Shown here piece by piece: positions 1 through 64,000 of a stretch of 64,000 nt of DNA. Position 1 is the first letter of the stretch. Every line of letters starts with the position of its first letter. The DNA comes from Rhizobiaceae bacterium (GTDB taxonomy: Bacteria; Pseudomonadota; Alphaproteobacteria; Rhizobiales; Rhizobiaceae). The stretch covers positions 124,001-188,000 of the forward strand of contig JAHBYW010000001.1 in the NCBI GenBank assembly GCA_019635755.1. Direction: 5' to 3'. The position numbers and the translations under genes are program-made. The notes below the pieces were generated by a model. It was not told the DNA's origin. It saw only the letters and a program-made list of their open reading frames with translations, and did no database searches.

Positions 1-627
1 GGCTGGATCAAGCAGATCGGCGACGTCGACGTGCTCGCGCTCGAGGACGGCGAAGTCCACCGGAAATCGGTTCGGACAGACGAGCTCTCCATCGTCCGGT
101 TCGGTTCCTACGTCGTCGACCTCGCGCAGTTCTCGGCCGCCAATGCGGGCGGCCCGTCCTACGAACCGAGCGAGCAGTCGACCTACTACCTGCTCTATGG
201 CGACCGGTCGGACGACTATTTCCAGAAGAAGCGCCCGGAAGAGATCCGGGCAGAACTCAATCGCCGCTTCGCAGACTGGCTCTACCCGATCGCGTTCGGG
301 ATGATCGTGGTGTTCTTCGGTTCGCGCGCCAGCTCGCATCGGCAGGAACGCATCTGGAGCGTGACGGCAGGAGCGGCGATCGCAATCTCATTGCGTGGCG
401 CCGGCTTCTATTTCACCAACAACTCCGGCACGTCGGCATTTTACGCGACGCTGATGTTCGCCGCTCCGATCGCCACCATCCTCCTGTTCGCCGGGCTGCT
501 TCTCACGAACAAGTCGCTCAGCGTGTCGTCGGCGATTGCCGACCGTGCATCGGCGCTGACGGCTCGGTTCGCCACACTGAAGTTGCCCTGGCTCACCGTG
601 CGGGCTGCGGCAGGAGCGCGCCGATGA
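1..627 (+). CDS. lptF: LptF, LPS export permease (3' part)
   Basis: The frame is open from base 1, so the gene starts upstream; 208 residues are visible. LptF pairs with LptG as the membrane part of the LptB2FG ABC transporter that moves LPS out of the inner membrane onto the Lpt bridge. Visible are the end of the periplasmic jellyroll region (about the first 85 residues) and hydrophobic segments matching the C-terminal helices of the YjgP/YjgQ permease family. The identity is supported by the next gene, a complete LptG paralogue overlapping by 4 bp (ATGA), followed by lptD. The choice of LptF over LptG rests on gene order, not on a diagnostic residue. Confidence 0.88.
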   Translation, partial: GWIKQIGDVDVLALEDGEVHRKSVRTDELSIVRFGSYVVDLAQFSAANAGGPSYEPSEQSTYYLLYGDRSDDYFQKKRPEEIRAELNRRFADWLYPIAFGMIVVFFGSRASSHRQERIWSVTAGAAIAISLRGAGFYFTNNSGTSAFYATLMFAAPIATILLFAGLLLTNKSLSVSSAIADRASALTARFATLKLPWLTVRAAAGARR

Positions 628-1712
628 TCGGCCGTACGCTCTCGAGCTATTTCTTCCGGCGTTACCTGGCGACGTTCGGACAGTTCTTCGTCGGCATCTG
701 CCTGATTGCGTATCTCGTCGACTTCACCGAATTCTCGAGGGTCAAATCCAGCCTGCCGGAATTCACTGTGCAGGCCGCGCTGCTGATCTCGGCGCTTCGT
801 GTTCCGATCATCATGCAGACGGCTGTTCCCTTCATCGTCCTTTTCGCGGCGATTGCGTCTTTGCTGGCTCTCAACCGCCGCTACGAGCTCGTCGTCGCGC
901 GGTCGGCCGGCGTGTCGGCCTGGCAGTTCCTCGCGCCGATCTGCGTCGCCAGCCTGATGATCGGCCTGCTGGCCATTCTCGTGTTCAACCCCCTCGCGGC
1001 GCGCGCGCTGAGCTTTTCGCAGGAATTGGAAAGCGCATTCGGCGGCGCATCGCCCAGTCGTTTCGGTCGCGAGCAGATTCCGTGGCTGCGGCAGCGGCTT
1101 GACGACGGGAGCATGATCGTCGGGGCGCGCAAGACAGCCCAGAACGGACTGATGCTGACCGGCGCGATGTTCATGAAGATAGACAATGCCGGGAGCATCG
1201 TGGAACGCGTCGACGCGCAGCGTGCGGAGCTCAGCGACGGCAAGTGGCACATGGAGACGGTGGTTCGGTATCGCCCTGGAGAGGGCACGCGTAAGTTTGA
1301 CACCTACGAGATCGAATCGACGCTTCGTCCCGAATTTCTCGAAGAGCGGATGGCGTTCCCGGAGACGGTCCCGATCTACGAACTGCCGCGCAAGATGCAG
1401 GTCGCCTGGTCATTCGGGCTCAGTGGCCGTGAATATGCAATGCACTTCCATTCGATGGTTGCGCTACCGATTCTGCTGGTCGCGATGACCCTGATCGCCG
1501 CGACGGTGTCGATGCGGTTCGTCCGGATGGGGCAGTCCGCCTCGATGATTCTGGGTGGCGTGGTCGCGGGCTTTCTGCTTTATGTCATGACCGTCCTGGC
1601 GAAATCGTTCGGGACCGCGGGATTCGTGCCGCCGGTGGTGGCGGCATGGGCGCCGGTGATCGTGGCAATGTTCTTTGGGGTGACGTTCCTGCTGTATAGG
1701 GAGGACGGCTAG
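624..1712 (+). CDS. lptG: LptG, LPS export permease
   Basis: 362 residues, the usual length for a YjgP/YjgQ-family permease. With LptF and the ATPase LptB it extracts LPS from the inner membrane and delivers it to LptC/LptA/LptD. Three hydrophobic helices occupy about residues 10-120, a periplasmic beta-rich domain about 120-265, and three more helices about 270-358. The start overlaps the lptF stop (ATGA) and the stop shares bases with the GTG start of lptD (TAGTG), so lptF-lptG-lptD form one translationally coupled operon that puts the inner- and outer-membrane ends of the LPS pathway together. Confidence 0.92.
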   Translation: MIGRTLSSYFFRRYLATFGQFFVGICLIAYLVDFTEFSRVKSSLPEFTVQAALLISALRVPIIMQTAVPFIVLFAAIASLLALNRRYELVVARSAGVSAWQFLAPICVASLMIGLLAILVFNPLAARALSFSQELESAFGGASPSRFGREQIPWLRQRLDDGSMIVGARKTAQNGLMLTGAMFMKIDNAGSIVERVDAQRAELSDGKWHMETVVRYRPGEGTRKFDTYEIESTLRPEFLEERMAFPETVPIYELPRKMQVAWSFGLSGREYAMHFHSMVALPILLVAMTLIAATVSMRFVRMGQSASMILGGVVAGFLLYVMTVLAKSFGTAGFVPPVVAAWAPVIVAMFFGVTFLLYREDG

Positions 1713-4099
1713 TGCCGGCGACGACCACCACGTCGCCCCGGTTCCGTGCGGTACTGCTGTACTGCACGACCGCGCTTGGCTGCCTGATGGTCGGCGGAGC
1801 ATTGCCGGTCCCCTCGGTGGCGCAGGATTTCGATGTCGCCGCGGCCGTCGACAGCAGTTCGCAGATGCTGATCGAGGCCGATACGCTCGTTTACGACAAC
1901 GACAACGAGACCGTCACGGCCGTCGGCAGCGTCCAGATCGACTACAACGGCAATCGGCTGGTGGCGCAACGCGTTTCCTATAACCGCCGGACCGGCCGCC
2001 TCGTCGCCACCGGCAATGTCGAGCTGATCGAGCCCGGCGGCACCAAGATCTACGCCGACGAGATCGACGTCACCGACGACTTCGCCAGCGGCTTCGTCAA
2101 TGCGCTGCGCATCGAGACCGCCGATAAGGTCTATTTCGCCGCTGACAGCGCCGAGCGCGAGGGCGGCACCACGACGACCTTCAATCGCGGCGTCTACACG
2201 GCGTGCGAGCCTTGCGAGGACAAGCCGGACAAGCCGCCGATCTGGCGCATCAAGGCGCGGACGATCATCTGGGACGGCAAGAAGAAGACGGTGCGCTTCC
2301 TGAACTCGCGCTTCGAGCTGTTCGGCCTGCCGATCGCCTACATGCCGGTCTTCGAGGTCCCCGACCCGACGGTGAAACGCAAGAGCGGCCTGCTCGTACC
2401 GGGCTTCCACTACAGGAGCGAACTGGGCTTCGGGGCGTCGGTCCCCTACTATTTCGCGCTGTCGCCCACGTATGACGCGACCGTCACGGCCCGATACTAC
2501 GGCAAGCAGGGCTTCCTCGGCGAAGCCGAGTGGCGGCAGAAGTTCAACAATGGCGAGTACAAAGTCACGGTCGCCGGGATCAACCAGGCCAATCCGGGGG
2601 AATTCTGGAACGGGAGCGTCAATGGCGGCACCGCTGCCAACCCGAACAAGTTTCGGGCGATGGTCGGGACGTCCGGCCAATTCCGGATCAACCCCCGCTG
2701 GACGTTCGGCTGGGATCTGCTGCTCCAGTCTGACAAGAACTTTTCGTACACGTACTCGATCCAGGACTACAAGGACTACGTCGAACAGTCGAAGGTCTAC
2801 CTTACCGGCCTCGACGGCCGGAACTATTTCGACGTGCGCGCTCTTCACTTCCAGGTCCAGGAGGACCGCGATTCGACGTTCGCTTCAGCGCGCCACGAAA
2901 AACAACCTTGGGTCCTGCCGTCCTTCGACTACACCTACACCCCGGAACTGCCGCTCGCGGGCGGAGAGCTCACCGTCGACGTGAATGCGCAGGTGCTGAA
3001 ACGCGACGCTCTCGACGCGCAGCTGGCGACGCCGCGCGTGGCAGGCGTTGAGGGCAACAATGGACGCGTCACCACCGAGGTCGAGTGGAAGCGCAGCATG
3101 GTGGGCGACAGCGGGCTGGTCGTCACGCCGCTCCTCAACGTGCGTGGCGATGTCGGCTACACCGACGTCTCAGCCGCGACCGTTGCCGGCGTCGACGCGA
3201 TGGCGACGACACTTGGCACCACGGCGGACCTCAGGTCGAATTACTACCGGGGCATGGCCACGGCGGGCCTCGAACTGCGGTGGCCGGTGCTGTTCTCGTC
3301 GCCGAACTCGTCGCACGTCATCGAGCCGATGGCACAGGTGTTCGCGCGGCCGAACGAAAGCTATGTCGGCGAACTGGCGATCCCGAACGAGGACGCTCAG
3401 AGCTTCGTGTTCGACGCCTCAACCCTGTTCGAGCGCGACAAGTTCTCCGGCTTCGACCGCATCGAAGGCGGCACCCGTGTCAATGTCGGCCTGAGATCGT
3501 CCTCGATCTTCGCCAATGGCTGGACCGCCAACGGCATCCTCGGCCAGTCCTATCACGTCGCCGGCCAGAACTCCTTCGCGGCACCCGATCTGGTCAATGC
3601 CGGAGCGTTCTCCGGCCTCGAGACCCCGAAGTCCGATTTCGTCGGCCTGTTCGGCTTCGCGACGCCGTTCGGTCTGTCCTCCTCGGTCAGCGCGAGGCTG
3701 GACGAGCAGACGCTGGCGGTGCGCCGCGCCGAGTTCCGCGCCGGCCTCGTCACCGACCCCGTCACCATCACGGGCAAGTACGCGTTCATCCAGAAACAGC
3801 CGCTGTACGGCTTCCCGACCGACCGGCACGAGACGTCGTTCGGCGCCACGGTCAAGGTGCACGAGTTCTGGAGCGTCTTCGGCTCGGCGACCTACGATTT
3901 CCAGTCCAAGGTGCTGGTCTCCGATTCCATCGGCTTCGCCTATGACGACGAGTGCTTCACCTATACGATGACGCTCTCCGAAAGCCGGAACCGGGTCACG
4001 CGCGACACGACCCGCACGGTCGGGGTCAACATCTCGTTCCGCACGATCGGCGACTTCGGAACGGACTCGACGTCCGGGAACGTGTTCGTTAACCGCTAG
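1712..4099 (+). CDS. lptD: LptD, outer membrane LPS assembly protein
   Basis: 795 residues, close to the usual LptD size. It forms the outer-membrane beta-barrel (with the LptE plug) that places LPS in the outer leaflet. A signal peptide covers about residues 1-38 (cleavage after VAQ), an OstA/LptA-like periplasmic domain runs to about residue 170, and the barrel fills the rest, ending in alternating aromatic strands. A CEPC pair near residue 170 and a Cys close to the C-terminus (DDECFTY) could form the inter-domain disulfides known from E. coli LptD. The start is GTG, sharing two bases with the lptG stop; the first residues are hydrophilic before the hydrophobic core, which fits this start. 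Confidence 0.94.
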   Translation: MPATTTTSPRFRAVLLYCTTALGCLMVGGALPVPSVAQDFDVAAAVDSSSQMLIEADTLVYDNDNETVTAVGSVQIDYNGNRLVAQRVSYNRRTGRLVATGNVELIEPGGTKIYADEIDVTDDFASGFVNALRIETADKVYFAADSAEREGGTTTTFNRGVYTACEPCEDKPDKPPIWRIKARTIIWDGKKKTVRFLNSRFELFGLPIAYMPVFEVPDPTVKRKSGLLVPGFHYRSELGFGASVPYYFALSPTYDATVTARYYGKQGFLGEAEWRQKFNNGEYKVTVAGINQANPGEFWNGSVNGGTAANPNKFRAMVGTSGQFRINPRWTFGWDLLLQSDKNFSYTYSIQDYKDYVEQSKVYLTGLDGRNYFDVRALHFQVQEDRDSTFASARHEKQPWVLPSFDYTYTPELPLAGGELTVDVNAQVLKRDALDAQLATPRVAGVEGNNGRVTTEVEWKRSMVGDSGLVVTPLLNVRGDVGYTDVSAATVAGVDAMATTLGTTADLRSNYYRGMATAGLELRWPVLFSSPNSSHVIEPMAQVFARPNESYVGELAIPNEDAQSFVFDASTLFERDKFSGFDRIEGGTRVNVGLRSSSIFANGWTANGILGQSYHVAGQNSFAAPDLVNAGAFSGLETPKSDFVGLFGFATPFGLSSSVSARLDEQTLAVRRAEFRAGLVTDPVTITGKYAFIQKQPLYGFPTDRHETSFGATVKVHEFWSVFGSATYDFQSKVLVSDSIGFAYDDECFTYTMTLSESRNRVTRDTTRTVGVNISFRTIGDFGTDSTSGNVFVNR

Positions 4100-4175
4100 A
4101 AGTCATGCTTTCGCCGCATAGGATCGGCATGAACCGGGGTTCAGCATCGCGCCACGCCCAGGCGGAGACATATCG

Positions 4176-5105
4176 ATGACGGCAATTGGACACAGTCTCG
4201 TTCGCGCCGCGGCCGCGGTCATGATCGCGTTGGCACCGCTGACGCTGACCTCCGCACCGGCCTCGGCCAGCGAGATCAAATACGTCGTGAACGGCGTTCC
4301 GGTGACGAGCTACGACATCCAGCGGCGCGCCGCGTTCCTGAAGCTGCAGGGCCGCAAGAATGCCGGCAAGGCCGCCGCGGACGAGATGGTCGAGCAGGCC
4401 CTGAAGCAGAAGGAGGTCGAGCGCCTCGGGATCAAGATCTCGGACAAGGCCGTCGACGATTCGTTCGCCCGCTTCGCCGGGTCGAACAAGATGTCCGCCA
4501 AGCAGATGAGCTCCATCCTGGCGCAGGCCGGCGTCACCGCGGAACACTTCAAGGATTTCATCCGCGTTCAGATGGGATGGAACCAGGCGCTGGGCGCGCG
4601 CTTCCGCTCCACCGGCATCATCAGCGAGCAGGACGCCGTGCGCCGCATGCTGCAGCAGGGCGGCACCAAGCCGACCGCGACCGAGTACATGCTACAGCAG
4701 GTGATCTTCGTCGTTCCCGCCGCCGAGCGCGGCGCGCTTCTGTCCCGGCGCAAGAAGGAAGCAGAGGCGATGCGCCAGCGCTTCTCGGGCTGCGACTCCA
4801 CGCGCCAGTTCGCCAAGGGCCTCGTGGACGTTACGGTCCGCGACCTCGGTCGCAAGATCGAGCAGGAACTTCCGCAGGAATGGGCCGACAGCATCAAGTC
4901 GACGCAGGCCGGATCGGCCACCCAGGTCCGCGAGACCGCGAATGGCGTCGAGTTCATCGGCGTCTGCTCCAGCCGCGAGGTTTCTGACGACCGGGTCGCG
5001 CAGATGGTCTTCTCCAGCGAGGGCGGCATCGACAAGAAGGCCGAGGAACTCAGCACGAAATACGTCGCCGAGCTGCGGGAGAAAGCCCGCATCGTCGAGC
5101 GCTGA
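4176..5105 (+). CDS. surA: SurA-like periplasmic chaperone / peptidyl-prolyl isomerase
   Basis: 309 residues with an N-terminal signal peptide (about 1-31, cleaved near ASA-SEI). A SurA N-terminal helical chaperone domain follows (about 32-150), then a region resembling one parvulin domain (about 165-275) that lacks the classical active-site pattern as far as I can read. It probably escorts outer membrane proteins, including LptD, across the periplasm. It is shorter than E. coli SurA (about 430 residues, two parvulin domains), as is common in Hyphomicrobiales. It lies 76 bp after lptD and 24 bp before pdxA, the same lptD-surA-pdxA-rsmA order as in many Proteobacteria. Confidence 0.85.
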   Translation: MTAIGHSLVRAAAAVMIALAPLTLTSAPASASEIKYVVNGVPVTSYDIQRRAAFLKLQGRKNAGKAAADEMVEQALKQKEVERLGIKISDKAVDDSFARFAGSNKMSAKQMSSILAQAGVTAEHFKDFIRVQMGWNQALGARFRSTGIISEQDAVRRMLQQGGTKPTATEYMLQQVIFVVPAAERGALLSRRKKEAEAMRQRFSGCDSTRQFAKGLVDVTVRDLGRKIEQELPQEWADSIKSTQAGSATQVRETANGVEFIGVCSSREVSDDRVAQMVFSSEGGIDKKAEELSTKYVAELREKARIVER

Positions 5106-5129
5106 CCGGCTGACCGCAACTCAGGCCGC

Positions 5130-6137
5130 GTGGTGGATCGACCGCTCGCATTGACCTGCGGCGACCCTGCCGGGATCGGGACGGAGATCGCGCTGAAGGC
5201 GTGGGCCGCCCGGGACGAGCTCGACCTTCCACCCTTCCTGCTGATCGGTGACCCCGCGCTCGTGAGCGCACGAGCATCGGCGATCGGCCTGGATGTGGTG
5301 CTGGCCGACGCGACGCCCGAGACGGCGGTTGCCGCCTACCCGTCCTCGCTGCCCGTGATGCCGCTCGATATCCGGTTTCCGGACCGCCCAGGCAATCCGG
5401 ACTCGGCGAGTGCGCCCGGTATCGTCGGATCGATCGACCGCGCCGTGAATCTCGTTCTCGCGGGCCGCGTCTCGGCGGTGGTCACGCTGCCCATCGCCAA
5501 GGCCGTCCTCTATGGCGCCGGTTTCGCGTTCCCGGGTCACACCGAATACCTTGCCCACCTGGCGGAGCAGGCAACCGGCCGGGCCGCGACACCGATCATG
5601 ATGATGGCCGGCCCCGACCTCCGCGCAGTGCCCGTGACCATCCACATCCCGCTCGCCGAGGTGCCTCGCCGGCTGACCTCCGACCTGATCGAGCGGACGA
5701 TCCGCATCACCGCGGAAGACCTCGCGCGCCGGTTCGGAATCGCCTCCCCGCGCCTCGCTGTCGCCGGCCTCAACCCGCACGCCGGCGAGGGCGGGGCCCT
5801 CGGCACCGAGGACGATGCGATCGTCGGGCCAGCGATCGAGCGTGCGCGTGCGCACGGCATTGATGCTTTCGGCCCCCTGCCCGCGGATACGATGTTCCAC
5901 GCCCGCGCCCGCGCCGGCTACGACGCGGCGATCTGCATGTATCACGACCAGGCGCTGATACCGGCAAAGGCTCTCGCCTTCGACGAGACCGTGAATGTCA
6001 CGCTCGGCCTGCCTTTCGTCAGGACATCGCCCGACCACGGCACGGCCTTCGACATCGCCGGCAAGGGCGTCGCGCGTCCCGACAGCCTCGTCGCCGCGCT
6101 GAAGCTCGCGGCACGCCTCACCCACCCTGCCGCATGA
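5130..6137 (+). CDS. pdxA: PdxA, 4-hydroxythreonine-4-phosphate dehydrogenase
   Basis: 335 residues, normal for PdxA, which oxidises 4-phosphohydroxy-L-threonine with NAD(P) in the DXP-dependent vitamin B6 pathway. Family signatures are the N-terminal TCGDPAGIG motif, the FPGHTEYLA metal-ligand region near residue 135, the [10 protein letters not shown] motif near residue 212, and the C-terminal [11 protein letters not shown] and [13 protein letters not shown] motifs that carry the other metal and substrate ligands. The start is GTG; a second GTG follows directly and is equally possible. The stop overlaps the rsmA start (ATGA). Confidence 0.95.
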
Positions 6138-6964
6138 GCATCGACGGCCTGCCGCCCCTTCGCGAGGTCATCGCGACGCACGGGATCGCCGCGCGGAAAT
6201 CGCTCGGACAGAACTTCCTCCTCGACCTCAACCTGACCGGCAAGGTGGCACGTGCCGCCGGGCCGCTCGAAGGGTTCACGGTGATCGAAGTCGGGCCGGG
6301 ACCGGGCGGGCTGACGCGCGCCCTCCTGATGCAGGGCGCCGACAGGGTGGTCGCAATCGAGCGCGACGAGCGCTGCCTCGCCGCCCTGGCCGAGATCGGC
6401 GCGCACCATCCCGGCCGGCTCGATGTCGTGTCCGGCGATGCGCTCGACACGGACTTCGCCGCGCTCGCCGGCGGACGGCCGGCGAAGATCGTCGCGAACT
6501 TGCCGTACAACATCGGCACGGAGCTGCTGGTCCGCTGGCTCACACCGCCTGCATGGCCGCCCTTCTGGTCGTCGCTCACCCTCATGTTCCAGCGCGAAGT
6601 CGCCGAGCGCATCGTCGCGCGCCCCGGCGGCGGGGCATATGGGCGCCTCGGCGTCCTTGCCGGCTGGCGCACCGAGGCGAGGATCGTCTTCGACCTGCCG
6701 CCCCAGGCCTTCGTGCCGCCGCCCAAGGTCACCTCCTCGGTCGTCCACCTCGAGCCGCGCGCCGCGCCGGCCGACGCCGACGTCACCATGCTCGGCCGGG
6801 TGACGGAGGCAGCCTTCGGCCAGCGGCGGAAGATGCTGCGGCAGAGCCTGAAGCGTATCGGCGGGGACGCGCTGCTCGCCGCCACCGGCATCGACGGGAC
6901 GCGCCGGGCGGAGACGCTTTCCGTCGAGGAGTTCGCGGCGCTTGCCCGCGCGCTGGCGGGATGA
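6134..6964 (+). CDS. rsmA: RsmA (KsgA), 16S rRNA dimethyladenosine transferase
   Basis: 276 residues. It dimethylates two adjacent adenines in the 3' terminal hairpin of 16S rRNA during late 30S maturation, using S-adenosylmethionine. Seen are the N-terminal SLGQNFLLD motif, the SAM-binding [16 protein letters not shown] motif (about 48-63), the acidic ribose-binding residue in AIERDE, and the catalytic NLPYNIGT motif (about 122-129). It is translationally coupled to pdxA by a 4-bp overlap and ends 14 bp before the end of the convergent gmk gene. I see no clear terminator in that 14-bp gap. Confidence 0.95.
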
Positions 6965-6978
6965 GCGGGGCCGGCGCC

Positions 6979-7632
6979 TCAGATCTTCTCGTCGAGCAGC
7001 CGCGAGACGAAATCGAAAAGGCCCGGCCTGCGGTCGCGCCGCAGCCGCTCGGCGGTGACGATCGCCTTGACTTCGCCGAATGCCTTGTCGAGATCCTCGT
7101 TGACGACGATGAAGTCGTATTCGCGCCAGTGCTCGAGTTCGAGCCGGGCGTTCTTGAGCCGCTTGGCGATCGCCGCCTCGGAATCCTCGGCTCGGCGCAT
7201 CAGCCGTGCCTTCAGCTCGCTCATCGACGGCGGCAGGATGAAGATGGAGACGATGTCGGCGCGCATCTTCTGGTTCAGCTGCACCGCGCCCTGCCAGTCG
7301 ATGTCGAACAGCATGTCGCGGCCCTCCGACATGGCCCGTTCGGCCGGCTCGCGCGGCGTGCCGTAGAAGTTCCCGTGCACCTCGGCCCATTCGAGCAGGG
7401 CGTCGGTGTCGCGCAGGCGCTCGAAGTCGCGCAACGAAACGAAATGATAGTGGACGCCGTCGATCTCGCTGCCGCGGCGGGCGCGGGTCGTCACGCTGAC
7501 CGACAGTTCGAGGCTGGAATCGCTCTCCAGCAGGTTGCGCGCGATGGTGGACTTGCCCGCGCCGGAGGGGGACGACAGCACCAGCATCAGTCCCCGCCGG
7601 CTGATGCTCCCCGTCTTCAAGCGCGCAGCCAT
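6979..7632 (-). CDS. gmk: Gmk, guanylate kinase
   Basis: 217 residues; phosphorylates GMP to GDP with ATP. The P-loop is [10 protein letters not shown] near residue 20, followed by the GMP-binding segment [19 protein letters not shown] and a lid region. The first 12 residues extend beyond the E. coli start but are usual in Alphaproteobacteria. It lies 3 bp downstream of yicC, so yicC-gmk is one transcriptional unit; the pairing of a YicC-type RNase with gmk is widespread. Confidence 0.95.
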
Positions 7633-7635
7633 GTC

Positions 7636-8523
7636 CTACTCCAGGTTCTGGACCTGCTCGCGGAACTGGTCGACCACCGCCTTCAGTTCGAGGCCGATCG
7701 CCGACACCGCCGCGGCGTTGGATTTCGAACACAGCGTATTTGATTCGCGATTGAATTCCTGCGCCAGGAAGTCGAGCTTCCTGCCAACCGGGCCGCCTTC
7801 CCCCAGCAAACTGCGTGCGGAAGCGACATGGGCGTTCAGGCGGTCGATCTCCTCGCGGATGTCGGCCCTCGTCGCCAGCAGCGCGGCTTCGGCCGACAGG
7901 CGAGCTTCGTCCAGCCCTCCGACCGCGCTCATCAGCAACCGCACCTGCTCGGCAAGGCGCTGGCGGATCGCCGCCGGCTCGCGCGAGGGGTCGGCCTCGG
8001 CCTTCGCCGTCAGCGTGGCGATGCTGTCGACGTGGCCAGCCAGCACGGCGCCCAGCGCCCGGCCCTCCGCCGCCCGCGCCTTCTCCAGTTCGACGAGTGC
8101 GGTATCGAGCGTCGACAGGATGGCGCCGTCGGTGGCGGCGCGCTGATCCTCGGTCTCGGCGATATCCGGCGTTTCCAGGACACCTTTCAGCGCCAGCAGT
8201 CCGTCCGCCGTCGCCGGCCCGACGCCGAACTGGTCCTGGAGCCGCCGGGCAAGCCCGGCGATGTCCCTCAGGAATGCCTCGTTGACGACCGGCTGCACCT
8301 GCAGGCCCGTGCGCGAGATCGTCAGGGCCGCCTGCACATTGCCGCGCGAGAACCGCTTCTGGATGGCCTGGCGGGCGGGAAGTTCCAGCCGCTCGTAGCC
8401 GGGCGGGAGACGAAGCCGCGCTTCCAGCCCCTTGCCGTTTACCGACTTCACTTCCCAGGCCAGGACGGAGCCGGTGCGTTCGGTCGAGGCGCGGGCGAAG
8501 CCCGTCATGCTCTGCAGCGCCAT
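7636..8523 (-). CDS. YicC family endoribonuclease
   Basis: 295 residues, the normal family length. It has the YicC-like N-terminal domain (SMTGFARA at the start) and the DUF1732 C-terminal domain ending in a conserved acidic/aromatic tail (KAVVDQFREQVQNLE). Members are RNA endonucleases in E. coli and B. subtilis; the exact RNA targets here are unknown. It lies between mltG (18 bp upstream) and gmk (3 bp downstream), a common arrangement in this order. Confidence 0.9.
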   Translation of the reverse strand: MALQSMTGFARASTERTGSVLAWEVKSVNGKGLEARLRLPPGYERLELPARQAIQKRFSRGNVQAALTISRTGLQVQPVVNEAFLRDIAGLARRLQDQFGVGPATADGLLALKGVLETPDIAETEDQRAATDGAILSTLDTALVELEKARAAEGRALGAVLAGHVDSIATLTAKAEADPSREPAAIRQRLAEQVRLLMSAVGGLDEARLSAEAALLATRADIREEIDRLNAHVASARSLLGEGGPVGRKLDFLAQEFNRESNTLCSKSNAAAVSAIGLELKAVVDQFREQVQNLE

Positions 8524-8541
8524 ATCCCCGGCCGTCCCCGC

Positions 8542-9729
8542 CTATTCGGTGCTGTTGGTGTCGGTCCCGCCCGTCGTGCCGGCGTCCTGCGCCGCCTTCG
8601 CCGCGGCCTCGGCCTGCTTCTTCTCGAATTCGCGGTAGCGCGCAACGTTCTCGTTGTGCTCGTCCAGCGTTTCGGCGAACACGTGACCGCCGGTTCCGTC
8701 GGCAACGAAATAGAGTTCGTTGGTGCGCGACGGGCTGGCGACCGCCTCGAGCGAGGCGCGACCCGGATTGGCGATCGGCGTCGGCGGCAGCCCGTTGATC
8801 ACATAGGTGTTGTAGGCGGTCGGCTTCTCGATGTCGGACTTGTAGATCGGCCGGTCGGACGGTTTGCCCTCGCCGCCGAACAGCCCATAGATGATCGTCG
8901 GGTCGGACTGCAGCCGCATCCCCTTCTTCAGCCGGTTGACGAAGACGCCGGCGACGCGCGAGCGCTCGTCGCGCCGGCCCGTTTCCTTCTCGACGATCGA
9001 GGCCAGCGTCACGAACTCGTTGATGTCGGCGATCGGCAGGTCGGTATCGCGCTTTGCCCAGATGCTCTCGACCAGCTTCTTCTGGTCTGCCACCAGCTTG
9101 GCGACGATGTCCTTGCGCTGCGCGCCGCGCGTGAAGCGCTGCGTGTCGGCGATCATGCTGCCCTCGACCGGAACCTCGGCGGGCATGTCGCCCACGAGCG
9201 CCTCGTGCTCGGCGATCCGCTGCAGCGCCTGCGTGACGGTGATGCCTTCCGGGATGGTCAGCGAATAGAGCACGGACTTGCCGCTGCGCAGCAGGTCCAT
9301 GATGTCGTGCATCGAGGAATGCGCGACGATCTCGTACTCGCCGGCCTTCAGGCTGCCCTCGTTGCCATAGGCGCGCACGCCGAGCTGGAAGATCTTGGAA
9401 TCTGTGATGAAGCCGTTGCGCTCGAGCTGGTCGGCAATCTCGACCCCGCCGGTGTTCGGGCGGATCAGGAAAGTCGACGTGGTCGCGGAGGGTCCGGGCG
9501 CCTCGAAGGCCTGCTTGCCGAAATAGAGCGCCACGCCGCCGGCGATGAAGGCGAGCACGATCGCAGAGACGACGAAGTTGAGGAACACCACGACCTGGCT
9601 GCGCGCCGCCCTCGACCGCTTCGGCGGCGGCGTTCCCAGTTCCGGCCTCAGCGCCTCGTTGGCGGTCTTCGGCACGATCGGGCTCGGCCGCATCGACCGC
9701 TGGCCGAACTCGTCATGATCGACGTTCAT
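8542..9729 (-). CDS. mltG: MltG, endolytic murein transglycosylase
   Basis: 395 residues from the start chosen here. MltG cleaves nascent glycan strands at the inner membrane and is thought to set strand length. A short cytoplasmic tail leads to one transmembrane helix (about residues 52-73), a LysM-like segment, and the YceG catalytic domain with the glutamate in LASIVEKETG. The frame is open 17 codons further upstream, but the ATG at 9729 has a GGAGG five bases before it, which decides the start. It follows fabF and precedes yicC in one minus-strand cluster. Confidence 0.92.
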   Translation of the reverse strand: MNVDHDEFGQRSMRPSPIVPKTANEALRPELGTPPPKRSRAARSQVVVFLNFVVSAIVLAFIAGGVALYFGKQAFEAPGPSATTSTFLIRPNTGGVEIADQLERNGFITDSKIFQLGVRAYGNEGSLKAGEYEIVAHSSMHDIMDLLRSGKSVLYSLTIPEGITVTQALQRIAEHEALVGDMPAEVPVEGSMIADTQRFTRGAQRKDIVAKLVADQKKLVESIWAKRDTDLPIADINEFVTLASIVEKETGRRDERSRVAGVFVNRLKKGMRLQSDPTIIYGLFGGEGKPSDRPIYKSDIEKPTAYNTYVINGLPPTPIANPGRASLEAVASPSRTNELYFVADGTGGHVFAETLDEHNENVARYREFEKKQAEAAAKAAQDAGTTGGTDTNSTE

Positions 9730-9819
9730 GGTGCCTCCGCACGTATACCAACGAATCCCCTGCGGAGAGTTGGCGGCCAATCTGGCCGAATTTTCGGCAG
9801 CCCGCCGCCATCGGCGGGA

Positions 9820-11082
9820 TCAGCCGACGAAGCGCTGAAAGATCAGCGATGCATTCGTACCGCCGAAACCGAACGAGTTGGAGAGCGCGACGTCGATCCG
9901 GCGCTGGCGCGGACGGTGCGGCACCAGGTCGATCGCGGTCTCGCGCTCGGGATTGTCCAGGTTGATCGTCGGCGGCGCGACGTTGTCGCGGATGGCCAGG
10001 ATCGAGAAGATCGCCTCGACCGCGCCGGCAGCGCCCAGCAGGTGTCCGATCGACGATTTCGTCGAGGACATCGCGACCTTGGATGCCCCTTCGCCGACCA
10101 GCCGCTCGACCGCGCCCAGTTCGATCGTGTCAGCCATCGTCGAGGTGCCATGGGCGTTGATGTAGTCGATGTCGGCGGCCGTCAGCTTCGCCCGCTTCAA
10201 CGCCGCGCTCATGCAGCGGAACGCGCCGTCGCCGTCCTCGGCCGGCGCCGTGATGTGGTAGGCGTCGCCCGACATGCCGTAGCCGGTCACCTCGGCATAG
10301 ATCGTCGCCCGGCGCGCCCTGGCGTGCTCGAGCTCCTCCAGAACGACGACGCCGGCGCCCTCGCCCATGACGAAGCCGTCGCGGTCGCGATCATAGGGCC
10401 GCGATGCCTTCTCGGGCTGGTCGTTGCGGTCGGTGGACAGCGCCTTGCAGGCGGCGAAGCCGGCCAGCGACAGTCGTCCGATCGGCGATTCGGCGCCACC
10501 GGCCACCATCACGTCCGCATCGTCGAACTGGATGATGCGAGCCGCGTCGCCGATCGCATGCGCACCGGTCGAGCAGGCGGTCACCACCGCGTGGTTCGGT
10601 CCCTTCAGCCCGTGCCGGATCGAGACCTGTCCGGAGACGAGGTTGATGATGTTCCCGGGAATGAAGAACGGGCTGATCCGACGCGGTCCGCGCTCCTTGA
10701 GGATCAGTGCGTTGTCGTGGATGCCTTCGATCCCGCCGATGCCGGAGCCGATCATGACGCCGGTGCGGTTCCGCTCCTCGGCGCTCTCGGGCTTCCAGCC
10801 GGAATTCGCCAGCGCTTCGTCGGCCGCGGCGATGCCGTACAGGATGAAATCGTTGATCTTGCGCAGTTCCTTCGGCTCCAGCACCGCCTCGGGATTGAAG
10901 GTCCCGTTGCTGCCGTCGCCGCGCGGAATGATGTGCGCGATCTTGCAGGGGAGGTCTTCGACCTCGAACTCGGTGACGCGGCGCGCGGCGCTGCGTCCCG
11001 TGAGCAGCTCTTTCCAGCTGTGCTCGACGCCCGAGCCGAACGGGGAAATCATGCCCATGCCGGTGACGACGACGCGTCTCAT
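9820..11082 (-). CDS. fabF: FabF, beta-ketoacyl-ACP synthase II
   Basis: 420 residues. It condenses malonyl-ACP with acyl-ACP in fatty acid elongation and controls unsaturated chain length. The catalytic triad is present: Cys in VTACSTGAHAIGDA, His in NAHGTSTMADT, His in SSIGHLLGAAGA. The C-terminal FGFGGTNASLIF motif is typical. It lies 40 bp downstream of acpP, the carrier of its substrates, in the acpP-fabF order usual in Proteobacteria. Confidence 0.97.
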   Translation of the reverse strand: MRRVVVTGMGMISPFGSGVEHSWKELLTGRSAARRVTEFEVEDLPCKIAHIIPRGDGSNGTFNPEAVLEPKELRKINDFILYGIAAADEALANSGWKPESAEERNRTGVMIGSGIGGIEGIHDNALILKERGPRRISPFFIPGNIINLVSGQVSIRHGLKGPNHAVVTACSTGAHAIGDAARIIQFDDADVMVAGGAESPIGRLSLAGFAACKALSTDRNDQPEKASRPYDRDRDGFVMGEGAGVVVLEELEHARARRATIYAEVTGYGMSGDAYHITAPAEDGDGAFRCMSAALKRAKLTAADIDYINAHGTSTMADTIELGAVERLVGEGASKVAMSSTKSSIGHLLGAAGAVEAIFSILAIRDNVAPPTINLDNPERETAIDLVPHRPRQRRIDVALSNSFGFGGTNASLIFQRFVG

Positions 11083-11122
11083 GGGCGTGATCCCCGATGG
11101 CGGACGAATCTGGGCCTGCGGA

Positions 11123-11359
11123 TCAGGCGGAGGCCTTGTCGATGAACTTGACGGCGTCGCCGACGGTCAGGATCGTCTCGGCGGCGTCGTCCGGAATCTC
11201 GACGCCGAACTCTTCCTCGAAGGCCATCACGAGCTCGACCGTATCGAGGCTGTCCGCGCCGAGGTCGTCGATGAAGCTCGCCGCTTCGGTGACTTTTTCG
11301 GCTTCGACGCCAAGATGCTCGACAACGATCTTCTTAACGCGCTCTGCGGTATCGCTCAT
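11123..11359 (-). CDS. acpP: AcpP, acyl carrier protein
   Basis: 78 residues, acidic. Carries growing acyl chains on 4'-phosphopantetheine attached to the Ser of [10 protein letters not shown] (about residue 37). AGGAT lies upstream of the ATG. It has its own candidate promoter (11390-11418) and is separated from fabG by 232 bp, so it is probably transcribed at a high level independently of the fabD-fabG pair. Confidence 0.97.
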
Positions 11360-11389
11360 ATGGGCATCCTCGCCAGTAAGTTTTGTCTT

Positions 11390-11418
11390 CGTTAGCGGCG
11401 GGAATGCCGCTGATCAAG
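11390..11418 (-). promoter_or_regulatory. candidate housekeeping promoter of acpP
   Basis: On the minus strand CTTGAT (11418-11413) and CTAACG (11395-11390) are separated by 17 bp, a fair match to the alphaproteobacterial CTTGAC/CTATAT pattern. Transcription would begin near 11383, giving a leader of about 24 nt before acpP. The -10 element is weak, so this is a prediction from spacing and position only. Confidence 0.45.
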
Positions 11419-11591
11419 GGCTAAAGCTACGTTCGGAAAAACGCGCGCGGTCGGCGCTCGTTCCTCGGGTCGAACCCGTCCGAAACGCCGGTTCGCTGGC
11501 GGCATTACACGAAAAACACGCGGCGTCCAAGGCGTGAACCGGCCATTTTGCACTGCAAAAAGGCTGCGGCCGGCGCTTGGCCCCGCCGGCG
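11419..11591. other. gap between fabG and acpP
   Basis: No gene seen. Around 11543-11571 there is a small inverted repeat (TTTTGCA/TGCAAAA with 1-bp centre) inside a GGCC-bounded segment. It could end fabG transcription but lacks the classical GC stem plus U-tract order, so I do not call it a terminator. Confidence 0.3.
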
Positions 11592-12329
11592 TCAGATCAT
11601 CGCCATGCCGCCGTTGACGTGGATCGTCTGGCCGGTGACGTAGCCCGCCTCGGCGGACGCGAGGTAGGCCACGGCGGACGCCACCTCAGCGCCTGTCCCC
11701 ATGCGCCCCATCGGAATGGCGCCCATGATCGCGTCCTTCTGCTTGTCGTTCAGCTTGCCGGTCATGGCGGACTCGATGAAGCCCGGCGCCACGCAGTTCA
11801 CCGTGATGTTGCGCGTCGCGATCTCCTTGGCCAGCGACTTGGTCAGGCCGATGAGGCCGGCCTTGGACGCCGTGTAATTGGTCTGGCCGGGATTGCCGGT
11901 GACGCCGACGACGGAGGTGATGTTGACGACGCGGCCGAAGCGGCGGCGCATCATCGGATGCGTCAGCTCCCGCGTCAGCCGGAAGACCGCCGTCAGGTTG
12001 ATCTCCAGGACCGCGTCCCAGTCGTCGTCCGACATGCGCACGAACAGTCCGTCCTTGGTGATGCCGGCATTGTTCACCAGGATGTCCACGCCCTCCAGCT
12101 CCGCTTCTGCCTTCTGGCCGAGCGCCTTTACCTCGTCGCGGCTGGCGAGGTTGGCCGGGAAGAGCTTCACCCGGTCACCGAGTTCGGCGGCCAGCGCCTC
12201 CAGCTTCTCGACGCGCGTGCCGTGCAATCCCACGATCGCGCCCTGCGCGTGCAGCGTGCGCGCCACCGCTTCGCCGATGCCTCCCGATGCGCCGGTGACG
12301 AGCGCCTTGCGGCCGGTGAGCTCAAACAT
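11592..12329 (-). CDS. fabG: FabG, 3-oxoacyl-ACP reductase
   Basis: 245 residues; NADPH-dependent reduction of 3-oxoacyl-ACP, a short-chain dehydrogenase. The dinucleotide motif TGASGGIGEA lies at about 13-22, NNAG near residue 86, and the catalytic Ser plus YTASKAG near residue 150. The C-terminus (VTGQTIHVNGGMAMI) is typical of FabG. The frame stays open far upstream into fabD, but the ATG at 12329, followed by MFELTGRKALVTG, is the family start. It lies 59 bp downstream of fabD. Confidence 0.96.
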   Translation of the reverse strand: MFELTGRKALVTGASGGIGEAVARTLHAQGAIVGLHGTRVEKLEALAAELGDRVKLFPANLASRDEVKALGQKAEAELEGVDILVNNAGITKDGLFVRMSDDDWDAVLEINLTAVFRLTRELTHPMMRRRFGRVVNITSVVGVTGNPGQTNYTASKAGLIGLTKSLAKEIATRNITVNCVAPGFIESAMTGKLNDKQKDAIMGAIPMGRMGTGAEVASAVAYLASAEAGYVTGQTIHVNGGMAMI

Positions 12330-12388
12330 CGTGTTCCCCTTGCGATTGAAGGCGCTCCCCGTCCGGAGAGCGGGAGAATGATCGTAAA

Positions 12389-13330
12389 CTAGGCCAGCGC
12401 AGCCGCGGCCGCTTCGACGTCCGCGGCGTTGCCTACATTGGCGGTCGAGACGTCCTTGCTGATGCGCCTTGCCAGGCCGGACAGGACCTTGCCCGAGCCG
12501 ACCTCGTAGAGCGTCTTGATGCCGTTGGCCGCGAACCATTCGACCGTCTCGCGCCAGCGGACGCGACCCGTAACCTGATCGACCAGCCGCTCTGCGATCT
12601 GCGCCGGGTCGGACAGCGGCCGCACCGCCACGTTCGAGACGACGGGCACGACCGGCGGATTCTTGTTCACCTTGGAGAGCGCGTCGCGCATGGCGCTTGC
12701 CGCCGGCGACATCAGGGCGGAGTGGAACGGCGCCGAGACCGGCAGCATGATCGCGCGCTTGGCGCCCTTCTCGGTGCAGAGCCGCGCCGCGTGCTCGACC
12801 GCGGGCTTGGCGCCGGAGATCACCAGCTGGCCGCCGCCATTGTCGTTGGCGATCTGGCAGACCGACCCTCGACCGGCTTCGGCGCAAGCTGCCTCCACCC
12901 CGTCCTGGTCGAGGCCGATGATCGCCGCCATCGCGCCTTCGCCCGGCGGCACGGCCGCCTGCATGGCGTTGCCGCGGATACGCAACAGCCGCGCGGCGTC
13001 GGCGATCGAAAACATGCCGGCCGCGGCGAGCGCCGAATATTCGCCGAGCGAATGGCCGGCGACGAACAGCACCTTGCCCTTCATCGTGAAGCCGCGCGCT
13101 TCGAGGGCGCGCATCGCCGCCAGCGACACGGCCATCAGCGCCGGCTGCGCGTTCGCGGTGAGCGTCAGCGTCTCTTCGGGGCCTTCCCAGATGATCCGCG
13201 ACAGCTTCTCGCCGAGCGCCTCGTCGACTTCCTCGAAGACGCGCCGCGCCTCGGGAAACGCGTCCGCAAGGTCCTTGCCCATTCCGACGGACTGGCTGCC
13301 CTGCCCCGGAAAGGTGAATGCGATCGACAT
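12389..13330 (-). CDS. fabD: FabD, malonyl-CoA:ACP transacylase
   Basis: 313 residues; loads malonyl groups onto ACP for FabF and related synthases. It starts with the family motif FTFPGQGSQSVGMG, carries the catalytic Ser in GHSLGEYSALA (near residue 93), the Arg and His ligands further on (His in PVSAPFHSALM near residue 200), and a C-terminal helical region. GGAGG lies before the ATG at 13330, which fixes the start 13 codons inside the longest open frame. fabD-fabG-acpP-fabF give a near-complete elongation gene set in one direction. Confidence 0.96.
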   Translation of the reverse strand: MSIAFTFPGQGSQSVGMGKDLADAFPEARRVFEEVDEALGEKLSRIIWEGPEETLTLTANAQPALMAVSLAAMRALEARGFTMKGKVLFVAGHSLGEYSALAAAGMFSIADAARLLRIRGNAMQAAVPPGEGAMAAIIGLDQDGVEAACAEAGRGSVCQIANDNGGGQLVISGAKPAVEHAARLCTEKGAKRAIMLPVSAPFHSALMSPAASAMRDALSKVNKNPPVVPVVSNVAVRPLSDPAQIAERLVDQVTGRVRWRETVEWFAANGIKTLYEVGSGKVLSGLARRISKDVSTANVGNAADVEAAAAALA

Positions 13331-13430
13331 CACGCGCCTCCTCACGCTTTCGCGCGGGTGTTGGCGCATGCCGCCGCCGCCGTCAAGCCGAGCGGGCGGA
13401 CTGGGCCGACCTTGGACAGGCTGCTGGCGG

Positions 13431-14984
13431 TCAGCCCGAGACGTAGAGGCGAGCGATCCGCGACGCGATCTTCTTGAACACGGCGTCCAGCTCGCTCACG
13501 TCGCTCGTCGGGTAGTAGTGATGGTCCGCCGTCGTCGCGCATTTGGAGTAGAGCGCGCGGTTGGCGGCGGTGTCGGCGCCGAGCAGCACGGTGAACACCT
13601 CGACGCCCTGCGACTTCAAGGACTGGCAGACGTCGAGCGTCCAGGTGTTGACCTTGGTCAGGGCGGTGCCGCGGTTGCTGTCGATGCGTCCCTGGTCGAC
13701 GAAGCTGTAGGATCCGTAGTCGGACTTGTTGATTGCCTGGTTCGACGCGCCGAACACGTTGTTCTCGCCGTCGGTGAACACGACCACGAACTTCGAGGTG
13801 TTCTCCGACCTGAACGGCGCGCCCTGCGTGTAAGGTTCGCCCGGCGACAGCACCCGCATGGCCCAGGTGAGGCCTTCCGACACGTTCGTCCCCGAACCCA
13901 GCCAGTGGATCATGCCGGCGATCTCGGTCTTCAGCGTCTCGAAATCCGAGGTCAGCGGCACGATCGGCGTCGGGCACGCATAGTTCGGCCCGCTGGTCGT
14001 GGAGGCCTTGCCGTTGCGGATATAGCTGGTCGAGGTGTTGCCATACTTATACGTGTTGCGCTGCTTCTGCAGCGCGGTGCCGCTGCTCAGCGCCGACGGC
14101 ACGACATCGTCCAGATAGGTGTTGTTGAAGTCGGTGCCGGAATCTTTGGGCAGCCGCGCCAGCCCCGGCTCGTCCGGCGCGAAATACGGCACGAACAGCG
14201 TGCTCGGATCGCTCGCGCTCGGCGCGCTGTCGGCAAGGTTGTACGGCGCGGGACGCGCCTCGACGCAGCCCTTCCACTCGATGCCGAGCCTGGCGAAGAG
14301 GTCGATGTGGTTCGTCTTCGGATCGAAGTTCGAACCGTGGGCCGGCGACGCCGCGGCCCAGTCGATCCAGCTGTTCTTGAAGCCGGTGCCCTTGACGTTC
14401 ACGGCGGTGACGAACGGCACCAGCGCGGCCTTGACCTCGCGCTTCGGCGTGCCGTTCGGCGCGTGCACGGTGGTCAGGATGTCGATCAGCGATGTCGCCG
14501 CCTTGCGCAGTTCCTTCATCCGCGCCTCGCCCATCGAACCCGTGTTGTCGAGCGCCAGCACCACTTCGAGATTGTCGCGCGATTCATAGGCGCGCGCCTC
14601 GACGGACACCTTCCAGGACCGGTCGAACATCTTGACGAACATCAGGTCGACGTCGGCGCTCGCCGTGCCCTTGGTGCTGATGTAGTTGATGCCCGCGTCG
14701 ACCTCGAGCTTGCCGACGACGTTGTACATCATCTTCTCGCCGTCGAGGTTCGCGACGAGGTAGTCGTTGAATATCTGCTTGCGATCGAGCTGCTGGTCGT
14801 TGAACCGGGACGCTGCCAGCATTGCCGCGTCCAGCGCATGCTGGAGCTTCGTCTTTGCCCGCGTCATCGTGTTCACGTCGACCGCGATCGCGACCGCGCT
14901 GAAGAACATGGGCAGCATGACGGTCAGGAGGATGGTGAAGTTGCCTCCCCGCGATCTCCAGAATCCGCTTGCCAGCCCCACCAT
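13431..14984 (-). CDS. TadG-like pilus/surface protein with von Willebrand A domain
   Basis: 517 residues. The N-terminus has the Tad pseudopilin-like pattern: a short basic leader, GGNFTILL, then a hydrophobic helix (about 17-37), as in the TadE/TadG 'Flp pilus assembly' families. A von Willebrand A domain starts near residue 140 with an intact metal-ion site (DNTGSMG) and further acidic motifs (FTDGENNVFG near residue 405). The middle, about residues 240-330, is a variable insert. GGAGG precedes the ATG. It probably sits on the membrane facing the periplasm. No tadA/cpaB-type genes are in this window, so it is either an isolated TadG or part of a scattered system. Confidence 0.8.
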   Translation of the reverse strand: MVGLASGFWRSRGGNFTILLTVMLPMFFSAVAIAVDVNTMTRAKTKLQHALDAAMLAASRFNDQQLDRKQIFNDYLVANLDGEKMMYNVVGKLEVDAGINYISTKGTASADVDLMFVKMFDRSWKVSVEARAYESRDNLEVVLALDNTGSMGEARMKELRKAATSLIDILTTVHAPNGTPKREVKAALVPFVTAVNVKGTGFKNSWIDWAAASPAHGSNFDPKTNHIDLFARLGIEWKGCVEARPAPYNLADSAPSASDPSTLFVPYFAPDEPGLARLPKDSGTDFNNTYLDDVVPSALSSGTALQKQRNTYKYGNTSTSYIRNGKASTTSGPNYACPTPIVPLTSDFETLKTEIAGMIHWLGSGTNVSEGLTWAMRVLSPGEPYTQGAPFRSENTSKFVVVFTDGENNVFGASNQAINKSDYGSYSFVDQGRIDSNRGTALTKVNTWTLDVCQSLKSQGVEVFTVLLGADTAANRALYSKCATTADHHYYPTSDVSELDAVFKKIASRIARLYVSG

Positions 14985-15317
14985 GCCACCCTCCGGGAAG
15001 CGGAAAGCCTTTCATGAATAGGTGAAGCTTCGGTAAGGGCGAGGAATAATCTCAACAAAATCAGGAATCTGGCACCGCGCTTGCTTTGCCCGGGGGATGC
15101 TGTATAGACGCGCGCAATTCCTGAGGTCCTTGCTGGGGGCTGAACGGAGGGCCGGGCCGAACAAGCCCGTTGCGAGCGCACAAGCGTTCCGCCTCCCGTG
15201 TCTCCGCTCTCGACCGTCGAACGCGCCTTTCTTCTCCTCGCGCTCTGCGTGCTGGATCGGACAAGTCGCAGAGGCTTAGCCGCTCGGCCCCCGGGGAGAA
15301 ACGAAGAAAGGCGAGAC
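14985..15317. other. divergent intergenic region and rpsF leader
   Basis: 333 bp between the divergent TadG-like gene and rpsF. The left third carries the TadG-like ribosome site (GGAGG); the rest contains the predicted rpsF promoter and about 200 nt of GC-rich leader. No ORF with a ribosome site was seen. A leader this long before rpsF-rpsR leaves room for S6:S18 autoregulation, but I cannot prove the fold. Confidence 0.5.
15080..15108 (+). promoter_or_regulatory. candidate promoter of the rpsF operon
   Basis: CTTGCT (15080-15085) and TATAGA (15103-15108) are separated by 17 bp, a good housekeeping sigma match. Transcription would start near 15115, leaving about 200 nt of leader before rpsF. 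Confidence 0.55.
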
Positions 15318-15809
15318 ATGGCACTTTACGAGCATGTGTTCCTTGCCCGTCAGGATCTGTCCCAGCAGCAGGTCGACGAGATGGTCCAGCACTACAAGGG
15401 CGTCGTCGAAGCGAATGGCGGATCGATCGGCAGGATCGAGAACTGGGGACTGAAGTCCCTGACCTACCGTGTCAAGAAGAACCGGAAGGCCTACTACACG
15501 CTGATGGACATCACGGCTCCGGCCGCGGCGCTGACCGAGATGGAGCGCCAGATGGGCCTGTCGGAAGACGTGCTGCGCTACCTGACCATCAAGGTCGAGA
15601 AGCACGAGGAAGGCCCGTCGGCGATGATGCAGAAGCGCGACCGCGACGACCGCGAGCGCGGCGAGCGCGGCTTCGGCGATCGTGAGCGCGGCGGCGGCCG
15701 CTTCGGCGACCGCGACCGCGGCGACCGTGGCCCGCGCGGTGGCGGCTTCGGCGACCGTGAAGACCGGCCGCGCCGGCCCCGCGAAGCCTCGCCCGAGGGA
15801 GCAGAATAA
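15318..15809 (+). CDS. rpsF: RpsF, 30S ribosomal protein S6
   Basis: 163 residues: the S6 fold in about the first 100 ([15 protein letters not shown] to about residue 95), then a charged tail made almost only of Arg, Asp, Glu, Gly and Phe ([20 protein letters not shown] type repeats). Such tails are common on alphaproteobacterial S6 and are likely disordered and RNA-interacting. The start at 15318 follows AAAGGCG; the longer frame upstream is not family-like. The stop overlaps the rpsR start (TAATG). Confidence 0.96.
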
Positions 15810-16057
15810 TGGTCGACATCAACCAGATCCCCACGCGCCGGCCCTTCCATCGCCGTCGCAAGACCTGCCCGTTCTCGGGGGCCAATGCACCGCGCATCGA
15901 CTACAAGGACGTACGTCTCCTGCAGCGCTACATCTCCGAGCGCGGCAAGATCGTGCCGTCGCGCATCACCGCGGTCAGCCAGAAGAAGCAGCGCGAACTC
16001 GCCCAGGCGATCAAGCGCGCCCGCTTCCTCGGCCTGCTGCCCTACGTGGTGAAGTAA
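15809..16057 (+). CDS. rpsR: RpsR, 30S ribosomal protein S18
   Basis: 82 residues, basic. It binds S6 to form the S6:S18 pair on the 30S platform. The core [29 protein letters not shown] pattern and the C-terminal [10 protein letters not shown] are typical of S18. It starts one base inside the end of rpsF, so the two partner proteins are translationally coupled. A 242-bp gap follows before rplI. Confidence 0.97.
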
Positions 16058-16299
16058 CCCGGAGCGTAGCCCCGAAAAGTTGCAGACTTTTCGGATCGGG
16101 CAACGCCAGAAACACGGCCGGGGCGGTTCGCCGCCCCGGTATCGCCTGCCGCGTTCGGCGCGGCCGGCGTAGCGCAAATCCGAGTTGGGCGGCAACGCCC
16201 TAACTGCCACCAGGCAGGACAGCGACACCGGGGCGAAGCTGCCCCCGCTCCCTGCCTTTCAGACACAGGCCGATACCGGCCGCATGAAAGGACAGTCCG
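16058..16299 (+). other. rpsR-rplI gap with a palindrome
   Basis: 242 bp without a convincing gene. A hairpin with 9-bp arms (CCGAAAAGT/ACTTTTCGG, loop TGCAG) lies at 16072-16094; its sequence is of the rhizobial intergenic palindrome type rather than a terminator, as no T-tract follows. Many relatives have a DUF2232 membrane protein gene between rpsR and rplI; none is readable here. Confidence 0.5.
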
Positions 16300-16890
16300 A
16301 TGGAAGTCATCCTCCTCGAACGCATTTCCCGCCTCGGCCAGATGGGCGACACTGTCAGGGTCAAGGACGGTTTCGCCCGCAATTTCCTGCTGCCGCAGGG
16401 CAAGGCGCTGCGCGCCAACGAGGCCAACAAGAAGAAGTTCGAAGGTCAGCGCGCCCAGCTCGAGGCCCGCAATCTCGAGCGCAAGTCCGAAGCGCAGAAG
16501 ATCGCCGACAAGCTGGACGGCCAGAGCTTCGTCGTCGTCCGCTCCGCCGGCGAGACGGGCCAGCTTTACGGTTCGGTGTCGACGCGTGACATCGCCGACA
16601 TCCTCTCGGCCGGCGGCTTCAGCGTCGGCCGCAACCAGGTCGAGCTGAACCAGCCGATCAAGACGATCGGCATGACCAACGTCGCCATCGCGCTGCATCC
16701 CGAGGTCGAGGTCACCGTCACGCTCAACATCGCGCGCACGGCCGAGGAGGCCGAGCGCCAGGCGCGCGGCGAGACGCTGACGACCGCCGAGGCGATCTAT
16801 GGCGACGACATCAACGAGAATGCGCGCCCGGAGAGCTTCTTCGATCCGAACGAGGACGAGGACGCCGCCGAGGCCCCGGCGCAGGACTGA
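16300..16890 (+). CDS. rplI: RplI, 50S ribosomal protein L9
   Basis: 196 residues. The N-terminal RNA-binding domain carries [32 protein letters not shown], followed by the long connecting helix and the C-terminal domain (about 65-150). An acidic tail of about 40 residues ([13 protein letters not shown]) extends beyond the E. coli length (149) and is usual in this group. GAAAGGACAG precedes the ATG. A strong terminator follows 21 bp downstream, so this is the end of the operon. Confidence 0.97.
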
Positions 16891-16911
16891 TCCCGCCAAG
16901 AAACGGCAGCG

Positions 16912-16948
16912 AAAAGGCCCGGGCGGCAGCGCCCGGGCCTTTTTCTTT
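16912..16948 (+). terminator. Rho-independent terminator of rpsF-rpsR-rplI
   Basis: A perfect 10-bp stem (GGCCCGGGCG/CGCCCGGGCC) with a GCAG loop at 16916-16939, preceded by AAAA and followed by TTTTTCTTT. It is the clearest intrinsic terminator in the window. Confidence 0.93.
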
Positions 16949-17062
16949 GACCTGCCTGCACCAAGCGGCGGGTCCCAAAATGTGCCAGCGGGAACTTTCC
17001 AACAGCGGCAATCTTGGAGCAGAATGAGCGTGTAAGAGGGGCGAAGCGGAGCGTTTGGTGCC

Positions 17063-18349
17063 GTGAACATCCTGTTGCAGCGGATCGCCGAGCGGATCGT
17101 CCGCACCGGCAGCCTCACCATCACCGGACCGAAAGGCGACCGCCACAGCTTCGGCGACAAGACCGGCGAACCCGTCCATATCCACGTGAAGACGCGCCAC
17201 GCCGCCCGCGCCATCGCGCTCCACCCGACGCTCGCGCTTCCCGAAGCCTACATGGACGGCGAACTCGACTTCCTCGAAGGCGATGTCCTCGCCCTGCTGA
17301 AGCTGGTCTATCTGAACACCGGCCCCGCGGGCTCCGACGCGGCCTGGGCGCGCGCCGTAGAAGGGCTGCGCGTCGCGGTCCGGCGGCTGCAGCAGATCAA
17401 CACTGCGCGCCGCTCCCGCGCCAATGTCCACCACCACTACGACCTGTCGGGCGACCTCTACCGGCTCTTCCTCGACGAGGACATGCAGTACTCCTGCGCC
17501 TATTTCGAGCGCCCCGACATGACGCTCGAAGAGGCGCAGCTCGCGAAGAAGCGCCACATCGCCGCCAAGCTCAGGGTGAAGCCGCGTCAGACTGTCCTCG
17601 ACATCGGGTCGGGATGGGGCGGCATGGGCCTTTATCTGGCGCGCGCCTTCGAGGCCGAGGTGCTGGGCGTCACGCTCTCCACCGAGCAGCACGCCGTCTC
17701 GACCGAGCGCGCGCACGAGGCCGGGCTCGGCCATCGCGTCCATTTCGAGATCAAGGACTATCGCGCGCTGTCGGAGCGCTTCGACCGCATCGTCTCGGTC
17801 GGCATGTTCGAGCATGTCGGGGTCAATCACTACCGCACCTTCTTCGACAAGGTCGCGACGCTGCTGAAGCCGGACGGGGTGATGGTGCTGCACTCGATCG
17901 GCCGCAGCGGGCCGCCGACCGCCACCAACGCCTTCATCCGCAAGCACATCTTCCCCGGCGGCTACATCCCGGCGCTGTCCGAAGTGCTTCCGCACATCGA
18001 AAAGGCGGGGCTGATGGTGGCCGATGTCGAGATCCTGCGGCTGCACTACGCCGAGACCCTGAAGCACTGGCGTGAGCGCTTCCTCGCCAATCGCGACAAG
18101 GCGAAGGCGATCTTCGACGAGCGATTCTGCCGCATGTGGGAGTTCTACCTGTCCGGGTCGGAGGCTGCGTTCCGCTGGCAGGACCTGATGGTGTTCCAAA
18201 TCCAGCTCACGCACCGCAACGACACGCTGCCGGTGACGCGCGACTACATCGCGCGCACCGAGAAGTCGCTGGCCATGCACGAGGCCGCTCACGGCCCGGT
18301 CATGGCCGAGCCGCCGCCGCCCAGGACGAGGCGCCGGCGCCGGGTCTGA
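17063..18349 (+). CDS. cfa: cyclopropane-fatty-acyl-phospholipid synthase family protein
   Basis: 428 residues. Such enzymes transfer a methylene group from SAM to the double bond of membrane lipid acyl chains. An N-terminal helical domain (about 1-130) precedes the Rossmann methyltransferase domain with VLDIGSGWGGMGLYLA (about 178-193). Typical CFA residues follow: YSCAYF near residue 150 and the SVGMFEHVG motif with the catalytic Glu near residue 250. GTG start. It is transcribed alone after the rplI terminator. Several CFA paralogues usually coexist in rhizobia, so the precise substrate is not certain. Confidence 0.9.
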   Translation: MNILLQRIAERIVRTGSLTITGPKGDRHSFGDKTGEPVHIHVKTRHAARAIALHPTLALPEAYMDGELDFLEGDVLALLKLVYLNTGPAGSDAAWARAVEGLRVAVRRLQQINTARRSRANVHHHYDLSGDLYRLFLDEDMQYSCAYFERPDMTLEEAQLAKKRHIAAKLRVKPRQTVLDIGSGWGGMGLYLARAFEAEVLGVTLSTEQHAVSTERAHEAGLGHRVHFEIKDYRALSERFDRIVSVGMFEHVGVNHYRTFFDKVATLLKPDGVMVLHSIGRSGPPTATNAFIRKHIFPGGYIPALSEVLPHIEKAGLMVADVEILRLHYAETLKHWRERFLANRDKAKAIFDERFCRMWEFYLSGSEAAFRWQDLMVFQIQLTHRNDTLPVTRDYIARTEKSLAMHEAAHGPVMAEPPPPRTRRRRRV

Positions 18350-18490
18350 CCGAGCGGCCGCTGCCAGGGCGCCGTTTGGACGGCGGGGCGGGACATTGTC
18401 TGTCGCCAAACGGCCGCGCAGCTGGCATCTCTTGAGTTGCCGGGGCGCGGTGCCGGCAACGCAGGCCATCCGGCGCGGAGTTCAGACACA

Positions 18491-18814
18491 GTGACGATCG
18501 CCATCTACATCGCTGCCGCGCTGGCCGAGATCGCCGGCTGCTTCGCCTTCTGGGCGTGGCTCCGGCTGGACAGGTCGCCGCTCTGGCTGGTGCCCGGCGT
18601 CGTCTCGCTGGTGCTCTTCGCCTGGCTGCTCACCCTCATCGACGCGCCGGCGGCCGGTCGGGCATACGCAACCTATGGGGGCATCTACATTGTCGCGTCG
18701 CTCGCCTGGCTGTGGGCCGCCGAAGGGCTGCGACCGGACCGCTGGGACGTCGCCGGCGCCGCGATCTGCCTCGCCGGGGCCGCCCTCATCTTGATCGGCC
18801 CGCGCGCCGCGTGA
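18491..18814 (+). CDS. UPF0060 (YnfA-like) small membrane protein
   Basis: 107 residues with four hydrophobic helices. The motifs [14 protein letters not shown] near the start and AYGGIYI-like [16 protein letters not shown] in the third helix mark UPF0060. Some homologues behave as small multidrug-resistance-like exporters, but the physiological role is not settled. The GTG at 18491 starts directly at the first helix; a longer frame upstream adds a non-conserved leader. Confidence 0.88.
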
Positions 18815-19050
18815 TCGCCGTCCCCACCGATGCGGACGGGCTGGCGCGATGGCAGGATGGCGCGCCGCCGGTCACGAATTTTCTTGTTTTGTTCTCGCGG
18901 GTCAGCTAACCATTCTGCTTCGCACCCTCGAGTCAACCGCGTTCTTTCCACGCATTTATTTGTGCTGTGGATCGCGGGAAACGCGGCGCGAAACTTAACA
19001 TCCCGCTAACCGGTTCTGGTACCGGGAAGCTCGGGATTGGAACGGGCAGG
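18815..19050 (+). other. dnaB upstream region
   Basis: 236 bp, more AT-rich than its surroundings around 18870-18965. It presumably holds the dnaB promoter, but I could not pick a convincing -35/-10 pair. The dnaB frame is open to 18967, but those residues are not family-like. Confidence 0.4.
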
Positions 19051-20541
19051 ATGGCCGAAGCAGCACGGAAGTTCGGGGTGGCGGAAACGCCCCTCTATCG
19101 CGAAGCGCCGAACAACATCGAGGCGGAGCAGGCGCTGCTCGGCGCCATCCTCGTCAACAACGACGCGTTCTACCGGGTTTCGGATTTCCTGAAGTCCTCG
19201 CACTTCTACGAGCCGCTGCACCGCAAGATCTACGAGGTCGCGGCCGACCTGATCCGCATGGGCAAGATGGCGAGCCCGGTGACGATCAAGACGTTCCTGC
19301 CGGCCGACGAGAAGGTCGGCGACCTGACCGTCGCGCAGTATCTCGCCCGGCTGGCCGCCGAAGCCGTGACCATCATCAACGCGTCGGACTATGGGCGCGC
19401 CATCTACGACCTGGCGACGCGGCGGGCTCTGATCACCGTCGGCGAAGACATGGTCAACATCGCCTACGACGCGCCGGTCGACATGTCGCCGCAGGACCAG
19501 ATCGAGGACGCCGAGCGGCGTCTGTTCGAACTGGCCGAGACGGGCCGTTACGACGGCGGTTTCGAGACCTTCACCGACGCGGTCAAGACCGCGATCGACA
19601 TGGCCAACGCGGCCTTCATGCGCGACGGGCATCTCTCGGGCGTCGCCTCCGGCTTCCGCGACCTCGACCGGCGCATGGGCGGCCTGCAGCCGTCGGACCT
19701 GGTCATCATCGCCGGCCGCCCAGGCATGGGCAAGACGTCGCTCGCGACGAACATGGCCTTCAACATCGCCAACGCCTACGAGCCGGCGCAGCAGGCGGAC
19801 GGCAGCTTCAAGGCCGCCAATGGCGGCGTGATCGGCTTCTTCTCGCTCGAAATGTCGTCGGAGCAGCTCGCCACCCGCATCATCTCGGAGCAGACGGAAA
19901 TCCCCTCCTCCAAGATCCGCCGCGGCGAGATCACCGAGCCGGACTTCGAGAAGCTCGTCGCCTGTTCGCAGATGATGCAGAAGATCCCTCTGTTCATCGA
20001 CCAGACCGGCGGCATCTCGATCGCGCAGCTCGCCGCGCGTGCCCGCCGTCTCAAGCGCCAGCGGGGCCTCGACGTCATCATCATCGACTACATCCAGCTG
20101 ATGACCGGCACGTCGCGGCGCGCCAACGAGAACCGCGTCCAGGAAATCACCGAGATCACCACCGGGCTGAAGGCGCTGGCCAAGGAGCTGTCGGTGCCCG
20201 TCATCGCGCTGTCCCAGCTGTCGCGCCAGGTGGAAAGCCGCGAGGACAAGCGTCCGCAGCTCTCGGACCTGCGCGAATCAGGGTCGATCGAGCAGGACGC
20301 GGACGTGGTCCTTTTCGTCTTCCGGGAGGAATATTATCTCAAGAACCGCGAACCGAAGTTCGGCAGTGACGAATATGTGAAGTGGGAAGCGGAGATGAAC
20401 GAGATGCGCGGCAAGGCCGAAATCATCATCGCCAAGCAGCGCCACGGCCCCACCGGCACGGTCGGCATGGGTTTCCAGGGCGAGTTCACCCGTTTCTTCG
20501 ATCTGGCCGAAGACAGCCACCTGCCGGCGAGGTTCGAATGA
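19051..20541 (+). CDS. dnaB: DnaB, replicative DNA helicase
   Basis: 496 residues. Hexameric 5'-3' helicase that unwinds DNA at the replication fork and recruits primase. The N-terminal domain (NNIEAEQALLGAIL, about 15-125) is followed by a linker and the RecA-like ATPase: Walker A GRPGMGKTS near residue 224, Walker B-type VIIIDYIQLM near residue 342, and H4 motifs LSQLSRQVE and SDLRESGSIEQDAD. The ATG at 19051 is chosen over the frame start at 18967 because the usual alphaproteobacterial protein begins MAEAARK. Radical relatives have alr next; here radA follows after 192 bp. Confidence 0.96.
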   Translation: MAEAARKFGVAETPLYREAPNNIEAEQALLGAILVNNDAFYRVSDFLKSSHFYEPLHRKIYEVAADLIRMGKMASPVTIKTFLPADEKVGDLTVAQYLARLAAEAVTIINASDYGRAIYDLATRRALITVGEDMVNIAYDAPVDMSPQDQIEDAERRLFELAETGRYDGGFETFTDAVKTAIDMANAAFMRDGHLSGVASGFRDLDRRMGGLQPSDLVIIAGRPGMGKTSLATNMAFNIANAYEPAQQADGSFKAANGGVIGFFSLEMSSEQLATRIISEQTEIPSSKIRRGEITEPDFEKLVACSQMMQKIPLFIDQTGGISIAQLAARARRLKRQRGLDVIIIDYIQLMTGTSRRANENRVQEITEITTGLKALAKELSVPVIALSQLSRQVESREDKRPQLSDLRESGSIEQDADVVLFVFREEYYLKNREPKFGSDEYVKWEAEMNEMRGKAEIIIAKQRHGPTGTVGMGFQGEFTRFFDLAEDSHLPARFE

Positions 20542-20733
20542 GGCAAGCGGCGCAACGGCGCCGCCATCGGATTCACCGTGTTTGCGGCACGGTGAAGGGC
20601 CAGCGGCCGCGGCGACGCGGCCGTATTCGGGGGTGGACGGGCGGTTTCTCGTCCTCCGAGATCGTAAGACGCTCGTCCGCCCCCTGCCCGCATCGCAGAC
20701 CGGCCCACGGCCAGGCGGCGCGGGCCTGACGCG
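20542..20733 (+). other. dnaB-radA gap, no alr gene
   Basis: 192 bp with no convincing ORF. In many Hyphomicrobiales an alanine racemase gene (alr) lies here; nothing in this gap resembles its PLP-lysine motif. It may hold a radA promoter. Confidence 0.45.
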
Positions 20734-22137
20734 ATGGCCAAGACCCGCATCCAGTTCATCTGCCAGGCTTGCGGCACCATTCACACGCGCTGGGCCGGCA
20801 AGTGCGACGGCTGCGGCGAGTGGAACACGCTGGTCGAGGACGGCACGCAGGGCGGCGTCGGCGGCGGGCCGCAGGCGCTGCGAAGCCCGCGCAAGGGCCG
20901 GCCCGTCGCGCTGACCACGCTGTCCGGCGACATCGAGGACGCACCCAGGATCGCCAGCGGCATCGCGGAACTCGACCGCGCCACCGGCGGCGGCTTCGTG
21001 CGCGGCTCGGCGCTGCTGGTGGGCGGCGATCCCGGCATCGGCAAGTCGACGCTGCTGATGCAGGCGGCGGCCGCGCTCGCCCGAAAGGGCCACCGCATCG
21101 TCTATGTCTCCGGCGAAGAGGCCGTCGCGCAGGTAAGGCTGCGCGCCCAGCGGCTCGGCGCGGCCGATTCGCCTGTCGAACTCGCCGCCGAGACCAATGT
21201 CGAGGACATCCTCGCAACCCTTGCCGACGGCAGGCGGCCGGACCTCGTCATCCTCGATTCCATCCAGACACTGTGGACCGACATCGCCGAATCGGCTCCG
21301 GGCACCGTCACCCAGGTCCGTGCCTCTGCGCAGCAGCTGATCCGCTACGCCAAGTCGACGGGCGCGGCCATCGTGCTGGTTGGCCACGTCACCAAGGAGG
21401 GCCAGATCGCCGGCCCGCGCGTCGTCGAGCACATGGTCGACGCGGTCCTCTATTTCGAGGGCGAAGGGGGCCATCACTACCGCATCCTGCGCACCGTCAA
21501 GAACCGCTTCGGCCCGACCGACGAGATCGGCGTGTTCGAGATGTCGGATATGGGCCTGCGGGAGGTGGCCAATCCATCCGAGCTGTTCCTCGGCGAGCGC
21601 AGCGCGCAGGCGCCGGGCGCCGCCGTTTTCGCCGGCATGGAGGGTACGCGGCCCGTGCTGGTCGAGATCCAGGCGCTCGTCGCCCCCTCCTCGCTCGGAA
21701 CGCCGCGCCGTGCCGTCGTCGGCTGGGACTCGGCCCGGCTGTCGATGGTGCTGGCCGTGCTGGAGGCGCACTGCGCCGTCCGCCTCGGGCAGCACGACGT
21801 CTATCTCAACGTTGCCGGCGGCTACCGCATTGGCGAACCGGCCGCCGATCTCGCCGTTGCCGCAGCACTGGTGTCCTCCCTGACCGGCCTTGCCCTGCCT
21901 GCGGATTGCGTCTATTTCGGCGAAATCAGCCTTTCCGGTGCCATCAGGCCTGTCGCGCATGCGCTGCAGCGCCTCAAGGAAGCCGAAAAGCTGGGCTTTG
22001 CACAGGCGGTCCTGCCTGCCGGTCCGGAAGAACCGGTGGGCGGTATGGGCGGCAGGTCGTTTCAGCCTGCAACGCTCGCCGATCTCGTGATACGAATCGC
22101 TGGATCGCGCCTCAAGCGCGCCGGGAACGACGACTGA
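20734..22137 (+). CDS. radA: RadA, DNA repair/recombination ATPase
   Basis: 467 residues. Helicase-like ATPase that drives branch migration of recombination intermediates. A zinc finger uses Cys10, Cys13, Cys24 and Cys27; Walker A is GGDPGIGKST near residue 95; the RadA-specific KNRFG motif is near residue 255; and the C-terminal half is the Lon protease-like domain without the Ser-Lys dyad. It sits between dnaB and cvpA-purF, the usual Hyphomicrobiales block. Confidence 0.96.
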   Translation: MAKTRIQFICQACGTIHTRWAGKCDGCGEWNTLVEDGTQGGVGGGPQALRSPRKGRPVALTTLSGDIEDAPRIASGIAELDRATGGGFVRGSALLVGGDPGIGKSTLLMQAAAALARKGHRIVYVSGEEAVAQVRLRAQRLGAADSPVELAAETNVEDILATLADGRRPDLVILDSIQTLWTDIAESAPGTVTQVRASAQQLIRYAKSTGAAIVLVGHVTKEGQIAGPRVVEHMVDAVLYFEGEGGHHYRILRTVKNRFGPTDEIGVFEMSDMGLREVANPSELFLGERSAQAPGAAVFAGMEGTRPVLVEIQALVAPSSLGTPRRAVVGWDSARLSMVLAVLEAHCAVRLGQHDVYLNVAGGYRIGEPAADLAVAAALVSSLTGLALPADCVYFGEISLSGAIRPVAHALQRLKEAEKLGFAQAVLPAGPEEPVGGMGGRSFQPATLADLVIRIAGSRLKRAGNDD

Positions 22138-22180
22138 AGGCCGCATCCGGGGACGGCGGCCATGGAGTGGGTCAGACCAG

Positions 22181-22741
22181 ATGCCGATTACGCTGCTTGA
22201 CGGAATTCTCGTCGGCTTCACCCTCGTTTCCGCAATGCTGGCAATGGTCCGCGGCTTCTCCCGCGAGATCCTGTCCATCGCGTCCTGGGGCGTGGCGGCG
22301 GCGGCAGCCTTCTTCTTCTACAAGCCCGTCATCCCCTACGTGCAGCCCTATGTCGACAGCGAGAAGGTCGCGATGGCGGCCTCGGCGGGCATCGTCTTCG
22401 CCGTCGCGCTGGTCGTCGTCACGCTGATCACCATGAAGATCGCCGACTGGATCATCGATTCGCGCGTCGGCGCGCTCGACCGCACGCTGGGCTTTCTCTA
22501 CGGCGCGGCGCGCGGCATCCTCGTCGTCGCGGTCGCACTGTTGTTCTTCCAGTGGTTGGTTGGGGCCAACCCGCCGGCCTGGATCACCGAAGCCAAGTCG
22601 CGCCTGCTGCTGGAGAACATTGGCAGGCAGATCCAGGCGCTGCTGCCCGACGATCCCGAGAACTCGATCCTCAAGCGCTTCTCGCTGGGCGGCGACGACG
22701 CCGAGGAGACGCCGCCGCCGGAAGGCGAGAGCGCAAACTGA
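22181..22741 (+). CDS. cvpA: CvpA family membrane protein
   Basis: 186 residues, four hydrophobic helices (about 5-25, 29-47, 64-84, 104-122) and a polar C-terminal tail. The conserved core (RGFSREILSIASWGVAA, and DRTLGFLYGAARGIL) is that of CvpA, named for colicin V production in E. coli, with a real role still unclear and often tied to envelope stress. It precedes purF by 71 bp, as in many Proteobacteria. Confidence 0.92.
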   Translation: MPITLLDGILVGFTLVSAMLAMVRGFSREILSIASWGVAAAAAFFFYKPVIPYVQPYVDSEKVAMAASAGIVFAVALVVVTLITMKIADWIIDSRVGALDRTLGFLYGAARGILVVAVALLFFQWLVGANPPAWITEAKSRLLLENIGRQIQALLPDDPENSILKRFSLGGDDAEETPPPEGESAN

Positions 22742-22812
22742 CGATCCATGCGGCGGGTTCAAGCTCCCGCCGCATCGCTTTTCGGGAGGGGAGAACCGAC
22801 GGAGCCGGAGCC

Positions 22813-24276
22813 ATGGCAGACGATTCGACCCTCCAGGCGGAAGCCGACGACCATTTCCACGACGAGTGCGGCGTGTTCGGCATCTACGGCCGGCAGGACG
22901 CAGCGGCAATCGTCACGCTCGGCCTCCACGCGCTGCAGCATCGCGGCCAGGAGGCGGCCGGCATCGTCTCCTATGACGGCTCCCAGTTCCACGTCGAACG
23001 CCATGTCGGCCTGATCGGCGACACCTTCACCAAGCAGGCGGTGATCGACCGGCTGCAGGGCACGCGCGCAATCGGCCACACGCGGTACGCGACGACCGGC
23101 GGCGCCGGCCTGCGCAACGTGCAGCCCTTCTTCGCCGAACTCTCCGACGGCGGCCTGGCCATCGCCCACAACGGCAACATTACCAACGCACTGACGATCC
23201 AGCGCACGCTGCAGAAGCTGGGCGCGATCTTCTCGTCCACCTCGGACACCGAGACGATTCTGCACCTCGTGGCGATGAGCAAGGAGCGCGACTTCAACGC
23301 GCGGTTCGTCGACGCCGTGCGCCAGCTCGAAGGCGCATTCTCGCTTGTGGCGCTGACCACCAAGAAGATGATCGGCATCCGCGATCCGCTGGGCATCCGG
23401 CCGCTGGTGCTGGGCGACCTCGACGGCTCGTGGATCCTCGCCTCCGAAACCTGCGCGCTGGACATCATCGGCGCGCGCTATGTGCGCGACCTGAAGCCCG
23501 GCGAGATGGTCGTCGTCACCTCGAAGGGGATCGAAAGCCAGTTTCCCTTCGAGCCGCTGAAACCGCGCTTCTGCATCTTCGAATATGTCTATTTCGCGCG
23601 CCCGGATTCCTCGGTCGAGGGCCGCAACGTCTACGACGTGCGCAAGAAGATCGGCATGGAGCTGGCCCGCGAGAGCCCCGTGGACGCCGACCTCGTCGTG
23701 CCTGTCCCGGATTCGGGAACGCCCGCCGCCATCGGCTTCAGCCAGGCCGCGGCACTCCCCTTCGAGCTCGGCATCATCCGCAACCACTATGTCGGCCGCA
23801 CCTTCATCCAGCCCGGCGATTCCATCCGCCACATGGGCGTCAAGCTGAAGCACAACGCCAACCGCCGGATGATCGAGGGCAAGCGCGTCGTGCTCGTCGA
23901 CGATTCGATCGTGCGCGGCACGACCAGCCAGAAGATCGTGCAGATGGTGCGCGACGCGGGTGCCCGCGAGGTGCACATGCGCATCGCGTCGCCGCCGACC
24001 ATGTCGTCCTGCTTCTACGGCGTCGACACGCCGGAAAAGTCGAAGCTGCTCGCTTCGCGCATGTCGGTGAAGGACATGGCCGAGTTCATCCGCGTGGATT
24101 CGCTGGGCTTCCTGTCGATCGACGGGCTCTACCGCGCGGTCGGCGAAGCGGGCCGGGACGGCGACCAGCCGCAGTTCTGTGACGCCTGCTTCACCGGGCA
24201 ATACCCGACGCGGCTGCTCGACCACGAGGGCGCCGACAATGTCCGCACCCTTTCCCTGCTGGCAGCAGGCGGCTGA
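22813..24276 (+). CDS. purF: PurF, amidophosphoribosyltransferase
   Basis: 487 residues; first step of purine synthesis, moving the amide of glutamine onto PRPP. The N-terminal nucleophile Cys is residue 19 (HDECGVFGIYG), so an 18-residue propeptide must be removed as in the B. subtilis type. Cys residues in FCIFEYV, SCFYGVD and FCDACFTGQ fit a [4Fe-4S] cluster. The PRPP loop is VVLVDDSIVRGTTSQKI. The ATG at 22813 is preceded by GGAG; the frame is open upstream through cvpA but not conserved. The stop overlaps the next ATG (TGATG). Confidence 0.96.
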   Translation: MADDSTLQAEADDHFHDECGVFGIYGRQDAAAIVTLGLHALQHRGQEAAGIVSYDGSQFHVERHVGLIGDTFTKQAVIDRLQGTRAIGHTRYATTGGAGLRNVQPFFAELSDGGLAIAHNGNITNALTIQRTLQKLGAIFSSTSDTETILHLVAMSKERDFNARFVDAVRQLEGAFSLVALTTKKMIGIRDPLGIRPLVLGDLDGSWILASETCALDIIGARYVRDLKPGEMVVVTSKGIESQFPFEPLKPRFCIFEYVYFARPDSSVEGRNVYDVRKKIGMELARESPVDADLVVPVPDSGTPAAIGFSQAAALPFELGIIRNHYVGRTFIQPGDSIRHMGVKLKHNANRRMIEGKRVVLVDDSIVRGTTSQKIVQMVRDAGAREVHMRIASPPTMSSCFYGVDTPEKSKLLASRMSVKDMAEFIRVDSLGFLSIDGLYRAVGEAGRDGDQPQFCDACFTGQYPTRLLDHEGADNVRTLSLLAAGG

Positions 24277-25025
24277 TGCAGGCTGATCTTCCCGACCTCT
24301 CCGGCCGCCTGGCCCTCGTCACCGGCGCGTCGCGCGGCATCGGCTATTTCATCGCCAGGCACATGGCGGCGGCCGGGGCGCATGTCATCGCGGTCGCGCG
24401 CACGGTCGGCGGGCTTGAAGAACTGGACGACGAAATCAGGGCGGCGGGCGGCAGCGCTACCCTCGTCCCGCTCGATCTCGCGGACATGGCCGGCATCGAC
24501 CGGCTCGGCGGTTCGATCCATGAACGCTGGGGCAAGCTCGACATCCTGGTCGCCAACGCGGCGGTCCTGGGCGTCATCGCGCCGCTTGGGCACGTCGAGG
24601 CGAAGGTCTTCGACAAGGTGATGTCGATCAACGTCACCTCGCAATGGCGGCTCATCCGCTCCGTCGATCCCCTGCTGCGCCTCTCCGAGGCCGGCCGCGC
24701 GATCCTTCTCTCGTCCGGCGCGGCACACTCCGCGCGGGCTTTCTGGGGGCCCTACGCGGCTTCGAAGGCCGCCGTCGAGGCGCTCGCCCGTTCCTGGGCC
24801 GACGAGACGAAGAACTCGCCGCTCCGGATCAACTGCGTCGATCCCGGCGCCACCCGCACGGCGATGCGCGCGCAGGCCGTTCCCGGCGAGGACCCGCAGA
24901 CGCTTCCGCATCCGTCGGAGATCGCCCTGAGGATACTTGCCCTGGCCAGCCCCGATCTGACCCGTACCGGGCAGATCTACCAGGCCAGGCATGACCGCTG
25001 GCTTACCTACCGCATGCCGGAATAG
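24276..25025 (+). CDS. SDR family NAD(P)-dependent oxidoreductase
   Basis: 249 residues, classical short-chain dehydrogenase. Motifs are TGASRGIGYFI (about 16-26), NAA near residue 92, Ser in ILLSSGAAH (about 145) and the catalytic YAASK near residue 162. It overlaps the purF stop by one base, so it is coupled to purine synthesis in expression, a known arrangement in rhizobia; its substrate is not known. Confidence 0.88.
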   Translation: MQADLPDLSGRLALVTGASRGIGYFIARHMAAAGAHVIAVARTVGGLEELDDEIRAAGGSATLVPLDLADMAGIDRLGGSIHERWGKLDILVANAAVLGVIAPLGHVEAKVFDKVMSINVTSQWRLIRSVDPLLRLSEAGRAILLSSGAAHSARAFWGPYAASKAAVEALARSWADETKNSPLRINCVDPGATRTAMRAQAVPGEDPQTLPHPSEIALRILALASPDLTRTGQIYQARHDRWLTYRMPE

Positions 25026-25138
25026 GCCACCCACTCATACGTTTCACGACGATTGCACGGACTCGTGAATGGAGCCCGCCGGCCTGTGCCCTAGCTTCCC
25101 GGAGGGCGGGAACGGCCTTTCGATTGCGGGAGACACAC

Positions 25139-25768
25139 ATGAACCGGACGATCTTGCTTTCCGCGGCCTGCGTTGCCGCGATGCTCGGCGCGGCGGCCGC
25201 GCAGGACAATGCGATGAGCTTCTTCATCACCAGCGCCAACCCCGGCAAAGGCGCGGATTTCGGCGGGATCGCCGGCGCCGACGCCCACTGCACGACGCTC
25301 GCCGAAGCCGCCGGCGCGACGGGCAAGACCTGGAAGGCCTACCTGTCGACCAGCACGGAGGACGCGAAGGACCGGATCGGCGCCGGACCGTGGTACAACG
25401 CCAAGGGCGTCAAGATCGCCGACGACGTGGCATCGCTCCATTCGGACGCCAACGGCATCAACAAGGAGACCGGCCTGACCGAGAAGGGCGAGATGGTGAA
25501 GGGGCGCGGCGACGAGCCCAACCAGCACGACATCCTGACCGGCACCAACGCCGACGGGACGAAGGCCGCCGACCAGATGTGCGGTGACTGGACACTGGGC
25601 GGCGCCGAGGGTGCAGCCATGGTCGGCCATCACGACAGGATGGGTCTTGACGACTCGGCTGCCGCGAAATCGTGGAACGCTTCACACGCGTCACGCGGCG
25701 GCTGCAGCATCGAGGCGCTCCGCGGCACCGGCGGCGAAGGCCTGCTGTACTGCTTCGCTACCGACTGA
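25139..25768 (+). CDS. secreted lectin-like protein (DUF1554-like)
   Basis: 209 residues. A signal peptide covers about 1-22 (cleaved near AAA-QDN). The mature part has the pattern of a lectin-type domain: MSFFITSANPGKGADFGGIAGADAHC, WKAYLS near residue 70, and several Cys (ADAHC, QMCGDW, GGCS, LLYC) that can make two disulfides. Rhizobial homologues are often labelled 'lectin'; the sugar or ligand is not known. GGGAGACACAC precedes the ATG. The gene stands alone between purF-SDR and a sulfotransferase gene. Confidence 0.7.
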   Translation: MNRTILLSAACVAAMLGAAAAQDNAMSFFITSANPGKGADFGGIAGADAHCTTLAEAAGATGKTWKAYLSTSTEDAKDRIGAGPWYNAKGVKIADDVASLHSDANGINKETGLTEKGEMVKGRGDEPNQHDILTGTNADGTKAADQMCGDWTLGGAEGAAMVGHHDRMGLDDSAAAKSWNASHASRGGCSIEALRGTGGEGLLYCFATD

Positions 25769-25893
25769 TCCGGACGACACGCGATCCTGAAGGCGCGTCG
25801 GGCGACATCCCGGCGCGCCGTCGATGTTGAGTTCAAGTGCGGCCTGCGCCACAGTCGAAAATACGAGTCTCGCATCCGTCCCCGGGAGGACAA

Positions 25894-27066
25894 TTGCGCA
25901 ATCCGTTCCGGACGGAGAAGCTGGGTAGCTACACCCCGTTCTGCTGGTATGGCAGCCGCTGGCGCACCTGGCACCGCATCCTTCGGTCCGGCGGCTACGA
26001 CGTCACGCTGAACCGCCTGCCCAACATCATCGGCGTCACCGCGATGACGCCGGCCGCCTTCGTGGTCGATCACGTGACCGAAGCCGTCTACGGACGACGC
26101 GCGAACAGGACCGACGTTCTGCCGCCCATCTTCGTGCTGGGGCATTGGCGCAGCGGCACGACGTTCCTCCACAACCTGATCGGCTGCGACCCGGAATTCG
26201 CCTACCCCAACGTCTTCCAATGCACCTTCGCCGGCGGCTTCCCGCTGCTCGAACGCTGGACCGGCTGGCTGATGACGCCGTTCCTGCCGGCGACGCGGCC
26301 GATGGACGACGTGCCGATCGGGCGCGCCGTCCCCTTCGAAGACGAGTTCGCCCTGATGAAGCGCGACGCCGGTTCGCCCTATCTCGACCTCGCCTTCCCG
26401 CGCCATGCCCCCAGCCACACCCGCTTTCTCGACTTCCAGGGCGCGACCGACGCGGAGCGCGCGAAATGGGAAGACTCGATGATGTGGCTGATGCGGCGCT
26501 TCCAGCTCGTCAATCCGGGAAAGCGGCTGGTGCTGAAATCGCCGCAGCACACCGCGCGCGTCGCCACCCTGCTCAAGCTCTTCCCCGAGGCGCGCTTCGT
26601 CCACGTCTCGCGCGATCCGTTCGAGATCTACCAGTCGACGCTGAAGCTCTGGCGCGTGCTGAACTCGCGCTTTGGCCTGCACAACCCTGCCAACGATGCC
26701 GACTGGCTGCCGGACTACGTGCTGTCCACGCTGCCGCGCATGTATGCCGCCTACGAACGCGACCGCGCGCTCATCCCGGAGGGGCGGCTGGCCGAGATCG
26801 CCTACGAGGATCTCGCGGCCGATCCGGTCGGCACGCTTCGCACCGCCTATGACACGGCCGGCCTCGGCGACTTCGAGCGGGCGAGGCCGGAGGTCGAACG
26901 CTACCTCGCCGGCCTCGCGCCCCACACGGCCAGACCGGTCCGGCTGAGCGAAGCGGAGCGCGCGTCCGTGGCCGAGCGCTGGGCGTCCTATGCGCGCCGG
27001 TTTGGCTATTCGCCCGGGGGCGGGCGCGACGGCCGGCAGGCAACCGCGACGGCGGCCGCCGAATAG
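25894..27066 (+). CDS. sulfotransferase family protein
   Basis: 390 residues. The PAPS 5'-phosphosulfate loop is LGHWRSGTTFLHNLI near residue 75, and the 3'-phosphate motif is RFVHVSRDPFEIYQSTL near residue 240, both typical of the sulfotransferase superfamily. The longest frame begins at 25837, but GGGAGGA lies just upstream of a TTG at 25894 and no ribosome site fits the earlier start, so TTG is the likely start. The acceptor is unknown; a cell-surface lipid or glycan is possible given the neighbouring secreted lectin-like protein, but this is inference. Confidence 0.82.
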   Translation: MRNPFRTEKLGSYTPFCWYGSRWRTWHRILRSGGYDVTLNRLPNIIGVTAMTPAAFVVDHVTEAVYGRRANRTDVLPPIFVLGHWRSGTTFLHNLIGCDPEFAYPNVFQCTFAGGFPLLERWTGWLMTPFLPATRPMDDVPIGRAVPFEDEFALMKRDAGSPYLDLAFPRHAPSHTRFLDFQGATDAERAKWEDSMMWLMRRFQLVNPGKRLVLKSPQHTARVATLLKLFPEARFVHVSRDPFEIYQSTLKLWRVLNSRFGLHNPANDADWLPDYVLSTLPRMYAAYERDRALIPEGRLAEIAYEDLAADPVGTLRTAYDTAGLGDFERARPEVERYLAGLAPHTARPVRLSEAERASVAERWASYARRFGYSPGGGRDGRQATATAAAE

Positions 27067-27194
27067 CTCCTTTCACGACGCCGCGCAGGGTCTGGCATCA
27101 TCGACGCCGCCGGCTGGCGGACTGCCGGGGCTTGCGGACCCTGGCCGCCGGAGTGCTACTCGTTCCGCGCATTTCCGCGCTGGGCGCTCCCCGC

Positions 27195-28085
27195 ATGTCG
27201 GCCACAGCCGCTCCCGATAGCCGCGACCGCGTCCTGGCCGGCATCCTCATGACAAGCGCGGCCTATCTGCTGTTCTCGATGCAGGATGCGGCGATCAAGC
27301 TGCTCGTCGCCGGCATCGCGGTGTGGCAGATCATGCTGTTCCGCAGCCTCGTCATCCTCGGTGCGTGCCTCGCCATCGGCGGGCCGCGCCTGTTCGCCGA
27401 TGCCGGCCGTTCGCCGATCGTCAGGCCGATGCTGCTGCGGTCGTTCCTCATCCTGGCGGCGTGGCTCTGCTACTACACGGCGGCGGCCGAGCTCCAGCTC
27501 GCGGAACTGATCACGATCTATTTCGCCGCTCCGGTCATCGTCACCGTCCTGTCGATCCCGCTCCTCGGCGAAAAGGTTCCGCTGATCCGGTGGATCGCGG
27601 TCATCACCGGGTTCCTCGGCGTCTACATCGCCTGCGACCCGGCCGAACTCGGCCTGTCCACCCCGATCCTGCTGGTGCTGGCGGCCGCGCTTCTCTGGGG
27701 GCTGTCGATCGTGCTCCTGCGCAAGACGGCGCTGCAGGAACGCACCATCATCCAGCTCGTGCTGAACAACGGCTTCTTCCTAGTGGTCTCCTCGATTGCG
27801 ATGGCGTCGGTCTGGCGCACGCCCACGCTGCCCGAGCTCGCGCTGCTGGTCAGCGTCGGCGCGCTGGGAGGGCTGGCGCAGTTTGCGCTCTTCGAGGGTA
27901 TGAAGCGCGCGCCCGTGTCGGTGCTTGCGCCGTTCGAATACACGTCGCTCGTGTGGGCGTTCGTGCTCGGCTACGCCATCTGGGGCGACTTCCCCCGGCC
28001 CGCTGTCTACACCGGTGCGGTCCTCATCGTCGGCGCCGGGCTGATCATCGTCGCCGGGGAACGCTTCGGCCGCCGCCTCCGCTGA
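27195..28085 (+). CDS. DMT superfamily (EamA) transporter
   Basis: 296 residues from the ATG at 27195, ten hydrophobic helices in two EamA repeats (about 15-145 and 155-290). Typical motifs include AELITIYFAAPVIV and the second-repeat APFEYTSLVWAFVLGY. It is probably an exporter of small metabolites, substrate unknown. The frame is open to a TTG at 27132, preceded by GGGG; the start is uncertain. Confidence 0.85.
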   Translation: MSATAAPDSRDRVLAGILMTSAAYLLFSMQDAAIKLLVAGIAVWQIMLFRSLVILGACLAIGGPRLFADAGRSPIVRPMLLRSFLILAAWLCYYTAAAELQLAELITIYFAAPVIVTVLSIPLLGEKVPLIRWIAVITGFLGVYIACDPAELGLSTPILLVLAAALLWGLSIVLLRKTALQERTIIQLVLNNGFFLVVSSIAMASVWRTPTLPELALLVSVGALGGLAQFALFEGMKRAPVSVLAPFEYTSLVWAFVLGYAIWGDFPRPAVYTGAVLIVGAGLIIVAGERFGRRLR

Positions 28086-28173
28086 CGATTGACCTTCCGC
28101 CGGCTTGCGCTACCCTCTCGGACAAGCGGCCGGGACGTGCCGCGGCGAGACGGACGTCAGGGAGAGGTGCGGC

Positions 28174-30405
28174 ATGATCCTGACCGGAGCCATCATCGCC
28201 AGCGTCTGCCTGGCCTGGCTGGCGGTGGCAACCGTGCTCAAGCTGCGGCTCGGCATCCCGCTGCGCCAGGCCGTGCTCTACACCCCGTTCAAGCTCGTCT
28301 GGCGCATCGACGATTCGGCGATCCGCATGGCCAGCAAGTCGCCCGCGCCGGTGGTCTACGTCATCGTCCACCAGTCGCGTCTCGAGCCGGCGCTCATGCT
28401 GTCGCTCCTGCCGGAAAACACGCTCCACATCCTCGACGAGTACTCCGCCAGGGCCGGCTGGCTGGAACCCTTCCGCGATCTGGCGCGGACGATCGCGTTC
28501 AATGCCGAGCACGTCTTCGTCAGCCGGCGCTTCGTCCGCATGCTCAAGGGCAAGGGCCGCATTGCCGTCTACGTGCCGGACGACCTCGAGCCCGGCACCA
28601 AGGCGTTCCGGCTCTACCGCGCCGTCGCCCGCATCGCGGCGCAGGGCGAAGCGCGCGTCGTGCCGATCTTCGTCGGCGGCGCACGGCACCTGCCGTTCTC
28701 CCTGACGCCGCCGGACAGGGCGCCGCGCCGGCCGCTCGGCCAGCTCGCCATCACGGTGCTGCCGCCGATCACGCTGGCCGAACTCGTCGAGCAGGCCGGG
28801 CGGGATCGCACCAGCCTCGCCAACGCGCTGTTCGACCGCGTCGCCGAGGTGCGCTTCCGGGCCGCGACGGGCCGCAGGACCCTGTTCCGCACGATCCTGC
28901 GTGCGGCCGAGCTGTTCGGACGCGACCGCGTCATCGTCGAGGACGTCGTGTCCGGTGCGATGACCTATCGCGAACTCTTCATCTCGGCGCGCATCGTCGG
29001 CAACCGGCTGGCGAGCGTCAGCGCGCCGGGTGAGGCCGTGGGCCTGCTGCTCCCCAGCGCCAACGGCGTCGCGATCTCGCTGCTCGGCCTGCTGTCGGCC
29101 AGCCGCGTTGCGGCGATGATCAACTACACCGCAGGTCCGGCCAACACGACGGCCGCGGTCCGCACCGCGCCCATCCGCACGATCGTCTCCTCGCGCGCCT
29201 TCGTGGAGAAGGCCGACCTCGGCGCCATCGTCGAGGCCTGCGAGAAGGGCGGCGCCCGGTTCCTGTGGCTGGAAGACGTGCGCAAGGACGTCACGCTCTT
29301 CGACAAGGTCGCGGCGTCGCTGCTGTGGAAGCACCGCATCGCGCGCTTCCGGCCGGGCCAGCCTGCGGTGATCCTCTTCACGTCGGGCTCCGAGGGCCAG
29401 CCGAAGGCGGTCGTGCTGACCAACGAGGCGCTCGTCGCCAACGCCGCGCAGGTGATGGCGCGGCTCGACCTGACGCCGGCCGACAAGCTCCTCAACGTGC
29501 TGCCGGTCTTCCACTCCTTCGGCCTCATGGGCGGCCTGATCCTGCCTCTGGTCGCCGGCGTCCGTTTCCTGCTCTACCCCTCGCCGCTCCACTACAAGCT
29601 GATCCCGGAAACCGCCGCGAAGGCGCGTCCCACGATCATGTTCGCCACCGACACCTTCCTCGCCGCCTATGCGCGCACCGCCAGCGACGAGGACTTCGCC
29701 AGCCTGCGGCTGGTCGTCGCCGGCGCCGAGCCCGTGCGCGCGGAGACGCGGCGCGTGTGGAAGGAGCGCTTCGGCGCCGACATCGTCGAGGGATTCGGCA
29801 TGACGGAGGCCGCGCCGGTGGTCGCGGTCAACACGGCGACCCACTCCCGCGAAGGCGCCGTCGGCCGCCTGCTCCCCGGCATGCGGGCGAGGCTCGAGCC
29901 GGTCGACGGGATTGCCGAGGGCGGGCGCCTGTGGATCGCCGGTCCGAACCTGATGACCGGCTACATCACGCCGGACCGGCCCGGCGAGATCCAGCGCCTC
30001 GCCGAGGACGCCTGGCACGACAGCGGCGACATCGTCGCCTTCGACCGCGAGGGCTTCCTCTCGGTCCGCGGGCGGGCGAGGCGTTTCGCCAAGATCGCCG
30101 GCGAGATGGTGTCGCTGGGCGCCGTCGAGATGCTGGTGCAGGCGCTCTGGCCGGAGGACCGTCACGCCGTCGTCTCGGTGCCCGACAGGCGCAAGGGCGA
30201 ACGCATCGTGCTGGTGACGACCGCGAGCGAGGCCGAACCGGCGCTTCTGCGCAGCCATGGCAAACGGGCCGGTGCCAACCAGCTCATGATCCCCGACGAC
30301 ATCGTCAAGGTGCCGGAGATGCCGCTGCTCGGTTCCGGCAAGACCGACTACGGCGCGGCCCGGCAGCTGGCGATGGGCAAGCTCGGCATCGGCCAGGCGG
30401 CATGA
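28174..30405 (+). CDS. Aas-like acyltransferase / acyl-ACP synthetase fusion
   Basis: 743 residues. The N-terminal quarter holds a hydrophobic helix and a PlsC-like lysophospholipid acyltransferase domain (about 60-240); the rest is an AMP-binding acyl-activating domain with LFTSGSEGQPKAVVLTN near residue 410 and GFGMTEAAPVV near residue 545. The layout matches E. coli Aas, which reacylates 2-lyso-phosphatidylethanolamine using free fatty acids. The acyltransferase catalytic motif reads HQSRLE, that is HX4E instead of the usual HX4D. GGGAGAGG precedes the ATG at 28174. Its end overlaps the arsC-like start (ATGA). Confidence 0.85.
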   Translation: MILTGAIIASVCLAWLAVATVLKLRLGIPLRQAVLYTPFKLVWRIDDSAIRMASKSPAPVVYVIVHQSRLEPALMLSLLPENTLHILDEYSARAGWLEPFRDLARTIAFNAEHVFVSRRFVRMLKGKGRIAVYVPDDLEPGTKAFRLYRAVARIAAQGEARVVPIFVGGARHLPFSLTPPDRAPRRPLGQLAITVLPPITLAELVEQAGRDRTSLANALFDRVAEVRFRAATGRRTLFRTILRAAELFGRDRVIVEDVVSGAMTYRELFISARIVGNRLASVSAPGEAVGLLLPSANGVAISLLGLLSASRVAAMINYTAGPANTTAAVRTAPIRTIVSSRAFVEKADLGAIVEACEKGGARFLWLEDVRKDVTLFDKVAASLLWKHRIARFRPGQPAVILFTSGSEGQPKAVVLTNEALVANAAQVMARLDLTPADKLLNVLPVFHSFGLMGGLILPLVAGVRFLLYPSPLHYKLIPETAAKARPTIMFATDTFLAAYARTASDEDFASLRLVVAGAEPVRAETRRVWKERFGADIVEGFGMTEAAPVVAVNTATHSREGAVGRLLPGMRARLEPVDGIAEGGRLWIAGPNLMTGYITPDRPGEIQRLAEDAWHDSGDIVAFDREGFLSVRGRARRFAKIAGEMVSLGAVEMLVQALWPEDRHAVVSVPDRRKGERIVLVTTASEAEPALLRSHGKRAGANQLMIPDDIVKVPEMPLLGSGKTDYGAARQLAMGKLGIGQAA

Positions 30406-30827
30406 CCGTCACTATCTACCACAACCCAGACTGCGGAACCTCGCGCAACACGCTTGCGATGATCCGTCAGTCCGGCGAACCGGTCGAGGTGATCGAATAT
30501 CTTGTGACGCCGCCGAGCCGCGGGCGGCTGGTGGAACTCGTCGCCGCGATGGGTATCACGCCCCGGCAGCTGCTCCGGCAGAAGGACACGCCGTATGCCG
30601 CGCTTGGCCTGGACAATCCTTCCCTCGGCGACGACCAGCTGATCGACGCGATGATGGCGCACCCGATCCTCATCAACCGCCCGATCGTTGTCACCGGACG
30701 AGGTGCTGTCCTGGCGCGACCGTCCGAGGCCGTGCTGGATATCCTGCCCAATCCGGACATCGGGCCGTTCACCAAGGAGGACGGCGAGGTGGTGATCGAC
30801 GCCAGCGGCCGTCGCGTCGCGACCTAG
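30402..30827 (+). CDS. arsC: ArsC-family arsenate reductase (glutaredoxin type)
   Basis: 141 residues. The thioredoxin-fold ArsC family reduces arsenate with glutathione/glutaredoxin; the catalytic Cys is residue 11 in HNPDCGTSRNT, and the RPIVV near residue 95 with a following Arg is the family arginine triad region. It starts within the stop of the acyltransferase gene (ATGA) and is therefore translated from that mRNA. The ArsR-Atm1 operon lies on the opposite strand 3.7 kb away. Confidence 0.85.
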   Translation: MTVTIYHNPDCGTSRNTLAMIRQSGEPVEVIEYLVTPPSRGRLVELVAAMGITPRQLLRQKDTPYAALGLDNPSLGDDQLIDAMMAHPILINRPIVVTGRGAVLARPSEAVLDILPNPDIGPFTKEDGEVVIDASGRRVAT

Positions 30828-30867
30828 ATCGCTGGTCGCTGCGGGAGCGCTGGCCGGTTCGCGGGAA

Positions 30868-31710
30868 TCAGGGGCCGGCCGCGCCGCCCCTCTCCGCCAT
30901 GGCTCGTTCTGCCTCGGCCTTTTCCGCCTCGGCCTTGGCGCGGCGCTCGTAGGCGCGGGCGCTGAGCGGCAGGAAGACCAGATAGGCGATCGCCGAGGCC
31001 GTGCAGGTCTGCCACGGATAGGCGGCCAGCAGCAGCACATAGGCAACCACGAACAGGATCAGCGGCATCGCCTTGTCGCCCGGAATGCGGCGGCCGATCG
31101 ACTTGCCCGAATGCACCGGCAGGCGGCTGATCAGCAGGAACGCCACCAGGACCGTGTAGCCGCAGGCGACGAAGGCGAAGATGCGGTCGGGAACGACGCC
31201 CAGGAACACCAGGTAGAGCGGTAGCATGACAAGCCCGGCACCGGCCGGCGCCGGCACGCCGACGAAATACTCCGCCTGCCAGGCCGCACGCTTGTCGTCC
31301 TCGTCCAGCACGTTGAACCTTGCCAGCCTCAGCGCGCAGGCGATGGCGAAGATCAGCGCCGCGATCCAGCCGGGCGGCCCGGCGCGATCCAGCAGGAAGG
31401 CATAGACGACCAGTGCCGGCGCGACGCCGAAATTGATGATGTCGGCCAGCGAATCCATCTGCGCGCCGAACCGCGAGGTCGCCTTCAGCATGCGCGCGAG
31501 CCGGCCATCAATGCCGTCGAGGAAGGCCGCGACCAGCACCATCGCGACGGCGATCTCGAAGCGGTGCTCGAAGGCAAGGCGGATTCCGGACAGGCCGGCG
31601 CAGATCGCCAGGACCGTGACGAGGTTCGGCACCAGCATGCGGCGCGGGATTTCCCGGATCCTCGGACCGCCGCTCTCGTGCGGCTTGAACCTCGAGAAGG
31701 GCCGCTGCAT
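30868..31710 (-). CDS. pssA: PssA, phosphatidylserine synthase
   Basis: 280 residues. CDP-alcohol phosphotransferase that makes phosphatidylserine from CDP-diacylglycerol and serine in the membrane. The full motif DGRLAR-x8-G-x3-D-x3-D is present near residues 68-90, with about eight hydrophobic helices. The C-terminal 30 residues are a charged, Ala/Glu-rich tail. It lies 6 bp downstream of psd, so the two consecutive steps of phosphatidylethanolamine synthesis share an operon. Confidence 0.94.
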   Translation of the reverse strand: MQRPFSRFKPHESGGPRIREIPRRMLVPNLVTVLAICAGLSGIRLAFEHRFEIAVAMVLVAAFLDGIDGRLARMLKATSRFGAQMDSLADIINFGVAPALVVYAFLLDRAGPPGWIAALIFAIACALRLARFNVLDEDDKRAAWQAEYFVGVPAPAGAGLVMLPLYLVFLGVVPDRIFAFVACGYTVLVAFLLISRLPVHSGKSIGRRIPGDKAMPLILFVVAYVLLLAAYPWQTCTASAIAYLVFLPLSARAYERRAKAEAEKAEAERAMAERGGAAGP

Positions 31711-31716
31711 CGCCGG

Positions 31717-32415
31717 TCAGGACACGCGCACGAGCGGCACGCCGGCGGCGCCGCCAAACTCGGCGATCACCGTCTCGCCGCCGACGGCGGTCTGGCCGAC
31801 CGACACGCGCACGGTCGCGGTCAGCGGCAGGTAGACATCGACGCGGGAGCCGAAGCGGATCAGGCCGAAGCGCTCGCCGACGGCGGTGTTGTTCCCGGCC
31901 TCGACCCAGCAGACGATGCGCCGCGCCACCAGGCCTGCGACCTGCACCACGCCGACCGAGCCGTTCGGGCTCTCGATCACCAGGCCGTTGCGTTCGTTCT
32001 CGCTGCTCGCCTTGTCGAGTTCGGCGTTGAGGAAGCTCCCGGCGCGGTATTCGATCCGGCTGATCCGGCCGCGCACCGGCGCGCGGTTGATGTGGCAGGA
32101 GAAGACGTTCATGAACACCGAGACGCGCGTCATCTCGCCGCCGCCCAGGCCGAGTTCGCGCGGCGCGACGGCCGGCCCGACCGCGGAGACGACGCCGTCG
32201 GCCGGGCTGATGACCAGCCTGTCGTCCACCGGCGTCACCCGCTCCGGGTCGCGGTAGAAATAGACGCACCACGCGGTCAGGATCAGGCCGATCCAGAACA
32301 GGAAGCCCGAGAAGATGAGCAGCACCAGCGTCACCGCGGCGAAGCCGGCGATGAACGGGTAGCCCTCGCGGTGTATCGGGACGAACGTCCTGCGGATCGT
32401 ATCGGCGATGCCCAT
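31717..32415 (-). CDS. psd: Psd, phosphatidylserine decarboxylase
   Basis: 232 residues, the short PSD class. It autocleaves at a Gly-Ser bond to form a pyruvoyl group; the [11 protein letters not shown] motif near residue 170 is the probable site. Two hydrophobic helices lie near residues 20-52. It converts phosphatidylserine to phosphatidylethanolamine. It is followed after 6 bp by pssA. The usual rhizobial psd-pssA order is kept; the upstream gap holds a RIME-like repeat. Confidence 0.93.
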
Positions 32416-32450
32416 CGCTTGCGGTCGGCTCCTTCAGGCAGGCGGTCTGC

Positions 32451-32570
32451 TTAGAGCATTCTGTAGCAAGGTGATGTCACCTTGCGTCGCACAAATGCGG
32501 CCAAATCAAATAGATAGACCGTGGTCCCGAAAACCGCTGCGCACTTTTCGGGACCATGATCTAGACGATA
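32451..32570. repeat. RIME-like rhizobial intergenic palindromic element
   Basis: About 120 bp in the gap between psd and the Atm1 gene. It starts near TTAGAGCATT and ends near GATCTAGAC. It holds two hairpins: GCAAGGTGA/TCACCTTGC (32466-32485) and TGGTCCCGAAAA/TTTTCGGGACCA (32522-32556, 11-bp loop). This is the structure of the Rhizobium-type mosaic elements found at many sites in Hyphomicrobiales chromosomes. It carries no gene. Confidence 0.8.
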
Positions 32571-32611
32571 TGGGTCTTAGCCGCAACGCGGCAATGGCGC
32601 GGGCTACCGCG

Positions 32612-34507
32612 CTATTGCGGCACGATCTCGGCGGTCCGCCGGCGCACCACGACGCCGAGCTCGTCGGCCTCGCGCGCCTTGCGCAGCCGCTCCTCGGCCT
32701 CGGTCGCCTCGCGCTGGCGGTTCCACATGCTGGCATAGAGGCCTTCGGCCGCGATCAGATCCGAATGCTTGCCCCGTTCAGCGATCCGCCCGTCGTTCAG
32801 CACGATGATCTCGTCGGCGCCGATCACGGTCGACAGGCGGTGCGCGATGACCAGCGTCGTGCGGCCGCGGCTCACCACGTCGAGCGCGGCCTGGATCTCG
32901 CGCTCCGTCTCGGTATCCAGCGCCGAGGTCGCCTCGTCCAGCATCAGGATCGGCGGCGCCTTGAGGATCGTGCGGGCGATGGCGACGCGCTGCTTCTCGC
33001 CGCCGGAGAGCTTCAGCCCGCGTTCGCCGACCATCGTCTTGAAGCCCGCGGGCAGCCGCCGGATGAAATCGCCGATCTGCGCCAGGTCGGCGGCGCGCGC
33101 GACGTCGTCCTCCGAGGCACCGGGGCGGCCGTAGCGGACATTGTAGGCGATCGTGTCGTTGAACAGCACCGTGTCCTGCGGAACCATGCCGACGGAGGCC
33201 CTCAGACTTTGCTGGGTCACGCCGCGCACGTCCTGCCCGTCGACCAGGACGGCGCCCTGTTGCACGTCGTAGAACCGGAACAGCAGCCGCGAGATGGTCG
33301 ATTTTCCCGCGCCAGACGGACCGACGATGGCGACGGTCTTGCCGGCCGGAACCTCGAAGCTGACCCCCTTCAGAATCGTGCGGTTCGGGTCGTAGGCGAA
33401 ATGCACATCGCGAAACTCCACCCTGCCCTCGCTGACGACCAGCGGAACTGCGCCCGGCGCATCCAGCACCTCCTGCTTCACGTCGAGCAGGTCGAACATG
33501 TTCTCGATGTCGGTGAGGCCCTGTCGGATCTCGCGATAGAGCATGCCCAGGAAGTTCAACGGCACCGACAGCTGCATCAGCATGGCGTTGACGAAGACGA
33601 AGTCGCCGATCGTGTGGGTGCCCGCCATCACCTCGCGCGCCGACATCGCCATGATGATCGCCATGCCGACGCCGAAAATGACGCCCTGGCCGAAGTTCAG
33701 CCAGCCGAGGGAGGTCCACGTCTTGGTTGCGGCGGACTCGTAGCGGGCCATCGAACGGTCGAACCGCTCGGCCTCCATCCGCTCGTTGGAGAAGTACTTC
33801 ACCGTCTCGTAGTTGAGCAGCGAGTCGATCGCCTTGGTGTTGGCCTCGGTATCGCTGTCGTTCATCTCGCGGCGGATCGAGATGCGCCAGTCTGACGCCT
33901 TGAGCGTGAACCAGGTGTAGAGCCACACGGTGATCGCAACCACCGCCACGTAGGATACGCCGTAGGCGAAGCCGAAGATCGCCGCGACCAGGGCGAATTC
34001 GAGGATCGTCGGCACCGAGTTGAGGATGGTGAAGCGCACGATCGTCTCGATGCCCTTCACGCCACGCTCGATGATGCGCGACAGGCCGCCCGTGCGGCGT
34101 TCCAGGTGGAAGCGCAGCGACAGTTCGTGGAGGTGGACGAAGGTCCGGTAGGCCAGCTGCCGAACGGCATGCTGGCCGACGCGCGCGAACAGTGCGTCGC
34201 GGAGCTGGTTCAGCCCGAGCTGGGCGACACGCACGACATTGTAGGCCAGCACCAGCATCAGCGGCGCGGCGAGGACCGCGGGCAGCGCCGGCAGCGCGGC
34301 AGGGTCGCCGGACAGCGCGTCGGTCGCCCATTTGAAGAAATAGGGTACGACGACGAGGATGAGCTTGGCGGCGACGAGCAGCACCGTCGCCCAGACGACA
34401 CGCGCCTTCAGGTCGGCGCGGCCGGTCGGCCACATATAGGGCCATAGGTTGCGGATGGTCTGGACCGTCCGGCCGGATTCGGCGGATACCGTCTTGTCAG
34501 CGGCCAT
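32612..34507 (-). CDS. Atm1-type ABC exporter (heavy-metal/glutathione)
   Basis: 631 residues: six-helix membrane domain (about 30-320) fused to an ATPase domain with Walker [10 protein letters not shown] near residue 415, signature LSGGEKQRVA and Walker B PILMLDEATSALD. The sequence is of the ATM1/ABCB7 class, which exports glutathione conjugates or metal-glutathione complexes and influences Fe-S cluster assembly. The ATG at 34507, with GGAGAGGA upstream, lies 11 bp inside the end of the ArsR gene, so both are translated from one mRNA. The frame continues upstream but is not family-like. Confidence 0.9.
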   Translation of the reverse strand: MAADKTVSAESGRTVQTIRNLWPYMWPTGRADLKARVVWATVLLVAAKLILVVVPYFFKWATDALSGDPAALPALPAVLAAPLMLVLAYNVVRVAQLGLNQLRDALFARVGQHAVRQLAYRTFVHLHELSLRFHLERRTGGLSRIIERGVKGIETIVRFTILNSVPTILEFALVAAIFGFAYGVSYVAVVAITVWLYTWFTLKASDWRISIRREMNDSDTEANTKAIDSLLNYETVKYFSNERMEAERFDRSMARYESAATKTWTSLGWLNFGQGVIFGVGMAIIMAMSAREVMAGTHTIGDFVFVNAMLMQLSVPLNFLGMLYREIRQGLTDIENMFDLLDVKQEVLDAPGAVPLVVSEGRVEFRDVHFAYDPNRTILKGVSFEVPAGKTVAIVGPSGAGKSTISRLLFRFYDVQQGAVLVDGQDVRGVTQQSLRASVGMVPQDTVLFNDTIAYNVRYGRPGASEDDVARAADLAQIGDFIRRLPAGFKTMVGERGLKLSGGEKQRVAIARTILKAPPILMLDEATSALDTETEREIQAALDVVSRGRTTLVIAHRLSTVIGADEIIVLNDGRIAERGKHSDLIAAEGLYASMWNRQREATEAEERLRKAREADELGVVVRRRTAEIVPQ

Positions 34508-34832
34508 GGTCGTCCTCTCCCGCGCGCGCCGGCGCGCAGCACCCCTGCATGAACCCGACGAAGGAGATCGCGAGCGCGCCCACGGCATCGCGGTCGATCG
34601 CATAGCGCGACCGCTGCCGGTCGGGCGAATAGCGCACCAGCCCCGCCTCCACGAGCACCTTCAGGTGCTGCGACACGGTCGACTGCGCGAGGTCCAGCCG
34701 GTCCACGACATCGCCGCAGCAGCAGCTTCCGCTGGCGGAGAGATGCCGCAGGATCTGCAGCCGGGCGGGATGAGACAGCGCGGCGAGTTTTGCCGCAATG
34801 GCGGCGGGCGGTTCGGCGGGTCTGGTTTCCAT
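34497..34832 (-). CDS. ArsR/SmtB-family metalloregulator
   Basis: 111 residues, winged helix-turn-helix (about 15-85). Cys37, Cys38 and Cys39 form a CCCGD motif at the start of the helix that carries ELCVCDL in E. coli ArsR, and a second pair, Cys98-Cys99 (GFMQGCCAPA), lies in the C-terminal helix, as in As(III)-sensing variants. So it should sense a thiophilic metal(loid) and release DNA when bound. It overlaps the Atm1 gene by 11 bp and sits next to a palindromic operator (34831-34860). Confidence 0.88.
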   Translation of the reverse strand: METRPAEPPAAIAAKLAALSHPARLQILRHLSASGSCCCGDVVDRLDLAQSTVSQHLKVLVEAGLVRYSPDRQRSRYAIDRDAVGALAISFVGFMQGCCAPARAGEDDHGR

Positions 34833-34871
34833 CGTTCATCGCCGATAGACGATGAATGATGGATTTGCAAG
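34831..34871 (-). promoter_or_regulatory. arsR promoter with overlapping operator palindrome
   Basis: An 11-bp inverted repeat (ATCGTTCATCG/CGATGAATGAT, 8-bp spacer, one mismatch) spans 34831-34860. On the minus strand CTTGCA (34871-34866) and CTATCG (34848-34843) form a -35/-10 pair with a 17-bp spacer, so the palindrome covers the -10 region and the predicted start of transcription (near 34836). The mRNA would be nearly leaderless. This is what autorepression by an ArsR protein needs. Confidence 0.62.
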
Positions 34872-34915
34872 CACCATCGTCGCGACGGGGCCCAGGCCGT
34901 GGCGGGCTAGCTTCG

Positions 34916-36730
34916 CTATTCGGTCAGATCGGGCACCGTGAAGACCTGGCCGATCCAGATCTTGCTCGGGTCCTGGATCTGGTCGCGGTTGGCCAGATAG
35001 AGGGTGGAATAGCGCATGCCCTGCCCGTAGGCGCGCCGCGATATCTTCCACAGTGAATCGCCCTTCCGGATGATGACGGAGCGTGTCACCGTCTGCAGCT
35101 TTGGCTGGGTGACCGCGGGGTCCGCGGCCGCGACCTCTGTCGATGTCGCAGCAGGCGCCGCCGGCTCGACGGCCTCGGCCGCGCGCACGTCGTTTGGCAT
35201 CGCCGGTTCGGCGGCGGCGGTCGTGGCGGTACGCGCGGGCGGCGCCGCGCCCGCAACGGCCTCCGCTGCCGGCTGCACATCGCTGGCGGCGGGCGGCGTC
35301 TCGATGGCGGGCGCAAAGCGGTCGCTCGCGGGTTCGGAGGCGGCCGGTTCCCCGGCCTGCGGCTCGGCAGCGGCGACCTCGGTGTCGACGGATGGCGCGA
35401 CGGGCTCAGGCGCTCCCGCGCTTTCCTCTGCGATCTCCGGCGACACGGCGTCAGCCCCGGCGGCGGGCGCAACCGTCGATCCCGATTCCGCATCGCTGGA
35501 CGCGACCTGTGCTTCCGGGTCCGCCACTGCGTCCTCCGCGTTTGCGGCAGCGGCCGGCTCGGCGGCGGCCGGCTTGGGCGCAGCGCCGGCGGTAGCTTCT
35601 GCCCGTGCCGCGGCGACCGCGGCTTCGCCCTCCGCCATCGCGGCGGCGACGCCCGGCGACACGGCAGCGATCGAATCGCCGGGCTCGCGCTCGAACGGCA
35701 CCGCGGCGCGCGAAAGCACCTCCGCCGAAGGGCCCAGAACGTCGGCGCGGATGATGTAGTTCCCGACCGGAAGGTTGCGCGTCGCCTCGATCAGGAAGCG
35801 TCCCTGAGTCGACGACTTGGCGTCCCCGAGGTGGATGTCGTTGGCGTAGACGCGGACGGTGTGGCCCGGATCGGCCGCCCCTGCCACGAACACCTTGCTC
35901 CCCTCGATCTCGACCGCTTCGACCGCCACCAGCGGCGCCGTGCCGCCCGGCGCCGGTGCGGCAACGGCCGGCAGGGCATCGACGGCAGCCGGCGCGGCTG
36001 CGCTCGGGTCGACGGCAGCGACCTCGGCGTCCACGCTGGTCGCCGCGGCGTCGGCCGGCGCCAAGGCAGCGGCGGGATCGGAAGCACCGGGCGCCGTCTC
36101 CGACGGCACCGCGAGTTCGGCCACCTTGCCCGGTTCGGGCGCGACCATGATCTGGCTGGCCTCGCCGGGGCGCTCGACAAGCGCCAGCACCTGGCCGTCC
36201 GGCGTTTCGGGCACGGAGACGATGGCCGTGGCCTCGGAGCGGGACACGGTTCCGGCCGGGTCCGTCGCGCGCAGCGTGATCTCGTAGTCACCGGGCTTGA
36301 GAGGTTCGTCGAGGACGATCGCAAAATCGCCGCCGGCGCCCGCCATCGCCTTCGCGATCAGCGTCTCGCCGGCAAGCACCTCGACCTGGGCCTCGGCGCC
36401 GGCGCGCCCGGCGATCACCGTGGAGCCGTCCGGCTCGACACGCAGCAGCTCGAACGCCGGCAGGCTCTCGGTCTCGGCGGCCGCAGCCGCGACAGACTCG
36501 GCGCTCTCCGGTGCAGCCGCGCTCGTCGGGCTGGCCGCGCCCGGCGGGTTCGCCGCAGCCGGCTCCGACTGGTCCGCGACGACCGGCGGCGAAGCCTTGA
36601 CCCACGGATCGAGCAGCCCGGACAGATAGGCCGCCGCGCCGGCCAGGATCACGACGGCGCCGGCGCCCGCGACGAGGAGGACCCGGACGACGTTCGGGGC
36701 CATGGTTGCGCTTTTCGGGTTTTCCGCCAT
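34916..36730 (-). CDS. Ala/Pro-rich membrane-anchored protein with C-terminal LysM domain
   Basis: 604 residues. One hydrophobic helix lies at about residues 12-35; a long low-complexity region rich in Ala, Pro, Glu and Val follows (about 50-540) with Ig-like stretches (EVLAGETLIAKAM..., VEIEGSKVFVAGAADPGHTVRVYANDI) around 100-290; the C-terminus is a LysM peptidoglycan-binding domain (RSVIIRKGDSLWKIS..., about 548-600). It likely anchors in the inner membrane and reaches into the wall. Possible starts are GTG 36748, ATG 36739 or ATG 36730; the last has AGGATGGG at the right distance. Function unknown. Confidence 0.82.
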   Translation of the reverse strand: MAENPKSATMAPNVVRVLLVAGAGAVVILAGAAAYLSGLLDPWVKASPPVVADQSEPAAANPPGAASPTSAAAPESAESVAAAAAETESLPAFELLRVEPDGSTVIAGRAGAEAQVEVLAGETLIAKAMAGAGGDFAIVLDEPLKPGDYEITLRATDPAGTVSRSEATAIVSVPETPDGQVLALVERPGEASQIMVAPEPGKVAELAVPSETAPGASDPAAALAPADAAATSVDAEVAAVDPSAAAPAAVDALPAVAAPAPGGTAPLVAVEAVEIEGSKVFVAGAADPGHTVRVYANDIHLGDAKSSTQGRFLIEATRNLPVGNYIIRADVLGPSAEVLSRAAVPFEREPGDSIAAVSPGVAAAMAEGEAAVAAARAEATAGAAPKPAAAEPAAAANAEDAVADPEAQVASSDAESGSTVAPAAGADAVSPEIAEESAGAPEPVAPSVDTEVAAAEPQAGEPAASEPASDRFAPAIETPPAASDVQPAAEAVAGAAPPARTATTAAAEPAMPNDVRAAEAVEPAAPAATSTEVAAADPAVTQPKLQTVTRSVIIRKGDSLWKISRRAYGQGMRYSTLYLANRDQIQDPSKIWIGQVFTVPDLTE

Positions 36731-36755
36731 CCCACCCATCCTGTTCACAAAGCCG

Positions 36756-36778
36756 ACAACAAAAAGGCCGCAGGGGCC
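36756..36778 (-). other. terminator-like hairpin just upstream of the LysM gene
   Basis: On the minus strand AAGGCC/GGCCTT with a 5-nt loop is followed by TTTTTG. It has the shape of a weak Rho-independent terminator, yet lies only 26 bp upstream of the chosen LysM-protein start, in its 5' leader. It could shield the gene from read-through or act as an attenuator. Confidence 0.45.
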
Positions 36779-36814
36779 TTGACCGGATCGACGCTGTCGC
36801 AGCCAACTGTCCCA

Positions 36815-37426
36815 ATGAACAGGATTCGATCGGTCTGCGTCTACTGCGGTTCTTCACCGGGCAACGATCCCGCCTACCTGAAGGCCGGCATGACGCTTGG
36901 CCGGTCGATCGCGAACGCCGGCCTGACGCTGGTCTACGGCGGCGGGACGAAGGGCATCATGGGTGCGGTGTCGGACGCGGCGCTCAAGGCCGGCGGCGAC
37001 GTCACCGGCATCATCCCGCGCTTCCTGATGAATAAGGAGGCGACCGAGACGGCGCTCGGCCGGCTGGGCGAGCTCATCGTCACCGAGAACATGCATGAGC
37101 GCAAGCATGCGATGTTCGACCGCTCAGACGCCTTCGTGGCGCTGCCGGGCGGCATCGGCACGGTCGAAGAGATCGTCGAGGTGATGACCTGGGCGCAGCT
37201 CGGCCATCACCGCAAGCCGATGGTGTTCGCCAGCATAGGCGGATTCTGGAGCCCGATGATCGCGCTCATCGACCATATGCGCGGCGCCGGCTTCATCCAC
37301 ACCGGGCATCTGGTTCAGCCGCTGGTGGTCGAGGATCCCGACGCGGTCGTGCCGGCTATCCTGGCCGCCGCCTCCGCCGACGGCGCGCCGACCGAAGGCG
37401 TCGAGGCGGTCATCGAGAAGCTCTGA
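36815..37426 (+). CDS. LOG family protein (TIGR00730)
   Basis: 203 residues. Lysine-decarboxylase-like fold proteins of this family are cytokinin riboside 5'-monophosphate phosphoribohydrolases in plants and some bacteria. Motifs present: CVYCGSSPG at the start, YGGGTKGIMG near residue 40, the RKHAMFD motif near residue 97 and PGGIGTVEE near residue 113. The physiological substrate in bacteria is a nucleoside monophosphate; cytokinin activity here is inference. It is divergent from the LysM gene. Confidence 0.9.
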   Translation: MNRIRSVCVYCGSSPGNDPAYLKAGMTLGRSIANAGLTLVYGGGTKGIMGAVSDAALKAGGDVTGIIPRFLMNKEATETALGRLGELIVTENMHERKHAMFDRSDAFVALPGGIGTVEEIVEVMTWAQLGHHRKPMVFASIGGFWSPMIALIDHMRGAGFIHTGHLVQPLVVEDPDAVVPAILAAASADGAPTEGVEAVIEKL

Positions 37427-37427
37427 G

Positions 37428-38351
37428 CTACGCCGTGGCCGCGGACCTGGCGCGCATCTCGCTCAGCATCGACCAGGTGTAGATCACCAGCGCCGCCCAG
37501 ATCAGTGCGAAGGCGATCGCGCGCTCGGTGCTGAACGGCTCGCGGAAGATGAACACCGCGATCAGGAAGATGAAGGTCGGGCCGATATACTGCATGATGC
37601 CGATCGTCGAGAGCGTCAGCAGCTTGGCGCCGTTGGCGAAGAGCATCAGCGGCGCTGCCGTCACCGCGCCGCATCCCAGCAGCATCCACAGGTCCGCACT
37701 CGTCGTGGTCCCGAAATGGCCGGCACCGTTCCACTGCAGCCAGGCGATGTAGGCGAGCGCGATCGGGGTCAGCAGGAGCACTTCCAGGAAGAAGGCCTGG
37801 TTCGGGCCGATCGGAAGCGTCTTCTTGAACAGTCCGTAGAAGCCCCAGGTGACGCAGAGCCCGATCGACACCCAGGGCAGTCCGCCCGCTTCCCAGGTCA
37901 GCAGCAGTACCGCCAGGACCGCCAGGCAGAGCGCGGCGACCTGCGTGCGGTTCAGCCGCTCGCCCAGGATCACCGCGGCGAGGAAGATGCTGAACAGCGG
38001 ATTGATGTAGTAGCCGAGCGCCGTCTCCAGGGCACGGTCGACGGAGATCGCCCAGACATAGATGCCCCAGTTGACCGTGATGATCGACGCGGTCAGCGCC
38101 GCCATCGCGAGCGTGCGCGGCGAGCGCAGGGCGGCGCGCACGTCCGCCGTGCGGCCGAGCAGCAGGAGCACCACGCCGGCGATCGGCACCGACCAGATGA
38201 TGCGGTGCGCGACGACCTCGCTGGCGGGGATATGCGCCAGCGCCTTCATGTAGAGGGGCTGCACGCCCCACAGGAGATAGGCCGAAAGCGCGAACAGGAA
38301 GCCGCGCGTGGCGGGCTCCATGCCGGGCTTGTCGTCGGGGGCGGTACTCAT
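37428..38351 (-). CDS. rarD: RarD-type EamA transporter
   Basis: 307 residues with ten hydrophobic helices, of the DMT superfamily. It has the RarD subfamily pattern: LSAYLLWGVQPLYMKAL at the N-terminus, EVVAHRIIWS, NWGIYVWAI and GYYINPLFSIFLA. RarD is named for chloramphenicol sensitivity; the true substrate is unknown. GGGAGC precedes the ATG at 38351. It ends 1 bp after the stop of the convergent LOG gene. Confidence 0.87.
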   Translation of the reverse strand: MSTAPDDKPGMEPATRGFLFALSAYLLWGVQPLYMKALAHIPASEVVAHRIIWSVPIAGVVLLLLGRTADVRAALRSPRTLAMAALTASIITVNWGIYVWAISVDRALETALGYYINPLFSIFLAAVILGERLNRTQVAALCLAVLAVLLLTWEAGGLPWVSIGLCVTWGFYGLFKKTLPIGPNQAFFLEVLLLTPIALAYIAWLQWNGAGHFGTTTSADLWMLLGCGAVTAAPLMLFANGAKLLTLSTIGIMQYIGPTFIFLIAVFIFREPFSTERAIAFALIWAALVIYTWSMLSEMRARSAATA

Positions 38352-38435
38352 GGCGCTCCCATGCACCCCACCGGCCCGCGAAGCCATCCAAAACTTGTGA
38401 TGGTCCGATTGGTTTGGTTGATGTGGACCGTGTTC

Positions 38436-38590
38436 CCTCCCCCTCGAGGGGAGGGTGGCCAGCCGCAGGCTGGCCGGATGGGGTACTTGCGGCAGTGCAC
38501 CGACCTGCCTGTCGACGTTGCGGAACGAGGTGCCCTTCGTTCAAGGCCCCCCGGCCGCTTCGCGGCCACCCTTTCCCTTCAAGGGGGAGG
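38436..38590. repeat. paired palindromic repeat, copy A1
   Basis: Two inverted hairpin units about 40 bp each face one another: left CCCTCCCC...GGGGAGGG with GGCCAGCC/GGCTGGCC, right GGCCGC/GCGGCC with CCTTTCCC...GGGGGAGG. It lies 12 bp after the end of cimA. The same units, in mirrored order, form copy A2 just upstream of cimA. Confidence 0.85.
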
Positions 38591-38602
38591 ACCGAATGCG
38601 CC

Positions 38603-40219
38603 CTACTCCGCGGCCACCAGCCCCGCCAGCTGCCGGTTCTTCATCAGCTTGTAGACGATCGAATCCATCAGCGCCTGGAACGAGGCGTCGATGATGTTGT
38701 CGGACACGCCGACGGTCCACCACCGCGCGCCGCCGGCGTCGGTCGATTCGATCAGCACGCGCGTGATCGCCTCGGTGCCGCCGTTGAGGATACGCACCTT
38801 GTAGTCGACCAGTTCGAGGTCCTCGATCTCGGCCTGGAACGGTCCGAGGTCCTTGCGCAGCGCGATGTCCAGCGCGTTCACCGGTCCGTGGCCTTCAGCC
38901 ACCGACATCTTCTCCTCGCCGTCGACGGTCACCTTGACGATGGCTTCCGAGATCGTCCGCAGCCTGCCATTGGCATCGAAGCGCCGCTCCACCATGCAGC
39001 GGAACGAATCGACCCGGAAGAACTCCGGCACGGAACCCAGCTTGGTGCGCGCCAGCAGTTCGAAGCTCGCGTCCGCGCCCTCATAGGCATAGCCCAGCGC
39101 CTCGCGCTCCTTCACGATCGCGATGAGATCGTCCAGCCGGCGGTCGTCGCGCGGCACATCGATGCCGCGCCGCTTCAGCTCGGCGATGAAGTTCGCCTTG
39201 CCGCCCTGGTCCGACACCATGACCCGGCGGCGGTTGCCAACCGAATCCGGCGGCACATGCTCATAGGTCGCGGGCTCCTTGGCGAGCGCCGAGGCGTGGA
39301 TGCCGGCCTTGGTCGCGAAGGCGGACGCGCCGACATAGGGCGCCTGCGCTTCCGGCGCACGGTTCAGCAATTCGTCGAAATTGCGCGACAACCGCGCGAT
39401 GCCAGCCAGCGCGTCGGCCGAAATGCCGGTCTCGAACCGGTCTGCGAAGCGCTGCTTCAGCATCAGCGTCGGGATGATCGAGACGAGGTTGGCGTTGCCG
39501 CAGCGCTCGCCGATGCCGTTCAGCGTTCCCTGGATCTGTCGCGCGCCGGCTTCGACGGCAGCCAGCGAGTTCGCCACCGCCTGCCCCGTGTCGTCATGCG
39601 CATGAATGCCCAGATTGTCGCCCGGAATGCCGGCCGCGATCGCCGCCGCCACGATGTCGCGCACCTCCGAGGGCTGCGTGCCGCCATTGGTGTCGCAGAG
39701 CACCACCCAGCGGGCGCCGGCGTCGAACGCCGCCTTTGCGCAGGCCAGCGCATAGGCCGGGTTCGCCTTGTAGCCGTCGAAGAAATGTTCGCAGTCGACC
39801 ATGGGCTCTTTGCCCGCATTCCGCGCGGCCTCGACCGAGGCGCGGATGGCGTCGAGGTTCTCGTCGTTGGTGCAGCCGAGCGCCACGCGCACATGGTAGT
39901 CCCAGCTTTTCGCGACGAAACAGATCGCGTCCGACTTCGCCTGCACGAGCGCCGCGATGCCCGGATCGTTCGACGCCGAGACGCCGACGCGCTTGGTCAT
40001 GCCGAAGGCGACGAACTTCGAGGCATGCGTGCGTTTCTTCTCGAAGAACGCCGTGTCGGTCGGGTTGGCGCCCGGATAGCCGCCCTCGACATAGTCCATG
40101 CCGAACTCGTCCAGCATCCTGGCGATGGCGATCTTGTCCTCGACGGAAAAGTCGATGCCCGGCGTCTGCTGCCCGTCGCGCAGCGTCGTGTCGAACAGGT
40201 AGAGGCGGGATTTGGTCAT
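38603..40219 (-). CDS. cimA: CimA-type citramalate synthase
   Basis: 538 residues; aldolase-type acyltransferase of the HMG-CoA lyase/isopropylmalate synthase family, TIGR00977 (citramalate synthase), condensing acetyl-CoA with pyruvate in isoleucine synthesis. Motifs are LFDTTLRDGQQTPG at the N-terminus with the metal and catalytic residues, HAHDDTGQAVANSLAA near residue 230 and GNANL...; the C-terminal third is a LeuA dimerisation/allosteric-type domain. The start ATG at 40219 uses a GGGAGGGAA that belongs to repeat A2. Confidence 0.88.
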   Translation of the reverse strand: MTKSRLYLFDTTLRDGQQTPGIDFSVEDKIAIARMLDEFGMDYVEGGYPGANPTDTAFFEKKRTHASKFVAFGMTKRVGVSASNDPGIAALVQAKSDAICFVAKSWDYHVRVALGCTNDENLDAIRASVEAARNAGKEPMVDCEHFFDGYKANPAYALACAKAAFDAGARWVVLCDTNGGTQPSEVRDIVAAAIAAGIPGDNLGIHAHDDTGQAVANSLAAVEAGARQIQGTLNGIGERCGNANLVSIIPTLMLKQRFADRFETGISADALAGIARLSRNFDELLNRAPEAQAPYVGASAFATKAGIHASALAKEPATYEHVPPDSVGNRRRVMVSDQGGKANFIAELKRRGIDVPRDDRRLDDLIAIVKEREALGYAYEGADASFELLARTKLGSVPEFFRVDSFRCMVERRFDANGRLRTISEAIVKVTVDGEEKMSVAEGHGPVNALDIALRKDLGPFQAEIEDLELVDYKVRILNGGTEAITRVLIESTDAGGARWWTVGVSDNIIDASFQALMDSIVYKLMKNRQLAGLVAAE

Positions 40220-40229
40220 GGCGCGAGTT

Positions 40230-40373
40230 CCCTCCCCCTTGAGGGGAGGGTGGCCGCGAAGCGGCCGGGTGGGGTCGCCTCGGCAGGCCGCGCCACCAGG
40301 ATGCCCGTCAACCTTCCGCCCGTACGCCACCCGGCCAGCCTGCGGCTGGCCACCCTCCCCTCAAGGGGGAGGG
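40230..40373. repeat. paired palindromic repeat, copy A2
   Basis: Left unit CCCTCCCC...GGGGAGGG then GGCCGC/GCGGCC; right unit GGCCAGCC/GGCTGGCC then CCCTCCCC...GGGGGAGGG, in inverted orientation. The edge of the left unit supplies the purine-rich ribosome site of cimA. The unit order is the mirror of copy A1. Confidence 0.85.
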
Positions 40374-40391
40374 ACCGAACCCCGCCCGCCA

Positions 40392-41815
<1,424 letters not shown>

Positions 41816-41825
41816 CGCCCGATCC

Positions 41826-42332
41826 TCATCCCTTGCCCTCCGGTGGCCAGCGGTCCGTGTCGTTGTCGGGGTGCTGCTGGCTGGTCCGCCTGATCTCGGC
41901 CGCCAGCGGGATGAAGTCGCCCGACTCGGTCGGCCCCTCGTCCGGCACGTCCACGAGGTCGTGGAACCACGGAACGCGGCTCTCGATGCCGTCCTGGGTC
42001 ACCGGTTTCAGCCGTTCGGGGTGATCGAACGCGCCGATCGTCAGCGTGACGTTGGCACTGCCCTCCCGCTCATAGGTGAGCGGTGTGCCGCAGCGGGCGC
42101 AGAAGCCGCGCGTCACCGGCCCGGAACTGCGGAATGACGCCGGCCGGCCACGCGTCCACGTCACCGCATCGCGCGGCGCGCCCACCAGCGCGGCGAAGAA
42201 ATTCCCCACCGCCTTCTGGCACATGCGGCAATGGCAGATATGTGCGTTGTCGTGCAGCCGCTCGGCGCGAAAGCGCACCGCGCCGCACTGGCAGCCGCCG
42301 GTCCACGCGCCCTCGCGCGCTGCTTCGCTCAT
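41826..42332 (-). CDS. GFA-family protein, copy 2
   Basis: 168 residues with the same zinc motifs (GGCQCGAVRF, CHCRMC, GFCARCGTPLTYE). The longest frame extends into copy 3, but the ATG at 42332 is right: its upstream GAGGATCGGGCG is identical to that of copy 1. The C-terminal tail QHPDNDTDRWPPE is shared with the other copies. Confidence 0.88.
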   Translation of the reverse strand: MSEAAREGAWTGGCQCGAVRFRAERLHDNAHICHCRMCQKAVGNFFAALVGAPRDAVTWTRGRPASFRSSGPVTRGFCARCGTPLTYEREGSANVTLTIGAFDHPERLKPVTQDGIESRVPWFHDLVDVPDEGPTESGDFIPLAAEIRRTSQQHPDNDTDRWPPEGKG

Positions 42333-42342
42333 CGCCCGATCC

Positions 42343-42834
42343 TCATTCCCCGGGCTCCGGCGGCCAGCGGTCGGTGTCGTGGTCCGGGTGCTGGTAGGTC
42401 TCCAGCGTCGCCAGGAACGGCGCGTCGGTGATGTCGGCCATCGTGTCCTCGCCCGGCAACGACGGGACGTCGTCGACATAGGGCAGCTTGGCCTCCGTGC
42501 CCCATTGGATCGTCGGCGCGATCTCCTCCGGCTCGTCGAAGGTGGCGATGGCGAGCGCGATGCCGTCCGGTGCCTCGTAGGTCAGCGGCGTGCCGCAGTC
42601 GCCGCAGAAGCCGCGCCAGGCATGGTTAGACGACTGGAAGCGCTTGCGCGCGCCCCTGGTCCACTCGAGCTTGGCGCCGCGCACCGACACCAGCGGCAGG
42701 TAGAAATTGCCGCTCGCCTTCTGGCACATGCGGCAATGGCAGACGGATGCGTCGCCCAGCGCGCCCTCCACGCGGAAGCGCACCGCGCCGCACTGGCACC
42801 CGCCGGAATATTTCGGGCGGTTGTCGAGGCTCAT
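42343..42834 (-). CDS. GFA-family protein, copy 3
   Basis: 163 residues; GGCQCGAVRFRVEG near the start, CHCRMCQKASGN, and GFCGDCGTPLTYE. The first gene of the GFA triplet; a different leader from copies 1 and 2. A palindromic repeat element (B1) lies 52 bp upstream. Confidence 0.88.
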   Translation of the reverse strand: MSLDNRPKYSGGCQCGAVRFRVEGALGDASVCHCRMCQKASGNFYLPLVSVRGAKLEWTRGARKRFQSSNHAWRGFCGDCGTPLTYEAPDGIALAIATFDEPEEIAPTIQWGTEAKLPYVDDVPSLPGEDTMADITDAPFLATLETYQHPDHDTDRWPPEPGE

Positions 42835-42886
42835 CGCGAACGCCTTTTTGCACGCTGCGCGGCGCTTGCGGTCGGTGCTCTACGTT

Positions 42887-43042
42887 GCCCCCCTCTGTCC
42901 TGCCGGACATCTCCCCCACACGGCGGGAGATGGGCCGGCCGCGCAGACTTTACCAATCGCCGACGGCGCAAGTTGAGCGTGATCGCCGATGCCGCCGATC
43001 TCCCCCCGAGTGGGGGAGATGTCCGGCAGGACAGAGGGGGGC
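42887..43042. repeat. long inverted-repeat element B1
   Basis: A 156-bp element bounded by perfect 33-bp inverted arms (42887-42919 and 43010-43042), beginning GCCCCCCTCTGTCCTGCCGG. The centre carries no gene. The arms and some flanking bases (TGTCCCGCCAACCT) recur in B2. It lies just beyond the stop of the VOC gene. Confidence 0.9.
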
Positions 43043-43080
43043 GCTGTCCCGCCAACCTGTTCGTCGGAGAGATGAAGAGC

Positions 43081-43464
43081 CTACTCCGCCGCATGACACA
43101 CAGCCTCGACATTGTTGCCGTCGGGGTCGAGCACGAAGGCGCCGTAATAGTCCGGGTGGTAGTGCGGCCTCAGCCCCGGCGCGCCATTGTCACGACCGCC
43201 ATGGGCCATCGCGGCCTTGTAGAACGCGTCCACCTCTGACCGCGTCCCCACAGCGAACGCGTAATGCCGTCCCGGCCCCTGCTCGCCCGCGCCGCTCAGC
43301 CAGAAGTCCGGCTTCTGCCGGCCGTAGCCGCCGACCTTGACGCCGCCGGTGTGTTCCTCCGGGATCATCATCATCAGCTTCGCGCCGATGGCGCCCATCG
43401 CCGCGTCGTAGAATGTCTTCGACGCCTCCCAGTCGGAGACGTTGATGCCGACATGATCGATCAT
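43081..43464 (-). CDS. VOC-family (glyoxalase-like) protein
   Basis: 127 residues, one vicinal-oxygen-chelate domain: IDHVGINVSDWEASKTFY at the N-terminus (first metal His), HYAFAV near the middle, and YGAFVLDPDGNNVEAV at the C-terminus with the family glutamate. Substrate unknown. It overlaps the upstream DUF559 gene by 4 bp (ATGA). Confidence 0.86.
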   Translation of the reverse strand: MIDHVGINVSDWEASKTFYDAAMGAIGAKLMMMIPEEHTGGVKVGGYGRQKPDFWLSGAGEQGPGRHYAFAVGTRSEVDAFYKAAMAHGGRDNGAPGLRPHYHPDYYGAFVLDPDGNNVEAVCHAAE

Positions 43465-43886
43465 GGATGAGCCTCCTGTTGTGCTGCCGTCGCGATCTTC
43501 GCCGCCTGCGCGCGGGCGTCCGCCCCGGTCAGTCCCGCCACCGTCAGGATGTGCAGGCAGACAGTGTCGATGTCGCGCAGCACATCGTCGTTCCAGAAGC
43601 GCAGGACGGTCCAGCCGTCTTGTTCAAGACGCTTCGTCCTTTCAGCATCTTTGACGCCGGTCTCCTCCTCGCCATGCTGCGAGCCGTCGATCTCCACGAT
43701 CAGCTTCTTCAACGGGCACGCGAAGTCCACGATATAGCTTGCAATCGGCAACTGCCGCCTGAACGAAAGCCCCATCAGGCGATGCGCCCGTATCGCGTTC
43801 CAGAGCTTCAGTTCCGCGTCGGTCATGACACGACGCATTGACCTGGCGTTCGACCGGTTGCGAGGTGGGAGCGGAGTGTGCGGCAT
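43461..43886 (-). CDS. DUF559 domain protein (Vsr-like endonuclease fold)
   Basis: 141 residues. The DUF559 pattern is present: LWNAIRAHRLMGLSFRRQLPIASYIVDFACPLKKLIVEIDGSQHGEE, with the acidic residues of a restriction-endonuclease-like fold (DFAC, EIDGSQH). Such proteins are relatives of very-short-patch repair nucleases but are mostly unstudied. It is the first gene of a two-gene unit with the VOC gene, bracketed by repeats B1 and B2. Confidence 0.82.
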   Translation of the reverse strand: MPHTPLPPRNRSNARSMRRVMTDAELKLWNAIRAHRLMGLSFRRQLPIASYIVDFACPLKKLIVEIDGSQHGEEETGVKDAERTKRLEQDGWTVLRFWNDDVLRDIDTVCLHILTVAGLTGADARAQAAKIATAAQQEAHP

Positions 43887-43938
43887 GGTCAGGCGCGCCC
43901 GCCTCTGATTTCCGCGAGGGCGGTCAGTGCTTCACGTT

Positions 43939-44094
43939 GCCCCCCTCCGTCCTGCCGGACATCTCCCCCACACGGGGGGAGATCGGCCGGCCGCATTGCT
44001 TTCGCCAATCGCAAACGTCGCAAGCCGAGCGCATCGCGGGACGCTGCCGATCTCCCCCCGTGTGGGGGAGATGTCCGGCAGGACAGAGGGGGGC
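43939..44094. repeat. long inverted-repeat element B2
   Basis: A 156-bp element of the same family as B1, with arms 43939-43973 and 44060-44094 (one mismatch) and an inner second inverted pair (CACACGGGGGGAGATCGG and its complement) that lengthens the stem to about 55 bp. It lies upstream of the DUF559 gene and 30 bp beyond the end of cysS. Confidence 0.9.
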
Positions 44095-44124
44095 GCTGTC
44101 CCGCCAACCTCTCAGCAGGCATCC

Positions 44125-45642
44125 TCACCGCTTCACCTCCCAATTCGTCACGCGCTCGCCGGTGACCGGGTCCTTGCCGTCCTTCAGCTGGATGCCCTGA
44201 GCCAGCAGCTCGTCGCGGATGCGGTCGGCTTCCTTCCAGTTCTTGTCACGGATGAAGGCGAGGCGGGCATTGACGTTGTTGGCTATCGCAGCGTCTTCAT
44301 CAGGGGACGTGCCAAATCCCTTCATCCTATTGAAAAGGTCATCGAATCCCAGAGCTCGTAACGCTGCAGTGAGGTCGCGCGCCGCCGCACTGTCATTGCG
44401 GTCTGAGGCGTCTGCCAAGCGATATGTACGATGCATCCATGCTAACAGTTCCGAGGTGTTCAAGTCGTCAGTCAACGCAGCAACTGCACCCTCTGGCATC
44501 GGCGCGTCATTCATTGGCTGCCAAACGCGAGCCCATGACCTCAGTGTCTTCTCCGCCTCAACTAGTTTGTCGACAGTGAAATCAATCGGCTGCCGATAAT
44601 GCGTCATCAGCATCGCCAGCCGCAGCACCTCGCCCGGCCATTTCCGCCCCCCGAACCTATCCGTCTCCAGCAGTTCGGCGATTGTGAAAAAGTTACCAAG
44701 GCTCTTGGACATCTTCTGTCCCTCGACCTGCAGGAAGCCGTTGTGCATCCAGACATTGGCCATGGTCTCAGTGCCGTGGGCGCAGCGCGACTGGGCGATC
44801 TCGTTCTCGTGGTGCGGGAAGATCAGGTCCAGCCCGCCGCCATGGATGTCGAACTCCTTGCCGAGGAACGCCTCCGACATGGCAGAGCACTCGATGTGCC
44901 AGCCGGGCCGGCCGCGGATGTCGAGATGCGCCGCACCGACATGGAAATGCCCCGCCCATCCCGGCTCCTCGGCCGAGCTTTCCTTCCACAGCACGAAGTC
45001 GGCCGGGTTCTTCTTGTGCGCCTCGACCTCGACGCGCGCGCCGGCCTGCTGCTCGTCCAGATTGCGTCTCGAAAGCTGGCCGTAGTCCGGCATCGACGCG
45101 GTGTCGAACAGGATCTCGCGCCCCTCCCGGCCCGTCGCGGCATAGGCGTGACCCTTGTCCAGCAGCGACTGGATCAGCGTCACCATGTCCGAGGTCTTGC
45201 CCGGCTCCGGCAGCACGAATTCGGTGGCGCGCGGCTGATGCGTCGGTTCGAGGCAACCCAGCGCCGCGACGTCCTTCCGGTACTGGTTCGCCGTCGTCTC
45301 TGTGACCTTGCGGATCGCCGCGTTGAGCGTCAGCGTCCCCGCCGCGATCTCGCCGCCGAAATCGCGCAGCGCCCGCGCGTTGATCTTGTCGTCGACGTCG
45401 GTGATGTTGCGGACATAGGTGACATGGTCGGCGCCGTAGAGATGCCGCAGCAGGCGGAACAGCACGTCGAACACGATTGCCGGCCGCGCATTGCCGATAT
45501 GGGCGAAGTCGTAGACCGTCGGCCCGCAGACATACATGCGCACGTTCGACGCATCGATCGGGACAAAATCCTCCTTCGTCCGCGTCAGCGTGTTGTAGAG
45601 CCGCAGTCCCGTTCCCGAGCCCGTACCCGTGGTCGCCATCAA
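44125..45642 (-). CDS. cysS: CysS, cysteinyl-tRNA synthetase
   Basis: 505 residues. Class I synthetase: [15 protein letters not shown] with the HIGH-type motif near residue 42, zinc ligands in CGPTVYD, near [10 protein letters not shown] and in the HHENEIAQS region, and KMSKS in [13 protein letters not shown] near residue 313. The C-terminal third is the DALR/anticodon-binding part. Bases about 44281-44600 (residues around 350-455) have lower GC than the rest. SD AGGGGAG precedes the ATG; two adjacent Met codons make the start ambiguous by one residue. Confidence 0.94.
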
Positions 45643-46050
45643 AACTCCCCTGGCCGGCTGGCCTGGGCGTTTCTTTCTGTCTGTCGAGAGAAGGTGAAAA
45701 CGTCCGGACCAGCGCGTGCGCTAGCCGATAATGCAGATGCCGATGATCGCGATCGACGTTTTCATGGGCAGGCTTATCGCTTTTCGCAGGTGTTGCAGTC
45801 AAGCACCATGTTGGAACCGAATGGCGTCCGCCCGTCACGGCACCGGGCGGTTACACGCCGTCGCTATAGCGGCAGCTGATGACGCAATCCCTTGCGCCGC
45901 AAGCTCCGGGCAGGGATAGAGGTCGATCGTAATGTCTATACATAGGCCGCAGATTCGATCGTCGAGACGTGGCCTGCGTCACGATTTCGTCCAAATCGGC
46001 CACCATCTGCGCATCACATACGAAGCATGACACGCCCAGGGGAACAGAAA
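45643..46050. other. cysS upstream gap
   Basis: 408 bp. Apart from the cysS leader and promoter I see no gene here; short frames lack ribosome sites. No tRNA cloverleaf was seen. Confidence 0.4.
45774..45803 (-). promoter_or_regulatory. candidate housekeeping promoter of cysS
   Basis: On the minus strand a perfect CTTGAC (45803-45798) is followed after 18 bp by CGATAA (45779-45774). Transcription would start near 45767, leaving a leader of about 125 nt before cysS. Confidence 0.5.
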
Positions 46051-46197
46051 ATGCCCGCGACCAAGAGCGAAGCCGAAGCCAAGACGCCGGCTGCTCTCGC
46101 CCAGCACTACCGAGCCATCGGCCCCGCGGCCATCGTCGCGGCCCTGCTCGCCGTGAAGAAGCGCAAGCCGCTCGCCACCGCGCCCAAGGCCGCCTGA
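46051..46197 (+). CDS. small hypothetical protein
   Basis: 48 residues, too short for the usual length cut-off. It reads MPATKSEAEAKTPAALAQ at the start, then a hydrophobic stretch (IGPAAIVAALLAV, about 23-35) and a basic, Lys-rich end (KKRKPL). AGGGGA lies eight bases upstream of the ATG, and the codons are GC-rich at the third position like those of the neighbours. A single short helix suggests a small membrane-associated protein; function unknown. Confidence 0.6.
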   Translation: MPATKSEAEAKTPAALAQHYRAIGPAAIVAALLAVKKRKPLATAPKAA

Positions 46198-46286
46198 GCC
46201 ATCGCGCCGCCCGGCGGCGCGTCGACAGGAACATTCGTCATCGATGCGACGCCGCCCGCACGCGGGCGGCTGGTTCGCGCGCGCCG

Positions 46287-46613
46287 TCAGCCGTTCAGGC
46301 GGACGCGGCCGCTGACGAAGTCCCAGATCGCGCGGCGGATCTCCGGATCCTTCAGCTTGTCGACCGGCAGGTAGAAGACGAGGTCCGTCCCCTTCGCCAG
46401 CGTGATGACGCCGCCGCGCTCCTCGACCCGGTCAAACGCCGACCACAGGAAGCGCTCGAAATCGCCGTTGGAGATGGCGACGAGCGCCTTTTCGTCAAAG
46501 GCGAAGGTCTTGCGGCCCGGCGCCACGTCCGGATGGATCGCGGCCGCGGCGGCGATACCGCGAATGGCGTCGCCGTCCGCCGCCGTCAGTTCGACGGAGA
46601 ATTCCTTGATCAT
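46287..46613 (-). CDS. hypothetical protein
   Basis: 108 residues, not recognised. The sequence mixes Ala-rich helical stretches (DAIRGIAAAAAIHPDVAPG) with beta-like segments (GVITLAKGTDLVFYLPV) and has a short conserved-looking core (DFERFLWSAFDRVEERGG). GC-rich third positions and a possible ribosome site support coding. No partner is obvious; SRAP lies 58 bp downstream on the same strand. Confidence 0.6.
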   Translation of the reverse strand: MIKEFSVELTAADGDAIRGIAAAAAIHPDVAPGRKTFAFDEKALVAISNGDFERFLWSAFDRVEERGGVITLAKGTDLVFYLPVDKLKDPEIRRAIWDFVSGRVRLNG

Positions 46614-46671
46614 CGCTGGCCCCCAAGCCCCTGGCCCCCAAAAGCCGCGCTGACGCTAGCGCCGCGCCCCC

Positions 46672-47430
46672 TCAGAAGAGATTAAGCTGGGCGCTCGCGG
46701 GCGGCGACTTTTCCGGCTTTGGTTGATCGGCGGTAACCGGCTCGACCCGCTGCTGCACGTCGGCGCCCGTGTTGGCGACCTTGTTGACCTTGTCGGAGAC
46801 CGGGATCGCCTCGAAGAAGTCCGGCTCCACCGGCCTCAGCAGGTCGGCCACGTCGCGCGGTTCCTGCGTGCGGCAGTCCAGCCAGCGGTCGAAATCCTCC
46901 GGCCGTATGACCAACGGCATGCGGTCGTGGATGGTCGCCACCTCGCCCGTCGCCTGTGTCGTCAGGATCGCGCCGGTGTCGATCTCCGAGCCACCCGGCT
47001 CGGCCCAGGTCTCCATCAGCCCGGCAAAGGCGACCAGCCCGCCCTTGCGCGGCCGCACCCAATAGGCCTGCGCCGGGCGGCCGTTCACGCGCTTCCATTC
47101 GTAGAAGCCACTGGCCGGGATGAGCGCGCGGCGGTGCCGCATCGCGGCCTTGAAGGCGTTCTTCTCCGCCGCCGTCTCGGCGCGGGCGTTGATCAGCAGC
47201 GGCATGTCCTTCGGGTTCTTCGCCCAGGCGGGGATAAGCCCCCAGCGGACCAGGAGTGAGCGCCGGCCGGGCAGGTTCGACCCGGGCGCGCGCGGGTGGC
47301 CGGCGATCGCCAACACGATCGGCTCCGTCGGCGGGATGTTGAAGCGCGCCACCAGCAGGTCGATGTCGATCACGCCGAGAAAGGCGGCGATCTCTTCGGC
47401 CGTGGCGTCGAGTGCATAGCGTCCGCACAT
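46672..47430 (-). CDS. SRAP (YedK/HMCES) DNA-protein crosslink protein
   Basis: 252 residues. SOS-response-associated peptidase family; such proteins covalently trap abasic sites in ssDNA through Cys2. The start is placed at 47430 so that Cys2 follows Met1 (MCGRYALDA); the frame is open two codons earlier but would bury the cysteine. The catalytic Glu is in SGFYEWKR near residue 110 and the His in IHDRMPLVI near residue 170. No LexA box was identified. Confidence 0.92.
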   Translation of the reverse strand: MCGRYALDATAEEIAAFLGVIDIDLLVARFNIPPTEPIVLAIAGHPRAPGSNLPGRRSLLVRWGLIPAWAKNPKDMPLLINARAETAAEKNAFKAAMRHRRALIPASGFYEWKRVNGRPAQAYWVRPRKGGLVAFAGLMETWAEPGGSEIDTGAILTTQATGEVATIHDRMPLVIRPEDFDRWLDCRTQEPRDVADLLRPVEPDFFEAIPVSDKVNKVANTGADVQQRVEPVTADQPKPEKSPPASAQLNLF

Positions 47431-47506
47431 GGCCAACAGTTAGGCGCGGGTTCGGCCCGAAGCAAACAGCTGGAAGCCTCCCTCGCGCTGCGCTACCAGC
47501 TTTGCT

Positions 47507-47953
47507 GTGGACATCCCCGACGACATCATCGCGGCGGACGGCAGGCTGCCGGCCGCCATCCCCTCCGTCTCGGTCGCAGTGCGCGCCGGCGACGCGGTGC
47601 TGCTCGTCAGGCGCGGCCGCGAGCCGTCGCGCGGACTGTGGGCTTTTCCCGGCGGCCGGGTCGAGCCCGGCGAGACGGACGAGGCAGCAGCGGCGCGCGA
47701 GGTTCTGGAGGAAACGGGCCTCGCCGTCGCCGATCTGGAGGACTTCCGGTCCGTCACCATCGCCGCCGTGCGCGACGGACGCCCGGTGCGCTATCGGCTG
47801 AGGGTCTTCGTCACCGTCCGCTTCGACGGCGAGCCGGCCGCTGGCGACGACGCGGATGCGGTCGGCTGGTTCCGGCTGGACGACCTCGACGGGCTGCCGA
47901 TGCCCGCGTCGATGGTCGAGGCGGCTCGCGCCATCCTCGCCATGCCGCGTTAA
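47507..47953 (+). CDS. Nudix hydrolase
   Basis: 148 residues. The Nudix box is [22 protein letters not shown], with the expected Glu ligands; the sequence before it, [18 protein letters not shown], is typical of ADP-ribose pyrophosphatase-like members. GTG start. Substrate unknown. Divergent from the SRAP gene 76 bp away. Confidence 0.88.
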
Positions 47954-48018
47954 CTGACCTGTCAGCTCGCCGGCCCGGCGCCTTGCAGGCGACAAAATCA
48001 TTGGCCACAAGGGGCCTT

Positions 48019-48393
48019 ATGATCGCACGTTCGACTCTCGCGGCGCTCGCCGCGGCGCTGACCCTTGCCACGGCCTCGCCCTCGCGCGCGGTCGAGGCCC
48101 CGTTCGAGCCGCAGCTGCTCAGGCTCGCGGAGGTGCTGGGCTCGCTCCACTACCTGCGCAACCTGTGCGGCGAGACTGGCGACCGCTGGCGGCAGGAGAT
48201 GGAGAAGCTGATCGCCGCCGAGAACCCCGACGAGCAGCGCCGCGCGCGCTTCGTCGCCAGCTTCAACCGCGGCTACCGTTCCTTCGACGGCGTCTACGCC
48301 AACTGCACGCCCTCCGCCACGGCGGCCATCGACCGCTACATGAAGGAGGGGGAGACGCTCGCCCGCGACATCGCGGTTCGTTTCGGGAATTAA
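48019..48393 (+). CDS. TIGR02301 family secreted protein
   Basis: 124 residues. A signal peptide covers about 1-23 (cleaved near SRA-VEA). The mature part matches the TIGR02301 pattern: LAEVLGSLHYLRNLCG with a conserved Cys, RFVASFNRGYRSF and a second Cys (NCTPSA), likely one disulfide. The family is restricted to Hyphomicrobiales and has no known function. The start at 48019 lies within a longer frame; the signal peptide decides it. Confidence 0.82.
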   Translation: MIARSTLAALAAALTLATASPSRAVEAPFEPQLLRLAEVLGSLHYLRNLCGETGDRWRQEMEKLIAAENPDEQRRARFVASFNRGYRSFDGVYANCTPSATAAIDRYMKEGETLARDIAVRFGN

Positions 48394-48532
48394 CGACTCG
48401 TTAACTTTTTCGGCAAGCTCGACATACAGATCGATTTTGCCGTGCTACAAGACTTAACAGGACATTAAAGGGACGTTTCGGGTTTGAACCGCATTTGAAC
48501 GGTTCTGGCTCGCCAAGGGTGGAAAGTCGCAC
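48394..48532 (+). promoter_or_regulatory. gap with inverted/direct repeat upstream of small gene
   Basis: 139 bp, comparatively AT-rich, containing TTGAACCG...TTGAACGG direct repeats that also form GAACCG/CGGTTC around 48484-48507. A possible operator; no protein could be assigned to it. Confidence 0.3.
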
Positions 48533-48790
48533 ATGCAACGGCCCCATAGCGAGATCGACGCGCTGGTTCGCGAGGAGAAGCGCCTGACCGCGGTCGAGAG
48601 CCATCACGAGGCCTGGGCCGACGGGCTTTCGGCCGGCATCGAGCCGGACATCATCGCCGAGGCTGCGCTCGAGACCGCCTTTGCGGAAATCCTGCGCTGT
48701 TCGGGCGAGACGGCGGCGCTGGCCCTCCTCGACCGCATGCGCGAGCGGGTCGTTGCGGGTGAATTCGGCCCCGCGGCCGTCCGCCACTGA
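48533..48790 (+). CDS. conserved small hypothetical protein
   Basis: 85 residues, acidic and helical. The sequence is MQRPHSEIDALVREEKRLT... with a conserved-looking ETAFAEILRCSGETAALALLDRMRERV core. It resembles small uncharacterised Hyphomicrobiales proteins; no function known. GGTGGAAAG lies upstream of the ATG. Confidence 0.6.
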   Translation: MQRPHSEIDALVREEKRLTAVESHHEAWADGLSAGIEPDIIAEAALETAFAEILRCSGETAALALLDRMRERVVAGEFGPAAVRH

Positions 48791-48873
48791 CGTTTGCCGG
48801 CCCCGGCCGGCATCCCAAACCGCCGATTGTCGTGTATGATCGGCCTAAGATGGCGTTATCGCCGGGGTGGGGT

Positions 48874-49749
48874 GTGACGAAACCAGCATTCGGCAAGGCA
48901 TGGCAGGTGATCGCGGCACGGCGCGCCGCGGCCGGTCGCCTGGCGTTCGGCGCCGTGCTGGCCACTGTCGCGCTGTCCATGCCCGCCTGGGCGCTCAGCG
49001 AGATCAAGCCGGAGGAAATGCCCGCCGAAACCGTCGAGCCGGCGCCGGACCCCGGCGGTGTCCCCGCGCCGGAGCCGATCCAGAAATCCCCCCTCCCCGC
49101 CCCGACCATGTCGCCCCCGGCACCGGACGGTCCGGTGGACACCAACGAGACGCCCGAAGCGCCGGGCGCCGTCGATACGGACGAGACGCCCGCCGATCCG
49201 GGAACGGTGGACACCGACGAAGAGGATCCGGGCACCGACGACACGGTCGAGACGCCGGAGCGTCCCGATCCCGACGGCCCGATCCCCGACGTCGTGTACG
49301 ACCTCCAGACGCTGCCCGCGCCGGTGCGCAAGATGCGGGAGCTGCTCATCGAGGCGGCCAAGACCGGTGATATCGAGGCGCTCAGGCCGCTGATCGGCGT
49401 CGGCCCCGACATCACCCAGCTGTCGCTCGGCGGCATCGAAGGCGACCCGGTGGACTTCCTGCGCGAGGTTTCCGGCGACGACCAGGGCCAGGAGATTCTG
49501 GCGATCCTGGAGGAGGTCCTGTCTGCAGGCTTCGTCCATCTCGGCGTCGGCACCGACGAGGACCTCTATGTCTGGCCGTATTTCTTCGCCGTGCCGCTCG
49601 ACGCGCTGACGCCGCCGCAACGGGTGGAGCTGTTCAAGATCGTCACGGCCGGCGACTACGAGGACATGAAGACCTACGGCGCCTACATCTTCTACCGCGT
49701 CGGCATCACGCCGGAAGGGCGCTGGGCCTTCTTCGTCGCGGGCGACTGA
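48874..49749 (+). CDS. secreted hypothetical protein with acidic Pro-rich linker
   Basis: 291 residues from the GTG at 48874, preceded by a GGGGTGGGGT stretch. A long signal peptide (about 1-40, ending PAWA-LSE) is followed by an extremely acidic Pro/Thr/Glu linker (about 45-140) made of degenerate DTDETP/PG units, then a folded C-terminal domain (PVRKMRELLIEAAKTGDIEALRPLIGVGP to the end, about 145-291). The C-terminal domain recurs in Hyphomicrobiales hypothetical proteins; function unknown. The frame is open to 48832 with other start choices. Confidence 0.62.
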   Translation: MTKPAFGKAWQVIAARRAAAGRLAFGAVLATVALSMPAWALSEIKPEEMPAETVEPAPDPGGVPAPEPIQKSPLPAPTMSPPAPDGPVDTNETPEAPGAVDTDETPADPGTVDTDEEDPGTDDTVETPERPDPDGPIPDVVYDLQTLPAPVRKMRELLIEAAKTGDIEALRPLIGVGPDITQLSLGGIEGDPVDFLREVSGDDQGQEILAILEEVLSAGFVHLGVGTDEDLYVWPYFFAVPLDALTPPQRVELFKIVTAGDYEDMKTYGAYIFYRVGITPEGRWAFFVAGD

Positions 49750-49794
49750 GCGCGGCAGTACGACATTGCAGAAATAGGGACCACGAACACCAAT

Positions 49795-49832
49795 ACTGCC
49801 CTACTGCCCTACTGCCCTACTGCCCTACTGCC
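49795..49832. repeat. tandem octamer repeat at the 3' end of pyrC
   Basis: Four and three-quarter copies of ACTGCCCT. It overlaps the stop codon region of the dihydroorotase gene on the minus strand, encoding its last residues (GSRAVGQ). A repeat of 8 is not a multiple of three, so gain or loss of units would shift the C-terminus. Confidence 0.9.
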
Positions 49833-51149
49833 GCTCTCCTGAAATTCCACCGCCCTGCCCTGCCTCGGCGTCGCGATCTCGCCCTCCCACATCACGCGCT
49901 CGCCGCGCACGATCGTGCCGACCGGCCAGCCCGTGACCTGCTTGCCGTCATAAGGCGTCCAGCCCGCCTTCGAGCCCTGCTGCGCGTTGGTGATCGTCTC
50001 GCGCCGCTTCATGTCCACGACGGTGAAGTCCGCGTCGTATCCTGCCGCGATCCGGCCCTTGCGTGCCATGCCGAAGATGCGCTGCGGGCCATGGCTGGTC
50101 AGGTCGACGAAGCGCTCGATCGTCAGCCGTCCGGCGTTCACGTGGTCCAGCATGATCGGCACCAGCGTCTGCACGCCGGTCATGCCCGACGGCGACGCCG
50201 GATAGGGTTTTGCCTTTTCGTCCAGCGTGTGCGGCGCGTGGTCGGAGCCGAGCACGTCGACGATCCCCTGTCCGATGCCGCGCCAGACGCCGTCCCGGTG
50301 CCGCGCGTCGCGCACGGGCGGGTTCATCTGCAGCAGGGTGCCAAGCCGGGCATAGTCGTCGGCCGCCATCGTGAGATGATGCGGCGTCGCCTCGCAGGTC
50401 GCGACGTCCTTGTGGGCTTCGAGGAAGTCGATCTCATCGGCCGTCGAGATATGCAGCACGTGGATGCGCGCCCGCGCCCGTCGCGCCACCGCGACCAGCC
50501 GCTCCGTGCACCGCAATGCCGCGATCGCGTCGCGCCAGACCGGATGCGAGGCGGGATCGCCGTCGATCCGTTCGCCCAGCCGCTCCTTCAGCCGGAACTC
50601 GTCCTCGGAGTGAAAGGCCGCCCGCCGGCGTGTGTTCCTCAGGATCGAGAACACGCCTTCGTCGTCCTCGACCAGCAGGTCGCCGGTCGACGAGCCCATG
50701 AACACCTTGATGCCGGCCGCACCGGGAAGGCGCTCCAGTTCGCCGACGTCCCTCGCATTGTCGCGCGTCCCGCCAACCCAGAAGGCGAAGTCGCAATGCA
50801 TGCGGCCCGTCCCGCGCCGCACCTTGTCGGCCAGCGCCTCGGCGCTCGTGGTCAGCGGCTTGGTGTTCGGCATCTCGAAGACGGCGGTGACGCCGCCCAG
50901 CACTGCCGCCCGAGATCCCGTCTCGAGGTCTTCCTTGTGCTCCAGCCCCGGCTCGCGGAAATGCACCTGGCTGTCGATGACGCCAGGCAGCACGTGCAGC
51001 CCGCGGCAGTCGATCGTCCTGCCCGCATGCGCCATGGACAGATCGCCCAATGCCGCGATCCGGCCCGCGACCACGCCGACGTCGCGCACCCCGACGCCGT
51101 CCTGGTTGACCACCGTGCCACCCTTCAGGATGAGGTCGTAGCCGGCCAT
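49809..51149 (-). CDS. pyrC: PyrC-type dihydroorotase (alphaproteobacterial, QxH variant)
   Basis: 446 residues; amidohydrolase that cyclises [18 protein letters not shown] to dihydroorotate in pyrimidine synthesis. Motifs: PGVIDSQVHFREPG with metal His63, the usual first metal His being Gln61; GIKVFMGSSTGDL with the candidate carboxylated Lys near residue 150; FHSEDE; HVLHIST; VDVLGSDHAPHT. SD AAGGGA precedes the ATG at 51149; the frame is open further but not family-like. The gene ends inside an octamer repeat. A second dihydroorotase beside pyrB elsewhere is usual in this group. Confidence 0.88.
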   Translation of the reverse strand: MAGYDLILKGGTVVNQDGVGVRDVGVVAGRIAALGDLSMAHAGRTIDCRGLHVLPGVIDSQVHFREPGLEHKEDLETGSRAAVLGGVTAVFEMPNTKPLTTSAEALADKVRRGTGRMHCDFAFWVGGTRDNARDVGELERLPGAAGIKVFMGSSTGDLLVEDDEGVFSILRNTRRRAAFHSEDEFRLKERLGERIDGDPASHPVWRDAIAALRCTERLVAVARRARARIHVLHISTADEIDFLEAHKDVATCEATPHHLTMAADDYARLGTLLQMNPPVRDARHRDGVWRGIGQGIVDVLGSDHAPHTLDEKAKPYPASPSGMTGVQTLVPIMLDHVNAGRLTIERFVDLTSHGPQRIFGMARKGRIAAGYDADFTVVDMKRRETITNAQQGSKAGWTPYDGKQVTGWPVGTIVRGERVMWEGEIATPRQGRAVEFQESGSRAVGQ

Positions 51150-51215
51150 CGCGGTCCCTTGTCGCTGGAATCCAGCGGCCTTACGTAATGGCCTCCCGAT
51201 TTGCAAGGCGAACCC

Positions 51216-52112
51216 ATGCCGACCGTCCAGCTCACCGACCGCGCGCTCATCGACGTTGCCGGACCCGAGGCCGAGCACTTCCTGCAAAATCTCATCACCA
51301 CGGACCTCGACAGGCTGGCGCCGGGCGAAGTGCGGCCCGCCGCGCTGCTGTCGCCGCAGGGCAAGATCCTGTTCGATTTCCTCGTGTCGCGGCACGGCCC
51401 GGACTCTTTCCTGCTCGAGTGCCGCGCCGATATTGCCGACGATCTGGTGCGCCGCCTGACGCTCTACAAGCTGCGGGCCAAGGTGACGATTTCCAAGCGC
51501 GATCAAGCGCTTGTGAGCGTCTCGTGGGAGGATGATTCCGGCCGCTCACAGATCGATTCAACGGCTTCACGCGATGATTCAGGTGCCTTGATCGACATCC
51601 GTTTCGCCACCGCAGCGAGCGTCCGGCGCCACCACGGCCCCTTCTCGCCATCGGCGGGCTTGGAGGCGTGGGACGCCCTCCGCGTCAAGCATGCCGCCGC
51701 CGAAAGCGGCGCCGACTATGCGCTCGGCGATGCCTTCCCGCATGATGTCCTGCTCGACCAGAACGGCGGCGTCGGCTTCGCCAAGGGCTGCTATGTCGGC
51801 CAGGAGGTGGTGTCGCGCATGCAGCATCGTGGCACCGCGCGCCGCCGCGTCCTGATCGCCGAAGCCGACGTATCCCTGCCCGCTGCCGGAACCGAGGTGC
51901 TCGTCTCCGGCCGCCCGGCGGGCGCGCTCGGCACGGTTGCCGGCCGGCAGGCGCTCGCCATCCTGCGCATCGACCGGGTCAAGGACGGGGTGGACGCCGG
52001 AGAGCCGATCACCGCCGGTGGCGTGCCCATCCGGCTTGCAATACCGGCCTGGGCGACGTTCACCTTCCCCACAGCCCCGGGCGAGAGCGCCTCGGGCACG
52101 GAGGGCGCCTGA
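51216..52112 (+). CDS. ygfZ: YgfZ/GcvT-like folate-binding Fe-S protein
   Basis: 298 residues. YgfZ/CAF17-type proteins use tetrahydrofolate to support some Fe-S enzymes. The family motif FAKGCYVGQEVVSRMQHRG lies near residue 190, and the rest has the GcvT-like fold. The ATG at 51216, preceded by AAGGCG, is chosen over an upstream GTG. The last base of its stop is the first of the next ATG. Confidence 0.88.
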   Translation: MPTVQLTDRALIDVAGPEAEHFLQNLITTDLDRLAPGEVRPAALLSPQGKILFDFLVSRHGPDSFLLECRADIADDLVRRLTLYKLRAKVTISKRDQALVSVSWEDDSGRSQIDSTASRDDSGALIDIRFATAASVRRHHGPFSPSAGLEAWDALRVKHAAAESGADYALGDAFPHDVLLDQNGGVGFAKGCYVGQEVVSRMQHRGTARRRVLIAEADVSLPAAGTEVLVSGRPAGALGTVAGRQALAILRIDRVKDGVDAGEPITAGGVPIRLAIPAWATFTFPTAPGESASGTEGA

Positions 52113-52720
52113 TGGCCGACCTGCCGTCCGCGCCGGCGCGCGCCTGGCAGCGCATGCTGTCCGGGCGCCGGCTCGACCTGCTGGATCCCTCCCCGCTCGA
52201 CATCGAGATCGCCGACATCGCCCACGGGCTTGCCCGCGTCGCCCGCTGGAACGGCCAGACCGTTGGCGACCATGCATTCTCCGTCGCCCAGCACTCGCTG
52301 CTGGTCGAGGAGATTTTCGCCCGGCAGGCGGGCGACCCGTCGCCGCAGGGTCGCCTGACCGCGCTGCTGCATGATGCGCCGGAATATGTCATCGGCGACA
52401 TGATCTCGCCGTTCAAGGCGGTGGTCGGCGGCGGCTACAAGGCGGTCGAGCAGCGTCTGCAGCGTGCCATCCACCGCCGTTTCGGCCTGCCCGAGGAGAC
52501 GCCCGAGCGCCTCAAGGCCGCGATCAAGCGCGCCGACCAGGTCGCCGCCTATTTCGAGGCGACGCTGCTTGCCGGCTTCTCGACCGCCGAGGCGGCGAAA
52601 TTCTTCGGCCGGCCGCGCGGCATGACGCCGGACCAGGTCGACCTCGCATGCCGGCCGGCGTCTAAGGTCGAGGCGGCTTTCGTGAAGCGCTTCCAGGCGA
52701 TCGGATCGATCGGCGCATAA
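52112..52720 (+). CDS. HD-domain hydrolase (YfbR-like)
   Basis: 202 residues. HD phosphohydrolase: DHAFSVAQHSLLV with one metal His, LLHDAPEYVIGD as the HD pair near residue 93, and RADQVAAYFEA near residue 148. YfbR-type members dephosphorylate deoxynucleoside 5'-monophosphates; the substrate here is inference. It is coupled to ygfZ by a 1-bp overlap. Confidence 0.85.
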   Translation: MADLPSAPARAWQRMLSGRRLDLLDPSPLDIEIADIAHGLARVARWNGQTVGDHAFSVAQHSLLVEEIFARQAGDPSPQGRLTALLHDAPEYVIGDMISPFKAVVGGGYKAVEQRLQRAIHRRFGLPEETPERLKAAIKRADQVAAYFEATLLAGFSTAEAAKFFGRPRGMTPDQVDLACRPASKVEAAFVKRFQAIGSIGA

Positions 52721-52723
52721 CCC

Positions 52724-52755
52724 TGTCATGACATTGTCTGGCACCTGTGCTATCT
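52724..52755 (+). promoter_or_regulatory. tacAT promoter with overlapping palindrome
   Basis: TGTCATGACA (perfect 10-bp palindrome, 52724-52733) covers CATGAC, a -35-like element, and CTATCT (52750-52755) is the -10, 17 bp apart. Transcription would start at about the ATG itself (52763), so the antitoxin mRNA would be leaderless. The palindrome is placed as an antitoxin operator would be. Confidence 0.55.
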
Positions 52756-52762
52756 CTGCGCC

Positions 52763-53065
52763 ATGACCAGACCCGCACGCACCGAACCAGCACGCACCGA
52801 GAAACTCGATCTCAGGCTCTCGGCGGCCTCGAAGCGTAAGCTTGCCGCCGCGGCCACCGCCGAGCGTCGAACGGTCAGCGATTTCGTGCTGGCGAGCGCG
52901 CTCGACCGGGCCGACGAGGCGTTGGCCGGCCGGCGCGACTTCCAGCTCGACGCTGCTGCGTGGCAGGATCTTCTCGCCGCGCTTGATGCGCCGCCGCGCG
53001 ACCTGCCTGAACTGCGCAAGCTCCTGCGCGAGCCCGGCCTGTTCTCCGCCGGCCGGCAGAAGTGA
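52763..53065 (+). CDS. tacA: DUF1778 (TacA-type) antitoxin
   Basis: 100 residues. Ribbon-helix-helix N-terminus (KLDLRLSAASKRKLAAAA..., about 14-50) and the DUF1778 C-terminal toxin-binding segment (DFQLDAAAWQDLLAALDAPP, then LRKLL). It neutralises the acetyltransferase toxin encoded by the next gene and should bind the palindrome upstream. No ribosome site is seen before the ATG, consistent with a leaderless message. The toxin start overlaps its stop (GTGA). Confidence 0.86.
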   Translation: MTRPARTEPARTEKLDLRLSAASKRKLAAAATAERRTVSDFVLASALDRADEALAGRRDFQLDAAAWQDLLAALDAPPRDLPELRKLLREPGLFSAGRQK

Positions 53066-53556
53066 CCGTCTTCCGCGTCGAGAAGCTGGCGCGGGAACAT
53101 CCGGTCGATGCATTCGATTGCGGTGAGCCGTCCCTGAACCGGTTTCTCGCCCGTCATGCCTTGCAGAACCAGCAAGCCAACGCAGCGCAGACCTATGTCG
53201 GCATGGCGGATGCCGAGGTGATCGGCTTCTACGCTCTGGCCGTTGGCAATGTCGGTTTCGACGACGCGCCGGAGCGACTGCGCAAGGGCCTCGCGCGCCA
53301 TCCGGTGCCGGTCATGCTGCTCGCGCGGCTGGCCGTCGATGTCCGCTGGCAAGGCCGGGGCGTGGCCGCCGGTCTGTTGCGGGATGCGATCCTCAGGACG
53401 CTGCAGGCTGCCGATATCGCCGGCATTCGTGCCTTCGTCGTCCACGCCAAGGACGACCGCGCCAGATCCTTCTACAGCCGCTTTGGCTTCGAGCCATCGC
53501 CAACCGATCCGCTGCACCTCTACATCCTGATCAAGGACCTGAAGACGGCGCTCTGA
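53062..53556 (+). CDS. tacT: GNAT toxin (TacT-like)
   Basis: 164 residues. GCN5-related acetyltransferase of the DUF1778-linked toxin class, which acetylates the amino acid on charged tRNAs and blocks translation. The acetyl-CoA loop is WQGRGVAAGLLRDAIL near residue 95, with the catalytic-type Tyr in FYSRFGF near residue 138. GTG start overlapping the antitoxin stop by 4 bp, so synthesis of toxin depends on antitoxin translation. Confidence 0.86.
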   Translation: MTVFRVEKLAREHPVDAFDCGEPSLNRFLARHALQNQQANAAQTYVGMADAEVIGFYALAVGNVGFDDAPERLRKGLARHPVPVMLLARLAVDVRWQGRGVAAGLLRDAILRTLQAADIAGIRAFVVHAKDDRARSFYSRFGFEPSPTDPLHLYILIKDLKTAL

Positions 53557-53603
53557 CGGGGGCCGACAGACTCGAAGCAGCCGCACTCTTTGGGAGATAC
53601 GAC

Positions 53604-54380
53604 ATGGATCTCGGACTGTCAGGCAGGATCGTTCTCGTCACGGGTGGCTCGAAGGGCATCGGCTTTGCCTGCGCCAGGGCCTTCCTGTCCGAAGGTGCGC
53701 GCGTGACGATCGTCTCCCGGTCCCAGGACAATGTCGACCGCGCCTGCGCCGCGCTCCCGGGCGCGATCGGACTTGCCGCCGACCTCTCCGACGCCGACGC
53801 GGCGCTTGCCGCCGTGAACGATGTCGAGGCACGGCTCGGCCCGCTTGACGTGCTGGTCAATTCGGCCGGCGCGGCGCGGCGCACGCCGCCGGCGGAGCTG
53901 TCGCCGGCCGCCTACAGGGCCGCGATGGACGCGAAATACTTCTCCTACATCAACGTCATCGACCCGGTGGTGAAGCGCATGGCCGCGCGGCGGACGGGAA
54001 CCATCGTCAGCGTCGTCGGCAACGGCGGCAAGCTCGCCTCGCCGATCCACCTCCCCGGCGGCGCGGCCAATGCCGCGCTCCTGCTGGTCACCGCCGGGCT
54101 GGGTGCGGCCTATGCCGACAGCGGCGTGCGCGTCGTCGCCGTCAATCCGGGCATGACGCTCACCGGCCGCGTCGAGGACGGGCTGAAGGCGGAGGCGCGG
54201 CTGGCCGGCATCTCCGAGGACGAGGCCCTGCGCCGCGGCCTGGCGCGCATTCCGCTCGGCCGGGCGGCCACGCCGGAGGAGATCGCCAACCTGGTCGTCT
54301 TCCTCGCCAGCGCCCGCGCCAGCTACGTCACCGGGGTCTCGATCAGCATGGACGGCGCCGCATCGCCGGTCGTGATCTGA
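53604..54380 (+). CDS. SDR family protein lacking catalytic Tyr/Lys
   Basis: 258 residues with an intact dinucleotide fold: TGGSKGIGFACA near residue 13, NSAGAARR near residue 88, and a Ser-containing VSVVGNGGK strand near residue 138. Where YxxxK is expected, the sequence reads LPGGAANAALL: aligning the usual YSASKAA with GGAANAA, Tyr becomes Gly and Lys becomes Asn. The C-terminus (YVTGVSISMDGA) is typical of SDRs. It may bind NAD(P) without classical catalysis, or use another proton donor. GGGAGA precedes the ATG. Confidence 0.82.
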   Translation: MDLGLSGRIVLVTGGSKGIGFACARAFLSEGARVTIVSRSQDNVDRACAALPGAIGLAADLSDADAALAAVNDVEARLGPLDVLVNSAGAARRTPPAELSPAAYRAAMDAKYFSYINVIDPVVKRMAARRTGTIVSVVGNGGKLASPIHLPGGAANAALLLVTAGLGAAYADSGVRVVAVNPGMTLTGRVEDGLKAEARLAGISEDEALRRGLARIPLGRAATPEEIANLVVFLASARASYVTGVSISMDGAASPVVI

Positions 54381-54383
54381 ACG

Positions 54384-55841
54384 CTACCGCTCCAGCCGGT
54401 CGAGGAACCACTGGGTGAGACGGACCCAGACCTCGTCCTTCTCGCCGGAATCCTCCCATCCGTGGTCGAGGTTCGGGTTGTCGTTCACCTCGATCACGAA
54501 GACGCCGTCCTTGGTCTCCTTGAGGTCGACGCCATAGAGCCCGTCGCCGATGCAGCGCGCCGCGCGCACCGCCGTGTCGACCACCTCCGGCGGCGCTTCC
54601 TTGAGGGTGAATGTCTTGATCCCGCCCTCGTCGGCCTTCGACCCGTCGGCCTTGTGGTTGACGATCTGCCAGTGCTTCTTCGCCATCAGATAGTGCACGG
54701 CGAACAGCGGTTGCCCGCCCAGCACGCCGACGCGCCAGTCATATTTGGTGGGCAGGAACTTCTGCGCGATCAGCAGGTCGGAATCCTCCAGCCACTGCGT
54801 CGCCAGCGCCTTCAGCTCGGCCAGGGATTCCGCCTTCTTGACCCCGCGCGAGAAGGCGCTGTCCGGAATCTTGAGCACCAGCGGGAAGCCCAGCTTGTCG
54901 GCCGCCACCTCGAAATCCGCCGGAGACGCGATCATCACCGTCGGCGGCACCGGCACCTTGTTGTAGGTCATCAGCTCATTCAGATAGACCTTGTTGGTGC
55001 AGCGGATCATCGACAGCGGGTCGTCGATGACCGGCATGCCTTCCTGCTGCGCGCGGCGCGCGAAGCGGTAGGTGTGGTTCGAGATCGACGTCGTCTCGCG
55101 GATGAACAGCGCGTCGTAATTGGCGAGCCTGGCCAGGTCCTTCTTGGTGATCGGCTCGACCTCGACGCCCATCTTCTCGGCAATCTTGGCCCAGTAGCGC
55201 AGCGACTGGATTTCCGAGGGCGGCATCTGGTCGTTGGGGTCGACCAGCGTGGCGAACGACCAGCGCGCCGCGGTGCGCGCCTTGGAGTCGCGCCATTCGC
55301 GGCCGGTGTAGATGTCGAGGCTTTCGAGGAAACGCTTCTTGTCGTCCGCCTTCATCCGGGCCAGCGGCAGGAAGCCGATCTTGCCGATCGTCGCCCACTC
55401 GCCATTGTCCTTGATGGTCAGTTCCAGCGCGGGCGCCCTGAACCAGTCGAAGAGATGCTTGGCGAACTTGTCCCAGCCCTTGGACGGGCCGATGCCGAAG
55501 AACACCGACAGGTGGGCCGGGAACGTGCCCCCGATGTCCTTCCTTGCCTTGTTCAGCGCCTGCTCCAGCTCCGGCAGCGCGTGCTCGTAGAGCTTGCGCT
55601 CCGACAGGTCGATCATCGTCTCGACGGTCGGGATCACCCTATGGCCGCGCGAGCCGGCGAGCAGCGAGGCGTAGTAGCCGCGGCTCTGGTAGCTGTAGTT
55701 GTTGGAGAGGTTGATCACCTTCGGCCGCTGCCCGCGGAATAGTTGCGGGTGGGCGAGATAGTCGCGGTTGGTGATGATCTTGTGCGGCGTGTCGACCTGA
55801 TCGAGATCACTCGTCCGGCCTACAAGGATGACCCAAGCCAT
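54384..55841 (-). CDS. RimK-like ATP-grasp ligase with RLAN domain
   Basis: 485 residues. The N-terminal part (about 1-180) has the RLAN pattern found in a class of RimK-like ATP-grasp proteins (INLSNNYSYQSRGYYASLLAG near residue 45); the ATP-grasp domain follows with FPLVLKIPDSAFSRGVKK near residue 315 and the metal-binding end VIEVNDNPNLDHG near residue 455. Such ligases add amino acids to peptide or protein ends; the substrate is unknown. It starts 34 bp from the divergent C39-like gene and lies beside GNAT and membrane genes, suggesting one peptide-modification module. Confidence 0.82.
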   Translation of the reverse strand: MAWVILVGRTSDLDQVDTPHKIITNRDYLAHPQLFRGQRPKVINLSNNYSYQSRGYYASLLAGSRGHRVIPTVETMIDLSERKLYEHALPELEQALNKARKDIGGTFPAHLSVFFGIGPSKGWDKFAKHLFDWFRAPALELTIKDNGEWATIGKIGFLPLARMKADDKKRFLESLDIYTGREWRDSKARTAARWSFATLVDPNDQMPPSEIQSLRYWAKIAEKMGVEVEPITKKDLARLANYDALFIRETTSISNHTYRFARRAQQEGMPVIDDPLSMIRCTNKVYLNELMTYNKVPVPPTVMIASPADFEVAADKLGFPLVLKIPDSAFSRGVKKAESLAELKALATQWLEDSDLLIAQKFLPTKYDWRVGVLGGQPLFAVHYLMAKKHWQIVNHKADGSKADEGGIKTFTLKEAPPEVVDTAVRAARCIGDGLYGVDLKETKDGVFVIEVNDNPNLDHGWEDSGEKDEVWVRLTQWFLDRLER

Positions 55842-55875
55842 AGTAGGTTGTTACGACCTTTCCGGGAGATCGTGC
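55842..55875. promoter_or_regulatory. 34-bp divergent start region of RimK and C39 genes
   Basis: Only 34 bp separate the two start codons. The right side holds the GGGAG ribosome site of the C39-like gene; there is no room for two full promoters between the genes, so at least one promoter must lie inside the coding sequence of the other gene. Confidence 0.5.
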
Positions 55876-56466
55876 ATGGCGCAGAAGCTACCATTCCTGT
55901 GCGGTCCGGCGGCGCTCATCCGATTTCTCAACTGGCGAGGGTCTAGCATTTCCAATAGCCTTCGCAACCAGATCGACATCTGGCGCACCGCGAATACGAT
56001 TTTTATGGGGCAAGGCGCGGCGGGATGCGACGGCGCGGGCCTGGTGCGGGCGGCCGACAGGCTGGGCGAGACGCTGACGATCGTCCGGACGCAGCCGCGT
56101 TTCTCCTTCGCCGGCACGGTCCGGGACCCACTCAAGAAGAAGGTGATCGCCGGCGTCGAGCACGACAACATCGCCTTCGCGCGCGGGCGCGGTCTGCTCG
56201 GCCGTTTTACCGGGTGGGACGAGACGATGGAGGAGTTGAAGGCCCGGCCGCTGCTGGTTCTGTGCAGCATGCGCGCCTATTCGCGGTCGAACGAGTTCCA
56301 TTGGATCGCCTGCCGGCCGGCCAGGCGCGGCGCCGAGCTTCACGACCCGCTGGCCGGGCAATACGAGACGGGCCTCGACGAGCGTTTCGCGGCGAGCTTC
56401 CGCGCCGAGGGCATGGTTCCTGCCCTCTCCCGGGTACGCCGGCACGTCTACGACATCATTTTCTGA
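55876..56466 (+). CDS. C39-like cysteine peptidase (DUF3335-type)
   Basis: 196 residues. The papain-like Cys is in LPFLCGPAALIRFLNW near residue 9; later residues fitting the triad are the His of NEFHWIACRP near residue 140 and the Asp of HDPLAGQYETG near residue 155. The protein lacks an ABC transporter fusion and a signal peptide, so it is not a bacteriocin exporter; DUF3335 members are linked with RimK-like ligases and GNATs. GGGAG precedes the ATG at 55876. Its end overlaps the convergent GNAT gene by 11 bp. Confidence 0.75.
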   Translation: MAQKLPFLCGPAALIRFLNWRGSSISNSLRNQIDIWRTANTIFMGQGAAGCDGAGLVRAADRLGETLTIVRTQPRFSFAGTVRDPLKKKVIAGVEHDNIAFARGRGLLGRFTGWDETMEELKARPLLVLCSMRAYSRSNEFHWIACRPARRGAELHDPLAGQYETGLDERFAASFRAEGMVPALSRVRRHVYDIIF

Positions 56467-56908
56467 CGCGAAGGAATTTGATGCAGGACTGGCCGTCCGG
56501 ATAATAGTTCGCGACGGTGCTGTAGCGCCTGTAGCCAAGCGATTCGTAGCGCGTGATCAGCTTGACGTTGTCCGAGCGCACCTCGCACTGCATGTCGAGC
56601 CCGCGCGAGAAGCCCGCCTCCTCCATCGCCTCGAACAGCATCCGTCCCAGTTCGCCGCGCTGCGCGTCGGGTGCCACGGCCAGCGAATAGAACCGCAGCG
56701 CATTGCGCCTCGCGTGAAGCAGGCCGAGCGCGTAGCCCAGCACTTGGTCGGCCGGGTCGGCGACGACCAGCATGACGGAGTTGGGACTGCCCAGATGGTG
56801 CCGGAACTGGCGCCGCGTCATCGGCGTGTAAAACTTCGGATCGAACGAGCCGGCCTCGATCTCCACGAGGCGATCCAGATCGGCAGGCCTGCCTGGACGG
56901 ACCTTCAC
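56456..56908 (-). CDS. GNAT N-acetyltransferase
   Basis: 150 residues. RimI-like: VAPDAQRGELGRMLFEAMEEAG near residue 78 is the acetyl-CoA loop, with VRPGRPADLDRLVEIEAGSF at the N-terminus. GTG start at 56908, overlapping the stop of the upstream membrane-protein gene by 4 bp (GTGA), hence translationally coupled. The target could be the peptide handled by the neighbouring RimK-like and C39-like proteins. Confidence 0.82.
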   Translation of the reverse strand: MKVRPGRPADLDRLVEIEAGSFDPKFYTPMTRRQFRHHLGSPNSVMLVVADPADQVLGYALGLLHARRNALRFYSLAVAPDAQRGELGRMLFEAMEEAGFSRGLDMQCEVRSDNVKLITRYESLGYRRYSTVANYYPDGQSCIKFLRVRK

Positions 56909-58074
56909 TGGCGACTCCTCAGCTTGGCGTAGAGATAGGCGGCGACGCAGGCACCTGCCGCCAGCCCGACCGGCAGCCAGAACGCGCCGTCGGTCGAGGC
57001 GTCGGGGCCTGGTGCCGGGGCGACCGCGGCGACCGCCGCCTGGAAGATGGGAACCAGTTGCGTGAAGGCCAGCAGGAAGAGCACGCCCTGCACGACGACC
57101 TCGTAGCGGCGCGTCAGTTCGGCCTGCGCCTCCCGCGCGTTCTGGATGAAGAAGCTCGACAGGCGCTCGAGCTTGGTCGAGACGCGTTCGACGCTCAGCC
57201 TCTGCCAGCAGCCGTCATAGACCTCCTCGTCGAATTCGCGGGTGCACACATTGGCCGGATCGAACAGGCTCATCCGCTGCAGCAGCGTATTGTGCCGCGT
57301 CTCGTTGGCGGCGATCTCCTCCAGCAGCTCCGCCTGGCCGAGCTTGCGTCGCGGCCTGACGTCGATCCGCGACAGCCGCGCGAAGTCGGTGAGCGACGTG
57401 CAGTAGTAGCAGTAGAACGCCGACCAGAGGCCGAGCACGCGCCGCCATGACAGCTGCGGCGGGTTGGCCGAGCCGACGACTGCCAGCGAACCGGTCGAGC
57501 CGACGAGGTGTATCAGCGCGTCGTCGGCCTGCTGGCCCGGTGCCTCCGGCATCGCGTTTCCGCCGCACAAGACGTTGAACTGGCGCAGCAATTCCGCGTC
57601 CAGCGCCACGCCGTGCTGGACGCGCAGGATATTGATCGAGAAACCCCAGGTGAGCGAGAAGCTGCCCGGGCTGATGGCGAGGGCAGTCGCGATCAGCGGC
57701 GCGACCTGTTTTTCCTGGAGCGTGCAGAGGTTGAGGTAGATGTCGCGGATGCGCTGGTGCGGCACGCCCTTGAGGTCGACCTCGAACGTGACCACGAACA
57801 CGCCCAGCCTGCCGTCGAACACGGCGACAAGACTGGTCGGCGCCGCGACCGCTGTCAGTTCCGGCGCGAGCGCCGCCGCCGGCAGCCGGATCGGATCCTT
57901 GAAGATGCGGGTGCCCTCGAACGATGCGCGGAACTGGTCCGGGAACCATCGCGACCAGTCGGCCGAGGCCCAGCCAGCCCCGCCATGGATCACCGGGCCG
58001 GGCTCCCGGTCCGCCGCCCCGAAACGGATCGGCATGACGCAGACGATATGCGTCGATTCTGACCCGTCGCGCAT
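56905..58074 (-). CDS. unrecognised membrane protein, two C-terminal helices
   Basis: 389 residues, not recognised. A soluble region of about 310 residues contains an aromatic/Cys stretch (GLWSAFYCYYCTSLTDFARL, near residue 225) and a helical segment (TKLERLSSFFIQNAREAQAEL) before two hydrophobic helices (about 320-340 and 365-385) separated by an Ala/Pro loop. GGGAGGAG lies before the ATG at 58074, a very strong ribosome site. It is the first gene of a two-gene unit with the GNAT. Confidence 0.68.
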   Translation of the reverse strand: MRDGSESTHIVCVMPIRFGAADREPGPVIHGGAGWASADWSRWFPDQFRASFEGTRIFKDPIRLPAAALAPELTAVAAPTSLVAVFDGRLGVFVVTFEVDLKGVPHQRIRDIYLNLCTLQEKQVAPLIATALAISPGSFSLTWGFSINILRVQHGVALDAELLRQFNVLCGGNAMPEAPGQQADDALIHLVGSTGSLAVVGSANPPQLSWRRVLGLWSAFYCYYCTSLTDFARLSRIDVRPRRKLGQAELLEEIAANETRHNTLLQRMSLFDPANVCTREFDEEVYDGCWQRLSVERVSTKLERLSSFFIQNAREAQAELTRRYEVVVQGVLFLLAFTQLVPIFQAAVAAVAPAPGPDASTDGAFWLPVGLAAGACVAAYLYAKLRSRQ

Positions 58075-58238
58075 GTCTCCTCCCGATACGAGCGATCTGT
58101 CGCCCGGAACGGGCGATCGGCGCAAGGCCGTCCAGCGGGCCGCGGCGTATCCTCGATCACCTCGCGCCGCACGGATGCGGCCGGATCGATTGGATGACCG
58201 TGAACTGTTCCGAAACCCGCTTTCCGGATCGTGGCGCC

Positions 58239-59021
58239 CTACAGGTTCAGCCCGTCGACCATCTGCCGCCAGGCGTCGCGCGCCACCGGCCGCATCTGGT
58301 CCTCGGGCAGGTCGCTGACGACGGCACAGCCATAGCCGGGGTCGAGCCAGTAGATCGCCTTGGTCGTGCCCTCGTGCTCGCCGTAAAGGCCGCGCGCCTT
58401 GGTCGTCGAGGCCGCCGTCATGTAGATCGAGATGCGGTCGCCCTTGCTGTTCTGGTAGACGAGCAGCGCCGCCGGGCCGTCCTCGGCCGGAATGATGCGG
58501 CCGCCCAGCAGCTCGTATCCCTCGCCGGTGAGGTCGGGCAGGACCAGCGTCAGGCCGACCTGGCTGGACAGCCAGGTCTTCAGGTAGCCGTCGCCGTTCG
58601 CCGCGACCTCGACCACGTGGTCGGTGGCCGGCGTGAACGTCCGGTGCGCTGCGATCGCCTGCGCCGCCAGATCCTCGCCCGCACGGTCGAAGCCCAGTCC
58701 CGCGAGGCCAGCCATGTAGCCGCCCGCCGCCCCGACGGCGAGCAGCAGCGCCGCGGCCGCCGCCTGCCACCAGGCGGCGCGGCGGCGCGACGCCTGTCCG
58801 CCGCCCGCCAGCAGGGAGGCCAGACGCTCGGGCACGGCTTCCTCGGCGACATCGGCCAGCGCCGCCGCCAGACGGTCGCGGTCGGCTTCGTAGCGCGCCG
58901 ACAGCGCCTTCATGTCCGGGTTTGCATCCAGCCAGTGATCGAAATCGGCACGCTCGTCGGCCGGCAGTTCGCCATCGAGGGACAGGTGGATGTCCCGCAC
59001 GGAATAGTCGCGCGCCGTCAT
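58239..59021 (-). CDS. anti-sigma factor, membrane anchored
   Basis: 260 residues. The N-terminal cytoplasmic domain (about 1-75) has the short helical pattern of ECF anti-sigma factors (DIHLSLDGELPADERADFDHWLDAN), then one transmembrane helix (about 84-108) and a periplasmic C-terminal domain (about 109-260). It should hold the sigma factor at the membrane until a signal arrives. The start overlaps the sigma gene stop by 4 bp. Confidence 0.85.
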   Translation of the reverse strand: MTARDYSVRDIHLSLDGELPADERADFDHWLDANPDMKALSARYEADRDRLAAALADVAEEAVPERLASLLAGGGQASRRRAAWWQAAAAALLLAVGAAGGYMAGLAGLGFDRAGEDLAAQAIAAHRTFTPATDHVVEVAANGDGYLKTWLSSQVGLTLVLPDLTGEGYELLGGRIIPAEDGPAALLVYQNSKGDRISIYMTAASTTKARGLYGEHEGTTKAIYWLDPGYGCAVVSDLPEDQMRPVARDAWRQMVDGLNL

Positions 59022-59545
59022 CGGTCGACCACGCGGATCATCGGGCGCGGTGCGCCGCCGTCCAGCAGCGCCCGCAGGTCGTCGCGCCCGCGAGCGATCC
59101 GTGACATCAGCGTGCCCGCCGGCACGCCCAGGATATTGGCAGCTTCCGCATAGGAGAAGCCCTCGACTGCCACCAGCACGATCGCCGCGCGCCGGTCCGG
59201 GCTGATCTTCTGCAGCGCGTCCATAATCTCGCGCGTTGCCACCGCATCGACCTGCGACGCCTGCTCGACCGCTTCCGGCTGCGCGTCGGCCGAGAAGGCG
59301 ATCACCTCGGCGGTGCGCTTCACCTTGCGCAGCTGGTCGACAAAGAGATGATGCATGATCGTGAACAGCCAGCGCCTCGGGCTTTCTCCTGTCCGCCAGT
59401 TGTCGAGCCGCGTCAGCGCGCGCTCGAGGCAGTCCTGAACGAGATCGTCGGCGGCGTCGCGATCGCGCAGGAGCGCGCGGGCATAGCGCCGCAGCCGCGG
59501 AATCTCCGCGAGGACCGCCCCCCTCCTGTCGTCCATCTCGGCCAT
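59018..59545 (-). CDS. ECF RNA polymerase sigma factor
   Basis: 175 residues. Region 2 (about 15-85: RDADDLVQDCLERALT, with the -10-binding helix) and region 4 (about 115-165: ISPDRRAAIVLVAVEGFSYAEAANILGVPAGTLMSRIARGRDDLRAL) are complete, with no region 3. It is coupled to the anti-sigma gene and preceded by an ECF-type promoter (59611-59639), implying autoregulation. Met codons at 59545 and 59536 make the start ambiguous. Confidence 0.9.
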   Translation of the reverse strand: MAEMDDRRGAVLAEIPRLRRYARALLRDRDAADDLVQDCLERALTRLDNWRTGESPRRWLFTIMHHLFVDQLRKVKRTAEVIAFSADAQPEAVEQASQVDAVATREIMDALQKISPDRRAAIVLVAVEGFSYAEAANILGVPAGTLMSRIARGRDDLRALLDGGAPRPMIRVVDR

Positions 59546-59610
59546 CGAAAGCCATGCACTCGGCCGGACGGCGCAACTGCTGATCCGGGCGTCGGCCCCC
59601 GTATCACAGC

Positions 59611-59639
59611 GATAACGACATGGGGAGGAGTTTATTCCC
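59611..59639 (-). promoter_or_regulatory. candidate ECF-type promoter of the sigma operon
   Basis: On the minus strand GGGAATAAA (59639-59631) is followed by CGTTATC (59617-59611), the sort of GGAAT/CGTTA pair with about 16-bp spacing that ECF sigma factors of this kind use. It lies 66 bp before the sigma factor start. Confidence 0.6.
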
Positions 59640-59696
59640 GGCAGGCGCCGATTGCATCAATGGAACTGAAGCGACTGATCCATCCAATTCAATTGA

Positions 59697-59725
59697 TTGA
59701 CCCGAGATTCGCCGTCATGTTGTAG
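59697..59725 (+). promoter_or_regulatory. possible promoter of the MFS gene
   Basis: TTGACC (59697-59702) and TTGTAG (59720-59725) are 17 bp apart. The -10 element is poor. The AT-rich stretch around it (CAATTCAATTGATTG) is partly palindromic and could be a regulator site. Confidence 0.33.
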
Positions 59726-59743
59726 CTACACGGAGAATCTCCC

Positions 59744-60973
59744 ATGCCTTCAGCGTCGGCCGCGGCCCACACATCCCGCCTGCCCTGGCTCATCATTGTC
59801 TGCGGCTGCCTGATCGCGGCGCTGACCTTCGGGCCGCGCTCCGCGATGGGCTTCTTCCAGCTTCCCATGCTGGCCGAAAAGGGCTGGGATCGCACGACCT
59901 TCGGGCTGGCGATGGCCATCCAGAACCTCGCCTGGGGTCTCGGCACGCCAGTCTTCGGCGCGCTGGCAGACAAGTACGGCACCTGGCGCATCCTGGCGCT
60001 GTCCGGGTTCATGTACGCCGCCGGCCTCGTCATGATGGCGATGGCGGACACGCCGACCATGCTGCACATCGGCGGCGGCATGCTGGTGGGTCTCGGCGTT
60101 GCCTCCGGCTCGTTCGGCATCGTGCTCGCCGCGTTCGCCCGTAACGTCCCGGCGGAGCGGCGCAGCTTCGTCTTCGGCCTGGGCACTGCGGCCGGCTCGG
60201 CGGGCATGTTCGTGTTCGCACCGCTCAGCCAGGGGCTCATCACCGCCTATGGCTGGTTCGACACTCTGGTCGTCATGAGCGTCATGATGCTGATCATCCC
60301 CGTCCTGGCGATCCCGCTGCGCGGCAACGCTTCCTCCGGCGCGACCCAGGCCTTTCAGCAGACGGTCGGCGAGGCGCTGAGGGAAGCGCTCGGCCACCGC
60401 AGCTACAACCTCCTCGTCTCCGGCTTTTTCGTCTGCGGCTTCCAGGTCGCGTTCATCACCGCCCACTTTCCCGCCTACATCGCCGACATCGGCGTGCCGC
60501 CGGCCTATGCGGTGATCGCGCTGTCGCTGATCGGCTTCTTCAACATCATCGGCTCGTTCAGCGCCGGCCTGATCGGCCAGCGCTATTCGAAGCCCTATTT
60601 CCTCGCGCTCATCTACATCGGCCGCTCGATCCTGGTGACGGCGTTCCTGCTGCTGCCGCAGACGCCGGCCAGCGTCGTCATCTTCTCGATCCTGATGGGG
60701 CTGCTCTGGCTCTCCACCGTGCCGCCGACCAATGCGCTGGTGGCGATCATGTTCGGCACGCGCCACCTCGGCTTGCTCGGCGGCATCGTCTTCTTCTCGC
60801 ACCAGATCGGCTCGTTCCTCGGCGTCTGGCTCGGCGGCTATCTTTACGACCGCCTCGGTTCGTACGACCCGGTCTGGTGGCTGGGGGTGCTGCTCGGGCT
60901 GTTCGCCGCCGTCGTCCACCTGCCGATCCGCGAGAAGCCGGTGGAGAGGCCGCAGCTGGCACCGGCGGGTTAG
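59744..60973 (+). CDS. MFS transporter
   Basis: 409 residues, twelve hydrophobic helices. Motif A-like GALADKYGTWRI near residue 75 and the equivalent GGYLYDRLGSYDP near residue 365. The family looks like the oxalate/formate-type MFS (NLAWGLGTPVFG at the third helix, NIIGSFSAGLIGQRY), substrate unknown. GGAGAATCTCCC precedes the ATG. It is transcribed away from the ECF operon. Confidence 0.87.
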   Translation: MPSASAAAHTSRLPWLIIVCGCLIAALTFGPRSAMGFFQLPMLAEKGWDRTTFGLAMAIQNLAWGLGTPVFGALADKYGTWRILALSGFMYAAGLVMMAMADTPTMLHIGGGMLVGLGVASGSFGIVLAAFARNVPAERRSFVFGLGTAAGSAGMFVFAPLSQGLITAYGWFDTLVVMSVMMLIIPVLAIPLRGNASSGATQAFQQTVGEALREALGHRSYNLLVSGFFVCGFQVAFITAHFPAYIADIGVPPAYAVIALSLIGFFNIIGSFSAGLIGQRYSKPYFLALIYIGRSILVTAFLLLPQTPASVVIFSILMGLLWLSTVPPTNALVAIMFGTRHLGLLGGIVFFSHQIGSFLGVWLGGYLYDRLGSYDPVWWLGVLLGLFAAVVHLPIREKPVERPQLAPAG

Positions 60974-60974
60974 C

Positions 60975-61292
60975 TCAGGACGCCTCTTCGTCCTCGTCTG
61001 AACCTTGGTCGAGATAGGGATCCTGCTGGCGGCCATGCCGCATGTTGAGGATACGAACCTCGCCGCCGACAACTTCGTAATCAAGCACGTAGTCGTCTAC
61101 GACCAGACGGCGCTGTCGATCGGGCAGCAGCGGCATTGCACTACCGGCCATCGGGAATTCCGACAGCAGCTTCACCGCATCGGCCAGGCGTCGCGCAACC
61201 CGTCCAGCCGCGGTGCTCGAATATCGGCCAAGATAGTCTCGTTCGGAGCGCAGGAACCTTCGCACCTGCCCCGAAACGAAGACCTTCATCAT
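60975..61292 (-). CDS. RelE/ParE-family toxin
   Basis: 105 residues. The ParE/RelE fold pattern is present: MMKVFVSGQVRRFLR, SAAGRVARRLADAVKLL, GSAMPLLPDRQRRLVVDDYVLDYEVVGGEVRILNMRHGRQ. The last motif, with basic residues on the final strand, is the family hallmark. The target (gyrase or ribosome-bound mRNA) cannot be told from sequence. It overlaps the antitoxin gene by 4 bp. Confidence 0.84.
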   Translation of the reverse strand: MMKVFVSGQVRRFLRSERDYLGRYSSTAAGRVARRLADAVKLLSEFPMAGSAMPLLPDRQRRLVVDDYVLDYEVVGGEVRILNMRHGRQQDPYLDQGSDEDEEAS

Positions 61293-61555
61293 GCCGCGTT
61301 CTTGGACGATGGTTCGCTGAGTTCACGCAGCACGTCCTCTATCGCGTGCACGTCGCCGGCAGCAATCTGACGCCTGCCTTCCTCGATTGCAAGAATGTCG
61401 GCGCCCTCGGTGGCGAGGTACCCCCTAAGGGCACGGACAATGATCCAGCTGCGCGAGCGCTCCGTGATCGCCGCAATCCGTTCGATGTCGGCGAGGATGT
61501 GCTGCGGAATCCGCAACGTCACCGGGTCTGACAGGTCGCGTTTATCAGACATCAC
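61289..61555 (-). CDS. ribbon-helix-helix antitoxin (ParD-like)
   Basis: 88 residues. VTLRIPQHILADIERIAAITERSRSWIIVRALRGYLATE is a ribbon-helix-helix DNA-binding domain; the C-terminal tail (DILAIEEGRRQIAAGDVHAIEDVLREL) would wrap the toxin. The start is GTG 61555 or ATG 61552. A near-perfect 31-bp palindrome lies directly upstream (61562-61592), expected for antitoxin autoregulation. Confidence 0.84.
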   Translation of the reverse strand: MMSDKRDLSDPVTLRIPQHILADIERIAAITERSRSWIIVRALRGYLATEGADILAIEEGRRQIAAGDVHAIEDVLRELSEPSSKNAA

Positions 61556-61561
61556 GCAGCT

Positions 61562-61592
61562 CCATTTTGTAATACGGCGTATTACAAAATGG
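61562..61592. promoter_or_regulatory. palindromic operator of the parDE-type pair
   Basis: A 31-bp inverted repeat with 15-bp perfect arms (CCATTTTGTAATACG / CGTATTACAAAATGG) around one central base, 6 bp upstream of the antitoxin GTG. Its AT-rich core differs sharply from the GC-rich surroundings. Confidence 0.82.
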
Positions 61593-61600
61593 CTAGATGG

Positions 61601-64000
61601 TCAAGGTTTCACGCCCTCCCCCTTCGCCGTCCGCACCAGCATGCGCTGGTAGAACAGGCCGATGCCGATCAGCACGGCGCCCAGCCCGATGAAGGACAGC
61701 GCGCGCAGCACGCCTTCCAGTTCCGACATGTCGAACAGGAAGACCTTTGCGACCGCGATGACGATCAGCACGGCGGAGGCGACACGCAGCACGTACGACC
61801 GGAAGAACAGGCCGAGAGCCAGCAGCATCACGCCGAGCACCAGCCAGAGCGCCGAGTATGTGTACGTCTCCGCCTGGCTCATGCCGCGCCAGAGCGCGAT
61901 GAACTCGCCCTGGAAGACGCGGCGCACCGAGAAGGTGGCGTAGCAGAAGGCAAGTGCCGCCCCGATCAGCGCGAGCGCGGCCGAGTACCATTTCGGCCGC
62001 TTGCCGCGCGCGTAGAGCGCCAAGAGCCCGGCCGCCGCCGCAGGCAGGAGATAGCCGAGGAACAGCAGGTCGAAGACCGGCAGCGTGCCGGTCGACTCGT
62101 CGGTGTAGAGCGGGTTCAGCACGAGGAAGTGCTGGATGACCGCCATCGCCATCGAGACGACGCCTGCCGCCAGCGACCCGAACCGCAGCACCGGGCTCGG
62201 CGAGCGCAGGTCCAGCGCGATCAGGATGCCGCCGAAGCCCAGCGCGATCAGCGTGTAGATCGCCTGCTCGGCGAGTGACGGCACCGACGTATCGATGACG
62301 CCGCCGTTCATCGCATGGCGCACCAGCATGGCGACGGTCAGCAGCGAGAAGACGGCCGCGGCAGCTTCCATCGCGAGCTGCGGGCGCCCCCCGGTCGTTC
62401 GCTTCAGCTGCCATGCGGCGAAGGCGAAGGCGAGCGCCGGCACGCCGTAGCCGGGCAGCAGCCAGTTGAACACCGGCGTGGTCGACAGGAAGGCGGCGCC
62501 GACGATGGTCGGATCGATCGCCGCGCGCACGAGCACGGCGACGGCCGCGCCGGTGGAGAGCCATCCCAGCACGGGGTACGTTCTCAGCTGCGTGGCAAGG
62601 GCGGGCAGTACGGCCGCCGCGCCGAGCAGCACCGTCGTCCAGCCGCCGTCGAAGCCCATATGGATCGCCTGCAGCGCGGCGAAACCCGCGCCGCCGAGTG
62701 CCACGGACACCGCCGCGCCGCCCGCATGCGGCGGCTGCTCGGCGCGCGCCAACCACTCGCCGCCCGCGGCGAGCGCGATCGCCAGAAGCAGTGCGACCGC
62801 CGCGTAGCGGAGATCGATGTGCACGTCGCCGAAGGCGAACCAGAGCGCGCCTGCCACCACCAGCGGCACGATGGCCGCCCATGCGGTCCACGCGACGCCG
62901 CGGGGCTCGGCCAGGAATGTCCGCGCCCGCCAGAAGCCGGCGCCGAGGAATGCGATGCCGAGCAGCGCGCCGACCGGCACGAAGGTGTCGGCATTGGGCA
63001 ACAGGCTCGGACCGTCGACGACCAGCCGTTCCCCGAAGATGCTGACATTGAACGAGCCCGACAGCGCGATGCGCAGGGCGGCGAGCACGGTGGCCGCGCC
63101 GGCCGCGTGCAGCAGCGGCAGCGCCGGCGCGCGCCAGGCCGCGACCGCCAGCATCGCCGCCACGAACACGAGGCCGCGCCACATGCCGTAGGTAGCCGCG
63201 AGGTCGGGGCTGGCCAGCAGGAAGATCGCCATCAGGCCGAGAAGCACTGCCGCGACGATCGCGGGACCGTCGACGCGTCTCGGATCGGCCTCCGGCCGGC
63301 CGAGCCAGAGAAACGCTGTCGTCCCGATCATCGCGGCACCCACGAACAGGATCGCCCAGTAGTCGAACGGCTGGGCGACGGCCGTGCCGGCATTGGCGAG
63401 GTAAAGCAGCGCCCACAGGCCCGCTCCCACCAGCGCTCCGCCCATCAGCAGCGCCCAGTCGCGCAGCCGCGCGATCGCCGCCGAGGCGACGAGCACCACC
63501 GCGACATAGACGAAGAGCGCCCAGATGTTCGGCGCCTCGGTCGAGACGAGCCCCGGCGTCAGGTAGGCGCCGAGCAGGCCCATTCCTGCCAGCGCCTGTC
63601 CGTGCAGAAGGGCCGCCGCGATCGTCGCCAGCGCGATGACGCCCAGCAGAAGGAACGCAGTCGACGGGCCGATGAAGGCATAGACGCCGTAGGCTGCATA
63701 CACCGTGCCGAACAGCATGAAGGCGCCGACGGCCGTCAGGATCGCCGGTACATAGGCGTTCTTCATGCCTTCGACCGGAATGACGAAGCCGCTGCGGCGC
63801 AGGAACTCGCCGCCGCCGGCGAGCACCAGTCCCATCAGGCCCGCGAGCGTAAGGCGAGCCGCCGGGCCAAAGAAGCCGGCCTCGATCGTGTAGCGGATCA
63901 GGAACACGCCGCCCAACGCCAGCGCCAGCCCACCGACCCAGACGGCCCAGCGGGTTCCGAGCGCCGTCTCGATATCCTGGGTGCCCGACGACGCGTTTGC
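61601..64000 (-). CDS. DUF2339 membrane protein (5' part beyond the window)
   Basis: The frame is open to the right edge: 799 residues plus stop are visible, and the amino end is missing. Over twenty hydrophobic helices fill the sequence, with the DUF2339 start pattern TRWAVWVGGLALALGGVFLIRYTIEAGFFGPAARL near the right edge. DUF2339 proteins are large inner-membrane proteins of unknown function, often annotated as possible surface or transport proteins. No ribosome site can be shown for the true start. It ends 9 bp from the antitoxin operator. Confidence 0.85.
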   Translation of the reverse strand, partial: ANASSGTQDIETALGTRWAVWVGGLALALGGVFLIRYTIEAGFFGPAARLTLAGLMGLVLAGGGEFLRRSGFVIPVEGMKNAYVPAILTAVGAFMLFGTVYAAYGVYAFIGPSTAFLLLGVIALATIAAALLHGQALAGMGLLGAYLTPGLVSTEAPNIWALFVYVAVVLVASAAIARLRDWALLMGGALVGAGLWALLYLANAGTAVAQPFDYWAILFVGAAMIGTTAFLWLGRPEADPRRVDGPAIVAAVLLGLMAIFLLASPDLAATYGMWRGLVFVAAMLAVAAWRAPALPLLHAAGAATVLAALRIALSGSFNVSIFGERLVVDGPSLLPNADTFVPVGALLGIAFLGAGFWRARTFLAEPRGVAWTAWAAIVPLVVAGALWFAFGDVHIDLRYAAVALLLAIALAAGGEWLARAEQPPHAGGAAVSVALGGAGFAALQAIHMGFDGGWTTVLLGAAAVLPALATQLRTYPVLGWLSTGAAVAVLVRAAIDPTIVGAAFLSTTPVFNWLLPGYGVPALAFAFAAWQLKRTTGGRPQLAMEAAAAVFSLLTVAMLVRHAMNGGVIDTSVPSLAEQAIYTLIALGFGGILIALDLRSPSPVLRFGSLAAGVVSMAMAVIQHFLVLNPLYTDESTGTLPVFDLLFLGYLLPAAAAGLLALYARGKRPKWYSAALALIGAALAFCYATFSVRRVFQGEFIALWRGMSQAETYTYSALWLVLGVMLLALGLFFRSYVLRVASAVLIVIAVAKVFLFDMSELEGVLRALSFIGLGAVLIGIGLFYQRMLVRTAKGEGVKP

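Follow-up and report, generated by a model that had tools for sequence, protein, structure and literature searches.

A gene encoding a membrane protein of no known family (MEM) is coupled, in the 64-kb stretch of DNA analysed here (the window), to genes for a GNAT acetyltransferase and a stand-alone C39-like peptidase, which lie beside the gene of an RLAN/ATP-grasp ligase. As a partner of a divergent, split GNAT/C39 pair, MEM is rare, being known from two genomes, the window's own and one from another genus (G786). In G786, the resident gene has been replaced by a MEM-GNAT-C39 block of odd base composition, and the same replacement probably took place in the window. To judge from its sequence, the ligase is the resident, vertically inherited partner, and the enzyme trio of ligase, GNAT, and C39 represents an already known kind of system.

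Organization of the locus and its four genes

All four genes were confirmed as real at the positions given here. The ligase gene (485 aa; 54384..55841, minus strand) and the peptidase gene (196 aa; 55876..56466, plus strand), the latter encoding a DUF3335/C39-like protein of the papain fold and inverted relative to the ligase and GNAT genes, start divergently, with a 34-bp gap between their start codons (55842..55875). The 3' ends of the peptidase gene and the GNAT gene (150 aa; 56456..56908, minus strand) overlap by 11 bp, and the GTG start of the GNAT gene overlaps the stop codon of the MEM gene (389 aa; 56905..58074, minus strand) by 4 bp, forming a GTGA junction. The divergent starts, overlapping ends, and GTGA coupling described in the sequence-only reading are all borne out by these coordinates. 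The locus was scored as a split GNAT/C39 arrangement with inverted C39; an inverted C39 gene between a GNAT gene and a ligase gene on the opposite strand is found in the window, in the G786 locus (L230), and in L204. A toxin-type GNAT gene is also present in the window (53062-53556).

The ligase carries an RLAN domain (PF14401; 135.7 bits against a Pfam cut-off of 25) and a RimK domain (36.8 bits against 21). Its best NCBIfam match is LysX (TIGR02144), at 88.1 bits and under the equivalog cut-off of 275.6, and its best sequence match among solved structures is the LysX/ArgX entry 5k2m in the PDB (E = 5e-11). The GNAT protein matches Acetyltransf_1 (PF00583) with 42.1 bits against a Pfam cut-off of 20.7, and the C39 protein matches DUF3335 (PF11814) with 80.1 bits against 25. 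Gln, Cys, His, and Asp are the site residues of papain-type enzymes; the corresponding columns are invariant in all 69 aligned C39 domains, including that of the window, in which the site is intact. Relatives of this C39 protein with about 30% identity were seen in eight plasmid records from Azospirillum and Tistrella.

Gene neighbourhoods of RLAN ligases

RLAN ligases are present in 45 of 385 genomes of the class and in 42 of 101 genomes of the family, the window's own being counted in both. The surroundings of 124 other RLAN matches were fetched, some of them cut by contig ends. A same-strand GNAT gene lies within 2 kb of 122 of these matches, with fusion to C39 at 70 loci and to the ligase at 8, which upholds the earlier proposal that ligase, GNAT, and C39 belong together. 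A core of GNAT and ligase without C39 occurs at 51 of the 124 loci (at 44, GNAT stands alone on the ligase strand; at 7, it is fused to the ligase). As relayed in parts of the papers that cite their 2009 work, Iyer et al. reportedly discussed the RLAN ligase together with GNAT and DUF3335/C39. The accessible part of PMC10318531 describes DUF3335 as commonly occurring in fusion with GNAT. Beyond the trio, no conserved neighbour family is present in more than 21 of 126 RLAN loci.

MEM adjoins none of the 124 other RLAN matches, an outcome that had been named beforehand as refuting, and the idea that it is a general partner of RLAN/C39 pairs is not supported. Five of the 124 loci with a same-strand GNAT gene, a set that includes the window and L230, have an ORF that carries two hydrophobic segments at its C-terminal end and stops near the GNAT domain: the window, L230, and L088-L090. 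The ORFs of L088-L090 come from one genus, lie 212-224 bp from the GNAT domain, and have a third hydrophobic segment.

Replacement of a resident gene by the MEM-GNAT-C39 block in G786 and probably in the window

In G786, which has a 4.9-Mb genome, MEM is located some 1.2 kb upstream of the RLAN ligase gene, and the locus repeats the four-gene order of the window: the divergent gap measures 33 bp, MEM and GNAT meet in a TGATG junction, and the 3' ends overlap by 4 bp. Because the order recurs in another genus with similar couplings, it is more than a chance arrangement. The G+C contents of MEM, GNAT, and C39 in G786 are 46.5, 47.1, and 47.7%, against 64.5% for the ligase and 66.6 and 67.6% for the flanks, and the third-position values are 48.6, 48.3, and 51.8%, against 86-87% for the ligase. 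In the comparison of G786 with its congener G264, DNA similarity is lost within a GNAT stump and returns within the ligase gene, and G264 carries the rest of a fused GNAT-C39 gene where G786 has MEM-GNAT-C39. The block was probably imported. The three genes look like a foreign block beside a native ligase, suggesting that they form one interchangeable unit. The ends of the cassette bear no mobile-element signature and no convincing direct repeats.

In the window, the blastn match to eight near relatives stops at 58248-58423 and picks up again at 55835-55848, leaving a segment without collinear DNA match (55849..58247, approximate ends) where all eight carry a GNAT or fused GNAT-C39 gene; the window ligase is collinear with theirs. 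A replacement like that in G786 would account for this pattern. Trees of the ligase (a chosen subset of 54 of 120 rows) and GNAT (46 of 119 rows), together with a C39 tree, show that the ligases follow their hosts, whereas the GNAT and C39 of G786 pair with those of the window. Support for the sister relationship is 99/91 for GNAT and 100/86 for C39, values that stand alongside a deviating letter composition of the G786 rows in both trees and a GNAT bootstrap that has not settled. Grouping the G786 GNAT with the G264 GNAT was rejected (p-AU 1.8e-5), and the window GNAT is only 32.4% identical to that of L161, whose ligase shares 86.0% identity with the window ligase. L054, L070, L091, L190, L206, and L211 were excluded from all trees and L189 additionally from the GNAT tree; L091, with no GNAT or C39 scored, is a contig-edge fragment from the same genome as L070, and the fused gene of L206 has a frame break. 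The GNATs of L203 and L192 share a clade with the cassette GNATs and have neither MEM nor C39 nearby, and L204 (genome G158) has a split, inverted C39 without MEM; the MEM-GNAT-C39 unit is therefore not obligatory.

The L204 arrangement, like the absence of MEM from the 124 other RLAN neighbourhoods, would also be expected if MEM were a mere neighbour, carried along by the divergent genes for GNAT and C39 and playing no part in the pathway. Such a passive association is nevertheless improbable, given that the MEM and GNAT genes are coupled in both genomes and that MEM has been kept with GNAT and C39 despite high divergence (identities between window and G786 of 41% for MEM, 57.3% for GNAT, and 55.4% for C39, against 80.6% for the ligase).

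The membrane protein MEM

Hydropathy analysis with a 19-residue Kyte-Doolittle window predicts two C-terminal helices among the 389 residues of MEM, at residues 326-344 (57043..57099, minus strand; 2.17) and 363-381 (56932..56988, minus strand; 1.63). MEM has no match above cut-off in Pfam or NCBIfam, and the sequence-only reading was right, for the libraries searched, to call the membrane partner undescribed. An RLAN-independent search of the other 393 family genomes returned a single convincing homologue, that of G786 (E = 9e-96), and one of the four genomes of that genus carries it. Besides the window's copy, no further MEM was found in whole-genome searches of overlapping samples of 198 order, 384 class, and 227 phylum genomes; nor was any found in genome contigs searched with P0001 or alignment A1, in viral contigs or plasmid collections, or in a phage collection searched with the G786 copy. 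A match in G202 (E = 7e-4) was rejected, as it lies antisense to a transporter gene and contains stop codons, and weaker matches (E = 0.018-0.46) in 13 other genomes and at a second site of the window's own genome were regarded as chance hits. Matches to TMEM43 (E = 0.08) and PHROGs (E = 0.11-0.4) are likewise at chance level.

The rarity of the module, its exchangeability, and its apparent horizontal acquisition in G786 would also be in keeping with an anti-phage defence or toxin-antitoxin system on the cassette. This possibility is very remote, however: PADLOC assigned no family to five proteins (those of the window and the G786 MEM), the ligase is resident and widespread in the family, and MEM is missing from the phage, plasmid, and viral collections.

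Structure models of MEM are poor (mean pLDDT 39.3 and 44.8), a Foldseek search with the low-confidence model returned nothing at E = 0.001, and the best match to PDB sequences has E = 1. The predicted topology, with an N-terminal alpha/beta part, long helices, and two C-terminal helices, opens the alternative of MEM as a divergent metal channel of the CorA-like (2-TM-GxN) type, through which the cassette would couple metal status to a peptide pathway. A GMN motif after helix 1 is a feature of CorA and the 2-TM-GxN family, and the G786 MEM has G-M-N at this place; some of the weak Foldseek hits obtained with the model of pLDDT 44.8 are also CorA chains (E = 0.1-0.9). The motif is, however, missing from the window MEM, the Foldseek matches have TM-scores of about 0.15-0.19, a Pfam search allowing E values up to 10 gives no match to CorA, and hhalign assigns a probability of 0.4% against E. 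coli CorA, ZntB, and one L071 homologue. A CorA-like channel is considered quite improbable.

A proposed exchange cassette in a peptide pathway

It is proposed that a three-gene cassette (MEM, GNAT, and inverted stand-alone C39) replaced a resident GNAT or fused GNAT-C39 gene. The RLAN/ATP-grasp ligase would form a peptide bond, GNAT would acetylate an amino group, either of the substrate or of the product, and C39 would hydrolyse the product or process it. MEM may hold GNAT and C39 at the inner face of the cytoplasmic membrane, and through these two enzymes also the resident ligase; alternatively, it may sense a signal at the membrane and control the three enzymes. These reactions and the roles given to MEM are all put forward as proposals, and the explanation as a whole is judged a shade short of an even prospect. 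The likeliest product would be not a modified protein but a short peptide bearing an acetyl group, comparable to the NAGGN that Ngg makes. The gene content agrees with a small product of this kind no less well than with a modified protein end, and the frequency of the GNAT-ligase core without C39 (51 of 124) suits a small product. According to the accessible part of PMC8070244, Ngg acetylates one glutamine and joins it to a second. The parts of the literature covered by the search held no experiment on the product of RLAN ligases.

Alternatively, the unit may modify a protein, with the ligase adding residues to an end or side chain, C39 trimming, GNAT capping, and MEM either being the substrate or bringing it to the membrane. 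RimI (TIGR01575) is the best NCBIfam match of the window GNAT, while the ligase has a match to the RimK family (TIGR00768) and exceeds the Pfam R2K_3 cut-off (29.4 against 26.3 bits); for related R2K ligases, the accessible part of PMC4431377 proposes that peptides are ligated and then acyl-capped by the associated GNAT. The RimI and RimK-family matches nevertheless fall under their curated cut-offs (62.4 against 86.4 and 85.7 against 143.4 bits), as does the RimI match of the G786 GNAT (57 bits, same cut-off), and the common occurrence of the core without C39 also speaks against a protein substrate, which is possible but rather unlikely.

With the acetylated peptide pathway as the preferred reading, a bolder claim may tentatively be made, on balance doubtful: MEM-GNAT-C39 would be a mobile cassette responsible for more than one displacement of a resident GNAT(-C39) gene beside an RLAN ligase, making a soluble pathway of peptide ligation and acetylation membrane-tethered, and MEM would be the founding scaffold or sensor family for ATP-grasp peptide ligases. 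A natural swap of GNAT and C39 that keeps the ligase and adds a membrane protein shows which parts work together. It also makes the product testable, as the ligase would be expected to stay constant and the cassette to change placement or capping, and G786 and its congener G264 offer a ready-made comparison pair.

Comparison with known systems

The closest likeness is to RLAN-GNAT-DUF3335/C39 systems (PF14401, PF11814), which have the same three enzyme families side by side; the window differs in having a GNAT and a C39 that are unfused and divergent, an inverted C39, and a membrane-protein gene coupled to GNAT. RimK glutamylates ribosomal protein S6, and the window ligase shares a RimK-like ATP-grasp domain with the RimABK system, but it falls under the cut-offs for the RimK family and for the S6 ligase (NF007764; 30.6 against 331 bits), has the extra RLAN domain, and lies among other neighbours. 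Among the LysX/ArgX carrier-protein amino-acid ligases are its best PDB and NCBIfam matches, although it stays under the LysX cut-off. The NAGGN osmoprotectant pathway, which comprises Ngg, AsnO, and a glutamyl aminopeptidase in the accessible part of PMC8070244, likewise brings together GNAT and peptide-ligase activities and a peptidase in one locus, and GNAT is fused to the ligase at 8 of the 124 RLAN loci; however, NAGGN synthetase (TIGR03103) has an equivalog cut-off of 569 bits, of which the window GNAT reaches 21.7, the listed ORFs show no asparagine-synthase gene, and C39 stands where NAGGN has its aminopeptidase. Finally, the inverted C39 between GNAT and ligase in the window, L230, and L204 resembles, by gene order alone, the noncontiguous operon as described in the accessible part of the review PMC7154746.

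The RLAN locus and its partners

The locus comprises an RLAN/RimK-like ligase (54384-55841, minus strand), a DUF3335/C39-like peptidase (C39; 55876-56466, plus strand), a GNAT acetyltransferase (56456-56908, minus strand) and a membrane protein, here called MEM (56905-58074, minus strand). As the sequence-only reading had it, all four genes are present: the first three exceed their Pfam cut-offs, whereas MEM has no match in Pfam, NCBIfam or PADLOC and matches PHROGs only at chance level. The tight spacing described there is likewise confirmed, with 34 bp between the ligase and C39 start codons, an 11-bp overlap of the GNAT and C39 3' ends, and GTGA common to MEM and GNAT. In C39 the papain-type residues Gln, Cys, His and Asp occupy columns invariant in 69/69 domains. 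Near the ligase, 52763-53556 (plus strand) encodes a TacA1-like antitoxin (PF08681, 74.1 bits vs 21) and then, with a 4-bp overlap, a second GNAT; the two form a probable TacAT-type toxin-antitoxin pair. Upstream of MEM lies an ECF-type sigma factor (59018-59545, minus strand; best Pfam match PhyR_sigma2, 77.3 bits), which overlaps an ORF without Pfam match at the usual place of an anti-sigma factor (together 58239-59545, minus strand); because this pair is alignable in near relatives, it belongs to the resident context.

RLAN occurs in 45/385 class, 40/199 order and 42/101 family genomes, these samples overlapping and each including the window's own genome. Profiles made in this analysis were used to search, in all frames, the neighbourhoods of 124 further RLAN matches, some of which are truncated at contig ends. 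A GNAT-C39 fusion lies on the ligase strand at 69 of the 124 loci, bearing out the co-occurrence noted earlier, and a lone GNAT lies on that strand at 44 (C39 judged at the locus only). Seven loci have a GNAT-ligase fusion without C39, and one (L081) has both types of fusion. Single loci show a split GNAT with inverted C39 (L204), a GNAT on the opposite strand (L194), or neither partner (L091, a contig-edge fragment). GNAT and ligase thus make up a core that hardly varies, to which C39 is an optional addition, and the occurrence of fusions in both directions supports a single pathway. This trio is already known: a passage of PMC10318531, citing Iyer et al. 2009, states that DUF3335 members frequently occur as fusions with GNAT domains. 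GNAT and RLAN ligase form one protein at eight of the 124 loci (L084, L189, L221, L225-L228 and L081).

Rarity of MEM and its second copy

MEM was absent from all 124 surroundings at E up to 10 with a two-sequence profile, and whole-genome searches of 199 order, 385 class and 228 phylum genomes yielded no copy beyond the window's own. The suggestion that MEM is a general RLAN partner is therefore not upheld. Among 394 family genomes, one further convincing homologue was detected, in genome G786 (41% identity, E 9e-96); the other listed match, in G202, was spurious. MEM is present in 1/4 genomes of the G786 genus, and known MEM sequences number two. Although the search that yielded the second copy was made without RLAN, this MEM is located some 1.2 kb upstream of the RLAN ligase in the 4.9-Mb genome, and the order MEM, GNAT, inverted C39 and ligase is common to both loci. 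The G786 junctions are similarly tight (TGATG between MEM and GNAT, a 4-bp overlap of the GNAT and C39 3' ends, C39 and ligase starts 33 bp apart). Where MEM occurs, this same locus is the place.

Both copies have two C-terminal hydrophobic segments, and positive residues ahead of the first and behind the second suggest, from the sequence, that both ends are cytoplasmic. Two structure predictions, with mean pLDDT 39.3 and 44.8, carry low confidence; at E 0.001 Foldseek found nothing, and CorA chains were among its weak matches. GMN follows helix 1, the place of the CorA signature, in the G786 copy and not in the window copy; as comparison of the MEM profile with three CorA/ZntB sequences also gave a probability of 0.4%, a CorA-like assignment was not adopted. 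At L088, L089 and L090, from three genomes of one genus, an ORF that encodes three hydrophobic segments, two at the C-terminal end, lies upstream of GNAT-C39, ending 212-224 bp before the GNAT domain; it does not match the MEM profile.

Probable replacement beside a resident ligase

In G786, the G+C content of MEM, GNAT and C39 is 46.5, 47.1 and 47.7%, compared with 64.5% for the ligase and 66.6 and 67.6% for the flanks; at third positions the values are 48.6, 48.3 and 51.8% vs 86-87% for the ligase. Aligned with the corresponding DNA of the congener G264, this locus (L230) is similar up to L230:9453 and again from L230:11852, a short way into the ligase. The first break falls within a short ORF encoding a product similar to the N-termini of resident GNATs (best 75%, 44 residues), and between the break points G264 carries the remaining part of its GNAT-C39 fusion. 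The pattern is most simply read as displacement of most of the resident fused gene by a foreign MEM-GNAT-C39 block that left a stump; convincing direct repeats were not found at the block ends, and no mobile-element gene was noticed.

The trees agree with such a replacement. In a quick ligase tree of 54 rows, some with long branches, G786 groups with G264 (99) and the window falls in a separate 13-row clade (99). The window and G786 are sisters in the GNAT tree (99/91, bootstrap unsettled), within a clade of four that also holds L203 and L192 (100/99) and excludes the remaining 42 rows, and grouping of the G786 and G264 GNATs is rejected (p-AU 1.8e-5). They are again sisters in the C39 tree (100/86), where L204's split C39 joins them and the 66 fused forms fall outside (100/100). 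The G786 rows differ in letter make-up in both trees, and the L192 and L204 branches are long. The evidence for exchange is clean, but the MEM sequences number only two.

The window block is host-like in G+C (64-68%). Its ligase clade has 12 further members, and with the eight of these near relatives that were compared the block's flanks are collinear, similarity stopping at 58248-58423 and resuming at 55835-55848. The resident gene at that site is a GNAT in seven of the 12 and a fused GNAT-C39 in five, so the window cassette was probably acquired longer ago at this site and has since adapted. Identity between the two loci is 80.6% for the ligase, 57.3% for GNAT, 55.4% for C39 and 41% for MEM, and from this divergence and the G+C contrast we infer that the two cassettes were acquired separately.

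MEM-GNAT-C39 is not an obligatory unit. L204 (genome G158) has a split GNAT and inverted C39 with a gene other than MEM upstream of the GNAT, which is placed among resident GNATs; this locus (6781-9374) is a third split arrangement beside an RLAN ligase. L203 (8710-9222) and L192 (6863-7399) carry lone GNATs beside RLAN ligases, with neither C39 nor MEM nearby, possibly representing a source lineage or reduced form of the cassette GNATs.

Proposed pathway and comparison with known systems

At the three split loci (window, L230 and L204), GNAT and ligase share one strand with the inverted C39 between them, a gene order that would allow a noncontiguous operon, a layout outlined in PMC7154746. 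A consensus scan for sigma-70 types gave two promoter-like sites, both outside the 34-bp ligase/C39 gap; at the GNAT/C39 junction it showed nothing resembling a terminator. In the proposed pathway, the ligase would join, GNAT would acetylate and C39 would cut, while MEM may keep the enzymes at the membrane or sense a signal there. The open-access literature searched yielded no description of this split, membrane-coupled, exchangeable version, a mention in Iyer et al. 2009 being possible. The main rival holds that the substrate is a protein end, in line with the proposal in PMC4431377 that GNATs associated with related ligases carry out acyl capping. The favoured analogue of the RLAN pathway is NAGGN synthesis, in which, as summarized in PMC8070244, Ngg acetylates one glutamine and links it to another; the domain combination of the GNAT-RLAN ligase fusion protein resembles that described for Ngg.
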